The translations under genes and the position numbers were made by a program. From positions 1 through 62,078 of the forward strand of contig JAUIIQ010000004.1 of assembly GCA_030431585.1 (NCBI GenBank): a DNA stretch of 62,078 nt, read 5' to 3'. Source of the stretch: Gammaproteobacteria bacterium. GTDB lineage: Bacteria > Pseudomonadota > Gammaproteobacteria > Pseudomonadales > Halieaceae. Positions 1 to 62,078 of this stretch are shown here, in pieces; the stretch's first letter is position 1; every line of letters starts with the position of its first letter. Below the pieces are notes generated by a model that saw nothing but the letters and a program-made list of their open reading frames with translations, searched no databases and had not been told where the DNA came from.

Positions 1-1
1 C

Positions 2-637
2 GCAGCCTCGGGTGGTTACTATATTGCCGCCGCTGCAGACGAGATCTGGGCAACACCTACTACCCTAACCGGCAGTATCGGCGTGTTTGCTGCCTTTCCT
101 ACACTGGAAAACCTGCTGCAACGTGGCGGCGTGCATACGGATGGCGTGGGGACCACCAGTCTTGCCGGTTCGATGAGGCTGGACCGCGGCCTGAATCCGG
201 ACCTGAAGAAGGCGCTGGACGCGGGCGTGACGCACGCTTACCGACGTTTTCTGGAAGTAGTGGCCGACGGCAGGGGCATGTCTCTGGAAGAGGTTTCGGC
301 CGCCGCGCAGGGGAGAGTCTGGAGTGCCGCTGATGCCTTGTCTCTGGGCCTGGTAGATCAACTTGGGACGCTGCAGGACGCCATCGGGGCAGCGGCGTCC
401 AGAGCAGATGTCAGTGATTACAAAGTTGATTACATACAGGAACCACTATCGCCCAGCGCCCTGTTCCTGCAGCAGCTGACCGAACGCTTTGGCGGCCTGG
501 GGCTGCAGCCTGGAACAAGCGTGGCCGGCCTGATGGCAATGTACCAGCCGTTGATCGCAGCCAGCGCGCTCATCGATGGGTTGCAGGATCCCCGCCACAT
601 TTATGCTCGTTGTCTGGCCTGTGACTTTGCGCATTGA
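2..637 (+). CDS. sppA: Signal peptide peptidase SppA (S49 family), C-terminal part, truncated by window start
   Basis: Frame open from base 2: ASGGYYIAAAADEIWATPTTLTGSIGVF... is a typical SppA/S49 core; ORF 83..637 continues it. Confidence 0.85.
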   Translation, partial: AASGGYYIAAAADEIWATPTTLTGSIGVFAAFPTLENLLQRGGVHTDGVGTTSLAGSMRLDRGLNPDLKKALDAGVTHAYRRFLEVVADGRGMSLEEVSAAAQGRVWSAADALSLGLVDQLGTLQDAIGAAASRADVSDYKVDYIQEPLSPSALFLQQLTERFGGLGLQPGTSVAGLMAMYQPLIAASALIDGLQDPRHIYARCLACDFAH

Positions 638-664
638 CAACAAGCCCCGGCTTGAGAAGTTGCG

Positions 665-3600
665 CTAGCGCGCCTCCACGGTAGTGTGGACGGGGGCGGC
701 GTCGCCTTGCCCGGAGGTCACGCCCCTCAGTCGGCCTATGTCGTCCAGTATCATATAAAGGCTGGGCACCAACAGCAGCGTGATGACGGTGGCGAAGACG
801 ATACCGAAGGCAAGGGAAATTGCCATGGGCACCATGAACTGGGCCTGCGCACTGCCTTCCAGCAGCATCGGTGCCAGGCCCAGGAAGGTGGTGAGCGAGG
901 TCAGCATGATGGCGCGGAAGCGCCTGCAGCCAGCGTCAATAATGGCCTTGTGTTTCGCCTCGCCCGCGGCAACAGATTTGTTGACGTAGTCCACCAGGAT
1001 AAGGCTGTCATTGACCACAACGCCCGACAAGGCAACGATGCCCATCACCGACATCATGCTCATGTCGTGACCCAAAGCCCAGTGCGCCAGAATGGCACCG
1101 ATAATGCCGAAGGGGATGACGCCCATGATGATCAATGGTTGCAGGTAGGAACCTGTAGGCACGGCGAGCAGTGCATAGATGCCAAACAGCGCGAGTGCAA
1201 AGCCGATCAACATGCTGAATGCCATTTTCCGCTCTTCGTCTGCCAACCCGGATTCGTCCCAGCTCAGTCCGGGATACTTCTGCATCAAATCCGGCAGTAT
1301 CCGTTCTTCAACGTCTTTCATGACTTTTGCTGGTTCGACAACGGCGATGTCTGCCTCGGCAGTGACTTCTGCGGCACGTTGAAAATCAATGCGTGTGGAT
1401 TTCAGCAGTCCCTGCCGGGCTTCCAGCCTGGCAACGGTTTCAAAGGGAACAGCATCACCGCTGGGCGTGCGGATATACATATTGTTCAGCGTTGAAACGT
1501 TCTCCCTGTCCGTCCTGGGATAACGCACCATCACTTTTACTTCGTCAACGCCGCGCTGAATGCGCTGGGCTTCAGCACCGTAGAACGCATGGCGTACCTG
1601 GGTGCCCAGGTCATAACGGGAAATACCCAGTGCTTCGCCCTCAGGCAGTAACTCCAGATGGAATTCTTCGCGCGTGTCGCTGGCACCGTTACGGATGTCG
1701 CTGAGGCCATCGTAGTGACGCAGTTTCTCTTCCAGTTCTTCCGAGGCCTTGCGCAGTGTGTCGAAATTGGCGTGCTTCAGGTCAAAGGCGATATTGGGTC
1801 CGAAATTAGGCCCGTCAGCCGATTCAAAGCCCAGTACTTCCGCGCCATGAATGCGGCCCACTGCCTTACGCCAACGCTTCAGAACCTGTTCATTGGACAG
1901 GCTGCGGGTATCCTGCTTGGTCAGTTCCACGTCGATGCGGCCATTAATCCGGTCGTAGCCGTAGGCCGATACGTAGTCCACCAGGCCGTTTTCAGTATTG
2001 TTGCGCCGTTTGTAGGCGCGGTCTACCTTGTCCAGCGCATCAATAATGTGGGTCACTGCATTGATGGTTGCCTCTTCCGGGCTGCCTTCCGACATACGCA
2101 GTTCCACCTGGAAAAACTCGCCCGGCGTATGTGGCGAGAGCACGGTACGCACTATCCCTCCGGCGATAAGACCAACAGCCATGATCAGCAGCGACAGGAA
2201 CACAGCCAGGGTGATATAGCGGTTAGCCACGCAGCGGCTTACCAGCCTGCGATAGGGGCCATAAACGAGACTGCGCAGCCGACTGTTCACACCCTCCTGA
2301 ATGTGGTCCACGGACAGTAACAGGGGGTTTCGGGTGGGTTTGCTGTGGGCGAGGTGCGCCGGAAGAATCCATTTGGACTCTACCAGTGAAAATACCAGGC
2401 ACAACATCACCACCCAGCCAAAGGCCTCAGGCATGGGCGCAAAAACGCCCTGCACAAATAACGTTGGCACGAAGGCAACGATAGTAGTGAGCACGCCGAA
2501 GGTCGCCGGTGTGGCCACCCTGTAAACGCCACTGATAACATTGTCCACGCTGTGGCCATGCTCCTCGGTCTCACTGTAGGCGCTTTCACCCATAATAATG
2601 GCATCGTCAACCACGATACCCAGCACCAGAATGAAGCCAAAGAGGCTGATCATATTCAGGCTGGCATCCACGTAGGGCGTGTTGAGGGCGGCCATGGCTC
2701 CCAGAAAGCACACTGGAATGCCGAGCATTACCCAGAAGGCGAGTTTGATCTCAAGAAATAGCGCCAGAGTGATGAAGACCAGTAAGGCACCAATCGCCAG
2801 GTTCTTCACCATCATGCTCAGGCGGCCTTTCAGGTAGTAGGTAGAGTCCGACCAGATATCCAGTTTGACGCCGTCTGGCAACGCAGCGCGCTTCTCTTCG
2901 ACGTAGGCCTTTGCCGCATCGGCGGTGCGTATGATGTCCTGCTTGCCCATGGCGAACACGTTGATGCCCAGGGAATACTGACCGTTAAAGATGGCGAAAC
3001 CGCTGGTATCCTCAAACCCGTCTTCAACGGTAGCGATGTCGCCCAGCAGCAGGCGGGTGCCATCGGGCCATGTTTTTAATACCAGTTCCTCGAAATCCCG
3101 CTGCACGTAGGCTTGTCCTACAGTGCGTAGCATGATGTCGCCATTGCGTGTTTGCACGGACCCGGAAGGCAGGTCCAGGGAGGATGCCGAGATGGTATGT
3201 GCGACATCGGCCAGTGTCAGGTGGTACTCCTTCAGGGTTTGTTCGGAGATCTCTATCGCTATCTCATATTCTCTGGCGCCCACGACCTCTGCGGAGGAAA
3301 CATCTGGAAGGGTAACTAACTCGCGGCGCATTTCATCGGCCAGGGCCTTCATGCTGCGTTCGTCCAGCGCGCCGGATATTTGCAGCGTCAACGCTGCAAA
3401 CAGGATTTCGGGTTGCGTGATGAGCGGCTCTTCTGCCTCCTCAGGGAAGGAGTTGATACCATCAATGCGGTTTTGTACGTCGTTGAGAAGCTTGGTGATG
3501 GAAACGCCATCCTGGGGCTCGATCATCAATCGCGCCAGAGACTCCATGGCATCGGACTCTACGCGCTTGATGCCATCAAGGTCGTTGATCGCCTCCTCGA

Positions 3601-3817
3601 TTTTCATCACGACGCCCAGTTCAACTTCCTCTGGCGCCGCACCGGGATAGGGGACGGTGATGAATATGGCCTCAAAGTCGAATGCGGGGAAAAGTGCCCT
3701 TTGTATGCTGAATGCGCTACCCAGTCCGACTGACATTATGACCAGCATGAGCAGGTTGGCCGCAACCGGATTCCGGGCGAACCAGGCTATAACGCCGCTC
3801 TGTTCCCGGGTGGTCAC
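665..3817 (-). CDS. RND efflux transporter permease (AcrB/HAE1 family, 1050 aa)
   Basis: WFARNPVAANLLMLVIMSVGLGSAF..., repeated TM blocks, VVVDDAIIMGE and VVVNDSLILVDYVN motifs. Confidence 0.95.
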   Translation of the reverse strand: MTTREQSGVIAWFARNPVAANLLMLVIMSVGLGSAFSIQRALFPAFDFEAIFITVPYPGAAPEEVELGVVMKIEEAINDLDGIKRVESDAMESLARLMIEPQDGVSITKLLNDVQNRIDGINSFPEEAEEPLITQPEILFAALTLQISGALDERSMKALADEMRRELVTLPDVSSAEVVGAREYEIAIEISEQTLKEYHLTLADVAHTISASSLDLPSGSVQTRNGDIMLRTVGQAYVQRDFEELVLKTWPDGTRLLLGDIATVEDGFEDTSGFAIFNGQYSLGINVFAMGKQDIIRTADAAKAYVEEKRAALPDGVKLDIWSDSTYYLKGRLSMMVKNLAIGALLVFITLALFLEIKLAFWVMLGIPVCFLGAMAALNTPYVDASLNMISLFGFILVLGIVVDDAIIMGESAYSETEEHGHSVDNVISGVYRVATPATFGVLTTIVAFVPTLFVQGVFAPMPEAFGWVVMLCLVFSLVESKWILPAHLAHSKPTRNPLLLSVDHIQEGVNSRLRSLVYGPYRRLVSRCVANRYITLAVFLSLLIMAVGLIAGGIVRTVLSPHTPGEFFQVELRMSEGSPEEATINAVTHIIDALDKVDRAYKRRNNTENGLVDYVSAYGYDRINGRIDVELTKQDTRSLSNEQVLKRWRKAVGRIHGAEVLGFESADGPNFGPNIAFDLKHANFDTLRKASEELEEKLRHYDGLSDIRNGASDTREEFHLELLPEGEALGISRYDLGTQVRHAFYGAEAQRIQRGVDEVKVMVRYPRTDRENVSTLNNMYIRTPSGDAVPFETVARLEARQGLLKSTRIDFQRAAEVTAEADIAVVEPAKVMKDVEERILPDLMQKYPGLSWDESGLADEERKMAFSMLIGFALALFGIYALLAVPTGSYLQPLIIMGVIPFGIIGAILAHWALGHDMSMMSVMGIVALSGVVVNDSLILVDYVNKSVAAGEAKHKAIIDAGCRRFRAIMLTSLTTFLGLAPMLLEGSAQAQFMVPMAISLAFGIVFATVITLLLVPSLYMILDDIGRLRGVTSGQGDAAPVHTTVEAR

Positions 3818-5103
3818 GGTGTCACCGCGGCAGTCTTTGGCGGGCTGTCTGCGTCGTTGGTAGCGGTGGTGGCTTCAGCAGGGAGCGTGCTGCCCTGGGG
3901 CCCCAATGATGTAGTAGGGGTGGCAGTGTTGATCTTTACCCTGGAGCCGGTGAGAGAGGCATCGAGGACGGTAAGTGATACGCGCTCCCCCTCATCCAGG
4001 CCGGATGTGATGAACGCCCGGTCGCCCCCGGTGCGCAGCACGTCGACCTTGCGATTGCGCAGTATATCGTTTTCGTCAACCACCCAGAGCATGTTTCCCG
4101 CGCGCAGAACGTAACGCGGAAGAGTGATGATGCCGGGGAACTGCCGGCCAGCGATATTGGCGTTTACGAAAGTGCCCAGCCGCAGCGGTTCCCGGTCGCG
4201 ATCCTCCAGGGCGTAAGGGTCTTTGATTCTGGCCACGGCATAGAGTGCCCTGGAGCGTTCATCGAAGACGCCTTCAGTGCGGTGTAACGTTGCCGGCCAG
4301 TGTTTTACTTCTCCGGAGACGTCCGTATACAGGTCGATTTCCGCTCCCGGTGCGTCGTCGTCTACTTCGTCTCGAATACCGGGCAGTGCCAGGTAGTCCA
4401 GGCGGCTCTGCGGAATAGGCAGTCGTACTTCCGCGTAGTCAACGGAAAAGACATCGGCAACCTGTGTGCCCGCACTGACGAATTGACCGAGTTCGCTGTA
4501 CTTGTTGCGGATCACGGCTGCATAGGGCGCCTTGATGATGGTGCGCTCAAGCCTGTCGCGCGCAGTGTTGAGGTCAGCCATAGCCGACAGCAGCTGCGCT
4601 TCGGCCAGTTCCAGTTGCGGCTTCCTGAGATACAAGTCCTTGGCTTCCTGGCTGCGCTGGCTGTTTGCCGGCAGTTTTTCCCATTCCCGTTGAGCCACCT
4701 GCGCTCTGCCCCTTTCCTGGGCAAGGGCGCTCTCTGCAGACTCTACTGCAGATTGGGCGCGCAGCAGCTCAGTCTGGTAGTCGCGAGGATCGACACGCAG
4801 CAATACCTGGCCTTCTGCCACATAACTGCCAACGAGAAACTCGGGAGCAACCTCCACGATGCGCCCGGAGACCTCCGACTTGAGTGTCGTCTCACGCAGT
4901 GCGGTGACAGTACCCTGTGCCTGCACTTCCACCTGCACGGGCTCTTTCACGGCCACGGCCACGTCCACGGAGACAGGTTGATACTCCGGTTCTGCAATTT
5001 GTGCAGGTGGCCGGTTGAGATAGAGCACGGCGGCAACAGCCGCCGCCATCACCAGCAAGAGCAGAGCGAAAATGGATTGTTTACGAATTGACGTCACCGG
5101 CAA
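3814..5103 (-). CDS. RND efflux periplasmic adaptor (membrane fusion protein)
   Basis: N-terminal TM anchor, TTLKSEVSGRIVEVAPEFLVGSYVAEGQVLLRVDPRDY lipoyl-like region; overlaps RND pump start by 4 nt. Confidence 0.93.
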   Translation of the reverse strand: MPVTSIRKQSIFALLLLVMAAAVAAVLYLNRPPAQIAEPEYQPVSVDVAVAVKEPVQVEVQAQGTVTALRETTLKSEVSGRIVEVAPEFLVGSYVAEGQVLLRVDPRDYQTELLRAQSAVESAESALAQERGRAQVAQREWEKLPANSQRSQEAKDLYLRKPQLELAEAQLLSAMADLNTARDRLERTIIKAPYAAVIRNKYSELGQFVSAGTQVADVFSVDYAEVRLPIPQSRLDYLALPGIRDEVDDDAPGAEIDLYTDVSGEVKHWPATLHRTEGVFDERSRALYAVARIKDPYALEDRDREPLRLGTFVNANIAGRQFPGIITLPRYVLRAGNMLWVVDENDILRNRKVDVLRTGGDRAFITSGLDEGERVSLTVLDASLTGSRVKINTATPTTSLGPQGSTLPAEATTATNDADSPPKTAAVTP

Positions 5104-5224
5104 GCCCGACAGGAATAAGAACGCAGTTATAGCACAGCGCGACGATCAGCTCTGTGAAAAACTTGTAATATCAGGTGATTACGCAGCTGCCGACAGTGCA
5201 GATCAAACAGTGGATGGGGAAGGG

Positions 5225-5248
5225 CGGCCGGGAGGGCTCTCCCGGCCG
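5225..5248 (-). terminator. Perfect 10-bp hairpin downstream of mscS, terminator-like but without a clear U-tract
   Basis: CGGCCGGGAG GGCT CTCCCGGCCG, 9 nt past the mscS 3' end. Confidence 0.45.
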
Positions 5249-5256
5249 TTGCCAGC

Positions 5257-6063
5257 CTATTCGCTCTTGGCGAGGTGCACGTCCATCTGTGGGTAGGGGA
5301 TGCTGATGCCTGCCTCGTCAAATTTCAGCTTCACTGCCTCGGTGGTATCCCACATGACTGCCCAGTAGTCCGCGGCATTGACCCAGGGGCGTACCAGGAA
5401 GTTCACGCTGGAGTCGCCCAGTTCGCCCAGTGCAACAACCGGCGCAGGCTCGGGTAGTATGCGGTCGTCGCCGGCGACGATCTGCTCCAGCAGCTCTTTG
5501 GCTTTCTTGATGTCGTCGTCATAGCCAATGCCAAACACCATGTCCACCCGGCGTGTGGGCCGGGCTGAATAGTTGGTAATGGCGTTGGAGTACACTGCGC
5601 CGTTGGGCACGATGACTTCCTTGTTGTCAGGTGTCGTCAGGGTGGTGGTAAAAATGCCGATGGCATCGACTGAGCCCGACACGCCTGCCACTTCAACGAA
5701 GTTGCCTTTGGTGAAGGGTCGGAAGACGATGAGCATGACACCGCTGGCGAAATTTGAAAGTGAGCTCTGCAGAGACAGGCCAATCGCCAAGCCGGCGGCG
5801 CCCAGCAGGGCGACCAGTGACGTGGTGTCCACGCCCAACTGGCTTAGTGCCGCGATAATAACGAATAACAGCAGCACCCAGCGCAGGATCGAAAGCAGGA
5901 ATTTGACCAGGATTTCGTCCATTTTGCGAGAAAGCATGAACTTGCTGGCCACTCTCACGACCAGTGCGACGACCATGCGTCCGACAATAAATATGGCCAG
6001 TGCCAGGGCGATTTTTATGCCCCAGGGAATGATAATTGTTTCCAGGAGGTTGCTGGTATCCAT
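5257..6063 (-). CDS. Small-conductance mechanosensitive channel (MscS family)
   Basis: MDTSNLLETIIIPWGIKIALALAIFIVGRMV... GLAIGLSLQSSLSNFASGVMLIVFRPF; start chosen at internal Met of ORF 5257..6123. Confidence 0.94.
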   Translation of the reverse strand: MDTSNLLETIIIPWGIKIALALAIFIVGRMVVALVVRVASKFMLSRKMDEILVKFLLSILRWVLLLFVIIAALSQLGVDTTSLVALLGAAGLAIGLSLQSSLSNFASGVMLIVFRPFTKGNFVEVAGVSGSVDAIGIFTTTLTTPDNKEVIVPNGAVYSNAITNYSARPTRRVDMVFGIGYDDDIKKAKELLEQIVAGDDRILPEPAPVVALGELGDSSVNFLVRPWVNAADYWAVMWDTTEAVKLKFDEAGISIPYPQMDVHLAKSE

Positions 6064-6206
6064 GCTGTGATCCTGTTTGCGTTCTGGGTGGGGGGTGAAT
6101 GGCCTGTGACTATATAACAGCACAGCTACATTTCAAGCCTTGCCGTGCATAGCGTGCAGCAGTGGTAACAGTTGAACCGGGCGGAGTATCTGAGCTGTGA
6201 GCCCGA

Positions 6207-6215
6207 TGCTATAGT
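6207..6215 (+). promoter_or_regulatory. Candidate extended -10 promoter (TGcTATAGT) upstream of MaoC gene
   Basis: gaTGCTATAGTttgg about 30-40 nt before the MMTTVFEQ start; no good -35. Confidence 0.4.
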
Positions 6216-6245
6216 TTGGTTTTTTTCAAATGCATCCGGAGCCTG

Positions 6246-6704
6246 ATGATGACAACCGTATTCGAACAACCCTCGGCGCTGCTTGGCGCAGTTGGTCAAC
6301 ATCTTGGATACAGCGACTGGCTGGAGATAGACCAGCAGCGGATCAACCTGTTCGCCGATGCCACTGGCGACCATCAATGGATACATGTGGACCCTGAAAA
6401 GGCCGCGAAAGGCCCCTTTGGCAGCACGATTGCTCACGGCTACCTGACACTCTCGCTGGCAAATCAGTTTTTGCCGCAAATTATGGAAGTGCAAAATACC
6501 TCGATGGGCGTCAATTATGGCTGCGAGAAAGTCCGCTTCCCCGCTGCCGTCCCGGTGGGCTCCAGAGTGCGTGGTGGCGGCGAGGTTATCAGTGCAGAAG
6601 AGGTGAAAGGTGGTGTTCAGGTGGTTGTGCGCATGACGATCGAAATTGAAGGCGGTGACCGCCCCGCCTGCGTTATAGACACAATCAGTCGTTTCTTTCC
6701 CTGA
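6246..6704 (+). CDS. MaoC/NodN-like hydratase (hotdog fold)
   Basis: ADATGDHQWIHVDPEKAAKGPFGSTIAHGYLTLSL is the MaoC-like hydratase motif. Confidence 0.92.
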   Translation: MMTTVFEQPSALLGAVGQHLGYSDWLEIDQQRINLFADATGDHQWIHVDPEKAAKGPFGSTIAHGYLTLSLANQFLPQIMEVQNTSMGVNYGCEKVRFPAAVPVGSRVRGGGEVISAEEVKGGVQVVVRMTIEIEGGDRPACVIDTISRFFP

Positions 6705-6713
6705 ACCCTGAGC

Positions 6714-8237
6714 ATGGATAAAACCGAGACAGGCCAGCTGAGCCGGCGTCGACTGCTGTTGGCCGGGGGCGCGACGGCGCTGGCAACCGCCGTGCCGGGC
6801 GTCGCGGCATTGCCGCGCAGTCAGGTGCCGGCCTGGGATGAGCAGGTGGATGTGCTGGTTGCCGGATCCGGTGCTGGCGGTACCTGCGCCGCACTGGAAG
6901 CGCGCAGGGCAGGCGCTTCGGTTTTGCTGCTGGAGTCGCTGACTATGCCCGGTGGCAGCTCTGCGTTGTCTGGCGGGGTGGTGTACGCCGGTGGCGGCAC
7001 GGCCCTGCAGCGAGCGCTGAAAGTAACGGATACGCCGGAGGCGATGTTCAACTTCCTGCTGCGTGCCGGCTCGCCCAATCAGCCGCGCGACAAAATCCAG
7101 CTCTACTGCGAGCAGAGCCCGGAGCATTTTGCCTGGCTGGTCGCGCAGGGTGTTGCCTACACGGAAAAACTCACCTTAGCCAAGGGCCTGCCCATGGGCG
7201 ATGAGTCACTTTACTTTTCCGGCAACGAACAGGCCTGGCCGGCACGCGATCTGGCGCAACCGGCGCCGCGCGGCCACGTCCCCGGGGTGTCGGGGATGAA
7301 TGGCGGGCGTGCCTTGATGGAGGTCCTGCACCGACAACTGGGTAGCGCCGGGGTCAGGCCAAGAACCGGCGTGGCGGTGAAACAACTGGTCCTGGAAAGC
7401 GACGGTCGCGTGAGCGGTGCCGTAGTGGAGACCAGTGCCGGGCGTCAATATCTCGGAGCTCGACGGGGCGTGGTGCTCGCCTGTGGTGGCTTCATTCACA
7501 ACCGCCGGATGCTCGCCCAGCATGCGCCGCAGCTGGCGCGTTGTGCTGTGCCCTGGGGGGGCGCGGGGGATCAGGGAGAAGGCATTAACATGGGGATTGC
7601 CGCCGGCGCGGCCAGTCTGCGCATGAATGAGGGTTTTGCCGTGGCGCCCGTCTATCCGCCAGAGAACAGCATTGCGGCCATTCTGATCAATGCCAGCGGG
7701 CAGCGTTTTATCAGTGAGGATTCCTACCATGCTGTAATTGGTCACGCAATCGCCTACGAACAGCAGGGGAAGGCGTGGCTGATTACCGACCAGGGCAGTA
7801 GCTACCAAGGGGTACAGGACAATTTCCCGTTGGCCGCCACCAGCAATAACATCGGTGGTCTGGCAGAGCACCTGGCGCTGCCCAGGGGTGCCTTGCAAAA
7901 TACAGTCGCTTACTACAACCGCTATGCAAGCAAGGGCGAGGACCCGATGTTTCGCAAGTCACCGGAGTACCTGCGACCGCTGCAAGGGCCGCCCTACAAA
8001 GCGTGGAATATTGCTGTGGATAAGGCTTTCTTTCCCGCCCACACCCTGGGAGGTCTGGCTACCGATCTGGACGGGGCTGTCATCAACAGTTTTGGTGAGA
8101 CCATTCCGGGGCTGTATGCGGTAGGTCGCACGGCTGCGGGCATACCCAGCGCACCTTACATTGCCAGCGGCCTGTCGCTGGGCGACGCGACTTTCTTCGG
8201 GCGCAGGGCGGGCCAGGCCGTGGCGGGGAGGCGTTGA
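6714..8237 (+). CDS. FAD-dependent oxidoreductase, fumarate reductase/3-ketosteroid dehydrogenase-like, with Tat-type signal
   Basis: SRRRLLLAGGATAL twin-arginine-like N-term; VDVLVAGSGAGGTCAALEARRAGASVLLLE FAD motif; GGLATDLDGAVINSFGETIPGLYAVGRTAAGI C-term. Confidence 0.88.
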   Translation: MDKTETGQLSRRRLLLAGGATALATAVPGVAALPRSQVPAWDEQVDVLVAGSGAGGTCAALEARRAGASVLLLESLTMPGGSSALSGGVVYAGGGTALQRALKVTDTPEAMFNFLLRAGSPNQPRDKIQLYCEQSPEHFAWLVAQGVAYTEKLTLAKGLPMGDESLYFSGNEQAWPARDLAQPAPRGHVPGVSGMNGGRALMEVLHRQLGSAGVRPRTGVAVKQLVLESDGRVSGAVVETSAGRQYLGARRGVVLACGGFIHNRRMLAQHAPQLARCAVPWGGAGDQGEGINMGIAAGAASLRMNEGFAVAPVYPPENSIAAILINASGQRFISEDSYHAVIGHAIAYEQQGKAWLITDQGSSYQGVQDNFPLAATSNNIGGLAEHLALPRGALQNTVAYYNRYASKGEDPMFRKSPEYLRPLQGPPYKAWNIAVDKAFFPAHTLGGLATDLDGAVINSFGETIPGLYAVGRTAAGIPSAPYIASGLSLGDATFFGRRAGQAVAGRR

Positions 8238-8647
8238 TGCGAGTCCGCTTACTGCTGTTATTGCTGCTGGGGCTGCAGCCCCATGCCAGTGCCAGTGATC
8301 TCGAGGCGCGGCTGGCGTTGGCGGACGCGGACAGGGGGCGGCTGCTGTTTGGAGCCTGCCGCACCTGCCACTACCCGGAGGCTGTCATGGGGCATAATAC
8401 CGGCCCGAATCTGAGCGGTATTTTCGGTAAAGTGGCTGGTAAACAGCCGGGGTTTGATTACTACTCGCCGCGCTTTCGGGCAGCGGGGTTTGTGTGGACG
8501 CCGCAGCTGATGTATGCCTGGCTGGAAGCCCCCATGGTGATGTTTCCGGACTCCAGCATGATGAGCCTGGGGGTGCCTGACGCACAGGACAGGGCAGACC
8601 TGATTGCCTTTCTAATGGAGGCCACGCGTCGCGACGCCGAGCGCTAA
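8237..8647 (+). CDS. Class I c-type cytochrome
   Basis: Signal peptide, CRTCH haem motif, GPNLSGIFGKVAG and downstream Met ligand region; overlaps previous stop by 1 nt (TGATG). Confidence 0.88.
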   Translation: MRVRLLLLLLLGLQPHASASDLEARLALADADRGRLLFGACRTCHYPEAVMGHNTGPNLSGIFGKVAGKQPGFDYYSPRFRAAGFVWTPQLMYAWLEAPMVMFPDSSMMSLGVPDAQDRADLIAFLMEATRRDAER

Positions 8648-8703
8648 GCCTGCTGGCGTAAAACAGGCGAAGGCGCGCGGGTGCATTTGCACTCTATCTG
8701 ATG

Positions 8704-9891
8704 TCAGCGCTTGACGATAACCGAGCTGCCGTGTCCGAACAGCCCCTGATTGGCGGTGATTCCGACCCGCGCGCCTGCGACCTGCCTGTCGCCAGCTTCG
8801 CCGCGCAGTTGCCAGGTAAGCTCGCAAATTTGCGCCAGCGCCTGCGCCGGTACCGCTTCGCCAAAGCATGCCAGACCGCCGGATACATTGACCGGTATTT
8901 TGCCCCCGATAGCAGTATCACCCGCTCGTAACAGCGCAGCTGCTTCGCCGCGAGGCGCCAGGCGCAGGTCTTCTATCCAGTCCAGCTCCAGTGCGGTAGA
9001 GAGGTCGTACACTTCGGCGAGGTCCACGTCTTCCGGGCCGATTCCGGCCTCTTCGTAGGCTTTCAATGGCAGCGTAGAGCGGAAAGCATGGGCCTCGACG
9101 CCGGCAGCGGCGGCGGAATCTGTCGCGATATCCGGCATTTCAACAACTGAACTGGCGAAAGTCGGCGTGGTAGTAGAGATGGCGGCCACGCGGGGTGCGT
9201 CTCCTTTGCCGATGCGCTGTGCATACTCGACGCTGGATACGATCAGGGCGGCGCCGCCATCGGAGGTGGCGCAGATGTCCATGAGGCGCAACGGATCGGC
9301 GACCATAGCCGACGCCGCCACGTCTTCAGCAGTGAAGCACTTGCGATAGCGCGCGCGCGGATTTTTGCTGCCTATGCGGGAGTTTTTCACTTTCACCGCG
9401 GCGAAGTCATCGAGAGTGTCGCCGTACAGGTCCATCCTGCGGCGAGCGTAGAGCGCAAAGTAGGTGGGGTTGGTGATGCCCAGGTAAAAGCGCACCCAGT
9501 CCGGGTCTTCCGGTCGATAGCCTCCGGCGGGCGCCAGAAAGCCTTTGGGCGTGGTGTCAGCGCCCACGACCAGGGCTACGTCACAACCGCCGGCGAGAAT
9601 TTTATTGCGTGCGGCAGCCAGGGCCTGCGAGCCGGAAGCGCAGGCCGCGTAAGAGGTATTGACCTCCGCGCCTTGCCAACCCAGTGCCTGGGCAAAGGTC
9701 GCGCCAGCTACGTAACCGGGGTAGCCGCAGCGCACGGTGGCCCCACCAGAGACGAACTTTACATCCTGCCAGGGCACATTGGCGTCTTGCAGGGCTTCGC
9801 GCGCTGCCGCCACACCGTACTGGACAAAATTATGGCCCCACTTGCCCCAGGGGTGCATCCCTACGCCGAGAATGGCTATTTCATTGGACAT
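8704..9891 (-). CDS. Thiolase-like / lipid-transfer protein (SCP-x/Ltp type)
   Basis: NTSYAACASGSQALAAARNKI active-site region, C-terminal ITANQGLFGHGSSVIVKR. Confidence 0.88.
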   Translation of the reverse strand: MSNEIAILGVGMHPWGKWGHNFVQYGVAAAREALQDANVPWQDVKFVSGGATVRCGYPGYVAGATFAQALGWQGAEVNTSYAACASGSQALAAARNKILAGGCDVALVVGADTTPKGFLAPAGGYRPEDPDWVRFYLGITNPTYFALYARRRMDLYGDTLDDFAAVKVKNSRIGSKNPRARYRKCFTAEDVAASAMVADPLRLMDICATSDGGAALIVSSVEYAQRIGKGDAPRVAAISTTTPTFASSVVEMPDIATDSAAAAGVEAHAFRSTLPLKAYEEAGIGPEDVDLAEVYDLSTALELDWIEDLRLAPRGEAAALLRAGDTAIGGKIPVNVSGGLACFGEAVPAQALAQICELTWQLRGEAGDRQVAGARVGITANQGLFGHGSSVIVKR

Positions 9892-9919
9892 TGTTTTCTT
9901 TTCTCCTGCTGCCTTGGCC

Positions 9920-10354
9920 CTACCGGGTCACCGGCTTCCATTTCCAGGTCATTTTGATGTCGTCGTCGGTCTCGTGCAGCGCTTCCAGCACCAGTTCAAC
10001 CGGCATGCCCACCTTCAATTGTTCGCATTCCACCCCTTCAATCACCTGGCCCAGCACAACCATCTGTTCCTTCTCAAGTTGCACCGCGGCGATGGCATAG
10101 GGTTTGAACGGGTCGGTGGCCACAAACGGCTCGGGTGGCTTGTAGCAGGCGTTGGTGTAACTCCAGATATGGCCGGTACGGCTCAGTTCCACTTCACTGA
10201 ACTCGGTCGAGTCGCAGGCGGGATTGCGGCAGTAGGCGGTATTTTTGGGGAAGAAGTAGCTGCCGCATTCCTTGCACTGGGTGCCTATCAGGTGCGGTTT
10301 GACTTCCATGGTATGCCAGCCCTCTATAGCCGGCGCCAGGGGTTTATCGCTCAT
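9920..10354 (-). CDS. Zn-ribbon/OB-fold protein (DUF35 family), probable partner of upstream-class thiolase
   Basis: GTQCKECGSYFFPKNTAYCRNPAC Zn ribbon, followed by OB-like region; adjacent and co-directional with thiolase. Confidence 0.88.
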   Translation of the reverse strand: MSDKPLAPAIEGWHTMEVKPHLIGTQCKECGSYFFPKNTAYCRNPACDSTEFSEVELSRTGHIWSYTNACYKPPEPFVATDPFKPYAIAAVQLEKEQMVVLGQVIEGVECEQLKVGMPVELVLEALHETDDDIKMTWKWKPVTR

Positions 10355-10492
10355 GGGTGTCTCCCGGGAAAATCGCGGCTCAGGTTAAACCTGTGCCGCA
10401 GCACTGGCAAGGCTGGCGCTCATTGAGATGGTGCAGGTATACCAATACAGACCTGTCTTGCCGTGTGCTGCTGAATTGGGCACAGTAACGCC

Positions 10493-11176
10493 ATGTGTGG
10501 ACGATTCAACGTAATAGACAGCCCCGGCCTGCAACAATTGCTGCGTGATCTGGGCATAGACCTGAATCTGCCCACACGGACCAATATTGCCCCTACCGAA
10601 GCCATAGGCCTGGTGCGGGCAGGTGAGTCCGGTCGTCAGCTGGATTCGGCACGCTGGTGGCTGACGCCCTCCTGGGCACCGGCGGTAGAGCAGAAATACA
10701 GCATGTTCAACGCACGTGCGGAAACACTGGCCAGCAGCCGGGCCTTTCGCACCCCATTCAGGCGTCACCGTGGCATTGTGCCCATGAGCAGTTTTATCGA
10801 ATGGCGGTTGCAGGACGGAGTGAAGCAGCCCTGGCTGATCAGCAACCAGCAGCAGGCCTTTGCCGCCGCAGCCTTGTGGGATGTGTGGGACGGTGACGGC
10901 TCGCAATTACTCAGTTGCACTCTGGTGACCACCGCCGCTGCAAAGGCCTTCGCGCCCTGGCACAAGCGCATGCCGGTGGTGCTGGCGGCAACAGAAGTGG
11001 ACCGCTGGTTGGATAACAGCCGGGAAATAGCGCCGGACGATCCCTTGTTTCGCAGCGCCTTGAAGTCACGCTGGATCTTGCAACCGGTTTCCCGCAGCAT
11101 CAGCAACGCCAGAAACAAGGACCCCTCCGCCATGGAGGGGTTGGGGGAAGTGGTGGAACTGCCGGCGCAGCCCTGA
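10493..11176 (+). CDS. yedK: SOS response-associated peptidase (YedK/HMCES family)
   Basis: MCGRFNVID start with catalytic Cys2, NIAPTEAIGLVR, FNARAETLASSRAFRTPFRRHR, SFIEW. Confidence 0.94.
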   Translation: MCGRFNVIDSPGLQQLLRDLGIDLNLPTRTNIAPTEAIGLVRAGESGRQLDSARWWLTPSWAPAVEQKYSMFNARAETLASSRAFRTPFRRHRGIVPMSSFIEWRLQDGVKQPWLISNQQQAFAAAALWDVWDGDGSQLLSCTLVTTAAAKAFAPWHKRMPVVLAATEVDRWLDNSREIAPDDPLFRSALKSRWILQPVSRSISNARNKDPSAMEGLGEVVELPAQP

Positions 11177-11186
11177 CCGTTCTTAT

Positions 11187-13703
11187 TCAGAATGAATAGC
11201 GCAGGTCCACGCCGTAGGTGAGCACATCGTCTATGTTGGTGTGGTAGGCGCCCAGCTCGTCTGCCGCGAGGCCACCGGGGTTGCTTGCTCTCTCTTCATC
11301 CAGCAGGTTGTTGCCCCACAGGGCCACCTCAAAGTTGTCGGCTTCGTTGGACCACGCCAGTCGTGCGTTGAGCAGTTTTTCGTCCTGGAAATACCACTTT
11401 CCGGTGGTGAAAATGGCCGTGTCATCGTCTGGCCCCGGGTCTTCCCGGAACTGGTAGTTGACGTGTAACAACAAGTAGCCGTAGGCGACATCCGGTGTCC
11501 AGTCCAGTTTCAGGGTGTACTCAGTGCTGGTCTCGTCGCTGTCGTTGTCGCCGCCGACCAGTTCACCTGCCGCGTTGTAGTAGAGCTGGGATATCTCGTC
11601 GGTCTCCCTGTAGGTGGTCAGGCCACCCAGGCGCAGACTGTCGGTCACATTCCAGGTGACTACCAGTTCCACGCCGTCCGCTTCCTCGTCACTACTGATG
11701 ACACCCGGTGCTGCGGTAGGGTCATCCGGGCCGTCCTTGATGTCTGTGGAAGACTGCTTGCCATCCAGCTGGTGATGGAAAAGGGCCAGTTCAAGGCGCA
11801 GGGTATCGTCAAAAAAATCTCCCTTGAGCCCCCATTCATAACTGGTCATTTCCTCGGGGTCGAAGGAGCCGGCGGCGAAGGCGCGAAAACTCTGCCCGTC
11901 GAAACCGCCCGATTTGTAACCGGTGGCAAAGGACAGATAGGTCATCGCATAGTCAGTAAACTGCCAGTCTACAACCAGGCGACCCGTGGTCTTGTTCCAG
12001 TCATCCTCGGCGGTGAATTTCTCATACCACTGGTCCTCGCTGGCGCCAGTCTGGCTGGGGATGTAATTCACCCTGAACGGTGTGACCGGCCAGCCGGCAA
12101 AACTGTTGTCGTAGGTTTGCCAGGAATACTCTTTTTCGTCGTAGCTGTAGCGCAGTCCCGCGGCGATACGGATGGTCTCCGTCAGCTGGTAGGTACCGTC
12201 TATGAAGATACCCCAGTTGACGAAGTCGCCGGTGTTGTCCATGGTTTCGGTGAAGTACTGTCCCATGAAACCGGGCGGCAGTACGGCGGTGGGGACGCCG
12301 GTCAGTTCAGTCGCGGCCCCCGAGAAACCCAGGTAGGTCGCATCCGGGTCATTGGGGAAGTAATCCCAGATATGATCGTCCAGCCCCAGCACGATGTCAC
12401 TGTCTATCAACCCGAGCTCCTGCGCGAAAGGCAGCAGCTCGCCACTGAGCAGCTGCATGTAGGAGTCGGTCAGCAGGCCAATATCCGTGCGCTGAAACAC
12501 GTCTTCTTCGCTGTAGTTGGCGCCCAGGATAAGATTAAAGCGCTCATCCACATAGTTGAAGCGAACCTCGCTGTAAAAGATGTCAGAGTCCTCGATGTTG
12601 TTGGTATCCAGGTAGCGCCGGGGGTTGGCTGTGCCGTCTTCCTCCTGCAGGTTGGTAGTATCCCAGTCGCGGTAGCTGACGATGCCGAACATGTCCCAAC
12701 GCTCGTTGAAGGCGTGGTTGATCTGCAGGTTGACGCCGTACATTTCCCGCGTCTCTTCTTCATTGGTGCGGTTGGCATTGTAGGTATTGCCTGCGCCCAC
12801 CACGTCGTGCTGGTCCCTGCCGCGGAAGGGGTCGTTACTGCCGGCGTAGGCATATTTGCTCACGCCGATGGTCGCTCGAGGCATTTCGTCCCGGTCCTCA
12901 TAGTCTGCCGAGAGCTGAATTTCCGTGTCGGCCGTAGGTGTCCACAGCAGTACGCCACGCGCAGCCCAAAAGCCCTCATCGCGGTAATCACCGCCATTGG
13001 TGACGGTGTCTGTGGCGCCGGCCCGCTGATGGGAGAACAGGTTACCGCGCAATGCCAGCGTGTCGTTGACCGGTGTGTTGAACATGCCCTCCACGCGCAC
13101 CAGGTCCTGATTTCCCAGCCGCGCCTTGACGAACCCCTCCACTTCCTGGGTGGGCTTGTTGGGTACGATGTTGATGACACCAGCTGTGGCGTTGCGACCA
13201 AATAAGGTGCCCTGGGGGCCCTTGAGCACCTCGGTGCGGGCAATGTCGGTGAAAGGGATGGAGGTGACGGCGCGGGGCATGTAGGAACCGTCATAGAACG
13301 TCGCTACCGAGGGGTCCTGTCCCGAGCTGATATTGATGCCGCTTACGCCGCGCACCGTGATTTGCAATTGTGTTGAACCGCCTACCGAATCGCCTATTTC
13401 CACACCAGGCATAAAGGCATCTATATCCTGGATGGTCGCAGCGCCGGTGTTAATCATGTCCTGCGCGGTGAAGGCGCTGACCGCACCGGGCACCGACATA
13501 AAGTCCTCTTCCCGCTTCTGCGCGGTGACCAACACTTCCTCCAGTTGCAGACTGTAGCGGTTGCTTGATTCAGTCGATTCCTGCGCCAGGCTGACGTTGG
13601 CCAGGCTGGTAGCCCCAAGCGTGGCAAGAGCCAGTTTGATCGCGGTGGGCAGGCTTTTCTGCACGGCGGGAGCGATCCCGCGCGGTTGTTGTGCGTTGCT
13701 CAT
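11187..13703 (-). CDS. TonB-dependent receptor
   Basis: EEVLVTAQKREEDFMSVPGAVSAF plug; EVLKGPQGTLFGRNATAGVINI; C-terminal YGVDLRYSF. Confidence 0.95.
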   Translation of the reverse strand: MSNAQQPRGIAPAVQKSLPTAIKLALATLGATSLANVSLAQESTESSNRYSLQLEEVLVTAQKREEDFMSVPGAVSAFTAQDMINTGAATIQDIDAFMPGVEIGDSVGGSTQLQITVRGVSGINISSGQDPSVATFYDGSYMPRAVTSIPFTDIARTEVLKGPQGTLFGRNATAGVINIVPNKPTQEVEGFVKARLGNQDLVRVEGMFNTPVNDTLALRGNLFSHQRAGATDTVTNGGDYRDEGFWAARGVLLWTPTADTEIQLSADYEDRDEMPRATIGVSKYAYAGSNDPFRGRDQHDVVGAGNTYNANRTNEEETREMYGVNLQINHAFNERWDMFGIVSYRDWDTTNLQEEDGTANPRRYLDTNNIEDSDIFYSEVRFNYVDERFNLILGANYSEEDVFQRTDIGLLTDSYMQLLSGELLPFAQELGLIDSDIVLGLDDHIWDYFPNDPDATYLGFSGAATELTGVPTAVLPPGFMGQYFTETMDNTGDFVNWGIFIDGTYQLTETIRIAAGLRYSYDEKEYSWQTYDNSFAGWPVTPFRVNYIPSQTGASEDQWYEKFTAEDDWNKTTGRLVVDWQFTDYAMTYLSFATGYKSGGFDGQSFRAFAAGSFDPEEMTSYEWGLKGDFFDDTLRLELALFHHQLDGKQSSTDIKDGPDDPTAAPGVISSDEEADGVELVVTWNVTDSLRLGGLTTYRETDEISQLYYNAAGELVGGDNDSDETSTEYTLKLDWTPDVAYGYLLLHVNYQFREDPGPDDDTAIFTTGKWYFQDEKLLNARLAWSNEADNFEVALWGNNLLDEERASNPGGLAADELGAYHTNIDDVLTYGVDLRYSF

Positions 13704-14037
13704 GATGTCGGATCCCAGTTTACGAGTACGATGCTGCGTTGTTATAGGTCTGGCCGGGCGTTTTCACAGCGGTGTTGCCTGAGCGCCCCGCGGTAGCTGT
13801 AACTTATTGTTATACAGCCAGTTTCAAGTTCATCAGGCACTTCAGGGATAGCATAACCCAAATCTGCCCACGGGTAGAAACCTGTCGTGCTGGCTGTTGC
13901 CGGTAACTCCCCATCGTCCATGCAAATTCTTAAACCAGCCTGAAAATCCCGCACCACCGGTCGCTGCTGTCCTGTGCACCGGGCGACGAACAGGGGAGAA
14001 TGGCCCGATACCAAAAATCGAGACGGGAGTAGGGCAG

Positions 14038-14802
14038 ATGGGTGTTTACGCGTTGACAGGCGGTGCCACAGGCATCGGCGCCGAGTTGAAACGGCAACTG
14101 GTAGACCAGGGCCATCGGGTGATAACGGTTGATATCAAAGAGGGAGACATTGTAGCGGACCTCTCCACTGCCGATGGCAGGCAGCTGGCCGTGAAAGGTA
14201 TTCGCGAGCGTGCTGCGGATGGCCTTGACGGGTTTATACCCTGTGCCGGGCTACCTCCGGTTGCCCGCCCGCTGTCGCTGATTGCCAGCGTCAACTTTTT
14301 TGCGGTGGTGGAAACCATAGAGGGGATCAAAGACCTGGTGGCGAAAAAACGTGGCACTGTGCTGATCGTTGCTTCCAACTCCGCTCCCATGGTACCCACG
14401 GATGACAGGTTTGTGCAGCTTTGCCTGGGCGGCGACGAGGCTGCTGCGCTGGCGGAAATTGAACAACGGGACGGGCACACTGCCTACGCTGGTTCCAAGC
14501 GGGCTGTCTCAAACTGGATGCGGCGGAATGTGGTGGATTACGCCCAGGCGGGGGTGCGCTTGAATGCAGTCGCCCCGGGTATCACGCGTACGCCGCTTTC
14601 CGAGCAGGTTATGGCCGATGAGGAACTGGGCCCTGCAATGCAGCAATTTGGTGAGATGGTGCCCTGGGGCGGAACAGCCCAGCCGGAACAGATCGCCAAT
14701 GTCATGCGCTTCATGCTCAGCCGGGAAGCCGATTTTATTTGTGGCTCTGTGGTGTTTGTGGACGGCGGTTCAGACGCGATGCTGCGTCCGGACGACTTTT
14801 AG
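14038..14802 (+). CDS. SDR oxidoreductase resembling 3-alpha-hydroxysteroid dehydrogenase/carbonyl reductase
   Basis: GGATGIGAELKRQLVDQGHRVITVDIKEGDIVADLSTADGR, VNFFA, YAGSKRA, GVRLNAVAPGITRTPL, FVDGGSDAMLRPDDF; pattern resembles Comamonas-type 3alpha-HSD/CR from memory. Confidence 0.85.
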   Translation: MGVYALTGGATGIGAELKRQLVDQGHRVITVDIKEGDIVADLSTADGRQLAVKGIRERAADGLDGFIPCAGLPPVARPLSLIASVNFFAVVETIEGIKDLVAKKRGTVLIVASNSAPMVPTDDRFVQLCLGGDEAAALAEIEQRDGHTAYAGSKRAVSNWMRRNVVDYAQAGVRLNAVAPGITRTPLSEQVMADEELGPAMQQFGEMVPWGGTAQPEQIANVMRFMLSREADFICGSVVFVDGGSDAMLRPDDF

Positions 14803-14817
14803 CCTGGTCGGCAGCGC

Positions 14818-15429
14818 TCAGGGCGCGGCCTTCGTCCCCTCGGTCTCAGCGCGGCGAATCGCTGCGGCGATGTCCTCACTGAGCTGATACAACATTTCAC
14901 TGTACAGGCGTACGACGGTATCGGCGTTGTCGGCGCCAACAGGCAGCGCTTCAGTTCTTCGGCTAAGGTGGCTTTCCACTGTTGTGGCGTCGGCAGCGCG
15001 ATACACCAGCCAATCCACGACCAGATTGACCTTGTCCGAGGCTGCATTCATTTCCAGAATGCTGAGTTTGACACCGTAGACCGGCGCGCGAGCGGGGTGC
15101 CAGGGGTAGCGGCGCACGTTTTTGGTGTCCAGCAGTCCAGCCAGGTTGAGACCTACCACCCGGATGATGCCTTCCTCCAGGGGCTCTGCCCAGCGTTCAG
15201 TGGAAGAGACTACAAGGCGATTGCCGTTTTCGCGGTGCACCAATGCGTCACGGTTGAGATATCCGGAGATCGAGACCGGGCCGATTCCCAGAGCCGGAGA
15301 GGTGCCGGTCGGGAGCGCCGAATCCGGCGCAGTGAGTACGTAGTGTTTGCTGAGCGGTGTGCTGCCACAGGCCACCAGGATGGGTAGCAGTGCGGCCAGG
15401 AGCCATAGCTTGCAGGATGTTCTGTTCAT
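14818..15429 (-). CDS. ABC-type transport auxiliary lipoprotein (PqiC/DUF330 family)
   Basis: Lipobox LVACGS, HYVLTAPDSALPTGTSPALGIGPVSISGYLNRDALVHR. Confidence 0.88.
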   Translation of the reverse strand: MNRTSCKLWLLAALLPILVACGSTPLSKHYVLTAPDSALPTGTSPALGIGPVSISGYLNRDALVHRENGNRLVVSSTERWAEPLEEGIIRVVGLNLAGLLDTKNVRRYPWHPARAPVYGVKLSILEMNAASDKVNLVVDWLVYRAADATTVESHLSRRTEALPVGADNADTVVRLYSEMLYQLSEDIAAAIRRAETEGTKAAP

Positions 15430-16394
15430 TGTTCTTCTCCACGTCGGCCCCTGATCAAGGACTCGGGGTGTTCTTCCAGCGACTGGGTCAGTTGCTGCAG
15501 GGCACGGCCAGCCTGCGCCAGTTCACGCAGCGCCCGGTTGAGCTCGAAGACGGTGGCAGAATCGTAATCCACCAGACTTTCAATATCTCGCATGCCCTCT
15601 TCAAAGGCGCCTATTGCCGCCTCCAGCAGGCCAAGGTTGGCATTGACCAGCCTTGCCAGTTCCGGGAGTTCCGCATTGGCCAGGTCAACCGTTGTCGCCG
15701 CGCCATCGAGCACCGCATTCAGCTTGGGCCCGGTTGTTGCCAGCTGCTTTTGCAGTTCCGAGCTGAGGTCGGTGACAGTGGCGAGGGTCTGCTGCGCTTG
15801 CTGCGGCAACTCCTGGAAGCCTGCGCTGTTTACAAAGCTGTTCATACCTGAGGCAATGGACTCGAGGTCGCCGGCCACCTTGGCAAAGTCTATGGACTCG
15901 AGTTTGCGGGTCAGGCGTTCCAATTCTGTGGGTATGGTGGGAATCTGCAGGTAGGGAGAATCGATCTGCACCAGGTTAAGCGTGCTGTCCGGATGAAAGT
16001 CCAGCTGCACGTAGAGCAGCCCGGTGAGCAGGCTTTGTGTATTGAGCTGTGCACGCATGCCACGGGAGATGAGTTCCTCGGTCAGTCCCTCTGCACTGGC
16101 GCCGCTGCGGCGTATATTGTCCCCGCTGATTTCGGCTTCCACCAGCATGATGAGTTCTACCGTATCCGAGTTGAGCACCAGTTCGACGTCGGTGACCTGG
16201 CCAATCTGCACCCCTCGCAGCGCCACCGGCGCGCCCACGTTGAGACCTTTCACCGAGCCTTCAAAGACCATCACCACTTTGCTGCTCTCGCGACCAAAGC
16301 CGGTTCCCAGGGCAAAGATGATGGTGGTTATTCCAATCAGCAGTGCGCCGATCACGAAGGCGCCTATTGCCACAGTATTCGGTTTTTCGCTCAT
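15426..16394 (-). CDS. MCE/MlaD-domain substrate-binding protein (322 aa, long C-terminal helical extension)
   Basis: VVMVFEGSVKGLNVGAPVALRGVQIGQVTDVEL MCE domain. Confidence 0.93.
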   Translation of the reverse strand: MSEKPNTVAIGAFVIGALLIGITTIIFALGTGFGRESSKVVMVFEGSVKGLNVGAPVALRGVQIGQVTDVELVLNSDTVELIMLVEAEISGDNIRRSGASAEGLTEELISRGMRAQLNTQSLLTGLLYVQLDFHPDSTLNLVQIDSPYLQIPTIPTELERLTRKLESIDFAKVAGDLESIASGMNSFVNSAGFQELPQQAQQTLATVTDLSSELQKQLATTGPKLNAVLDGAATTVDLANAELPELARLVNANLGLLEAAIGAFEEGMRDIESLVDYDSATVFELNRALRELAQAGRALQQLTQSLEEHPESLIRGRRGEEQ

Positions 16395-17161
16395 AGCGAC
16401 TCCTCTATCGGTGCGCTGGCTTCGCGCGCCAGAAATTGCCGCACCACGGGTTGATCACTGTGGTCGCGCAGTGTCCTGGGATCACCATAGGCAATCATCG
16501 TCTTGCTCACTGCATCCAGGTAAACCGAATTGGTGGCAATGGCAAAGATGCTGGGTAACTCGTGTGTGACCATGACCACGGTGGCGCCGGTGCTCTGCTG
16601 TAATTGCACGATGAGCTGGTCCAGCAGGCTGGAGCTGATCGGGTCCAGACCAGCTGAGGGCTCATCGAAAAATAAAATATCGGGGTCCAGGGCAATGGCC
16701 CTGGCCAGGGCTGCGCGTTTGCGCATGCCGCCGCTTATTTCCGATGGATAGTAGTTCTGATAGCCGTCCAGGCCAACCAGCGCGAGTTTGTAGGCAATAA
16801 TGTCAGCGCGATCCGCAGCGGAGTGGCGGGTGTAGAGTTGCAGGGGCAGTTCGACGTTTTCTGCCAGAGTCATGGCGCTGAACAGACCGCCACTCTGGTA
16901 AGTGATGCCCCAGCCGCGGCGCATGACCTCGCGCTCTTCGTCACTGGCGGTGAAGAAGCTTCGCCCCGCGTAGCTGATGTCGCCGGCTGCCGGGCTCAGC
17001 AGTCCCAGCATGTGTTTCAACAGGGTGCTTTTGCCGCAGCCGCTGCCGCCCATAATGACGAAGATATCCCCGCGATTGATATCGAAGTTGAGGTCCTTCT
17101 GGATAAGCCTGGTGCCATAGGCCATGGTCAGGTTGTTGACCGTAATGTGGGCTTCGCTCAT
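16391..17161 (-). CDS. MlaF-like ABC transporter ATP-binding protein
   Basis: Walker A MGGSGCGKSTLLKH, signature SGGMRKRAALARAIALDP, Walker B ILFFDEPSAGLDP. Confidence 0.95.
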   Translation of the reverse strand: MSEAHITVNNLTMAYGTRLIQKDLNFDINRGDIFVIMGGSGCGKSTLLKHMLGLLSPAAGDISYAGRSFFTASDEEREVMRRGWGITYQSGGLFSAMTLAENVELPLQLYTRHSAADRADIIAYKLALVGLDGYQNYYPSEISGGMRKRAALARAIALDPDILFFDEPSAGLDPISSSLLDQLIVQLQQSTGATVVMVTHELPSIFAIATNSVYLDAVSKTMIAYGDPRTLRDHSDQPVVRQFLAREASAPIEESL

Positions 17162-18300
17162 CAGATATTCAACTGCTGGAAGATAATGTTGATGGCAGCG
17201 TCTGCGACGATCAGGTAGACAACGGCAGTGACCACCGCCTCAGTAGCTGCCTGGCCCACTGCGGCGGAACTGCGGCCACTGTTGATCCCGGAACGACAGC
17301 CGGCTACCGCGATAAGCATGCCGAAGATGACGCTCTTGACCAGGCCCACAGACAGATGGGCCATGCTGATTGCGCTTTCGCCCTGGGCGATGTACATCAG
17401 GGGGGTAATGCCCATTCCGCCGGCGACTATACCGCCGCCCACCATGCCCAGGAGGTTGGCGTACAGCGTCAGCAGCGGCATCATAACCAGCAGCGCGAGT
17501 ATCCTCGGTACAACCAGGAACTCCATGGGAGATATACCCATAGTGGTAATCGCGTCGATCTCCTCGTTTGTCTGCATGGTGCCCAGTTGCGCAGCGTAAG
17601 CGGCGCCTGTCCTGCCTGCCATGACCACGGCTGTCATCAGGGCGCCCATTTCCCTGAGCATGCCGATGACCACCAGGTCCGCGACATAGATACCCGCGCC
17701 GAACTGCTGTAACTGCACAGCACCGAGGTAAGCCAGAATCATGCCCACCAGGATGCTGGTCAGGCTGATGATGGCGAAAGCGTCCGGGCCGGCCTGGTAG
17801 CAGAAGTTACGAAAATCCGAGAACCGGGTGGTCGCCTTGCCGGTGACCAGTCGGGCCAGAGCAATTCCCAGTTCCCCCAGGAAGTCCAGCGAGCCCACTG
17901 CCGCGTCACGCACCTCGCGCAGCAGGTGGCCTGGATCCATGGATTGGTACCAGGGAAGTGCGGGGCTAGCGCCCGGCTCGTGCGGGGGTACTGCGCTGGC
18001 CACGTCCAGTAATTGCTTCGCGCTGGCGGGAAAATTGCGAGTGGCGAAGCGTATATTGTCGTCCCGACACTGGTTGTAGCACTGCAGCAGAAACGCCATC
18101 AGCACGGAGTCCCAGTCTCCCAGACTCTCGCCGTCCACCACCAGTTCTTTGGCAGTGATACAGCAGAGATCTTCTTTCAGAATCTGGAAATCGCGGTGTG
18201 TATTACCCTGCACCCAATCGCCGCTGATCACAAGCACGGCGCTGTCCCGGTCATCGGTCAGCAGGTCGAATCCTGGAGGTTGTGGGGTCATTGTTTTCAT
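17161..18300 (-). CDS. MlaE-family permease with fused N-terminal STAS-like (MlaB-like) domain
   Basis: C-terminal MlaE region (IVVAGRTGAAYAAQLGTMQTNEEIDAITTMGISP); about 120-aa N-terminal extension GDWVQGNTHRDFQI...LVVDGESLGDWDSVL. Confidence 0.92.
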   Translation of the reverse strand: MKTMTPQPPGFDLLTDDRDSAVLVISGDWVQGNTHRDFQILKEDLCCITAKELVVDGESLGDWDSVLMAFLLQCYNQCRDDNIRFATRNFPASAKQLLDVASAVPPHEPGASPALPWYQSMDPGHLLREVRDAAVGSLDFLGELGIALARLVTGKATTRFSDFRNFCYQAGPDAFAIISLTSILVGMILAYLGAVQLQQFGAGIYVADLVVIGMLREMGALMTAVVMAGRTGAAYAAQLGTMQTNEEIDAITTMGISPMEFLVVPRILALLVMMPLLTLYANLLGMVGGGIVAGGMGITPLMYIAQGESAISMAHLSVGLVKSVIFGMLIAVAGCRSGINSGRSSAAVGQAATEAVVTAVVYLIVADAAINIIFQQLNI

Positions 18301-18382
18301 GTCAAAGCGCAGAATCGCAGCAGCAGTCTATAGCCTTGGGCGCCTGTCTGTCACCCTGCACCAGCCTGCGACGTCGGGGACT

Positions 18383-18886
18383 TTAGCTGAAGGGCAGTGT
18401 TGGCAGTACCGGGCGTAAGGCATCCTGTGCCTTGCGGTACACTTCTTCGACAGGTGTGAGGTTGCCCACCTCGCGGCGGCGGGAGATCATGGTGACCGGG
18501 AACAGGAAATTGTCGCTGGTCTTGTAACGCAGGGCCCGGCTGCGCCCGACCCGGTCTTCGTATACGACCCAGTGCAGGTTCAGTTGTGCGGCCAGCAGGT
18601 CGCCCAGGATGATGCCCATGGCCTGAAGTTCCCGAGTCTGATCCTGGCGCACTATCTGCTCGTCCAGCAGGCGTTGCAGCAGGGCGATGTCGTTGTCCCG
18701 GTCGCCGCTGAATTGGCGGCCCAAGTGGCGCTGCGCCAATTCTCCCAGCAGGTCGCGCTGTTGTTGCATGAACTGGCGGTCAACATCTGACAGTTCACTG
18801 ATCCGCGCCTCATCCTGGGCGATTGTCCAGGGTGAGAGTGTCAGCAGCAGCATCGGCAGCCAGAGTAATCTTCGCAGTTCCATCAT
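18383..18886 (-). CDS. Secreted protein of unknown function (DUF3806-like)
   Basis: Signal peptide LPMLLLTLSPWTIAQ; LHWVVYEDRVGRSRALRYKTSDNFLFPVTMISRRRE. Confidence 0.65.
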   Translation of the reverse strand: MMELRRLLWLPMLLLTLSPWTIAQDEARISELSDVDRQFMQQQRDLLGELAQRHLGRQFSGDRDNDIALLQRLLDEQIVRQDQTRELQAMGIILGDLLAAQLNLHWVVYEDRVGRSRALRYKTSDNFLFPVTMISRRREVGNLTPVEEVYRKAQDALRPVLPTLPFS

Positions 18887-19044
18887 TTGCGGGCCTCCAG
18901 TGGGGTGTCAGTAGGAGGATAGCAGCACTACCTATTTTGACCCAAGCTGGTTGTCATCCCCGTCCCTTCATGGATAATGGCCATCTTCCCAGCGGACCGA
19001 TTCGCGGTACCTTTCGTCCGCCAGAATTTTTCGGAGAATACTTG

Positions 19045-19920
19045 ATGATAACCGGCAGTATTGTCGCTCTGGTGACGCCCATGCAGGGCGATGGCAGCGT
19101 CGACTGGGACGCCCTGGATCGATTGCTGGACCTGCACATGGGCGCGCAAACCAGCGCTATCGGCGCCGTGGGCACCACCGGGGAAAGTGCCACCCTGAGT
19201 GTTCCCGAGCACTGTGAGGTGATCAAGCACTGTGTGCAGTATGTGGCGGGCCGCATTCCCATCGTGGCCGGTACCGGCGCGAATGCCACCCGGGAGGCGA
19301 TTGAGTTGACCAGGGCTGCCGCCAACGCTGGCGCTGATGCCTGTTTGCTGGTCACTCCCTACTATAACCGTCCCACCCAGAATGGCCTGTATGAGCACTT
19401 TAAAGCCATCGCAGAAGCGGTCGATGTGCCCCAGATCCTGTATAACGTCCCCGGGCGCACTGCTGTCGATATGCACAATGACACGGTGCTGCGACTGGCA
19501 GGTATCGCCAATATCGTCGGTATAAAAGATGCCACTGGTGACCTTGAGCGGGGGCGTGATCTGATTGCCCGCTGCGGGGAGCAGCTTGCTGTGTACTCCG
19601 GCGACGACGCCACCGCGATGGAGCTTATTCTGGCCGGTGGCAGCGGTAATATTTCAGTCACCGCCAACGTTGTGCCGGAGCTGATGGCAGAGCTGTGCCG
19701 GCTGGCCGCTGCGGGTGACCGGGCGGGTGCCGGCGCGATCAATGACAAGCTGGCACCACTTAACCGCGCACTGTTTCTCGAGGCTAACCCTATCCCGGTG
19801 AAATGGGCGTTACAGCAACAGGGGCTGATAGGAGCTGGCATACGTCTGCCGTTGACGCCACTCGACAGCAAATTCCATGACGAGGTCAGAGCGGCCTTGC
19901 AGCAGGCAGCAGCGTTATGA
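19045..19920 (+). CDS. dapA: 4-hydroxy-tetrahydrodipicolinate synthase
   Basis: MITGSIVALVTPMQGDGSVDWDAL, GTTGESATLS, YYNRPTQNGLYEHF, YNVPGRTAVD, GIKDATGDL. Confidence 0.97.
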   Translation: MITGSIVALVTPMQGDGSVDWDALDRLLDLHMGAQTSAIGAVGTTGESATLSVPEHCEVIKHCVQYVAGRIPIVAGTGANATREAIELTRAAANAGADACLLVTPYYNRPTQNGLYEHFKAIAEAVDVPQILYNVPGRTAVDMHNDTVLRLAGIANIVGIKDATGDLERGRDLIARCGEQLAVYSGDDATAMELILAGGSGNISVTANVVPELMAELCRLAAAGDRAGAGAINDKLAPLNRALFLEANPIPVKWALQQQGLIGAGIRLPLTPLDSKFHDEVRAALQQAAAL

Positions 19921-20972
19921 TGGTGACTGGATTTCCGGCGCGCGCGGCGTTGGTCGGCATGTTGGTTGTCGTGCTGCCTGCCTGTGGTTACCTGTTTGGT
20001 GATGAGGGCGTGTTTCGCGATACTTCCGAAGACTACAAGAAAGCACCGGACATGCCGGTGATACAGGTTCCGCAGGGAAAAAGCACTGAAGCCTTGCAGG
20101 AAATCTATCCGGTGCCGCCGGCGCGCAGCTCGGTGGTCCGCAGCGGCGAATTTGAGGTGCCCCGGCCAACACCCCTGGTGGCCAGCGGCGCGGACGAGAC
20201 CGTGCGCATACAGCGCCTTGGTGACGATAGCTGGGCGCTGATCGCTGAAGCCCCCGGTCAGGTGTGGCCACAGGTGCGTGGCTTCCTCGCCGGCGCCGGT
20301 ATTGGCGTATCCAGGGTGGACGCCCGTGCCGGCGTGCTGGAGACGGGTTGGTTGCAACTCGAGTCGGCGCCCATGAACAGCCGTTTTCGTATGCGCATTG
20401 AGCAGGGTGTGCAACGGGGCACCAGTGAGCTGCACGTGTTGCAGCAGAACCAGGCTGGTGAGGTGAGCAGTTGGCCAGAACGCTCGGACAACGTAGAGCA
20501 GGAAGCAGAAATGCTGCGTTCTCTCGCGCAGTATATTGCCAACAGCGCGGATGCCGCCCCTGTTTCCATGATTGCGGAGCAGGGGATCGCTGCCGGTGGG
20601 CGGATTTCGCTGCAGGAGAAGCCGGACGGTGAGCCCTATATTTTGTTGCAACTGCCTTTTGACCGTGCCTGGGCATCACTTGGCCGCGCACTGGAGAAGT
20701 CCACTTTTGAAGTGAAAGACCGTGATCGTAGTCAAGGCCTTTACTATGCCCGCTTCCTGGGGCCCGAAGGGGGAGTGGATGAAGGTTGGTTCAGCTGGCT
20801 GTGGGATGTCGAGGAGGAGCACCCGCATGCTGGTGACAGCTTCATCGTCTCCATGGAAAACCGCGGTGACGCGGGTGTGCACATCTTTTTACGAGCGCAG
20901 GATGACGCGACGGAGTTGACTGTGCGCAACCAGCAGGCATTGCTGTCTCTGATCAAGGGCAATATCAACTAA
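19917..20972 (+). CDS. bamC: Outer membrane protein assembly factor BamC (lipoprotein)
   Basis: Lipobox LPACGY, DTSEDYKKAPDMPVIQVPQGKSTEALQEIYPVPP; follows dapA with 4-nt overlap. Confidence 0.9.
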   Translation: MMVTGFPARAALVGMLVVVLPACGYLFGDEGVFRDTSEDYKKAPDMPVIQVPQGKSTEALQEIYPVPPARSSVVRSGEFEVPRPTPLVASGADETVRIQRLGDDSWALIAEAPGQVWPQVRGFLAGAGIGVSRVDARAGVLETGWLQLESAPMNSRFRMRIEQGVQRGTSELHVLQQNQAGEVSSWPERSDNVEQEAEMLRSLAQYIANSADAAPVSMIAEQGIAAGGRISLQEKPDGEPYILLQLPFDRAWASLGRALEKSTFEVKDRDRSQGLYYARFLGPEGGVDEGWFSWLWDVEEEHPHAGDSFIVSMENRGDAGVHIFLRAQDDATELTVRNQQALLSLIKGNIN

Positions 20973-21000
20973 CTTACCGCGAAGGGGTTTCAGGCCGCTG

Positions 21001-21759
21001 ATGCGTTTTGCTTCGCTAGGTTCGGGCAGCAAGGGCAACGCCACAATCGTTCAGTCCGGAGACACCCTGCTGATGATCGATTGTGGGTTTTCGCTGCGTG
21101 AGACCACCCGGCGCATGGTGAGACTGGGCCTGGAGCCGGAGCAACTCCAGGCTATTCTGGTTACCCATGAGCACAGCGATCATTGCGCCGGTGTCGCTCG
21201 CCTGTCGCGTCGCTACAATATTCCGGTCTATCTCACCCATGGCACAGCTGCCAGCGGGCGCTGCGATGGCAGCCACGAGTTTCGCTGCTTCAACTGTGAC
21301 GAACACATCCAGATTGGCGATATTGACGTGCAGACCGTTGCCGTACCGCACGATGCCGCCGAACCCTGCCAGTTTCGCCTGTCCAGCAATGGCCGTTCAC
21401 TGGGCGTTCTCACCGATCTCGGCTGCGTTACCCCGCACGTGGTCGCCAGCTACCGCGGCTGCGACAGTCTGTTACTGGAGTTCAATCACGACGCCGATAT
21501 GTTGCAGCAAGGGGCCTATCCTGCCCAGTTGAAACGTCGGGTCGGCGGGGACTGGGGGCACCTGAACAACCACCAGGCTGCCCAGCTGCTGCAACAGCTC
21601 GATTGTGCCGAAACGCTCAATAATCTGGTGGTCGCTCATATCAGCGATAACAATAATTCGCGCGACTGTGCCGAGCAGGCCTTGAGTACGGTGCTCGATT
21701 CGCTGGAGGAAGTAGTTTGGGCCCACCAGAACGAGGGGTTCAGCTGGCTTCAGGTCTAG
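21001..21759 (+). CDS. MBL-fold metallo-hydrolase (YycJ-like)
   Basis: MRFASLGSGSKGNATIVQSGDTLLMIDCGFSLRE, THEHSDHCAGV. Confidence 0.93.
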   Translation: MRFASLGSGSKGNATIVQSGDTLLMIDCGFSLRETTRRMVRLGLEPEQLQAILVTHEHSDHCAGVARLSRRYNIPVYLTHGTAASGRCDGSHEFRCFNCDEHIQIGDIDVQTVAVPHDAAEPCQFRLSSNGRSLGVLTDLGCVTPHVVASYRGCDSLLLEFNHDADMLQQGAYPAQLKRRVGGDWGHLNNHQAAQLLQQLDCAETLNNLVVAHISDNNNSRDCAEQALSTVLDSLEEVVWAHQNEGFSWLQV

Positions 21760-22652
21760 CTTTCCAGAGGTGGTACTGCGGCTTCCTGCGCTGACGCTTT
21801 GCGCTCTTCTTCTGCCCGGTTGCGCTTCCAGCGCCGGTTACTCCACAGCCAGCTTTCCGGTTCGTCTCGAATGGCCTCTTCTGCCATCTCTACATAGCGC
21901 TCGGTGATCACGTGAGACGTCTTGTCGTAAGGCGGGCTGGCAAAGGGTTTGAACTCTATCTCGTAGTATCCGGTGCGGCGGCGTCGGCACTGGGCGAAAA
22001 TCACCGGAAACCCCGTCATTTTTGCGATCGTTTCCGCGCCAAGGTAAAAGTTCGCTTCCTGATGCATGAAGGTAGTCCAGAGGCCCCTCTCGCTGCGAAT
22101 AGGCGACTGATCCGCCACCATGACAAACAGCCGAAACTCCCTGCGCCGACGCAGTATGTCGCGGGTGGATTCCGCCACGGCTAGCGGCCGGGAGCCGAAC
22201 TGACTGCGAATCTCGTGAATAAGTTTGTCTACCGAGGGGTTGTGCAGGGGCTTGTAAACCGGGTCGATGGGAATCTGGTAGTAGCTGGTGGCACCGTGCA
22301 GCATCCACTCCCAGTTGCCCTGATGAATGGTGACCACGATGGCCGAGCGGGTAAAGCCTTCGGTCTGCTGCTCAAGAACATCGGGATTGACCACACGTGC
22401 CCGCTGCAGAAAGTCCTCCCGCCGCATGCGCCGGGCTTTGACGATCTCCAGAGCCACCTGGCTGATCCGGTAATAGAAACGTCTGCCCAGGCGGGCCAGT
22501 TCCCCCGCTGATTTCTCTGGAAATGCCCTGGCCAGGTTGTCTCTCACCACGTCGCGGCGGTAGCGAAAGACATGGTAGAGAAAGATATACCCCAGCCATG
22601 CCACCGCGTAGAGCAGGGGAAATGGCAGATAACCCAGCAGGCGGTAGATCAT
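21756..22652 (-). CDS. Lysophospholipid/lipid A acyltransferase (LpxL/HtrB family)
   Basis: MIYRLLGYLPFPLLYAVAWLGY; HX4E motif HQGNWEWML; WLWSNRRWKRNR. Confidence 0.92.
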   Translation of the reverse strand: MIYRLLGYLPFPLLYAVAWLGYIFLYHVFRYRRDVVRDNLARAFPEKSAGELARLGRRFYYRISQVALEIVKARRMRREDFLQRARVVNPDVLEQQTEGFTRSAIVVTIHQGNWEWMLHGATSYYQIPIDPVYKPLHNPSVDKLIHEIRSQFGSRPLAVAESTRDILRRRREFRLFVMVADQSPIRSERGLWTTFMHQEANFYLGAETIAKMTGFPVIFAQCRRRRTGYYEIEFKPFASPPYDKTSHVITERYVEMAEEAIRDEPESWLWSNRRWKRNRAEEERKASAQEAAVPPLES

Positions 22653-23146
22653 GGTTTGGCACAGTGCGCTGGCAGGTTGATCTCCTCCAGCTGGAACAGT
22701 GCAGCCGAGCCGGGGCACTGCAGCTGGGCGTTCCCCGAGAGGTCCAGTACCCGCAGGGAGAGCAGTTCGTAGAGCGGTACCGGGTCAACCACATCGTTGT
22801 TGTCCAGGTAAAGGCTGCGCAGCGATGACAGGGTTGTCAGCGCGACCAGGTTCCGAATACTGTTGCCGGACAGAGACAGCTCACGCAGCCCGGTAAATAT
22901 TTGCAGTCCGTCAAGACTGCTGATGCCGGCGTGGTTGCAGTCGAGCTTCAGCAGTTCATTGGGGCGGGTCACTTGCTGATCAATGACTGCCTGTTCTACG
23001 CAGGTGCGCAGGGCGTCGTCCGTGACGGACAGTCCGGACAGCAGCGGGCGAGGCGTATACACGCGCTTTTCGTTGACGGTGAGGTCATAGTTGCTGCAGC
23101 CGGTGATGATTGCCAGCAGGGCTGCCAGTTTGATCCAGTGCGACAT
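22649..23146 (-). CDS. Leucine-rich-repeat lipoprotein
   Basis: Lipobox IITGCSN; LRRs LRELSLSGNSIRNLVALTTLSSLRSLYLDNNDVVDPVPLYELLSLRVLDLSGN. Confidence 0.8.
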   Translation of the reverse strand: MSHWIKLAALLAIITGCSNYDLTVNEKRVYTPRPLLSGLSVTDDALRTCVEQAVIDQQVTRPNELLKLDCNHAGISSLDGLQIFTGLRELSLSGNSIRNLVALTTLSSLRSLYLDNNDVVDPVPLYELLSLRVLDLSGNAQLQCPGSAALFQLEEINLPAHCAKP

Positions 23147-23218
23147 TGTCGCTTCCTCCAGAAGTGTGCCCGTCAGTACTCGCGTATTTTGCCCGTAGCC
23201 GAGGCGCCATTGGCTACC

Positions 23219-23224
23219 TATAAT
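23219..23224 (+). promoter_or_regulatory. Consensus -10 element TATAAT upstream of cyclase-like gene
   Basis: ctaccTATAATaacattg; dyad GTAGCC-N11-GGCTAC (23195-23217) immediately upstream. Confidence 0.45.
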
Positions 23225-23257
23225 AACATTGCCAGAGAGAGAAATTCGGAAAGCCTG

Positions 23258-24586
23258 ATGACAAAGCCCGGCAATGCGGGGAAGCGTTCCCCGGACAGCC
23301 CCAGCAGCCATGGAGATGCGATCTCACTGGTGCAGCGTGGGAACTTGAAGAACCTGGAGATCACACTGCGCAAGCAGTGGCGACTGGGGCAGAATATCGT
23401 ACTGTGCTGGAGCGCAGACGAACGCGGCCTGCTGGTTATCTTCGTGCCGCATTACTTCCTTGGCAACTACTGTGCCGGGGACGAGCAGCATCGAGGCAAT
23501 GAGGAGTTCATACGCGAGCTGATATCGGGCGAGCGGCGCAAGACCCGCGAGGAGATGTTCGCCGTGTCTGAGCGGCTGGGTGTCTCTCCCACTTTCATCA
23601 AGCTGGATACGGCGCTGTCGGAGGAGTCACCCGTGCTGCGGCAGGTGGAGCAGCTTATTCGACGCTATGGCCTGAGCTATGTCGATAGTCGCGCCGTGTT
23701 GCTCTTCGATATAGTGGAATTTTCCCTGTATACACCCTTTGAGCAGGCCAGTCAGCTCAACAGCCTGTCTTATTCACTGAACTCGGCGTACAACAAACTG
23801 TTGGCGCGGGGTATAGAAATTAACTTTGCGCGCACCACCACCGGTGATGGCTATTACATCTGGAACCGCAGCCTGGGTCCTGAAGCCAACCTTGATCTGT
23901 TTTATTTTATGCTGCTGGTGGTTGCTGATAACGCCGCTGCTCGCGCGGCGTCACGTGGCAATACCGTGCCGGTGATCCGTTCTGCCTACCACATAGGTGG
24001 GCACTACGAGCTCTACCAGGCTGAGGGGGTGAATCCCACTGTCCTGAGCTACATCGTTGGAGACGTCACCATCGAACTGGCACGCATGGTCGGTTTGGCA
24101 CAGTCAGAGCAAATTCTGATAGGGGACTTTGCCACCCACATCGGTGAAGGGGCGTTGTCTTCTGCCAAGGTTTCCACGCCTGCATTTGTCGCCGCCTGTC
24201 ATCGTCGCCTGTCTTCGCTGTCGGGCATTCAACTTGCCGGGAAAACCATCTCTTCAATTGGCTGTCGCTTGAGCGAGCATGAAGACGATAACGGCGAGTC
24301 GATACCACGGCGGTTTCGCATCACCGACAAACACGGTCTGTCTCGCTATGCGTTTAATCTTGAGCTGACTGTCGACACCGGCGAGGAAACCACCCGGCTG
24401 GGGCTGGATGAGGCCCGGCTGCCAGGTCATGCGCCTGCGTCGGATGAGGTGCCTGCCGATTCCACCGCGCCATTGCCTCCTTGCCCTGAGCCGGATCATC
24501 CGGCGCCGCCCGCATCGGCTGAAGAGTTATTCGACGATTTGGCCGGCTTGTTAAAGAAGCGTCACGGCAGCATTACTGAGGAGTGA
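23258..24586 (+). CDS. Putative class III nucleotidyl cyclase-fold protein with uncharacterised N-terminus
   Basis: RAVLLFDIVEFSLYTP and FARTTTGDGYYIWN resemble the two metal-Asp segments of class III cyclases; IVGDVTIELARMVGLAQSEQILIGD resembles the cyclase C-terminal segment. Confidence 0.65.
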   Translation: MTKPGNAGKRSPDSPSSHGDAISLVQRGNLKNLEITLRKQWRLGQNIVLCWSADERGLLVIFVPHYFLGNYCAGDEQHRGNEEFIRELISGERRKTREEMFAVSERLGVSPTFIKLDTALSEESPVLRQVEQLIRRYGLSYVDSRAVLLFDIVEFSLYTPFEQASQLNSLSYSLNSAYNKLLARGIEINFARTTTGDGYYIWNRSLGPEANLDLFYFMLLVVADNAAARAASRGNTVPVIRSAYHIGGHYELYQAEGVNPTVLSYIVGDVTIELARMVGLAQSEQILIGDFATHIGEGALSSAKVSTPAFVAACHRRLSSLSGIQLAGKTISSIGCRLSEHEDDNGESIPRRFRITDKHGLSRYAFNLELTVDTGEETTRLGLDEARLPGHAPASDEVPADSTAPLPPCPEPDHPAPPASAEELFDDLAGLLKKRHGSITEE

Positions 24587-25393
24587 TTGTTCTTGCCTGG
24601 TGATGCCAGGGCGCAGCTGGCGATTTGCGCCCGTTCTGAGCAGGCCCTGCCGACAGCGCACAGGCTGGCAGAGCTGCTGCAGCTGCCGCAGGTTCCGCCA
24701 GGCACTCTACCCAGTGACTGCAAATCCGCGCAGGCATTGCTGCTTGTCGATACCCAGACACTGGCACTGCAGCTCTGCGGCCGCAAAATGCCCGGTGCAG
24801 TCGCGGTGGATTTCGGCGCGGCCGACATGCGTCATCGGCGTGGTGCGGGCCACAACGAACTGCTGGGTAAAGCGGTGGGGATAGGCAAGAAACGGGAGCT
24901 GGCGGTACTGGATGCGACAGCGGGGCTGGGGCGAGATGGTTTTGTATTGGCTGATCTGGGTGCGCGAGTGCGCATGTACGAACGCCACCCGGTGGTGGCG
25001 GCAATGCTCGAGGCCGGAATCAGGGCTGCCCAGACGTCGTCGGATGCGTGGTTGGCGGGAGTGGTCTCGCGGATGAGCCTGTGTTCGCAGGATGCGCGGC
25101 AAACTGATCCGTCGCAGCTCTGCCAGGCAGACGTTATCTACCTTGACCCCATGTTCGAACGCCGCGACAAGTCTGCTGCGGTGAAAAAGGAGATGGCACT
25201 GTTCCAGTTTCTTCTGCAGGATGAGCCGGAAGATGAAGCCGATTTGCTGCGCTGGGCGCTGCAGCGTCCGGTAGCCAGAGTGGTGGTTAAACGGCCAGCC
25301 AGAGCGGCGCCCCTGGCGGGTATGACGCCGTCCCACAGTATCCGAGGCAAGGCAGTGCGCTACGATGTCCACGTGTTGGCAGGTCTTTGCTAG
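24587..25393 (+). CDS. rsmJ: 16S rRNA (guanine1516-N2)-methyltransferase
   Basis: LDATAGLGRDGFVLADLGARVRMYERHPVVAAML; IYLDPMFERRDKSAAVKKEM; TTG start abutting upstream stop. Confidence 0.92.
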   Translation: MFLPGDARAQLAICARSEQALPTAHRLAELLQLPQVPPGTLPSDCKSAQALLLVDTQTLALQLCGRKMPGAVAVDFGAADMRHRRGAGHNELLGKAVGIGKKRELAVLDATAGLGRDGFVLADLGARVRMYERHPVVAAMLEAGIRAAQTSSDAWLAGVVSRMSLCSQDARQTDPSQLCQADVIYLDPMFERRDKSAAVKKEMALFQFLLQDEPEDEADLLRWALQRPVARVVVKRPARAAPLAGMTPSHSIRGKAVRYDVHVLAGLC

Positions 25394-25448
25394 CGCAAGT
25401 CTGGCGAGCCTTCCATGCACACTTTTTTCACCCCAATGGGAAATAATT

Positions 25449-28362
<2,914 letters not shown>

Positions 28363-28386
28363 GGTGAGATGTGTCCTGTGTCCACC

Positions 28387-28743
28387 CTAAAGGGTGTGAT
28401 GGTTAAAAATGGTCTGATAATTGGCGGCGGAAAAACCGCAGTGCAGCTCGTGTCCTGTATCCAGCACGGGGCGTTTGAACAGGGTGGGTTGCACCAGGAT
28501 AGCGCTGAGCGCGGAAGCATCATCCATGTTGTCACGCACACCCTGGTCAAGGCTTTTCCAGGTAGTGCTGCGTTTGTTAACCAATGCTTCCCACCCCAGT
28601 GCCTGCAGCCATTGTGCCACGGTTTCCTGCTCCAGGCCGTCTGCGCGCACGTCATGGAAGCGATACTCGATTTCTCTGTCCTCCAGCCACTTGCGGGCTT
28701 TCTTGACGGTGTCGCAGTTTTTGATGCCATAGAGGGTGATCAC
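28387..28743 (-). CDS. ArsC/Spx-family reductase-like protein
   Basis: MITLYGIKNCDTVKKARKWLEDREIEYRFHDVRADG. Confidence 0.93.
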   Translation of the reverse strand: MITLYGIKNCDTVKKARKWLEDREIEYRFHDVRADGLEQETVAQWLQALGWEALVNKRSTTWKSLDQGVRDNMDDASALSAILVQPTLFKRPVLDTGHELHCGFSAANYQTIFNHHTL

Positions 28744-28818
28744 GTAAGGTCCTCACACTGGTTCTTTGCGGGTGCGCAAGCATAGCAAATCAGACTCTTC
28801 AGATATAGCGATCGCGGG

Positions 28819-28827
28819 TGCTATAGT
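28819..28827 (+). promoter_or_regulatory. Candidate extended -10 promoter (TGcTATAGT) upstream of MAPEG gene
   Basis: ggTGCTATAGTctgc; partial -35 TTCAGA with 18-nt spacing. Confidence 0.45.
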
Positions 28828-28872
28828 CTGCCCGGTAGTAGACTGCCGAACCAACAACAGGAGAAAGTACGT

Positions 28873-29301
28873 ATGGAACTGTTCAATGCCGAACTGGCCC
28901 TGCCCATGGCCGCGATGCTGACGCTGACCCTGCTGGTATGGGTGTATATGTTTGTGCGTCGCATGGGCTACCTGACGGCCAATGAGGTAGATGCAGAACA
29001 GCTGAAAACCCCTGCGGAAGTCGCGGCGATACTGCCGGCTGACGTCGCTGGCCCGGGAAACAATTTCAAGAACCTGTTGGAGGTTCCCGTGCTGTTTTAC
29101 GTGATTTGCCTGTATCTCACCGTGTTCGGCCTGGTGGATGCCTTGCACGTAAACTGCGCCTGGATATTTGTGGTAGGCCGAGTCATACACAGTTTGATTC
29201 ATTGCACCTATAACAAGGTCATGCACCGTTTTCTGGTGTACCTGATCTCGTCTATCGCGGTTTGGGTAATGATAGTGCGCGGTTTGCTGGCAGTGCTGTA
29301 A
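28873..29301 (+). CDS. MAPEG family membrane protein
   Basis: NAELALPMAAMLTLTLLVWVYMFVRRM, NLLEVPVLFYVICLYLTVFG, RVIHSLIHCTYN. Confidence 0.9.
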   Translation: MELFNAELALPMAAMLTLTLLVWVYMFVRRMGYLTANEVDAEQLKTPAEVAAILPADVAGPGNNFKNLLEVPVLFYVICLYLTVFGLVDALHVNCAWIFVVGRVIHSLIHCTYNKVMHRFLVYLISSIAVWVMIVRGLLAVL

Positions 29302-29306
29302 ACCGC
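29279..29306. terminator. Possible bidirectional terminator hairpin between convergent genes
   Basis: Perfect 7-bp inverted repeat GCGGTTT-N14-AAACCGC spanning the MAPEG stop codon. Confidence 0.35.
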
Positions 29307-29307
29307 T

Positions 29308-29598
29308 TCAGTTAGCGCCGGCTGCCTTGAGTACAGCGGCGTAAGGTACGCCATGGCGATGTGTGGAAATAATCTCGCAAACGGAGCGTCCTTCCCGGTC
29401 ACAGGCATTAATATCCCGTTTTTGCTCGCAAAAGAAGCCAACGAACAGCTCAAAGTCCGACGGGCGCATGCTCTGATACGCTTTCAGCAGCATGTGGAAG
29501 TTCTCGTCACTGCCGTCATGAGGGCGAACGTCGAGAAAGCTGCGCACGCGTTCTTCGGTCCAGACTTCATCCAGTACCTTTTCCTTGTCTTTTTTCAT
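29308..29598 (-). CDS. PA4642-family protein of unknown function
   Basis: KKDKEKVLDEVWTEERVRSFLDVRPHDGSDENFHMLLKAYQSMRPSDFELFVGFF. Confidence 0.8.
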   Translation of the reverse strand: MKKDKEKVLDEVWTEERVRSFLDVRPHDGSDENFHMLLKAYQSMRPSDFELFVGFFCEQKRDINACDREGRSVCEIISTHRHGVPYAAVLKAAGAN

Positions 29599-29650
29599 TG
29601 GGTCATCTCTCTATTTCGTGTTTTTCCCGGTCACGCGCCTGCGCACGCGG

Positions 29651-31093
29651 TTATGTCAGTTTCTTCGCCAGCAGCTGGTTGACCATTTGTGGGTTGGCCT
29701 GTCCTTTGGATAACTTCATTATCTGGCCAACAAAGAAACCCAGCAGTTTTTTGCGTTTGGCCTCGTCTGCGGCCAGGTACTGTTCCACCTGTGCCGCGTT
29801 ACTGGCGATCACCTCGTCGACCATGCTCTCCAGGGCACCGGAGTCCGAGACCTGTTTCAGTCCCCTGGCTTCAATGATGTCGTCAGCGTTGCCTTCTCCC
29901 TGCCACATGGCTTCGAAAACCTGTTTGGCGATCTTGCCGGAGATGCTGTGGTCCAGTATGCGAACGATCAACTCGCCGAGTTGTTGCGCCGAAACCGGGC
30001 TGTCGTTTATGCCCAGTTCGTGTTTGTTGAGCTGGCCCATGAGTTCGACCTGAACCCAGTTCGCCGCGATTTTGGCATCGCTGCAGTGGCGCACCACGGT
30101 TTCATAGTAGGCGGCCAGGGCCGGGCTGTCGGACAGTACGCTGGCATCGTAGGCAGACAATTGGTACTGCTCGACAAAACGCTTGCGCTTGTCCATGGGC
30201 AGTTCCGGTAGCCCGCGCCGAACTTCTTCCACATAGGCCTCGTCTATCACTACCGGGAGCAGATCTGGCTCGGGGAAGTAGCGATAGTCGTTGGCCACTT
30301 CCTTGCTGCGCATGGGGCGGGTTTCGTCCCGGTCTGCATCGTATAGCCTGGTTTCCTGCACGACTCTGCCGCCGCTCTCGAGGATCTCGGCCTGGCGCTC
30401 GAATTCATGGCGAATGGCGCGTTCCACAAACCGGAAAGAGTTGACGTTCTTGATTTCTGCGCGTGTACCCAGTTCCTTGCTCCCCATGGGTCGCAGGGAA
30501 ATATTGATGTCACAGCGCATGGAGCCTTCGGCCATATTGCCGTCGGAAATACCCAGGTAGATGACCAGGCTGTGCAGCGCCTTGAGATAAGCTACCGCTT
30601 CCGCCGCATTGCGTATGTCCGGTTCACTGACAATTTCCAGCAGCGGAGTACCCGCACGGTTGAGGTCGATGCCGCTCATGCCGTGAAAATCTTCGTGCAA
30701 TGATTTTCCCGCATCTTCCTCCAGGTGTGCACGGGTGATGCCGATCTGGCGGCTGCCGCCATCTTCCAGCTGAATTTCGAATTTTCCGGCGCCAACGACA
30801 GGTTCAGCAAACTGGCTTATCTGGTAGCCCTTTGGCAGATCAGGATAGAAGTAGTTCTTGCGGTCGAATACCGAGCGCATGCCTATGCTGGCGCCGATTC
30901 CGAGACCAAACATGACGGCGTAGCGCACCGCCTGCTCGTTCAGCACGGGCAGCATTCCGGGCATTGCCAGGTCGACGGCACTGGCCTGTGTATTGGGTTC
31001 GGCGCCGAATGTAGTGGGCGAGCCTGAGAAAATCTTGGAGCGGGTGGCCAGCTGTAAATGCACTTCCAGGCCGATCACGGTTTCCCACTGCAT
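29651..31093 (-). CDS. gatB: Asp-tRNA(Asn)/Glu-tRNA(Gln) amidotransferase subunit B
   Basis: [49 protein letters not shown]. Confidence 0.98.
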
Positions 31094-32553
31094 CAGAGCG
31101 TACCTCCGGTAACGGGTGCCTGTTGGTGCCAGTCAGTTGCTTGCTGGTAGCGATGGCCCACGTTGAGCAATTGCGCCTCGGCGAAATGACGGCCTATCAA
31201 CTGTAGCCCCACAGGTTTGCCATCGACGAAGCCGGCAGGAACGGATATGCCTGGAAGTCCTGCAAGATTCACAGCCAGGGTGTATACGTCCTCCAGATAC
31301 ATTGCCACTGGATCATCGGACTTCGCGCCAAGCGGAAAAGCGGTACCCGGCGTCGTTGGCCCGGCGATGATGTCGACCTGCTCGAAGGCAGCCGTGAAAT
31401 TATCGCTGATCAGGCGCCGCGCCTGCTGGGCTTTTTTGTAATACGCATCGTAATAGCCGGCGGAGAGGGCGTAGGTTCCTACCAGGATGCGGCGCTTTAC
31501 CTCATCGCCAAAGCCCTCTTCGCGGGTGCGGGTGTAGAGATCGTGCAGGTCACCAGGGTCCTCGCAGCGATGACCGTAGCGCACCCCGTCATAACGGGAG
31601 AGGTTGGTGGAGGCTTCTGCCGGGGCGATGATGTAGTAGGCTGGGATGGTCAGCTTGCTGTTGGGCAGGTTGATGTCCACCAGGCTGGCACCCTGTGATT
31701 CGAGCTCCTGCAATGCCGCCTGAATGCATGCGCCTGTGCCGGGATCCAGCCCTTCTCCGAAGTACTCCCGTGGCAGTCCAATACGCAAGCCCTTGAGTGG
31801 CTGTTCAAGGTCCTGGGTATAGTCCTGTACAGGGTCCTGGGCTGAGGTCGAATCCAGCGGGTCGTGACCGGCCATGGTGTTCAACAGCAGGGCGCAGTCC
31901 AGGGCGGTATGAGCCATGGGGCCGCCCTGGTCGAGGCTGGACGCGTAAGCCACCATCCCCAGGCGCGAAACCCGACCGTAGGTGGGCTTCAGGCCGGTGA
32001 TGCCGCAGAACGCTGCGGGCTGACGGATGGAGCCGCCAGTGTCTGTGCCGGTCGCGGCAGGCGCCAGCAGCGCCGCTACTGCCGCTGCAGAGCCCCCGGA
32101 GGAGCCGCCAGGTACGGTGGTCTGGTCCCAGGGGTTTTTCACCGCGCCATAGAAACTGTTTTCGTTGGAGGAGCCCATGGCGAACTCGTCCATGTTGGTC
32201 TTGCCCAGGATTATCGCGCCGGCTTCGTTGAAGCGTTTGATGACCGTGGCATCGTACGGTGGGATGAAGTTATCCAGCATCCTCGAACCGCAGCTGGTGC
32301 GCAGGCCCAGGGTGCAGAAAATGTCCTTGTGTGCAATGGGTATGCCGGTCAGGGCTGTCGCATTATCACTGGCAAGCCTCTGGTCTGCTGCAGCGGCAGC
32401 CGCCAGGGCGGCGTCCTTATTCAGGGTGATAAAAGCGTTGTAAATGGGGTCAAGCTCTTCAATTCGGCTGCAGAAGTGTTGCGTCAACTCCACGCTGGAG
32501 AAACGCTTCTCCCGCAGCCCCTGGGCCAGCTGGGCGACTGTTTGTGTGTGCAT
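31093..32553 (-). CDS. gatA: Asp-tRNA(Asn)/Glu-tRNA(Gln) amidotransferase subunit A
   Basis: [35 protein letters not shown] amidase signature. Confidence 0.98.
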
Positions 32554-32582
32554 GATGGGTGTCCTGATGTGGGGAATGTCGC

Positions 32583-32870
32583 CTAGTCGATCACTTTGGG
32601 CACAAGGTAGAGGCCCTGTTCCACTGCCGGAGCGATAGCCTGGAAGGCGTCACGTTGGTCGCTCTCGGTTACTTCGTCGACGCGCAGGCGCTGGGTGGCG
32701 TCCAGGGGGTTGGCCATGGGCTCCACGCCATCTGTCTCTGCGGCCTGCAACTGGTCAACCATGCCGAGGATTTCTGTGATACGTCGGGTCACATCGCCTA
32801 TCTGCTCATCGGCGATACGGATGCGCGCCAGCTCCGCGATTTTTTCGATCTCGTCTTGCTCAATAGCCAT
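32583..32870 (-). CDS. gatC: Asp-tRNA(Asn)/Glu-tRNA(Gln) amidotransferase subunit C
   Basis: [12 protein letters not shown]...[22 protein letters not shown]. Confidence 0.96.
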
Positions 32871-32873
32871 CTT

Positions 32874-32960
32874 GTTACAACCGGGGATAGCCGCCAGAGT
32901 GCGGCAGGGGCGCTAAACTTAACACATTTGCGCCTTGCCCAAAATCCCCGCGGTTGTTAC
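32874..32960. promoter_or_regulatory. Divergent gatC/mreB intergenic region with spaced inverted repeat
   Basis: GTTACAACCGGGGAT (32874-32888) and ATCCCCGCGGTTGTTAC (32944-32960), inverted, one mismatch plus a 2-nt indel. Confidence 0.45.
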
Positions 32961-33098
32961 AGTTGCGCGATTAATTTATCTCCACATAAAACGGTCAAAA
33001 ACCGCCGCATTGAAAGGGCTCTCCTCCTGATGCGCGGGTGGTAGGGGAGCGAGCAGGCCAGTCTGGCCCGGTGACCCATCGTATTCAAAAGGTTGTAA

Positions 33099-34142
<1,044 letters not shown>

Positions 34143-34188
34143 GTAAACTGTCCCCCGGAGTTTCCGCAGGAATCGCACAGGAGAGGAC

Positions 34189-35025
34189 ATCAAGCCACTA
34201 TTCGTCAAAGAGTCCACGCTCGGGCTGCGTCTGCTGTTGATTACGCTGGTCGTGCTGGCATTGCTGCTGGCTGACCTGCGTTTCAACTCACTGCGTTATG
34301 CCCGTTCGGTGATGGAGGTAGCGGTCGCACCCATCTTCTGGGTGGCTGACATTCCTTCCCGCCTGGCTGATTGGAACGAAGAGCACCTGGTCAGTCGCAG
34401 CAATCTGCTTGAGCAGAATGAACGGCTGCGTCGTGAAAACCTGGTGTTGCAAGGGCGCTCCCATCAAATGGCATCCCTGCAGGCCGAGAACGTGCGCCTG
34501 CGAGCGCTGTTAAACTCCTCCGCGCTGCTGCGCGATGATGTGCTGGTGGCAGAGTTGATCGGCGTCTCTCCCGACCCGGTCAGACACCAACTGGTGCTGA
34601 ACAAAGGCGAAGGTGATGCCGTTTTTGTCGGCCAGCCGCTCATTGATGCAGACGGCCTGCTGGGGCAGATTGTTGAGGTCAGCCCGATCACGTCGCGCGC
34701 ACTGCTGATCACCGATGCCACGCACTCCATCCCGGTTCAGGTCAATCGCAACGGTGTCAGGGCGATCGCCGAGGGCACTGGCAGCCTCACTCTGCTGGAA
34801 ATTCGCCATGTTTCAGCCACCACTGACATCCGCGAGGGTGACCTGCTGGTGACATCGGGACTGGGCGGTCGCTTCCCCGTGGGATATCCGGTGGCGGTAG
34901 TCAATGAAATAGTGCGTGACCCGGGAGAGGCCTTCGCTCGCATCACCGCCACACCCAGCGCCGCGCTTGAACGCAGCCGGCATGTGCTGCTGGTGTTCAC
35001 GACCAAGCCTGACGTGGGTAACTGA
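34189..35025 (+). CDS. mreC: Rod shape-determining protein MreC, probable non-canonical ATC start
   Basis: Frame open from 34147; ATC AAG CCA CTA TTC... preceded by AGGAG with 5-nt spacing; first canonical start in frame is TTG 34237, inside the TM helix. Confidence 0.85.
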   Translation: MKPLFVKESTLGLRLLLITLVVLALLLADLRFNSLRYARSVMEVAVAPIFWVADIPSRLADWNEEHLVSRSNLLEQNERLRRENLVLQGRSHQMASLQAENVRLRALLNSSALLRDDVLVAELIGVSPDPVRHQLVLNKGEGDAVFVGQPLIDADGLLGQIVEVSPITSRALLITDATHSIPVQVNRNGVRAIAEGTGSLTLLEIRHVSATTDIREGDLLVTSGLGGRFPVGYPVAVVNEIVRDPGEAFARITATPSAALERSRHVLLVFTTKPDVGN

Positions 35026-35028
35026 GCG

Positions 35029-35517
35029 TTGGTTGACCGGGGTCCTTACGCCTACTGGGTTATCCTCGCCAGCTTTTTTGTTGCCCTGGTGCTGGCCGTG
35101 CTGCCCATGCCTGAGTGGCTGGCGTGGGGGCGGCCCGAGTGGGTAGCGTTGGTGCTCATTTACTGGGTCATCGCATTGCCCCAGCGCGTGGGTATGTTTA
35201 CCGCCTTGTTACTGGGGGTGACCCTGGATGTGGCCGAGGGCGCGGTGATGGGACAGAATGCCTTTGCCCTGGTAGCAGTAGCCTTGCTTGCGCTGTTGCT
35301 TTACCAACGCCTGCGCGTGTTCAGCATGTGGCAGCAGTCAGCTGTCGTTTTTGTGTTGACCGGCATTAACCAGATGATCTGCCAGTGGGTACAAAACCTC
35401 GAGGGAGCCGGTGCCCAGACCTTGTTTTTCCTCCTTCCTGCCGTAACCAGCGCCCTGCTCTGGCCAGTGGTGCTGCACAGTCTGCGCGGTATTCGGCGCC
35501 ACTATCGAGTGAGTTGA
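35029..35517 (+). CDS. mreD: Rod shape-determining protein MreD (TTG start)
   Basis: Hydrophobic 162-aa protein directly after mreC; PEWVALVLIYWVIALPQRVGMFTALLLGVTLDV. Confidence 0.93.
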   Translation: MVDRGPYAYWVILASFFVALVLAVLPMPEWLAWGRPEWVALVLIYWVIALPQRVGMFTALLLGVTLDVAEGAVMGQNAFALVAVALLALLLYQRLRVFSMWQQSAVVFVLTGINQMICQWVQNLEGAGAQTLFFLLPAVTSALLWPVVLHSLRGIRRHYRVS

Positions 35518-35518
35518 T

Positions 35519-36112
35519 ATGCAATTGATTCTGGCCTCTGCCTCACCGCGCCGACGTGAACTGCTGACGCAGATTGGCTTTTGCTATCGCTGTGACCCGG
35601 CAAATATAGATGAGTCTGTACTGGCGGGAGAGAAACCCGAGGCCTATGTTGTGCGCATGGCGCAGGAGAAAGCGGCGGCAGTGGCGCAACGCTACGAGGG
35701 GCAGCAGGCGGCTGTTCTGGCAGCCGACACCACTGTGGTAATTGATGACGATGTGCTGGGCAAGCCCGTCGACCACTTCGACGGCCTGGGCATGCTGGCA
35801 AGGCTGAGTGGGCGCAGCCACACGGTGATGACAGCAATTGCAGTGCGTTTGCCCGACGCAACGGAACTGTCTCAGCGAGTGGAGACCGAGGTGGAATTTA
35901 TCCAGCTCAGTCGCGAGCTGTGCGATGCCTACCTGGCGACAGACGAACCATGGGACAAGGCCGGGGGCTACGGCATCCAGGGGCTGGCGGGCGCTTTCGT
36001 CAGCAGCATACGCGGCAGCTACAGTAACGTGGTCGGGTTGCCTCTGGCGCAAACCTGGCAATTGCTGTCGGGACTGGGCCTGGAGAACGTGCTGGAGGCG
36101 TCGGATGAGTGA
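35519..36112 (+). CDS. Maf-family nucleotide pyrophosphatase
   Basis: LILASASPRRRELLTQIGF, LAADTTVVIDDDVLGKP, GGYGIQGLAG. Confidence 0.95.
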   Translation: MQLILASASPRRRELLTQIGFCYRCDPANIDESVLAGEKPEAYVVRMAQEKAAAVAQRYEGQQAAVLAADTTVVIDDDVLGKPVDHFDGLGMLARLSGRSHTVMTAIAVRLPDATELSQRVETEVEFIQLSRELCDAYLATDEPWDKAGGYGIQGLAGAFVSSIRGSYSNVVGLPLAQTWQLLSGLGLENVLEASDE

Positions 36113-37574
36113 GGAGATTCTGGTCAATGTGACACCCATGGAAACACGGGTGGCGGTGGTCGATAACGGTATCACTCAGGACATTCATATCGAACGCAGT
36201 GTCAGCCTGGGTATGGTAGGCAATATCTACGCAGGAAAGGTGGTGCGCGTGTTGCCGGGCATGCAGGCTGCTTTTGTCGATATCGGCGTCGAGCGCACCA
36301 GCTTTATTCATGTTTCCGATATTCATGACCCGGCTCTGGAAGGCCGTGCCCGTGGCAGCGATGCGATTTCCGATCACCTGCATGAAGGCAAGAAGCTGAT
36401 TGTACAGGTCACCAAGGACCCGCTGGGTAGCAAGGGGGCGCGCCTGACCACGGAACTCTCTGTGTCCTCACGCTACCTTGTATTCATGCCGCAGAACCGG
36501 CACGTAGGCGTATCGCAGCGCATTGACGATGCGCAGGAGAGAGCGCGGCTGCAGGCGCTGCTGTCAGAGGCCCTGACTGGCGAAGAGATGACGGATGAGG
36601 GCGGTTATATCCTTCGCACCGCGGCGGAGGGGGTGGGACTGGAAGAGATTCGTACGGATTTGCGGTTTTTGAAACGCCTTTGGGCCGCCGTATCCCGGCG
36701 TGCCAGGGCCGCGCGTAAGGCGGAACTGCTGTACACAGAACTGCCGCTGCATATGCGCACCGTGCGGGATCTCGCGCGCCCAGGCGTCGAGCGCATACTC
36801 ATCGATAGCCGCGAGAGTTACTCTGCCCTGGTGGATTTCTGCAGCGAATACATGCCCGAGGTCAGCGGCTTGCTGGAACACTATTCAGGGGAACGCCCAC
36901 TTTTTGACATGCATGGTATTGAAGAGGACATTCAGCGTGCCCTGAGTCGCAAGGTCAGCCTCAAATCCGGAGGCTACCTGGTTATCGATCAGACCGAGGC
37001 AATGACGACAATTGATGTGAATACGGGTTCCTTCGTTGGCCGCCGTAATCTGGAGGAGACGATATTCAAGACCAACCTGGAGGCCGCCACCATGCTTGCG
37101 CGGCAGCTGCGAATACGCAACCTGGGTGGCATTATTATCGTTGATTTCATCGATATGCGGGATGAGGAACACAGGCGGCAGGTGCATCGCTCGCTGGAGA
37201 AGGCTATGGCCCGAGACCCGGCACGCAACAAGATCACCGACGTGTCGGAGTTGGGTTTGGTAGAAATGACTCGCAAGCGCACGCGAGAGAGCCTGGAGCA
37301 GTTACTCTGCGAGGACTGTCCGGTTTGCCAGGGTCGTGGTGTCCTGAAGACAGCCGAGACAGTGTGCTACGAAATATTTCGCGAGATTATGCGTGAAGCC
37401 AGGGCCTATGAGGCAGACAGTCTGCTGGTGTTGGCCGCTCAGGGTGTTATCGACAGGTTGCTGGATGAGGAATCCGCCAATCTGGCCGATCTGGAGGAAT
37501 TTATCGGCAAGCGTATCAGTCTGCGGGTTGAACCCGACAATAACCCGGAACACTTTGACATTGTGCTGCTCTAA
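36105..37574 (+). CDS. rng: Ribonuclease G
   Basis: MSEEILVNVTPMETRVAVVDNGITQDIHIERS, IDQTEAMTTIDVNTGSFVGRRNLEETIFKTN. Confidence 0.96.
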   Translation: MSEEILVNVTPMETRVAVVDNGITQDIHIERSVSLGMVGNIYAGKVVRVLPGMQAAFVDIGVERTSFIHVSDIHDPALEGRARGSDAISDHLHEGKKLIVQVTKDPLGSKGARLTTELSVSSRYLVFMPQNRHVGVSQRIDDAQERARLQALLSEALTGEEMTDEGGYILRTAAEGVGLEEIRTDLRFLKRLWAAVSRRARAARKAELLYTELPLHMRTVRDLARPGVERILIDSRESYSALVDFCSEYMPEVSGLLEHYSGERPLFDMHGIEEDIQRALSRKVSLKSGGYLVIDQTEAMTTIDVNTGSFVGRRNLEETIFKTNLEAATMLARQLRIRNLGGIIIVDFIDMRDEEHRRQVHRSLEKAMARDPARNKITDVSELGLVEMTRKRTRESLEQLLCEDCPVCQGRGVLKTAETVCYEIFREIMREARAYEADSLLVLAAQGVIDRLLDEESANLADLEEFIGKRISLRVEPDNNPEHFDIVLL

Positions 37575-37607
37575 GCAGGCGCGACGTCGACAACGGTAGC
37601 AACCGCT

Positions 37608-40600
37608 TTGCAGCATTCCATCTTTCACAAATTGAGCAGCATACTCTGGGGCGTCGCCGTCACGGCAATCGTGTTGCTGGCTACCTATGTAAGTATGGGC
37701 CGCTACCTCAGCACCAATTTGCAGAATTGGCAGCAGGAGGTGCTGACGGCCCTCAACAGCCGCTTGCCCTTCGAAATCAAGGCGCAGCGTCTCGTTGGCG
37801 AATGGTCTTCCTTTACTCCGGAAATCGTACTGCACGAGCTCGAACTGGACATGCCTGATGGGCAGACGCGTCCGCTGCAGCTGGACGGAGGGCGCATCGG
37901 GATCGACGTTTTCAATTCGCTGGCAACGCGCAGTCTGCAGTTTACGTCGCTGCAACTCGACGGTCTCAGCCTGCGCGGTGAGCTGACGGAGGAGGGCAGG
38001 GTGATTATACCCGGCCTGACTGACGGCGGCGGTGTGCTGGGCGACTGGCTGCAGGAGTTTCTGCTCAATCTTGAGATTGTGAAGCTCGGCAACAACCGTT
38101 TGCAGCTGAGTCTGCCGGGTGGCCAGGTTCGCGAATTTTCCCTGGCATTGCATCTGGGCAGGGATGGCAGCGAAAGGCACCTGCGCGCGGATCTGCTGTC
38201 TGCCCGTGGAACTGCGATTCGCTTGCTGGGCCGAGGCCTCGGCAACCCCTTTCAGCCAGCAGATTTTGCCGGGACGCTGTATCTCCACGTGGAAAGCGGC
38301 GACCTTGCCGCCATTGCCGACCTGTTTGCTACCGCCCCGCCCGTTTGGGCCCAGGGCGAACTGAGCAGCGAGCTGTGGTTAAACTGGAATCAGGGTGAGG
38401 CGGAACTGGATATCGAGCTGTCCTTGCTCGACACGGTGATTAGCGATCGGGATGGCAGTTGGGCACTGCCTTTGGATGGGCTGTCACTGCAAGCCAAGCT
38501 GTTGGAGCGCCGCAACCGCTGGACCATTTACGGCGCTGATCTGAGTGCAGCCAGTGATGGGGTTGAAGTCACCATTGGGCGCCTGCAGTTGGATACCTGG
38601 GGTGACTCCCTGCGCTTGCGCACTGCGGAGTTGGCATTGGAGCCACTGAATCAGCTGCTCTCACAAGCCTCCGCGGTGCCCGAAGCCCTGCGCTCAGTAT
38701 TGGCGACACTCAATCTACGCGGTGAACTCTCGGCGCTGGAACTGTCCGTGAATGATTTTACTGATCCTTTCGCCGGTTGGGATATTGAAGGCAATTTCGA
38801 CAGGTTGCAGGTTGATTCATGGAAGGGGGCGCCCGGTGCCTCATCGGGTACGGGCTATTTTGAACTGTCAGATGCCGGCGGTTATGTTGTTATCGACAGC
38901 CAGCAGTTCAGCATGGACTTTCCCACCGTCTACGAGCAGCCGCTGTATTACGATGACTTCCACGGCACGTTGCACCTGGACTGGGACAGTGATTCCTTGC
39001 TGTTGCACAGCGGCGTGATAACGGCCACGGGTGCTGAGGGCACGGCCAGGGCGCTGTTCAGCCTGAATATCCCGTTCAGTGCGTCAGAGGTTGGTCTGGA
39101 GATGGACCTTATGGTGGGACTTGCGGACTCTCACCCCATTCACCGCGCCAAGTATATCCCCTACACCCTCAATAGCACCCTGCTGGACTGGCTCTCCTCG
39201 GCTGTTGGCGATGGCGACGTGGAGCAGGCGGGCTTCGTCTGGCGCGGCAGCCTGCGGCCGGATGCCAGTGCGCTGCGCACAGTCCAGCTGATGCTTAACC
39301 TGGACAATACCGCGCTGGCGTATCATCCCGATTGGCCGCCAGTCGGCGAGCTCAAGGGCACTGTGCTGATAGATGACACCAACGTCAGTGTATGGGCTGA
39401 GCAGGCGCAACTCTATGACTCGGACGTAGAGCATCTGTCGGCTGAAGCCTGGATGGGTGCCGATGCTCAGATGCGCCTGGCTTTGGAGGGTCGCATACGC
39501 GGCAGCGCAGCCGACGGTTTGCGCGCGGTAAACGAATCCCTGCTCGGGCGCCTGACCAGCGGAGTCTTCGACGATTGGAGCGTCAGCGGAGCGCTGCAGA
39601 CGCATTTGCAGCTCGAGCTCAACCTGGCGGACATTTCCGCCCCGACCGAGGTGGCTGTAGCGGTAGATCTTGCCAACGTGGATATGGTGATAAACCCGGG
39701 TAGACTCCCGGTGACCGGCCTGGAAGGCCGCTTGCGCTATTCGTCTGCCGCCGGGTTTTACGCCGACGAATTGCAGGGTCAACTCTGGGGTCGTAGCCTC
39801 CAGGCCCAGGTAGGCCAGCGCTCCCTGCGCGGCACGGAGGCGCCATTCACCCTGGACACTTCAGCCCTGGAGGTGGCACTGCAAGGCAGCGTGGACGCAG
39901 CAGATCTGCAGGACTGGTTGGCTCTGGACGTCCTTGCGCTGGCCACAGGGGTTGCCACGGTTGAAGGTCTGGTGACGGTAATCCCGGGCGAAACTTCATT
40001 GCTGACGCTGGAGACGTCCCTGGACGGCGTGGCGCTGGATCTCCCTGCACCATGGACGAAACCGGCGGACAGCTCGCAGCGGCTGGAGCTGGCTTTGCCC
40101 CTGGGCGCTGACGCTACAGTGCTTGGCCTGGCCTTCGGCAAGGACCTCTCGCTGCATCTGGATATCAGTGGCGGTGCTCTGCGCGGAGCTGCACTCGGTC
40201 TGTCGGCACCGCCTCCGGAGTTACAGGAAGGAGCGATACTGGCGCAGGGCAGGGCGCAACTGGTGGATGTAGATGCCTGGCTGGATTTCGTATCCCGCTA
40301 TTTACTGCCCGCAGACGCGAGTGAACCAGGCCTCGATAGCAGCGCCGACGGGCAGGGGGAGGCCCAGCCAGGCGCTTTTCGGCTGGGCATTACCGGCGCC
40401 CAGGCTGACCGCCTGGTGTTGTGGGGGCGCGAATACAATGATGTGAGCTTCAGTGCGCAGCGCAGCTCGCAGCAATGGAGTGCGCGCGGCTCTACTGATT
40501 GGGTACAGGGCAGTTACCGCCAACCAGAGCAGGGTCCCGGGCAGTTGCAGCTGGACTTTCTTGATGTCAGCGCACGAGAAGAAATTTCCACAGACCCGGC

Positions 40601-41615
40601 CGACGACGACAGCGTCGAAGAGGCCGGCGAGCCGCTGAGTTTCCCGCCTATGGAGGTGAGTATCGCCGAGTTACGTTTGCAGGGTGAAGCTGCAGGCAGC
40701 CTCGATTTCCGCCTCCGGGCGAATGACGGTGAAGTACTTGCCGAGGACATCGTGGGTGATCTCGTTGGCATGCGGCTTGAATCTGCTGCCCCCGGTGCTT
40801 TGCGCTGGATACCCGACCAGGGCAGCAGTCTGTTGCTGCCCTTGCAGTTTGATGACATTGGCGACTCGCTGGGTCGCCTCGGTTATGCCCGCTTTCTGGA
40901 GACAGAGCGAGGTGCCATCAACCTCGATTTGCGTTGGCCGGGTTCACCCGAGTCGTTTGCACTGGTCGCCCTGGAGGGCGGGTTGACGGTGGATATCGGT
41001 GCCGGCCGCTTTTTGCAAACACCGGGAGGCGCTGGCGCGCTGAAAGTAGTGGAGATCCTCAATCTGGCAGGCATCATTCAGGGGCTCAGCCTGTCAAATA
41101 TGTTCGAGTCAGGTCTCGGCTTCGACACCATGGATGGCGAGATGTTTTTCCACAGTGGCACACTGGAAGTTGCCAGTCTGTCCGTGCGCGGGCGCTCCAG
41201 CGCATTTTCCATGAGTGGCTTGTCAGACATCGCCACTCGCAGCCTGGACGGTGAACTGGTGGCGACGCTGCCGGTTGCCAACAATTTGCCCTGGGTGGCG
41301 GCGCTCACTGCCGGGCCGGCTGTTGCAGCCGGCGTGTTCGTGGTGAGCAAGGTGTTCGAGAAGCAGGTAAACCGGCTGTCCAGCGGCGTCTACAGCATAA
41401 AGGGCACCTGGGATGAACCGCAGGTCAATTTTACCCGCATTTTTGATGATGAAGTTCGCCTGGATGCCATGCCTTCGGAGTTGGCCGTGGATCCCAATTC
41501 TCGTGAGCTGTCGTTGCCGGCAGCAGGAAAAGCCGAAAGCGACACCAGCTTGGCGCCCCCGGCAGCCGTTGAGTTGCCTGCAACGGGAGCGGGGCAGGCT
41601 CAAGGCCCCCCGTAG
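37608..41615 (+). CDS. yhdP: YhdP-family AsmA-like protein (TTG start, 1335 aa)
   Basis: N-terminal TM; C-term GRFLQTPGGAGALKVVEILNLAGIIQGLSLSNMFESGLGFDTMDGEMFFHSG; position after rng. Confidence 0.92.
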   Translation: MQHSIFHKLSSILWGVAVTAIVLLATYVSMGRYLSTNLQNWQQEVLTALNSRLPFEIKAQRLVGEWSSFTPEIVLHELELDMPDGQTRPLQLDGGRIGIDVFNSLATRSLQFTSLQLDGLSLRGELTEEGRVIIPGLTDGGGVLGDWLQEFLLNLEIVKLGNNRLQLSLPGGQVREFSLALHLGRDGSERHLRADLLSARGTAIRLLGRGLGNPFQPADFAGTLYLHVESGDLAAIADLFATAPPVWAQGELSSELWLNWNQGEAELDIELSLLDTVISDRDGSWALPLDGLSLQAKLLERRNRWTIYGADLSAASDGVEVTIGRLQLDTWGDSLRLRTAELALEPLNQLLSQASAVPEALRSVLATLNLRGELSALELSVNDFTDPFAGWDIEGNFDRLQVDSWKGAPGASSGTGYFELSDAGGYVVIDSQQFSMDFPTVYEQPLYYDDFHGTLHLDWDSDSLLLHSGVITATGAEGTARALFSLNIPFSASEVGLEMDLMVGLADSHPIHRAKYIPYTLNSTLLDWLSSAVGDGDVEQAGFVWRGSLRPDASALRTVQLMLNLDNTALAYHPDWPPVGELKGTVLIDDTNVSVWAEQAQLYDSDVEHLSAEAWMGADAQMRLALEGRIRGSAADGLRAVNESLLGRLTSGVFDDWSVSGALQTHLQLELNLADISAPTEVAVAVDLANVDMVINPGRLPVTGLEGRLRYSSAAGFYADELQGQLWGRSLQAQVGQRSLRGTEAPFTLDTSALEVALQGSVDAADLQDWLALDVLALATGVATVEGLVTVIPGETSLLTLETSLDGVALDLPAPWTKPADSSQRLELALPLGADATVLGLAFGKDLSLHLDISGGALRGAALGLSAPPPELQEGAILAQGRAQLVDVDAWLDFVSRYLLPADASEPGLDSSADGQGEAQPGAFRLGITGAQADRLVLWGREYNDVSFSAQRSSQQWSARGSTDWVQGSYRQPEQGPGQLQLDFLDVSAREEISTDPADDDSVEEAGEPLSFPPMEVSIAELRLQGEAAGSLDFRLRANDGEVLAEDIVGDLVGMRLESAAPGALRWIPDQGSSLLLPLQFDDIGDSLGRLGYARFLETERGAINLDLRWPGSPESFALVALEGGLTVDIGAGRFLQTPGGAGALKVVEILNLAGIIQGLSLSNMFESGLGFDTMDGEMFFHSGTLEVASLSVRGRSSAFSMSGLSDIATRSLDGELVATLPVANNLPWVAALTAGPAVAAGVFVVSKVFEKQVNRLSSGVYSIKGTWDEPQVNFTRIFDDEVRLDAMPSELAVDPNSRELSLPAAGKAESDTSLAPPAAVELPATGAGQAQGPP

Positions 41616-42127
41616 ATCTCTTGCAGGTCTCGCAGATAGCGAAACAGCTTGCGACTGGCTGCAGGCGGTTTCCCCTGTTTCTGCTCACGCTGGTGCTGCA
41701 GTAACAGTTGCCTCAGTTGCTGCCTGTCAGCCTCTGGCCATCTTTGCATAACCGTTTCTACACCACCCGGGCCTGCTGCCAGCACTTCATCGCGCAGGCG
41801 TTCCACCTGGTGAAAGGCGGCGCTGGCTTCGCGTTCGGGTCGGCGCAGTTGCTCCAGCGCTGCAATCACCGGCTCGGGCTCTATGTCGCGCATCAATTTG
41901 CCGACATATTGCAGGTGACGACGCAGCGCGTTCTTGCTGCGGATGCGACGGGTCTCGCGCAGAGCGCGCAGCAGCAGCTCATCGCTGATTGGCAGCGCGT
42001 CCAGTTGCTGGTCGTTCAGGCGGGTGAGTTCCTCACCCAGTGCCTGACGCGCGTGCATCTGCCGTTTCAGCTCGGATTTGCTGGGCCCCTCGTCGGCGTC
42101 ATCGTACTCAGGTGGTTGCTCATGCAT
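41600..42127 (-). CDS. yjgA: Ribosome biogenesis factor DarP/YjgA (DUF615)
   Basis: GPSKSELKRQMHARQALGEELTRLNDQQLDALPISDELLLRALRETRRI. Confidence 0.94.
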   Translation of the reverse strand: MHEQPPEYDDADEGPSKSELKRQMHARQALGEELTRLNDQQLDALPISDELLLRALRETRRIRSKNALRRHLQYVGKLMRDIEPEPVIAALEQLRRPEREASAAFHQVERLRDEVLAAGPGGVETVMQRWPEADRQQLRQLLLQHQREQKQGKPPAASRKLFRYLRDLQEIYGGP

Positions 42128-43472
42128 AAAACAGGGTCGCCAGGCCAAGAAATGATACAAATCCGACAACGTCGGTAACGGTGGTGAGGATGACGCCGCC
42201 GGCCAGTGCCGGGTCTATGCGCAGCCTGGTCAGCAGTAGCGGCAGCGCGGCACCGGTAAAGGCAGCTGTGACCAGGTTGATGACCATGGCGGCAGCGATA
42301 ATCAGGCCAATGTTCCAGTCGCCGAACCACAGCGAGGCGGCGACAGCAACGACAGCCGCCCACAGGAATCCATTGAGCACGCCGATGGTCACTTCCCTCA
42401 CCAGCAGCCAATTCTGGTTGTTCCTGCCTACCTGACCCATGGCGATACCACGCACCAGAACGGTCAGTGTCTGGGTACCGGCGATGCCGCCCATCGAGGC
42501 GACTATAGGCATGAGCACGGCCAGCGCGACGACCTTGTCAAGAGTCTCCTGAAACATGTTGATTGCCGCCGCGGCGATAAACGCAGTGGCCAGGTTGATT
42601 CCCAGCCATATCGCGCGTTTGGGTGCAGCCCTGGATACCGGTGCGAAGGTGTCCTCCTCTTCATCCAGGCCGGCCATGGACATGAATGAGTGATCAGCAT
42701 CCTCGCGGATCACGTCCACCACATCGTCAATGGTGATTCGGCCCAGCAGCCTGCCGGCGTCATCTACCACTGGCGCTGAGACCCAGTCGTTGCGCTCGAA
42801 TAGCCTGGCTACTTCGTCATCCGGCATGTCCACCGGGATGGGGTTGACGTCGGTAACCATCATTTCCCGCACCGTCGTGGAGGGATCTGATACCAGCAGG
42901 GTGCGCAGCGGCAGCAGACCGATAAACTGGTCTGAGCGGTTGACCACGATCAGGTTGTCCGTCATTGGCGGCAGATCTTCGTGGCGGCGCAAGTAACGCA
43001 GCACCACGTCGAGCGTGAGCCTTGCGCGTATCGTGATGGTGTCGGTGTTCATCAGACCACCGGCCACATCGTCCGGGTACAGCATTACCTGTTCCAGACG
43101 GGCCCGGTCCTGGTGGTCCATTGAATTGAGCACTTCCCAGGTGATCCTGTCCGGGAGTTGCTGCAGGATGTCGGCAATATCGTCGTCTTCCAGACCTTCG
43201 GTTATGGTCGCAACTTCAGCTGCGTCCATACGCGACAGGAAGTGGGCCTGCAGGTCGTCCGGGAGTTCACCCAGGACCTCGCCCTCTATCTCGACATCGA
43301 TGAGTTTCCAGAGAATATTACGGAACTTGGGCGGGGAGGATTCCAGCAGGTGCGCGATGTCTGCGGGTGGCATGCCGTTGAGCATGCGCTGCACGTCAAT
43401 GAACGCACCGCTGTCCAGCGCGAGCGTCAGCCTGTCGAGTGTCTCCTGGGGTTTAGCAACGTTCTGGGGCAT
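42120..43472 (-). CDS. mgtE: Magnesium transporter MgtE
   Basis: HLLESSPPKFRNILWKLID N-domain, CBS region, GIAGTQTLTVLVRGIA membrane region. Confidence 0.96.
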   Translation of the reverse strand: MPQNVAKPQETLDRLTLALDSGAFIDVQRMLNGMPPADIAHLLESSPPKFRNILWKLIDVEIEGEVLGELPDDLQAHFLSRMDAAEVATITEGLEDDDIADILQQLPDRITWEVLNSMDHQDRARLEQVMLYPDDVAGGLMNTDTITIRARLTLDVVLRYLRRHEDLPPMTDNLIVVNRSDQFIGLLPLRTLLVSDPSTTVREMMVTDVNPIPVDMPDDEVARLFERNDWVSAPVVDDAGRLLGRITIDDVVDVIREDADHSFMSMAGLDEEEDTFAPVSRAAPKRAIWLGINLATAFIAAAAINMFQETLDKVVALAVLMPIVASMGGIAGTQTLTVLVRGIAMGQVGRNNQNWLLVREVTIGVLNGFLWAAVVAVAASLWFGDWNIGLIIAAAMVINLVTAAFTGAALPLLLTRLRIDPALAGGVILTTVTDVVGFVSFLGLATLFYA

Positions 43473-43568
43473 TTGCCGCTCCGTTCTGATGGACAGGCAG
43501 CACTGCCCGCCGCTGGCCGATTATCCGGGAAACAGCGGGCGGCAACAATGTGATTAGTTACGGGGGCG

Positions 43569-43838
43569 TTATTCTGCTTCGTCGAAGCGGTCGGCTATCA
43601 ATTTGGTCAGTGCGGCCAGTGCGTCCTCTTCATCATCGCCGTCTATCCTCAGATCCAGCACGGTACCTTTGCCCGCAGCCAGCATCATTACCGACATAAT
43701 GCTTTTGGCGTCAACCAGTTGCCCTTCCTTGCCAGCGCGAATGTCACTGGAAAACGCAGATGTGCAACCGACGAATTTTGCCGCAGCCCGCGCATGCAAG
43801 CCCAGCTTGTTGACGATAGTGACCTGGGTTTCAATCAC
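43569..43838 (-). CDS. HPr-family phosphocarrier protein (NPr, PTS-Ntr)
   Basis: VTIVNKLGLHARAAAKFVGC with active-site His; SIMSVMMLAAGKGT. Confidence 0.95.
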   Translation of the reverse strand: MIETQVTIVNKLGLHARAAAKFVGCTSAFSSDIRAGKEGQLVDAKSIMSVMMLAAGKGTVLDLRIDGDDEEDALAALTKLIADRFDEAE

Positions 43839-44693
43839 CTACTGCAATTCCCTGTGTCTGACATGAACGCCCGGATACTGCTGACGATAGTGTTGGAACA
43901 ACCTGTTGGCCAAGTATACCGAACGATGCTGCCCTCCGGTACAGCCAATGGCAACGGTCATATAGCTGCGGTTACTTTCTCGATAACGGGGTAACCAGGT
44001 ATCCAGAAAGTCGCGAATGTCCGTGTACAACTCGTGGGTGATGTCCTGGGCTTCGAGAAAGTCGCGTACTTCGGCATCGCTGCCATTCTTCAATCTCAGC
44101 TCTTTAACCCAGTGAGGGTTGGGCAGCATGCGCACGTCAAACACCAGGTCTGCATCGGCAGGTACCCCGCGCTTGAAGCCGAAGGACTGTATCAGCACAG
44201 ACATGCTGCCGCTGGCTGTGCCCAGCAAACGCTGCTTGATAGCATCGCGCAGCTCATAGATGGTCATCTGGCTGGTGTCCAGTACCAGCGAGGCTACGGT
44301 TGCAATCGGTTCCAGCAGTTCACGCTCCCTGGCGATGGCCTCTGCCAGAGGCATACTGTCGGATGTGAGCGGGTGCTTGCGTCGCGTCTCGGAAAAGCGT
44401 TTGATCAATGCCGATTCCTGGGCGTCGAGAAACAAAACCTCGGTCTCCACGGTGTCGGGCAGCGCGTCCATTACCGCGCCAAAGTCAGCCAGATACTTCC
44501 AGGCATTGCGAGCGTCTATGCAAACTGCGGTGCCACGAAAGTGTGCGAACTCCTCGCGCCGGGCCTCCGCCACCAGGGCCGGTAGCAGGGATACGGGGAG
44601 GTTATCGATACAGTAATAGCCTTCATCTTCCAGTTGATGCAGGGCGGTGCTTTTGCCCGAACCCGAGCGCCCACTGATAATAATGAGTTGCAT
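43839..44693 (-). CDS. rapZ: RNase adapter protein RapZ
   Basis: IISGRSGSGKSTALHQLEDEGYYCIDNLPVSLLP; AIGCTGGQHRSVY. Confidence 0.97.
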   Translation of the reverse strand: MQLIIISGRSGSGKSTALHQLEDEGYYCIDNLPVSLLPALVAEARREEFAHFRGTAVCIDARNAWKYLADFGAVMDALPDTVETEVLFLDAQESALIKRFSETRRKHPLTSDSMPLAEAIARERELLEPIATVASLVLDTSQMTIYELRDAIKQRLLGTASGSMSVLIQSFGFKRGVPADADLVFDVRMLPNPHWVKELRLKNGSDAEVRDFLEAQDITHELYTDIRDFLDTWLPRYRESNRSYMTVAIGCTGGQHRSVYLANRLFQHYRQQYPGVHVRHRELQ

Positions 44694-44699
44694 ACTGCC

Positions 44700-45176
44700 T
44701 CAGTGGCCCCGGGGGGCGACTGCCTCCGCCTCGGTGGCTATTCTGAACAGCTCAGCGTCGCCCCGCGCCGCCCGCAAGGCGTCACAAAACCGGGACTGAC
44801 TGAACAGGCGGGCGAGACCGGCGAGTGTCTCGAGATGCTGCTGGTGCGCCTCTTCCGGCACCAGTAGCGCGAAGACCAGATCCACCGGCTGATTGTCGGG
44901 CGAATCGAAATCTATGGGCTCCTCCAGGGTGAGCAGCGCTCCGGTGGGCTGGCTGCAATTGCCGATACGACAATGAGGTATGGCGATGCCATCTCCCAGA
45001 CCGGTGCTGCCCAGTTTTTCCCTGGCGATAAAATGGCTGAAGACCTCGTCGTATGACAGGGACAACTGGTCGTCACTGATGATGCGAGCGAGAGATTCGA
45101 AGAGTCGTTTTTTGCTGAGCCCCGGAACCTGGCATGCGGTTCGTTCCGGGGTCAGTAGTGGGGCAAGGGGCTGCAT
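44700..45176 (-). CDS. ptsN: PTS IIA-like nitrogen-regulatory protein PtsN
   Basis: EKLGSTGLGDGIAIPHCRI active site; neighbours rapZ and rpoN. Confidence 0.95.
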   Translation of the reverse strand: MQPLAPLLTPERTACQVPGLSKKRLFESLARIISDDQLSLSYDEVFSHFIAREKLGSTGLGDGIAIPHCRIGNCSQPTGALLTLEEPIDFDSPDNQPVDLVFALLVPEEAHQQHLETLAGLARLFSQSRFCDALRAARGDAELFRIATEAEAVAPRGH

Positions 45177-45194
45177 GATGTCGTCTGGCGGGCG

Positions 45195-45482
45195 CTAGTG
45201 CCCGCGGTTCTTTTCCTTGTGCTTGATCAATTGGCGGTCAAGTTTATCAGCCAGCGAGTCGATCGCGGCGTACATGTCTTCTGTTTCCGCGTGGGCAAAG
45301 ATATCGGCCCCCGAGATGTGAATTTTGGCCTCAGCTTTCTGCTCCATTTTTTCCACAATCAAGGTGACCTCGATGTTGGTAATCTGGTCGAAATGCCTTT
45401 GCAGGCGCTCGAACTTGTGTTCCACGTACTCACGCAGGGGATCGGTAACCTCCACATGGTGTCCGCTCACAGTCAGTTGCAT
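45195..45482 (-). CDS. hpf: Ribosome hibernation promoting factor
   Basis: MQLTVSGHHVEVTDPLREYVEHKFERLQRHFDQI. Confidence 0.95.
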   Translation of the reverse strand: MQLTVSGHHVEVTDPLREYVEHKFERLQRHFDQITNIEVTLIVEKMEQKAEAKIHISGADIFAHAETEDMYAAIDSLADKLDRQLIKHKEKNRGH

Positions 45483-45506
45483 ACTAATGCTCCTTCTTCA
45501 GGTTAA

Positions 45507-45536
45507 CCCGGTTTTCACCGGGACCGGCATTGCCGG
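45507..45536 (-). other. Two tandem short hairpins in rpoN-hpf intergenic/hpf leader
   Basis: Minus strand CCGGC-aat-GCCGG then CCCGGT-GAAA-ACCGGG (GNRA-type loop), upstream of hpf SD. Confidence 0.5.
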
Positions 45537-45637
45537 ATTTGTCCTTTGCTACAGTCTAGTCCAGTGCGTACTGGCAGGCGTTATTATTTCCTGTGCCCCC
45601 GGGATAGTTGCCGTTTTGCGAGGGTTTGCACCGGCCT

Positions 45638-47122
45638 TCATACGAGGCGCTTACGCTCGTTGGAAGGGGGGATTTGCAGGGTTTCACGATACTTGGCGAT
45701 GGTGCGCCGTGCTACCTTGATACCCTGCTCTTCCAGTAGCTGGGTGATTTTGTTGTCGCTCAAGGGCTTGCGCGGATTCTCTGCGGCCACCAGCTTCTTG
45801 ATCAGTGCGCGTATTGCAGTAGATGAGCATTCACCTCCGCTTGTAGTTGACACATGGCTGGAAAAGAAATACTTGAGTTCGAATATGCCACGCGGCGTGT
45901 GCATATACTTCTGGGTGGTGACCCGGGAAATGGTTGATTCATGCATCTCCACAGCTTCGGCAATATCATGCAGAACCAGGGGTTTCATTGCCTCCTCGCC
46001 ATACTCCAGGAAATTCCGCTGATGCTCCACGATTTTTGTTGCAACCTTCATCAGGGTCTCATTGCGGCTCTGCAGGCTCTTGAGGAACCAACGAGCTTCC
46101 TGCAGGTTGTCGCGCAAATAGGTATTGTCCTCGCTGTTGTCTGCACGTTTGATAAGGCTGGCGTAACCGCTGTTTATCCGTAATTTGGGTGCAATGTCCG
46201 GATTGAGTTCCACTCGCCAGCGCCCATCTTTCTTGCTGACGAATACATCCGGCACGACGTATTCGACCTCCTCTGGAGCAAAAGTTTCTCCCGGCCTCGG
46301 GTCCAGTGTTTGTATCAGGGCCAGAACGTCCCGCAGTTGCGATTCCTTCAGCCGTGTGCGCCGCATGATCTGCTTGAAATCACCACTCGCCAGCTGCGGC
46401 AGGTGTCGGTTGAGTATCACTCTGGCCTGTTCCAGATAAGGGGTCGAGGGCGGCAGCTGCTGCAACTGCACCAGCAGGCATTCCTGCAGGTCCCTGGTGC
46501 ATACGCCGGGGGGCTCGAACTGTTGCAGGCGGTGCAGTACTGCCACGACCTCATCCATCTCAATGTCGAGTTCGGCGTCGAATGACTCAAGGATCTCTTC
46601 AAGGCTGAGGTTCAAGCGGCCGGTGCCGTCGGTAGCGTCGATAATAGAGAGGGCAATCAGACGGTCGGTGTCAGAGAGCCGGGCCAGATTGAGTTGCCAG
46701 AGTAGTTGCTCCCGCAGGCTTTCTCTCGGGGCATTGCGCGATTCGAAATCACTATCGGAAAAGTCGTCTCCGACCGGTGCAGGGGGCGCTGAACCAGAGG
46801 GCAGCAGGTCGTCCCACTGGGTGTCCACGGGCAGATCGTCAGGCATGGTCTCACTGCTGCTGGCATCCGTGGCGCTCTCTTGCCAGTCTTCTTTTTCCTG
46901 GGTGGCTTCCTCTGCCTGTGTGCTCTGTCCGCGCTCTTCCTCGCCCTGGGGGTCTGACGTAGAGTCGTCCTCATTAACCTCCAGCAGCGGGTTGCTGTCC
47001 AGTGCCTGTTGAATCTCCTGCTGCAGGTCGAGAGTGGAAAGCTGCAACAAACGAATGGCCTGCTGCAGCTGAGGTGTCATCGTCAGCTGCTGGCCAAGTT
47101 TTAGTTGAAGCGACTGTTTCAT
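45638..47122 (-). CDS. rpoN: RNA polymerase sigma-54 factor
   Basis: [37 protein letters not shown]; RpoN box [10 protein letters not shown]. Confidence 0.98.
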
Positions 47123-47244
47123 CGAATGTCTGGCTGGCTTGTTCGCCCCTGTTTTGCAAGAGCGTCCTCAATGACTTCGGTATCAGTTTAGCGCTGCGCC
47201 AAGAGCTGTGGCAACCGTCTGGCGCGAAATTTGCTTATTGACTT

Positions 47245-47284
47245 TTCAGAATGTGAAGCATGCCCATTTGCATCACATTCTGAA
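47245..47284. repeat. Perfect 12-bp inverted repeat spanning lptB stop codon
   Basis: TTCAGAATGTGA (47245-47256) and TCACATTCTGAA (47273-47284), 16-nt spacer. Confidence 0.9.
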
Positions 47285-47998
47285 CTGCTCGCCGAGATAG
47301 ATTTTGCGCACGTGGGCGTTGTTCAGGACGTCTTCAGCCGTGCCGGACGCAATGATATGACCTTCGCCGACAATGTAGGCCTTTTCACAGATATCAAGGG
47401 TATCGCGAACGTTGTGGTCAGTGATCAGTACACCAATGCCACGGTCGCGAAGATGATTGATGATTTGCTTGATATCACTCACTGAGATGGGATCCACCCC
47501 GGCGAAGGGTTCATCCAGCAGGATAAAGTCGGGCTCGGCCGCGAGCGCGCGCGCAATCTCCACACGCCTTCGCTCGCCGCCGGAGAGTGATTGCCCAAGG
47601 CTGTCCTGAAGGTGCTGTACGTGGAATTCGGTGAGCAGCTGGTCACGTAAGGCCAGGCGCTGTGGACGCGTCAGGTCAGGCCGGGTTTCGAGAATAGCGA
47701 GAATGTTGTCACCCACCGAGAGCTTGCGGAATATCGATGCTTCCTGGGGGAGATAGCCTATGCCACGTCGGGCCCTTTCATGCATGGCCAGTGGGGTGAT
47801 GTCTTCACCGTTGAGCTCAATCAGCCCCCTGTCCGCCTGAATGATACCGGTGATCATATAGAAACAGGTGGTTTTACCCGCGCCATTGGGGCCCAGCAGC
47901 CCCACTACCTGCCCGCTGTCGATTTGCAGGGAAACGTCCTGCACAACTTCGCGGCCGCGATAGGCCTTGGCCAGTTTACTCGCCTGCAGCCGTGCCAC
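47273..47998 (-). CDS. lptB: LPS export ABC transporter ATPase LptB
   Basis: [52 protein letters not shown]. Confidence 0.97.
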
Positions 47999-48542
47999 TA
48001 TCCACTTCCTGTTGCTCCAGTGCCTCGGCGGGTATCACCACTTGAACCCGGCTGGTGTCGTCGCCCTGGGCAGACTCTGCCTTTACCAGTTGTTGCTCCA
48101 TTAGGTAGTCAATGGAATCTCCGGTGACAATGGAGCCTTCCTGCTCGATATGGGCATTGTCTCGCAACTCCACCCGCTGTTCACTCTTGATGTACTGGAT
48201 GCTGTCTGCTCTCGCTTTTATCAGGCCTTTTTCGGGGTCCGGTTGTTGCTGCAGGCGCGCCGGACTTCCGGTGGCCAGAATACGGTCGGCCGCTTCACCA
48301 ACGTGATAGATAGTGATCTGCTCCGCTTCGATATGAAGGCTGCCCTGGTCCATCTTTACGTTGCCCTGGTAACGCGTAAAACCCTGCTTTTCGTCGCGCA
48401 GCGCCTGGTCCGCTTCAATGTGGATAGGTTGCTTGCGGTCCTCTGGCAGTGCCAGGGCCATGCCAGCTGACATCAGGACGAGGCCAGTCAGGATAGCGGC
48501 GACCAGCCGATTAGGGCAGAGGCTCATAGATACTCTCCACAT
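47976..48542 (-). CDS. lptA: LPS transport periplasmic protein LptA
   Basis: [46 protein letters not shown]. Confidence 0.94.
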
Positions 48543-49068
48543 TGGCTTTCAGAATGAAAGTCTCATCGTTCAGGTTTGCGATGAGGCCTTCTGCGGTAGT
48601 GCGGTTATCGCCCTGCGTCAGCGTGACCGGTTTCTGCGAGGTGGCAATCTTGTCATCCACCTCGATATCCAGTGCATGGGTATCCATGCGGGTGCCTGTC
48701 TGGTCGTGGATCAGTACCACCTTCTTGCGCAACAGCAGGCGCTCTCTGTGAGTCTCGAAGCGGCCGCGGTCGGCGACCGCGGACCAGGTCTTGTCATTGC
48801 CGCTATGGGCGTAGAAACGTGGCTTCGTCAATAATGAGACGCTGCCTTGCTGAAATTGTTCCACACGATCGGCCTCCAGAATGTCGGTCAGCTCGCCGCT
48901 GTCGTCGAATGACCAGGCCCGCGTGTGCTCGATATACGTTTGCGGCAGCTCGCCCTGGCGTTTCATCGCTTGCGGATCGGGGCTCTGCGAGGTCAGTGGC
49001 GACCAATAATAATTTGCGGCCAGAACCAGCGCTATAGCCAGCAATACTTGCAATGTCGGTCTGGGCAT
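48511..49068 (-). CDS. lptC: LPS export protein LptC
   Basis: N-terminal TM; THRERLLLRKKVVLIHDQTGTRMDTHALDIEVDDKIATSQKPVTLTQG; between kdsC and lptA. Confidence 0.92.
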   Translation of the reverse strand: MPRPTLQVLLAIALVLAANYYWSPLTSQSPDPQAMKRQGELPQTYIEHTRAWSFDDSGELTDILEADRVEQFQQGSVSLLTKPRFYAHSGNDKTWSAVADRGRFETHRERLLLRKKVVLIHDQTGTRMDTHALDIEVDDKIATSQKPVTLTQGDNRTTAEGLIANLNDETFILKANVESIYEPLP

Positions 49069-49589
49069 CACGCGTAGTTCGCCGTCAGCGCATCCAGCGA
49101 ACCGCGCCATCGTAGCAGTTGCTCGCAGGCCTGGCGCACCGCACCGGCACCACCGTTGCAGGAGCTGACCCAGTCAGCTGCCTCACGCAGTGCTGCAGTG
49201 GCATCGGCCGGTGCCATGCCAATCCCTGCAGCACACACGGCGGCGAGGTCGGGTAGGTCATCTCCCATGTAGGCACATTGACCGGGTTCCAGTTTGCGCG
49301 CCGCACAGACTTCCTGTAATGCGGTCAGTTTGTCCTCGCGTCCCTGTATCACGTCCTCGATGCCCAGTTCACTGGCGCGACGGGCGACGATCGCTGAACT
49401 GCGACCTGTGATCAGCACGACCTCGACACCGTCGCGCTGCAATAACTTGATGCCCAGGCCATCCTTGATGCTGAAACTCTTCAGTTCCTCGCCGTTATTG
49501 CCATAGTAGATACGACCATCTGTCAACACACCGTCCACGTCCAGTGCCAGCAGGCGGATGGCTTTGGCTTTGCTTGTAACTTCGGACAT
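49068..49589 (-). CDS. kdsC: 3-deoxy-D-manno-octulosonate 8-phosphate phosphatase
   Basis: RLLALDVDGVLTDGRIYYGNNGEELKSFSIKDGLGIKLL. Confidence 0.96.
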   Translation of the reverse strand: MSEVTSKAKAIRLLALDVDGVLTDGRIYYGNNGEELKSFSIKDGLGIKLLQRDGVEVVLITGRSSAIVARRASELGIEDVIQGREDKLTALQEVCAARKLEPGQCAYMGDDLPDLAAVCAAGIGMAPADATAALREAADWVSSCNGGAGAVRQACEQLLRWRGSLDALTANYA

Positions 49590-49594
49590 GGTAA

Positions 49595-50575
49595 TCAGGC
49601 TATCCCCGCGTGTAACAGGTGCATAAGGTGAAGGACACCGCAGGTGTTTCCGGCCTCGTCTACCACTACCAGCGCGCTGATCTCATGTTTTTCCATGATA
49701 CGCAAAGCCTCTGCAGCGAGCATATTGGGACTGGCGGTTTTCGCGCCCGTGGTCATCAGCTCGGCAATCGGCGTATTGTTGATGTCTACCCTCTGGTCCA
49801 GCGCCCGGCGCAGGTCACCGTCGGTGAAGATGCCGGTCAGTTGACCCGCGGTATTGGTCACCGTTGTCATCCCCAGCCCCTTGTTGCTGATTTCCAGTAG
49901 TGCTGATGAAAGTACAGTTGTGGCCGTAACGGTCGGGATTGCCGCGCCCGTTTTCATCACGTCTTCCACTTTCAGCAGCAACTTCCTGCCCAGCGTGCCG
50001 CCGGGATGGGAGAAGGCGAAATCCTCGGCAGTAAAGCCACGCGCTTCCAGCAGGGCTATGGCCAGTGCGTCGCCCATCACCAGTGCCGTGGTCGTACTGG
50101 ATGTGGGAGCCAGGTCCAGCGGACAGGCCTCCGTGGCCACGCCCGTGTCCAGATGAGCATTCGCGGCCTGCGCCAGGGTGGAGCGGGGGTTGCCTGTCAT
50201 CGCTATCAGGCTGATGCCCAGGCGTTTGAGTAATGGCAGCAGAGTCACGATTTCATTTACTTCCCCGCTGTTGGAAAGCGCGATGACGGCATCGGCAGCG
50301 GTAATCATGCCCATGTCTCCGTGACTGGCCTCGCCGGGATGAACGAAATAGGAAGGCGTTCCGGTGCTGGCAAGCGTGGCTGCAATTTTGCGGGCAATGT
50401 GTCCGGATTTCCCCATGCCGGTGACGATGACCCGGCCATCGCAGCGCAACAGCAGCTGGCAGGCTTTTTCAAACTCCTCGCCAATACGCTCTGCCATGGC
50501 GATCACGGCCTGCGCTTCCATATCGATAGTGCGTTTGGCTGAAGCTATGAAGTTGCCGGACGGGGTTTCCGTCAT
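49595..50575 (-). CDS. kdsD: Arabinose-5-phosphate isomerase (KdsD/KpsF/GutQ)
   Basis: VIVTGMGKSGHIARKIAATLASTGTPSYFVHPGEASHGDMGMI; two CBS domains. Confidence 0.95.
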   Translation of the reverse strand: MTETPSGNFIASAKRTIDMEAQAVIAMAERIGEEFEKACQLLLRCDGRVIVTGMGKSGHIARKIAATLASTGTPSYFVHPGEASHGDMGMITAADAVIALSNSGEVNEIVTLLPLLKRLGISLIAMTGNPRSTLAQAANAHLDTGVATEACPLDLAPTSSTTTALVMGDALAIALLEARGFTAEDFAFSHPGGTLGRKLLLKVEDVMKTGAAIPTVTATTVLSSALLEISNKGLGMTTVTNTAGQLTGIFTDGDLRRALDQRVDINNTPIAELMTTGAKTASPNMLAAEALRIMEKHEISALVVVDEAGNTCGVLHLMHLLHAGIA

Positions 50576-50591
50576 AGGTCTGGACCCTGAG

Positions 50592-51566
50592 TCAGATGCT
50601 GATGTACAGCCAGTAATAATACAGCGCGTAGAAAGAGACTAACAACACCCCGACCGTACGCCCCAGATAGGAGTGCCCGCTGGTAGAGGCTTTGCGCCCC
50701 AGGCTGATGAAAATAGCGAAGGCCAGGAAAACGGTGAGGAATGCCATGGTGGGGTAGTCACGCGTCATTACCGCCGGCTCAAGGGTTTCGGCGGCAACGA
50801 TGCCGGGAATACTCATCACTGCCAGCAGGTTGAACATGTTGGAGCCGATCACGTTACCAATGGCGATTTCAGTGTGCCCGCGCAGAGCGCTGGCAATCGT
50901 CGCGGCCAGCTCCGGAAGGCTGGTGCCAACGGCGACTATGGTCAGTCCAATAATCAGCTCGGAAACCCCCAGTGTCTCGGCGACGACCACCGCCCCCCAT
51001 ACCAGCATGCGCGAGCTAACGACCAGAAGCGACAGACCGATGACGAATGAAAGCCACGCGCGCAGCGGGCTGAGTCCCTGCAGGTACTCTTCTTCGGCTT
51101 CCTCTACCAGCACGTCGTCCTGCTGCTGGCTGCGCACCATGTGCACGATGATCAACACCAGCGTTCCCACCATCAGCCAGGCGTCGAGGCTGGACAGTTC
51201 GCTGTCGATCAGCAGCACGCCGGCGCTGATGGTGACCAGCAGCAGGAGTGGCATTTCCTTTTTCATGCAGCTTTTGTGCACCATCATTGGCACGACCAGG
51301 AGAGTGATCCCCAGTACCAGACCAATGTTGGCTATATTTGAGCCGATGGCGTTGCCGATCGCCAGGTCACCTGCTCCGGAAAGGGCGGCGGTCAGCGAGA
51401 CCAGTATTTCCGGAGCCGATGTGCCCAGAGAAACGATGGTAAGTCCGATAATGATGGGAGACATACCCATGTTTTCGGCTATTGATGCGGCCCCGGCCAC
51501 AAACAGGTCAGCGCTCCAGATAAGAACAATAAAACCGATAAGTATGGTTGCTGCCGCTAACAGCAT
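50592..51566 (-). CDS. Calcium/sodium antiporter (YrbG family)
   Basis: IGLTIVSLGTSAPEILVS and IGLTIVAVGTSLPELAAT CaCA repeats. Confidence 0.94.
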   Translation of the reverse strand: MLLAAATILIGFIVLIWSADLFVAGAASIAENMGMSPIIIGLTIVSLGTSAPEILVSLTAALSGAGDLAIGNAIGSNIANIGLVLGITLLVVPMMVHKSCMKKEMPLLLLVTISAGVLLIDSELSSLDAWLMVGTLVLIIVHMVRSQQQDDVLVEEAEEEYLQGLSPLRAWLSFVIGLSLLVVSSRMLVWGAVVVAETLGVSELIIGLTIVAVGTSLPELAATIASALRGHTEIAIGNVIGSNMFNLLAVMSIPGIVAAETLEPAVMTRDYPTMAFLTVFLAFAIFISLGRKASTSGHSYLGRTVGVLLVSFYALYYYWLYISI

Positions 51567-51752
51567 AGAGGCCTGTTTCCTGTTAAAGTAGTCGCCGCGC
51601 CTGGCTGTGGAACTGCGCGGGCAGGACTGTTGTCAGATTTACCGGGCGCGGCAGCCCGCGTGAGAACCTGTGTTCAAGAAGCGCAATAGAGGCGGATTAT
51701 ACAGGGCGCTGCCGTCGTGAATAGTAGTAATGGACCGCTGCGGGGAGCAGAG

Positions 51753-52430
51753 ATGACGTTTCGTATGCAATTGAGTTGGTTATTTGCCCTGGTTCTGCTT
51801 GCCCAGAGTGTTGGCGCGCAAGAGGGCAAAGCCAGGGACGCGGCGGGTGTTACCGCCCATGATGTGGTGCAAATCACCACGGAAAACGTGATGGACGTTG
51901 TCACCGAGGCAAAGGACTACGCCGAGGAAGACCCGGAGCGCTACTACCAGTCTATCCAGGAGATTCTGGACCCGGTGGTGGATTTCCGCGGTTTTGCGCG
52001 CGGTGTAATGGGGCCTTACGCCAGCAGCGAGCGCTACCGTTCCCTGGATGAGCAGGGCCGTGCGCAGCTACGCCAGCAGCTTGATCGATTTACCGAGGTG
52101 ATGCGCAGCGGCATGGTGCGGACATACGGCAAAGGCCTGCTCGCGTTTGGCGGCTCTCGCATACAGGTGTCCAGACCCTCTGCAGAGGAGGCGCAGGCAT
52201 CACGGGTGTCAGTGGAGCAGTTGATCTATTCTGACGCCACCGAACCTTACGTGGTGATGTACCAGATGGGCCGCGACCGGTCCGGTGAATGGAAGCTGCG
52301 CAACATGATTATCGAGAACGTCAATCTCGGTGAGATCTATCGTAGTCAGTTCGAGTCCGCCGCGCGCAAGCAGGACGGTGACCTCGATGCGGTGATCGCC
52401 AACTGGTCTGCAATCAGTGTAGAGGGCTGA
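51753..52430 (+). CDS. mlaC: Phospholipid-binding protein MlaC (Ttg2D family)
   Basis: YYQSIQEILDPVVDFRGFARGVMGPYAS...LIYSDATEPYVVMYQMGRDRSGEWKLRNMIIENVNLGEIYRSQF. Confidence 0.92.
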   Translation: MTFRMQLSWLFALVLLAQSVGAQEGKARDAAGVTAHDVVQITTENVMDVVTEAKDYAEEDPERYYQSIQEILDPVVDFRGFARGVMGPYASSERYRSLDEQGRAQLRQQLDRFTEVMRSGMVRTYGKGLLAFGGSRIQVSRPSAEEAQASRVSVEQLIYSDATEPYVVMYQMGRDRSGEWKLRNMIIENVNLGEIYRSQFESAARKQDGDLDAVIANWSAISVEG

Positions 52431-52543
52431 TACTCACCCGCAGCTGTCGCCTTTACCCAGAATTTCTCCTAAAATGCGGCGTCGCTGGCGTCTGCCCCGG
52501 GCGTGATGCCAGCCTGTTTATTTCACCCATCAGGGAGATCCGT

Positions 52544-52783
52544 ATGGACGCTGCTACCGTCAAGGTACTGTTACAAAACCACCTGCCCGACTGCGAGTTT
52601 CATGTGCAAGGGGAGGGCGCAAACTACGATATCACCGCCATAGGCGAGGTGTTCGACGGGTTGCGCGCGGTGAAAAGGCAGCAGCTGGTCTATGGCGCGC
52701 TCAGCGCCGAGATTGCCGAGGGTGGTATACATGCGGTCAATATCCGCACCTTCACCCCCGAACAGTGGCAGCAGCAGGCCTGA
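52544..52783 (+). CDS. BolA-family protein IbaG-like
   Basis: [40 protein letters not shown]; 79 aa. Confidence 0.93.
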
Positions 52784-52797
52784 GTGAGCAAGCCTCT

Positions 52798-53433
52798 ATG
52801 AGTGACACCATTACCATCGCCTTGACCAAGGGACGTATCCTCAAGGAGACGCTGCCCTTGCTGTCGCGTGCCGGAATCGAGCCGCTTGAGGACGTGAGCA
52901 AGAGCCGCAAGCTGGTTTTTCCCACCACCGCCGATGGCGTGCGCCTGGTCATTATTCGCGGCACGGACGTGCCCACCTACGTGCGCCATGGTGCGGCCGA
53001 CGTGGGAGTGGTGGGCAAGGATATCCTGTTGGAGCATGGCGCGGAGGGTTTGTACGAACCACTGGACCTGGGTATTGCGCGCTGCCGGCTGATGACTGCC
53101 GGGCCTGTGGGCTGGGTGCAAAACGGCGCACGCATTCGCGTCGCGACAAAATTTGTCAATATTGCGCGCGAGTATTTTGCCCGCAAGGGCGTACACGCAG
53201 ATGTCATCAAGCTTTACGGTGCTATGGAGCTGGCGCCCATAATGAACCTGGCGGACCTGATCGTGGATATAGTCGATACCGGTAATACGCTGCGAGCGAA
53301 CGGTATGGAACCGCTGGACGAAATTGCCAGCGTGAGTTCCAGGCTGATCGTGAACAAAGCCGCGATGCGCTCCCGCTACAAGGGTATTCAGTCCCTGATT
53401 GATAGCCTGGGCGCTGCAACGGAGACGCAGTGA
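52798..53433 (+). CDS. hisG: ATP phosphoribosyltransferase (short form)
   Basis: [54 protein letters not shown]. Confidence 0.96.
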
Positions 53434-54725
53434 TGCGCCGGCTGGATTCACGGCAGGCCGATTTTCAGGGCCTCCTGGACAGGCTTACCGCCTGGGATGA
53501 GGAGCTGGACCACAGCGTCAACGAGACGGTGCGTCAGGTGCTGGCTGACGTCAGCGCACGCGGTGATGCAGCCCTGCTGGAGTACACAGCCAGGTTCGAC
53601 CAGCTGGAGCTGGCCGCCGCGGCTGACATGGAAGTCAGTCAGGAGCGCCTGCAGCAGGCCCTTGAGGCTATCGACCCTGGCTCTCGCGAGGCGCTGGAGT
53701 CGGCGGCTGGTCGAATTCGCGAATATCATCAGCATCAGGTACAGGACAGTTGGCAGTATCATGACGAGGGCGGAAACCTGCTGGGACAGAAGGTTACGCC
53801 GCTTTGCAGTGCCGGTATTTATGTGCCGGGGGGCAAGGCCAGTTACCCCTCGTCTGTTCTGATGAACGCTATCCCCGCGAAGGTAGCCGGGGTAGAGCAG
53901 ATCATCATGACGGTGCCTGCTCCCGGGGGCGAAATCAACGAACTGGTGCTGGCAGCCGCAGCCATAGCGGGGGTAGACCGGGTATTTACCCTGGGCGGTG
54001 CGCAAGCGGTAGCGGCATTGGCTTACGGCACGCAAAGCGTTCCGCGCGTAGACAAGATTGTGGGCCCGGGAAACATCTATGTCGCCACTGCCAAACGCAT
54101 GGTGTTCGGTCGTGTGGGTATCGATATGATAGCCGGGCCTTCAGAAATCCTGGTCATATGCGATGGCAGCACCAACCCTGACTGGGTCGCTATGGATCTG
54201 TTCTCCCAGGCCGAGCACGACGAAAATGCACAGGCCATCCTGCTGTGCCCAGATCCGGACTACCTGGACCGTGTGGCGCAGAGTATCGCAAAGCTGCTGC
54301 CGGAAATGGAGCGTGAAGACATAATTCGTGCCTCGCTGCAGGGTCGTGGTGCGATGATACAGACAAGGGACCTGGACGAAGCGGTGGCGATCAGCAATCA
54401 GCTGGCTCCTGAGCACCTGGAGCTCTCTGTGCAGGACCCGGAGGCACTGTTGCCCCAGGTGCGGCATGCCGGGGCCATATTCATGGGGCCGTACACCTCG
54501 GAGTCACTTGGCGACTACTGCGCCGGTCCCAATCACGTTCTGCCCACGTCCCGCAGTGCGCGCTTTTTCTCTCCGCTTGGCGTTTACGATTTCCAGAAAC
54601 GCAGTTCGCTCATCATGTGCAGTGCCAGCGGCGTGCAGGAACTGGGTCGCCTGGCGTCAGTGCTGGCCCGGGGAGAGTCGCTGACGGCCCACGCGCGCAG
54701 CGCCGAGTACCGCCTGGAAGAGTGA
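53433..54725 (+). CDS. hisD: Histidinol dehydrogenase
   Basis: [37 protein letters not shown]. Confidence 0.97.
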
Positions 54726-54740
54726 GTCTGCCCGCGCCTG

Positions 54741-55841
54741 TCAGCCCGCAGGGCTGGTTTGGCCCTGCACACCAACTACGGCCCGCAGTTCCAGGCTTTG
54801 TTGCCCTCGTTGCACGGTAATGGCGATAGCATCACCGGGTCGCAGGCGTGCGATCTGGTGCATGGTCTGTCTGCCATCCACAACCGCTTCATTGTCTATG
54901 TGCGTGATGATATCGCCAGGCAGCACACCGGCACGCAGTGCTGGGCTGTTTTCTGCCATCGCCACCACCATCAAAGCCTGTTGCTGGCCTCCGGTGGTCA
55001 GTCTTATCGGTTCAACGCTGACACCCAGCCAACCACGAATCACCTCGCCGTAATCAATCAGGTCGCGCATTATGTAGACCGCCAGGTTGATTGGAATGGC
55101 CAGGCTGATGCCGATTCCCGTCGCAGACGTTCCGGTCTGGTTACTGGCGGTGTAGATCAGGGTGTTGATGCCCAGCAAGTTGCCGTCGGTGTCAATAAGC
55201 GCTCCGCCGGAGTTGCCCTGGTGAATGATGGCGTCGGTCTGGATATAGTCCTCGTAAAGGCTCAATTGCAGTCCATAGCGCCCCAGGGCGGAAACGATGC
55301 CCTGCGTCACCGTATGGCCAAAGCCAAGCGGGTTGCCTATAGCCAGCACCACGTCACCCACGCGGGCCGCATTGGAGTCGGCCAGTTCTACCGGCGTGAG
55401 CTCAGGCAGCGTGATCTTCAGCACCGCCAGGTCAGTTGCGGTATCTGAACCCACCACCACGGCACTCGCCGAGCGCCCATCGTGAAGCAGGACCTGAATG
55501 GCATCAGCGCCGGCAATTACGTGGTGGTTGGTGAGTATGTGGCCTTCGTCGGTCATGATGACGCCCGAGCCAAGCGACCGCTCGATACGCTGCCTGGGCA
55601 TCCGCTGCGCGAGGGTGAGGCGTTCCTGTAGCAACGGGTTGCCGGTCTTGACCAGCTTTGCAATGTAGATGTTGACTACCGCAGGCGTGGCTTTACTGAC
55701 CGCCGCAGCATAGCTGGCAGGCGCGGCAATGCCATTGCCGTTGCCGTTCGCTGTGGGCAGGACCCAGCGGTCGAGAATCAGCAGGGCGGCCAGAAGTCCG
55801 GCAATAGTGGGCCAGGTAATGAACTTCAGGCCTTCTTTCAT
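54741..55841 (-). CDS. DegS/AlgW-type trypsin-like serine protease with PDZ domain
   Basis: TNHHVI, TDLAVLKI, HQGNSGGALID catalytic triad; PDZ LRAGVLPGDIITHIDNEAV; N-terminal TM. Confidence 0.93.
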   Translation of the reverse strand: MKEGLKFITWPTIAGLLAALLILDRWVLPTANGNGNGIAAPASYAAAVSKATPAVVNIYIAKLVKTGNPLLQERLTLAQRMPRQRIERSLGSGVIMTDEGHILTNHHVIAGADAIQVLLHDGRSASAVVVGSDTATDLAVLKITLPELTPVELADSNAARVGDVVLAIGNPLGFGHTVTQGIVSALGRYGLQLSLYEDYIQTDAIIHQGNSGGALIDTDGNLLGINTLIYTASNQTGTSATGIGISLAIPINLAVYIMRDLIDYGEVIRGWLGVSVEPIRLTTGGQQQALMVVAMAENSPALRAGVLPGDIITHIDNEAVVDGRQTMHQIARLRPGDAIAITVQRGQQSLELRAVVGVQGQTSPAG

Positions 55842-55952
55842 ATGTGTAGTACACCTTGTACTGCGTTAAAGTAACGCGCTTGCGGTGTTGGCGCATCGAT
55901 CATCGTTTTATTGTATATGAAGCTGTCTTATCAGGAACAGGAAATCGCGTCC

Positions 55953-56708
55953 ATGAGTACATCCCTCGAAGACTTGCTCGGCTGGTTGGAAGAGACCCTG
56001 CAGCCCGACCAGTTCCGTGATTACTGCCCTAACGGACTGCAAGTGGAAGGCAGGAACACGGTAGCCAGGCTGGCCACGGGCGTCACCGCCAATCAGGAGG
56101 TGCTGGACAACGCCATCGCCTGGGGTGCGGACGCAATTCTGGTCCATCACGGTTACTTCTGGAAAGGTGAGGCCGAGCCGGTGGTGGGGATGAAGCGCCG
56201 CCGCCTTGCTGCCTTGCTCAACCATAACGTCAGCCTGCTGGCGTATCACCTGCCGCTGGACGCTCATGCACAGTTGGGGAACAACGCGCGTCTGGGGCAG
56301 TTGCTGGGTATCACCGACAGCGAGCCCTTGCAGCCTCTGGAACCGCAGTCCGTAGGCAACATAGGCACACTCGTCACCGACGCAGAAGGCCTTTGCCAGC
56401 GCTTGCTGGCGCTCACCGGCCGACAACCGCTACTGATCGGCGAACCATCGCATGCAGTGAAGCGCGTAGCATGGTGTACCGGTGCGGCACAGTCTTACAT
56501 AGGTGCGGCGGTCAGTGCCGGGGCAGATGTGTTTATCACCGGTGAGGTGTCAGAACCAACCGTGCACACCGCACGCGAAGAGGGCATCGCGTTTATCGCA
56601 GCCGGTCACCACGCCACGGAGCGCTACGGCGTGCAGGCTGTCGGTGAGGCCCTGGCAGATGCCTTCTCCCTGGAACATCGCTTCTTCGACAGCGATAACC
56701 CGGTTTGA
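55953..56708 (+). CDS. Nif3-like dinuclear metal centre protein
   Basis: DYCPNGLQVEG, DAILVHHGYFWKGE, GADVFITGEVSEP, AAGHHATERYGV. Confidence 0.93.
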   Translation: MSTSLEDLLGWLEETLQPDQFRDYCPNGLQVEGRNTVARLATGVTANQEVLDNAIAWGADAILVHHGYFWKGEAEPVVGMKRRRLAALLNHNVSLLAYHLPLDAHAQLGNNARLGQLLGITDSEPLQPLEPQSVGNIGTLVTDAEGLCQRLLALTGRQPLLIGEPSHAVKRVAWCTGAAQSYIGAAVSAGADVFITGEVSEPTVHTAREEGIAFIAAGHHATERYGVQAVGEALADAFSLEHRFFDSDNPV

Positions 56709-57179
56709 TCAGGCTTTCGCTGGTTCTTCCGGGACCGCGGCTTTGGCATTGCGCTCAAGGCCGAATTCCTCGTTGAGCATGCCTTTTTCGTCGGGAGAGG
56801 TCTTGGGAGCGTAATCCAGTGGCGGACGGACTGTAGCCAGGTCTGCCGGGATTTCCGCCGGGTCGCGCTCACCGGCTTCCCTGTCGATGGCGACCGGGCC
56901 ATTGCCCTGGCACAATTCGCTGGCGCCTTTGGCAAGGTGGTTATGCACTTCCCGATAGCTGTCGGTGAGTTTGTTCAGCAGGCGTGCCGTATCGGAGAAA
57001 TGCTCTACGACCTCATCCTCGTAGGCTTTCTTGTCTTGCAATACCTGGTCCAGTTTGCGCTCTACTTCACGGTGCTTCTGTCCTGCTGGTGAGCTGCGCT
57101 GCCCGAGGAGCAGCCCCAGGCCCAGGCCCACAATAAGCCCGGCAGCGGCGCCGACAATAACGATGGTCAAGCTGTACAC
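56709..57179 (-). CDS. YhcB-family (DUF1043) protein, GTG start
   Basis: VYSLTIVIVGAAAGLIVGLGLGLLLGQRSSP...KKAYEDEVVEHFSDTARLLNKLTDSYREVHNHLAKGA. Confidence 0.88.
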   Translation of the reverse strand: MYSLTIVIVGAAAGLIVGLGLGLLLGQRSSPAGQKHREVERKLDQVLQDKKAYEDEVVEHFSDTARLLNKLTDSYREVHNHLAKGASELCQGNGPVAIDREAGERDPAEIPADLATVRPPLDYAPKTSPDEKGMLNEEFGLERNAKAAVPEEPAKA

Positions 57180-57332
57180 AGTGTTTTTTCCCCTTACCGG
57201 TCTCAACAAGTCAGGCAGTATACCGCGTCTTGTGGAGTCACCATAGGTTCCGGGCGTATTCCGCCTCACAGCGTTGCCTTCACCCGGTGCTGTCGGTAAA
57301 GTGTGCCGCCCGAAATGTCGTATGGCTGTTTC

Positions 57333-58433
57333 ATGACCACACCCTGGCAGCGCTATCAGGCCGATCTGCAACGGGAGGATTTCTCTCACGATCCCGCGCA
57401 GGAAGCGGCCGTGCACCTGTTACAGGACCTGTACGAGCGCCTGCTGGCGAGTCAGCAGCAACAGACCGGGGGGCTGTCGTCACTGCTGGGCAAGCTACGC
57501 AAACAGCAGCCTGAGCCGGAAAAGGGTCTCTATCTCTGGGGCGGGGTGGGACGGGGCAAAACCTACCTGGTGGATACGTTTTTTGACTGCCTGCCTTTCG
57601 AACGCAAACTGCGGGTGCACTTCCATCGCTTCATGCAGCGGGTGCACACGGAGCTAACATCCCTGGACGGGCAGAAGAACCCCTTGCAAATTGTTGCAGA
57701 CAGGCTGGCAGAAGAGGCCGTGGTGATCTGCTTCGACGAGTTTTTTGTCACGGATATTGGTGACGCGATGATTCTGGGCGGCCTGATGGAGGCGTTGTTT
57801 GCGCGCGGGGTAACCCTGGTGGCTACCTCGAATATCGTGCCGCAGCGGCTCTACGAGAATGGCCTGCAGCGTCAGCGCTTCATGCCGGTGATCGCGCTGG
57901 TGGAAAAGCATACGCAGGTGTTCAATCTGGACGCGGGGGTGGATTATCGCCTGCGCACCCTGCAACAGGCGGAACTGTATCACTCTCCCCTGGACGAGGC
58001 GGCGGATGTCAGCCTGCGCAAGAGCTTTGACGCGCTGGCAGTGGAACCCGGCAAGCACTGGGAAAGAATTGAGGTGAACAACCGTTATCTCACGGTTCGC
58101 TGTCTCGCCGAGGACGTGGCCTGGTTTGATTTTGCGGAACTGTGCGACGGGCCACGATCACAGAATGACTACATCGAGCTGGCGCGTATTTTTCACGCCG
58201 TGTTGTTGTCCGGTGTGCCCGAGTTCACCCCGGACCTGAATGACCAGGCCCGTAGATTCGTGAATCTGGTTGACGAGTTCTACGACCGTAACGTGAAACT
58301 GGTGATGGCTGCTCAGAAGCCGCTACTGGAACTCTACGCCGGTGGCAGCCTGGAGTTTGAGTTTCAGCGCACCCAGTCGCGCTTGCAGGAAATGCAGTCC
58401 CACGCGTATCTGGCGCGGGAGCACAGGCCCTGA
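57333..58433 (+). CDS. zapE: Cell division protein ZapE (AFG1-like ATPase)
   Basis: GLYLWGGVGRGKTYLVDTFF; LRVHFHRFMQRVH; ICFDEFFVTDIGDAMIL. Confidence 0.95.
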   Translation: MTTPWQRYQADLQREDFSHDPAQEAAVHLLQDLYERLLASQQQQTGGLSSLLGKLRKQQPEPEKGLYLWGGVGRGKTYLVDTFFDCLPFERKLRVHFHRFMQRVHTELTSLDGQKNPLQIVADRLAEEAVVICFDEFFVTDIGDAMILGGLMEALFARGVTLVATSNIVPQRLYENGLQRQRFMPVIALVEKHTQVFNLDAGVDYRLRTLQQAELYHSPLDEAADVSLRKSFDALAVEPGKHWERIEVNNRYLTVRCLAEDVAWFDFAELCDGPRSQNDYIELARIFHAVLLSGVPEFTPDLNDQARRFVNLVDEFYDRNVKLVMAAQKPLLELYAGGSLEFEFQRTQSRLQEMQSHAYLAREHRP

Positions 58434-58479
58434 TCGGGGGCTGGCTATACTGCGCCCACGGATCTCGGAGCAGCCTGCG

Positions 58480-58650
58480 GGGCAGGAAAATCTGCCCTTG
58501 TCGATGGTCCTCAGCAAGACCGTGAAAACGGCTGACACCCCGGCGCACCTGGGGTGGCGGTAAGGCGCGCAATTTATTCATTTTTCGCCTTGAAAAGGCC
58601 CGGTGTACGAAGTAGTATTCGCGCTCTCGAAATTGGAGCCCTCCAAGAGG
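58480..58650 (+). promoter_or_regulatory. Structured 5' leader of rplM-rpsI (multiple hairpins, possible ribosomal-protein autoregulation)
   Basis: GGGCAG-gaaaat-CTGCCC; CCGT-GAAA-ACGG; CACCCC-N-GGGGTG; GCCTT-gaa-AAGGC; TTGGAG-cc-CTCCAA overlapping CCTC-caa-GAGG at SD. Confidence 0.55.
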
Positions 58651-58659
58651 CGGTTATTG

Positions 58660-59088
58660 ATGAAAACTTACAGTGCCAAAGCAGAAGATGTGTCCCGCGA
58701 CTGGTTCGTGGTAGATGCCTCTGACAAGACCCTGGGGCGCCTGGCCAGTGAAATCGCGCATCGTTTGCGCGGCAAGCACAAGCCCGAATACACTCCCCAC
58801 GTGGACACCGGTGACTACATCGTTGTCATCAATGCCGAGAAGGTGCGTGTGACGGGAGCCAAGGCGACCGACAAGATCTACCACAGCCACACCGGATACC
58901 CTGGTGGTCTCAAGTCGATTTCTTTTGAAAAGTTGATCGAAAAGGCCCCTGAGCGAGTACTTCAGGGTGCCGTGAAGGGCATGTTGCCGCGAAACCCCCT
59001 GGGCCGCGCCATGTTCAAGAAGTTGAAAGTCTACGCGGGCACAGAGCACCCTCACGTTGCCCAGCAGCCCCAAGTACTGAACATCTAA
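58660..59088 (+). CDS. rplM: 50S ribosomal protein L13
   Basis: [62 protein letters not shown]. Confidence 0.99.
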
Positions 59089-59100
59089 CGGATAGTATTT

Positions 59101-59493
59101 ATGTCAGCTACCCAATATTACGGAACCGGCCGTCGCAAGACGTCCACTGCCCGCGTTTTTCTGAAGAACGGCCAGGGCAATATCACCATCAACAAGCGCC
59201 CCATAGACCAGTATTTTGGTCGTGAGGTAGCGCGCATGATTGTGCGTCAGCCGCTTGAACTGGTTGAGTTGAATGATAAATTCGACGTCAACGTGACTGT
59301 CCAGGGTGGCGGTAGCTTCGGCCAGGCTGGTGCGATTCGCCACGGCATTACCCGTGCTTTGATGGAGTATGACGAGTCCCTGCGCGGTTCATTGCGCGGC
59401 GCCGGCTATGTCACGCGAGATGCCCGCGAGGTGGAGCGCAAGAAGGTGGGTCTGCGCAAAGCACGCAAGCGTCCCCAGTACTCGAAGCGCTAA
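59101..59493 (+). CDS. rpsI: 30S ribosomal protein S9
   Basis: [34 protein letters not shown]...[12 protein letters not shown]. Confidence 0.99.
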
Positions 59494-59538
59494 CATCGCC
59501 GCTGCCCCCGCCTCTGGCGCGGGGAATCCAACGAATCA

Positions 59539-59573
59539 AGCGTCCGCCTGCAATAGTGGGTGGACGCTTTTTT
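59539..59573 (+). terminator. Rho-independent terminator after rpsI
   Basis: AGCGTCCGCC-tgcaatagtg-GGTGGACGCT (10-bp stem, one G-U) followed by TTTTT. Confidence 0.9.
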
Positions 59574-59652
59574 GTGCCCGCCCGGACGTGGTTGACGCGC
59601 TGTGCGGGGTGGGCTTGATTCAGCGCAAATTCCAGACCAAAACGCTTATAAA

Positions 59653-59695
59653 ACAAGGCGTTTGCCTTGTAACCAGAGGGTAAACTCACTAAAAT
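59653..59695 (+). promoter_or_regulatory. Candidate petA promoter with palindrome overlapping the -35
   Basis: TTGTAA (59667-59672), 17-nt spacer, TAAAAT (59690-59695); palindrome ACAAGGC-gttt-GCCTTGT (59653-59670). Confidence 0.55.
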
Positions 59696-59772
59696 CTGCA
59701 CCATTTTGTGAGAGGCGGTTTTCAGGGCGATATCCCACACGTCCATCCGTTTCAGTCCTAAGGGAGAAAATC

Positions 59773-60369
59773 ATGAGTAGCGATGGCGTAAATTCCGGCA
59801 GGAGGAAGTTCCTGACGGCTGCCACCAGTGCGGTGGGCGTGGCCGGCGTGGTTGGTATAGCCGTGCCCTTTGTTGGTTCCTGGAACCCATCAGCCAAGGC
59901 CAAGGCGGCGGGCGCACCGGTCAAGGCCGATATCGGCAAACTGGAGCCTGGCCAGATGGTCGTAGTGGAGTGGCGTGGTAAGCCCGTGTATGTCATGCGT
60001 CGTACCGCATCACAGCTGGAAGACTTGCCCAAGCTGGATGGCGATCTGAAAGATCCGCAATCAGAGATCTCCGAGCAACCGGCGTACATTACCGGCGAGG
60101 CGCGCTCCCTGCGTCCGGAACTGCTTGTGGTGGTGGGTTTGTGCACCCACCTGGGCTGTGCGCCCAAATTCCGCCCTGAAGTAGGTGCCGCCGACCTCGG
60201 TGGTGACGAATGGCTGGGCGGCTTTTTCTGCCCTTGTCACGGTTCCAAGTTTGACCTGGCCGGGCGCGTCTATTCCGGCGTGCCGGCTTCTACCAACCTG
60301 GTGGTTCCCCCGTATTCCTTCGAGGGTGACAACGTTCTGGTAATTGGCGTGGATGCGGAGGCTGCCTGA
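59773..60369 (+). CDS. petA: Ubiquinol-cytochrome c reductase Rieske iron-sulfur subunit
   Basis: GRRKFLTAATSAVGVAG Tat-like N-term; CTHLGC and CPCHGSKFD cluster motifs. Confidence 0.98.
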   Translation: MSSDGVNSGRRKFLTAATSAVGVAGVVGIAVPFVGSWNPSAKAKAAGAPVKADIGKLEPGQMVVVEWRGKPVYVMRRTASQLEDLPKLDGDLKDPQSEISEQPAYITGEARSLRPELLVVVGLCTHLGCAPKFRPEVGAADLGGDEWLGGFFCPCHGSKFDLAGRVYSGVPASTNLVVPPYSFEGDNVLVIGVDAEAA

Positions 60370-62078
60370 TGATTAATATGCTTACTGGTTTACGCGACTG
60401 GGTTGATGATCGACTACCCATCATGCGTGCGTGGAATACGCACATGGGCAAGTACTACGCGCCCAAGAATTTCAACTTCTGGTACTTCTTCGGCGTCCTC
60501 TCCCTCGTCGTGCTGGTTAACCAGCTGCTGACAGGCATCTGGCTTACCATGAACTACACGCCCAGTGCCGAAGACGCATTTGCATCCGTTGAGTACATTA
60601 TGCGCGATGTGGATTACGGCTGGATTCTGCGCTACATGCACTCTACCGGCGCCTCGGCCTTCTTTGTCGTGGTCTACCTGCATATGTTCCGTGCAATGCT
60701 GTACGGCTCCTACAAGAAGCCACGAGAGTTGATCTGGATCTTCGGCATGCTCATCTTTGTGGTGCTGATGGCAGAGGCCTTCGTAGGCTATGTGCTGCCG
60801 TGGGGGCAGATGTCCTACTGGGGCGCCCAGGTGATCATCTCGCTGTTCGGCGCGATCCCTGTAGTGGGTGAAGATATCGTTACCTGGATTCGCGGCGACT
60901 ACCTGATATCCGGTGCTACCCTGAACCGCTTCTTCGCGCTGCACGTGGTGGCATTGCCCATCGTGCTGTTGGCGCTGGTGGTGCTGCACTTGCTGGCGCT
61001 GCATGAGGTGGGTTCCAACAACCCGGACGGAGTTGATATCAAGAAGCACAAAGGTCCTGACGGCGTGCCGCTGGACGGCATTGCCTTCCATCCTTACTAC
61101 TCAGTACACGACCTGCAGGCGATTGCTGTCTTCCTGTTCATCTTCTGTGGCGTGATCTTCTTCCTGCCAGAGATGGGCGGCTTTTTCCTGGAGTTTGCCA
61201 ACTTTGAGGAAGCCAATGCGCTGAAAACGCCTGAGCACATTGCACCGGTGTGGTATTTCACACCGTTCTACTCCGTGCTGCGCGCGGTGCCCGACAAGTT
61301 CTGGGGCTTTATCGCTTTCGCTGCCTCCGTGGCAATCCCCTTCCTGTTGCCCTGGCTGGATCGCAGCCCGGTCAATTCCTGGCGCTACCGCGGTAACATC
61401 ACCAGGGTGATGCTGGTGTTGTTTGTGGCGAGCTTCCTGATCCTGGGTGTATTGGGTGTCAAGGCGCCCACGGACTCGCGCACCTTCCTGGCTCAGATTT
61501 GCTCGGTCTTTTACTTTGCCTTCTTCCTCACCATGCCGATCTGGTCTTCCATAGACAAGACCAAGCCTGTGCCCGACCGTGTGACCATGGACGGTGGTAT
61601 CGGCTTCTGGGGCAGTATGGGTGGCCTCGCGCTGATTCTCGCGCTGACGATCCTGCCGCTGAAAGCGGTAGGGGCCGAGTCCGCTCACCCCTGTGGAGCG
61701 ATCGAATGCGACGAGTTCGTAGCTGACCCGGGCAACAAGCCGTCTCTGCAGAATGGGGCGAAGCTGTATATGAACTACTGCATGGGGTGTCACTCCCTGC
61801 AGTACTCTCGTTACAATCGTGTGGCTGCTGACCTGGGTATCCCCGAAGACCTGATGTTGAAACACCTGGTGTTTGATCCGGATGTGAAGATCGGCTCGCT
61901 GATGCACAATGCGATGGATGACCGCACCGCCAAGGTCTGGTTTGGCGCGACCCCTCCCGACCTGACGCTGGTGGCGCGCGCCCGGGCTGCGGTTGGTCGC
62001 ACTGGTCCAGAGTGGTTGTATACTTACCTGCGTTCGTTCTACAAGGACGACAGCCGGCCCTATGGCGTGAACAACAGG
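60369..62078 (+). CDS. Cytochrome b / cytochrome c1 fusion protein (FbcH-like), 3' end truncated by window
   Basis: Manual in-frame translation from ATG 60369 finds no stop to 62078; cytochrome b (MHSTGASAFFVVVYLHMF, VLPWGQMSYWGAQVI) leads into a signal-like TM (GGLALILALTILPLKAVGAES) and cyt c1 (AKLYMNYCMGCHSLQYSRYNRVAADLGI). Absent from supplied ORF track because it has no stop inside the window. Confidence 0.93.
   Translation, partial: MINMLTGLRDWVDDRLPIMRAWNTHMGKYYAPKNFNFWYFFGVLSLVVLVNQLLTGIWLTMNYTPSAEDAFASVEYIMRDVDYGWILRYMHSTGASAFFVVVYLHMFRAMLYGSYKKPRELIWIFGMLIFVVLMAEAFVGYVLPWGQMSYWGAQVIISLFGAIPVVGEDIVTWIRGDYLISGATLNRFFALHVVALPIVLLALVVLHLLALHEVGSNNPDGVDIKKHKGPDGVPLDGIAFHPYYSVHDLQAIAVFLFIFCGVIFFLPEMGGFFLEFANFEEANALKTPEHIAPVWYFTPFYSVLRAVPDKFWGFIAFAASVAIPFLLPWLDRSPVNSWRYRGNITRVMLVLFVASFLILGVLGVKAPTDSRTFLAQICSVFYFAFFLTMPIWSSIDKTKPVPDRVTMDGGIGFWGSMGGLALILALTILPLKAVGAESAHPCGAIECDEFVADPGNKPSLQNGAKLYMNYCMGCHSLQYSRYNRVAADLGIPEDLMLKHLVFDPDVKIGSLMHNAMDDRTAKVWFGATPPDLTLVARARAAVGRTGPEWLYTYLRSFYKDDSRPYGVNNR

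Follow-up and report, generated by a model that had tools for sequence, protein, structure and literature searches.

Cytochrome b/c1 polyproteins are known as a Bradyrhizobium oddity, in which the FbcH precursor has an internal c1 signal followed by an A-x-A site and is cut. The fbcFH genes of Bradyrhizobium japonicum and the FbcH cytochrome b/c1 precursor are the subject of Thony-Meyer et al. 1989 (as listed in PMC6256036). The locus described here is a petABC operon for the bc1 complex (complex III), with petB and petC joined into a single gene. It is unlike petABC of Pseudomonas, where b and c1 are separate chains from separate genes and petC, which starts in another frame, has its own Shine-Dalgarno sequence within petB; here there is no petB stop or petC start between the subunits, and that Shine-Dalgarno sequence has been lost. 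An earlier note on this DNA had likened it to FbcH and this reading is supported, as cytochrome b and c1 are encoded in one uninterrupted frame directly 3' of the Rieske gene, and an internal signal sequence with a predicted signal peptidase I site (A-x-A) lies ahead of c1.

A single reading frame for cytochrome b and cytochrome c1

The window, i.e. the whole stretch of DNA that was analysed, is the complete contig G000:C199 (62,078 nt), and the petBC frame sits at its right end (Table 1). As the earlier note had read it, the ATG at 60369-60371 overlaps the petA stop (the two share TGATG) and opens a frame that never closes in the window; translation to 62078 gives 570 codons and zero stops, with petBC directly downstream of petA in one operon. 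The same note held that the ORF track had missed this gene. It is indeed absent from the ORF list, because the frame runs off the contig end, but this was no true miss, since the frame is listed once open ends are allowed.

The suggestion that extending the contig would reveal the stop proved correct, as a second contig of the same assembly, C131, carries the rest of c1 in the same frame, with the stop at C131:489-491, giving a complete protein of 685 aa. Window positions 61938-62078 correspond to C131:3-143, a 141-base overlap with 1 mismatch, which is synonymous, and the two contigs were probably left unjoined because of strain variation in the assembly. Past the petBC stop, C131 carries an sspA-like gene and then an sspB-like frame (both assigned by inspection of the translations).

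The operon encodes the cytochrome b, c1 and Rieske domains of a bc1 complex. Pfam placed Cytochrome_B, Cytochrom_B_C and Cytochrom_C1 all in the petBC frame, each above its cut-off, and the H91/H105 pair is present; translation confirmed CMGCH of c1 at the position given previously (61779-61793). The petA product, by sequence reading, has an RRKFL signal and the cluster motifs CTHLGC and CPCHG. The closest solved relative of both halves of the fused protein is structure 8smr (b, E 1e-206 over query residues 10-406; c1, E 3e-36), which we take to be the P. aeruginosa bc1 structure.

Table 1. Features of the petA-petBC locus in window coordinates.
Feature	Position	Strand	Basis or remark
petA, Rieske iron-sulphur protein	59773..60369	+	read directly; operon neighbour of petBC
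GGAGG Shine-Dalgarno of petBC	60357..60361	+	sequence; 7 bases before ATG 60369
petBC, fused cytochrome b-cytochrome c1 frame	60369..62078	+	runs off contig; completed on C131:1-491
Cytochrome b part, residues 1-406, eight-helix core, Qo motif PVWY	60369..61586	+	Pfam; alignment to 8smr
In-frame Met407 of RVTM tail	61587..61589	+	weak upstream Shine-Dalgarno, -3.6 kcal/mol
Internal signal helix, residues 412-436, GFWGSMGGLALILALTILPLKAVGA	61602..61676	+	hydropathy; L009 homologue model
Cytochrome c1, predicted mature N-terminus ESAHPC at residue 437	61677..62078	+	Pfam; continues on C131
Haem c attachment motif CMGCH, residues 471-475	61779..61793	+	sequence

The predicted signal peptidase I site

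We conclude that petBC very probably encodes a polyprotein with an internal signal helix that is cut by signal peptidase I. In the mechanism that we propose, a single polypeptide would be inserted co-translationally, beginning with the eight cytochrome b helices, which would leave both the N- and C-terminal ends of this part in the cytoplasm. The former petC signal peptide would then act as a ninth, N-in helix that brings c1 to the periplasm, and signal peptidase I (LepB) would cut after AVGA at residue 436. With the cut at this position the signal helix would remain attached to cytochrome b, and is predicted to stay as its ninth helix; the products would therefore be a cytochrome b of ~436 aa (49 kDa) with the helix at its C-terminus and a c1 of ~249 aa (28 kDa plus haem), which would have a C-terminal anchor of its own. 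Synthesis of cytochrome b and c1 would presumably be equal. In the AlphaFold model of the L009 homologue the helix spans 409-431, at moderate confidence (mean pLDDT 67.5).

The proposal in the earlier note that VGA before the Glu is a signal peptidase I site agrees well with the pattern of conservation. Ala occupies -1 in 86/87 distinct fused junctions, the remaining one having Ser, and -3 is Val, Ala, Ser or Ile while neighbouring positions drift; these sites were counted with a pattern that seeks A-x-A, and the alignment shows the same column directly. AVGA itself occurs in 59 of the 87 junctions, the typical site being AVGA/E (slash, predicted cut). In Pseudohongiella relatives the site is displaced by a few residues and is still A-x-A (AEA or AHA). 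A gene for signal peptidase I is likewise present.

A fusion that stays uncut, i.e. one ~77 kDa polypeptide in which the junction helix permanently links cytochrome b and c1, seems improbable. At ~19-20 residues the hydrophobic run at the junction exceeds that of a typical cleaved signal; it could persist as an anchor, and the topology would allow such a link. However, no part of the junction is better conserved across deep families than the -3/-1 motif, which is gone where petB terminates after the helix, and Bradyrhizobium FbcH is itself cut. Signal peptidase I cutting is the best explanation because it fits the conserved site, the loss of the petC Shine-Dalgarno sequence and the family f14 helix without a site (both below), and on this sequence evidence the enzyme probably divides the fused protein in two.

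Just past the predicted c1 N-terminus there is a conserved CGxIxCD cysteine pair (window 61692-61712, and homologues), which also occurs in some unfused c1 sequences and is missing from others. These cysteines could form a disulphide.

Loss of the petC ribosome-binding site

The petB genes of unfused relatives end in ...KTKPVPERVTG-stop or ...RVTMK-stop, with the petC start inside the stop (TGATG or ATGA). The petC Shine-Dalgarno sequence of these relatives lies in the petB tail (GAAAGGGTGAC..TGATG), where it is read as the codons Glu-Arg-Val (GAA AGG GTG), and Arg is accordingly AGG in 29/54 distinct unfused tails compared with 2.5% of Arg codons in the b cores of the same genes. In fused genes the tail Arg is AGG in just 2/87, compared with 3.0% in the cores. 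The unfused and fused tails differ at Fisher p 4e-13, a value from rows that are not phylogenetically independent and that include some long-linker rows possibly anchored on an upstream Arg. Since AGG has fallen to the core level in fused tails, the petC ribosome-binding site has been left to decay, as expected if c1 is made only within the fusion. The earlier view that separate initiation of c1 is unlikely therefore holds.

The same results bear on the possibility that c1 is also, or only, made from a start at Met407, close to the junction, so that the fusion would be merely apparent, which we regard as very improbable. An in-frame Met is frequent in the tails (RVTM(D/N)GG), and the Met at 61587 is, as reported before, the only one at this junction, at codon 407. 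However, many fused homologues have none (RVTT, RVTD, RVQ, RVTG), the Shine-Dalgarno sequence is eroded, and a protein starting at Met407 would begin MDGGIGFW, i.e. a signal start with no positive charge.

We also considered Met407 as a relic of the petC start and rejected this, as it aligns instead with the petB-frame Met of the unfused RVTMK-stop tail; in relatives with this tail the petC start is in another frame, overlapping the petB stop. Met407 is thus presumably the counterpart of the petB-frame Met in RVTMK.

Distribution of the fusion

The fusion is the normal form of these genes in its family and in many neighbouring ones, and no peculiarity of one genome, which answers the question of its spread raised by the earlier note. 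The fused frame is unbroken in 8/8 genomes of the genus and in 100/120 genomes of the family (a hand count of match rows spanning the whole query), most of the others being fragments at contig ends. In the order sample, stop-free open frames of fused length are present in many families. DNA of 80 regions together with named relatives gave 189 classified loci, of which 92 are fused, 95 separate and 2 undecided; of the 47 family codes sampled in the order, 14 have the fusion (f1, f4, f9, f10, f11, f13, f16, f24, f25, f31, f42, f43, f45 and f47). Named fused records come from Halieaceae, Spongiibacteraceae (Zhongshania), Cellvibrionaceae (Gilvimarinus, Cellvibrio), Porticoccaceae and Pseudohongiella, and separate petB and petC are found in Pseudomonas (loci of which are among the named relatives), Halomonas, Marinobacterium, Thiobacillus and Burkholderia. 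No further fusion was found in the class sample of 104 genomes spread over the class, and the phylum sample gave one fused case, in an alphaproteobacterium-like genome (G487, 8.0 Mb; L185, a 706 aa frame).

An assembly or sequencing error deleting a stop or shifting the frame (near 61540-61600, as the earlier note had specified) is refuted, for although the gene reaches a contig end, the same unbroken frame occurs in more than 100 further genomes, including several assembled as one contig, and the C131 overlap carries it on.

Two members of the family have separate petB and petC copies of divergent sequence, G090:C31 (L188) and G058:C181 (L189); because G090 carries a fused copy as well, these are likely to reflect contamination or a second bc1. 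In the single-contig genome G039 the fused gene has a frame break within its cytochrome b part (C1:3504833-3506523, L191), which is either a sequencing error or a pseudogene.

Variants and origin of the fusion

In 18 fused loci (L022, L023, L025, L026, L048, L122-L124, L132, L136-L138, L140, L149-L152 and L193) an insert of ~60 aa with two apparent transmembrane helices lies between the last b helix and the signal helix. This long-linker form occurs in at least six family codes and is patchy within families. As two is an even number, the extra helices preserve helix parity and hence the topology.

In family f14 (L145, L146, L147 and L153; petB e.g. L145:2008-3336, minus strand) petB and petC are separate. 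Here petB has at its end a ninth hydrophobic helix (RVTMDGG...LTVGPL...) that is homologous to the fused signal helix and has no AVGA site, and the petC signal is of the conventional MKK type, new or different. The f14 arrangement is either a re-split fusion or an intermediate. The b tree places f14 among the fused genes (96% SH-aLRT), which suggests a secondary split; the AU test did not reject a position outside the Cellvibrionales-type fused rows (p 0.43; b alone, 0.28), and the c1 data (AU p 0.20 and 0.28) did not place f14. We tentatively raise the idea that the former signal helix is a working ninth helix of complex III that was kept after splits such as f14, or else that f14 preserves a stage at which petB had acquired the helix and this did not yet serve as the c1 signal. 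On the ninth-helix reading, if true, complex III would have gained a new structural element through the fusion.

The number of changes needed between the fused and separate states is 3 on the joined b + c1 tree and on the reduced b tree, 4 on the c1 tree and 5 on the first b tree, which kept long and suspect rows and was followed by the reduced tree. The AU test did not reject a single fusion for all (p 0.51). Two fusions, one in Pseudohongiellaceae and one in the Cellvibrionales-type families, are equally possible as one; the junction is RVTG-R in the former and mostly RVTM-D in the latter.

Significance and comparison with known systems

The results indicate that complex III is as a rule made from a b/c1 polyprotein in a large, mostly marine group of Gammaproteobacteria, i.e. 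Halieaceae, Spongiibacteraceae, Cellvibrionaceae, Porticoccaceae and Pseudohongiellaceae. We found no description of the fusion in this group in the open-access literature, which does not imply its absence elsewhere; KEGG has an orthology entry, K00410, that is presumably the b/c1 fusion, and databases may therefore already list such genes. For annotation, the warning is that these genes encode two subunits. The unfused sisters, the long-linker form and f14 provide a natural series on the origin of fusions between membrane subunits and on whether a leftover signal helix joins the enzyme, and the f14 and long-linker forms are the least expected part of the results.

The joined petB-petC is no new kind of system; it is a fusion like FbcH that occurs in another class and is general within its clade. 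Like Bradyrhizobium fbcFH, it has a Rieske gene and, after it, a single gene for cytochrome b and c1, and the FbcH-like alphaproteobacterial locus in G487 (L185, 706 aa, AKA/A) has the same anatomy as the fused genes here. It differs from fbcFH in belonging to another class, with unfused lineages between the two and an unrelated junction sequence, and, unlike in Bradyrhizobium, the fusion is here the rule in many families and has a long-linker variant.
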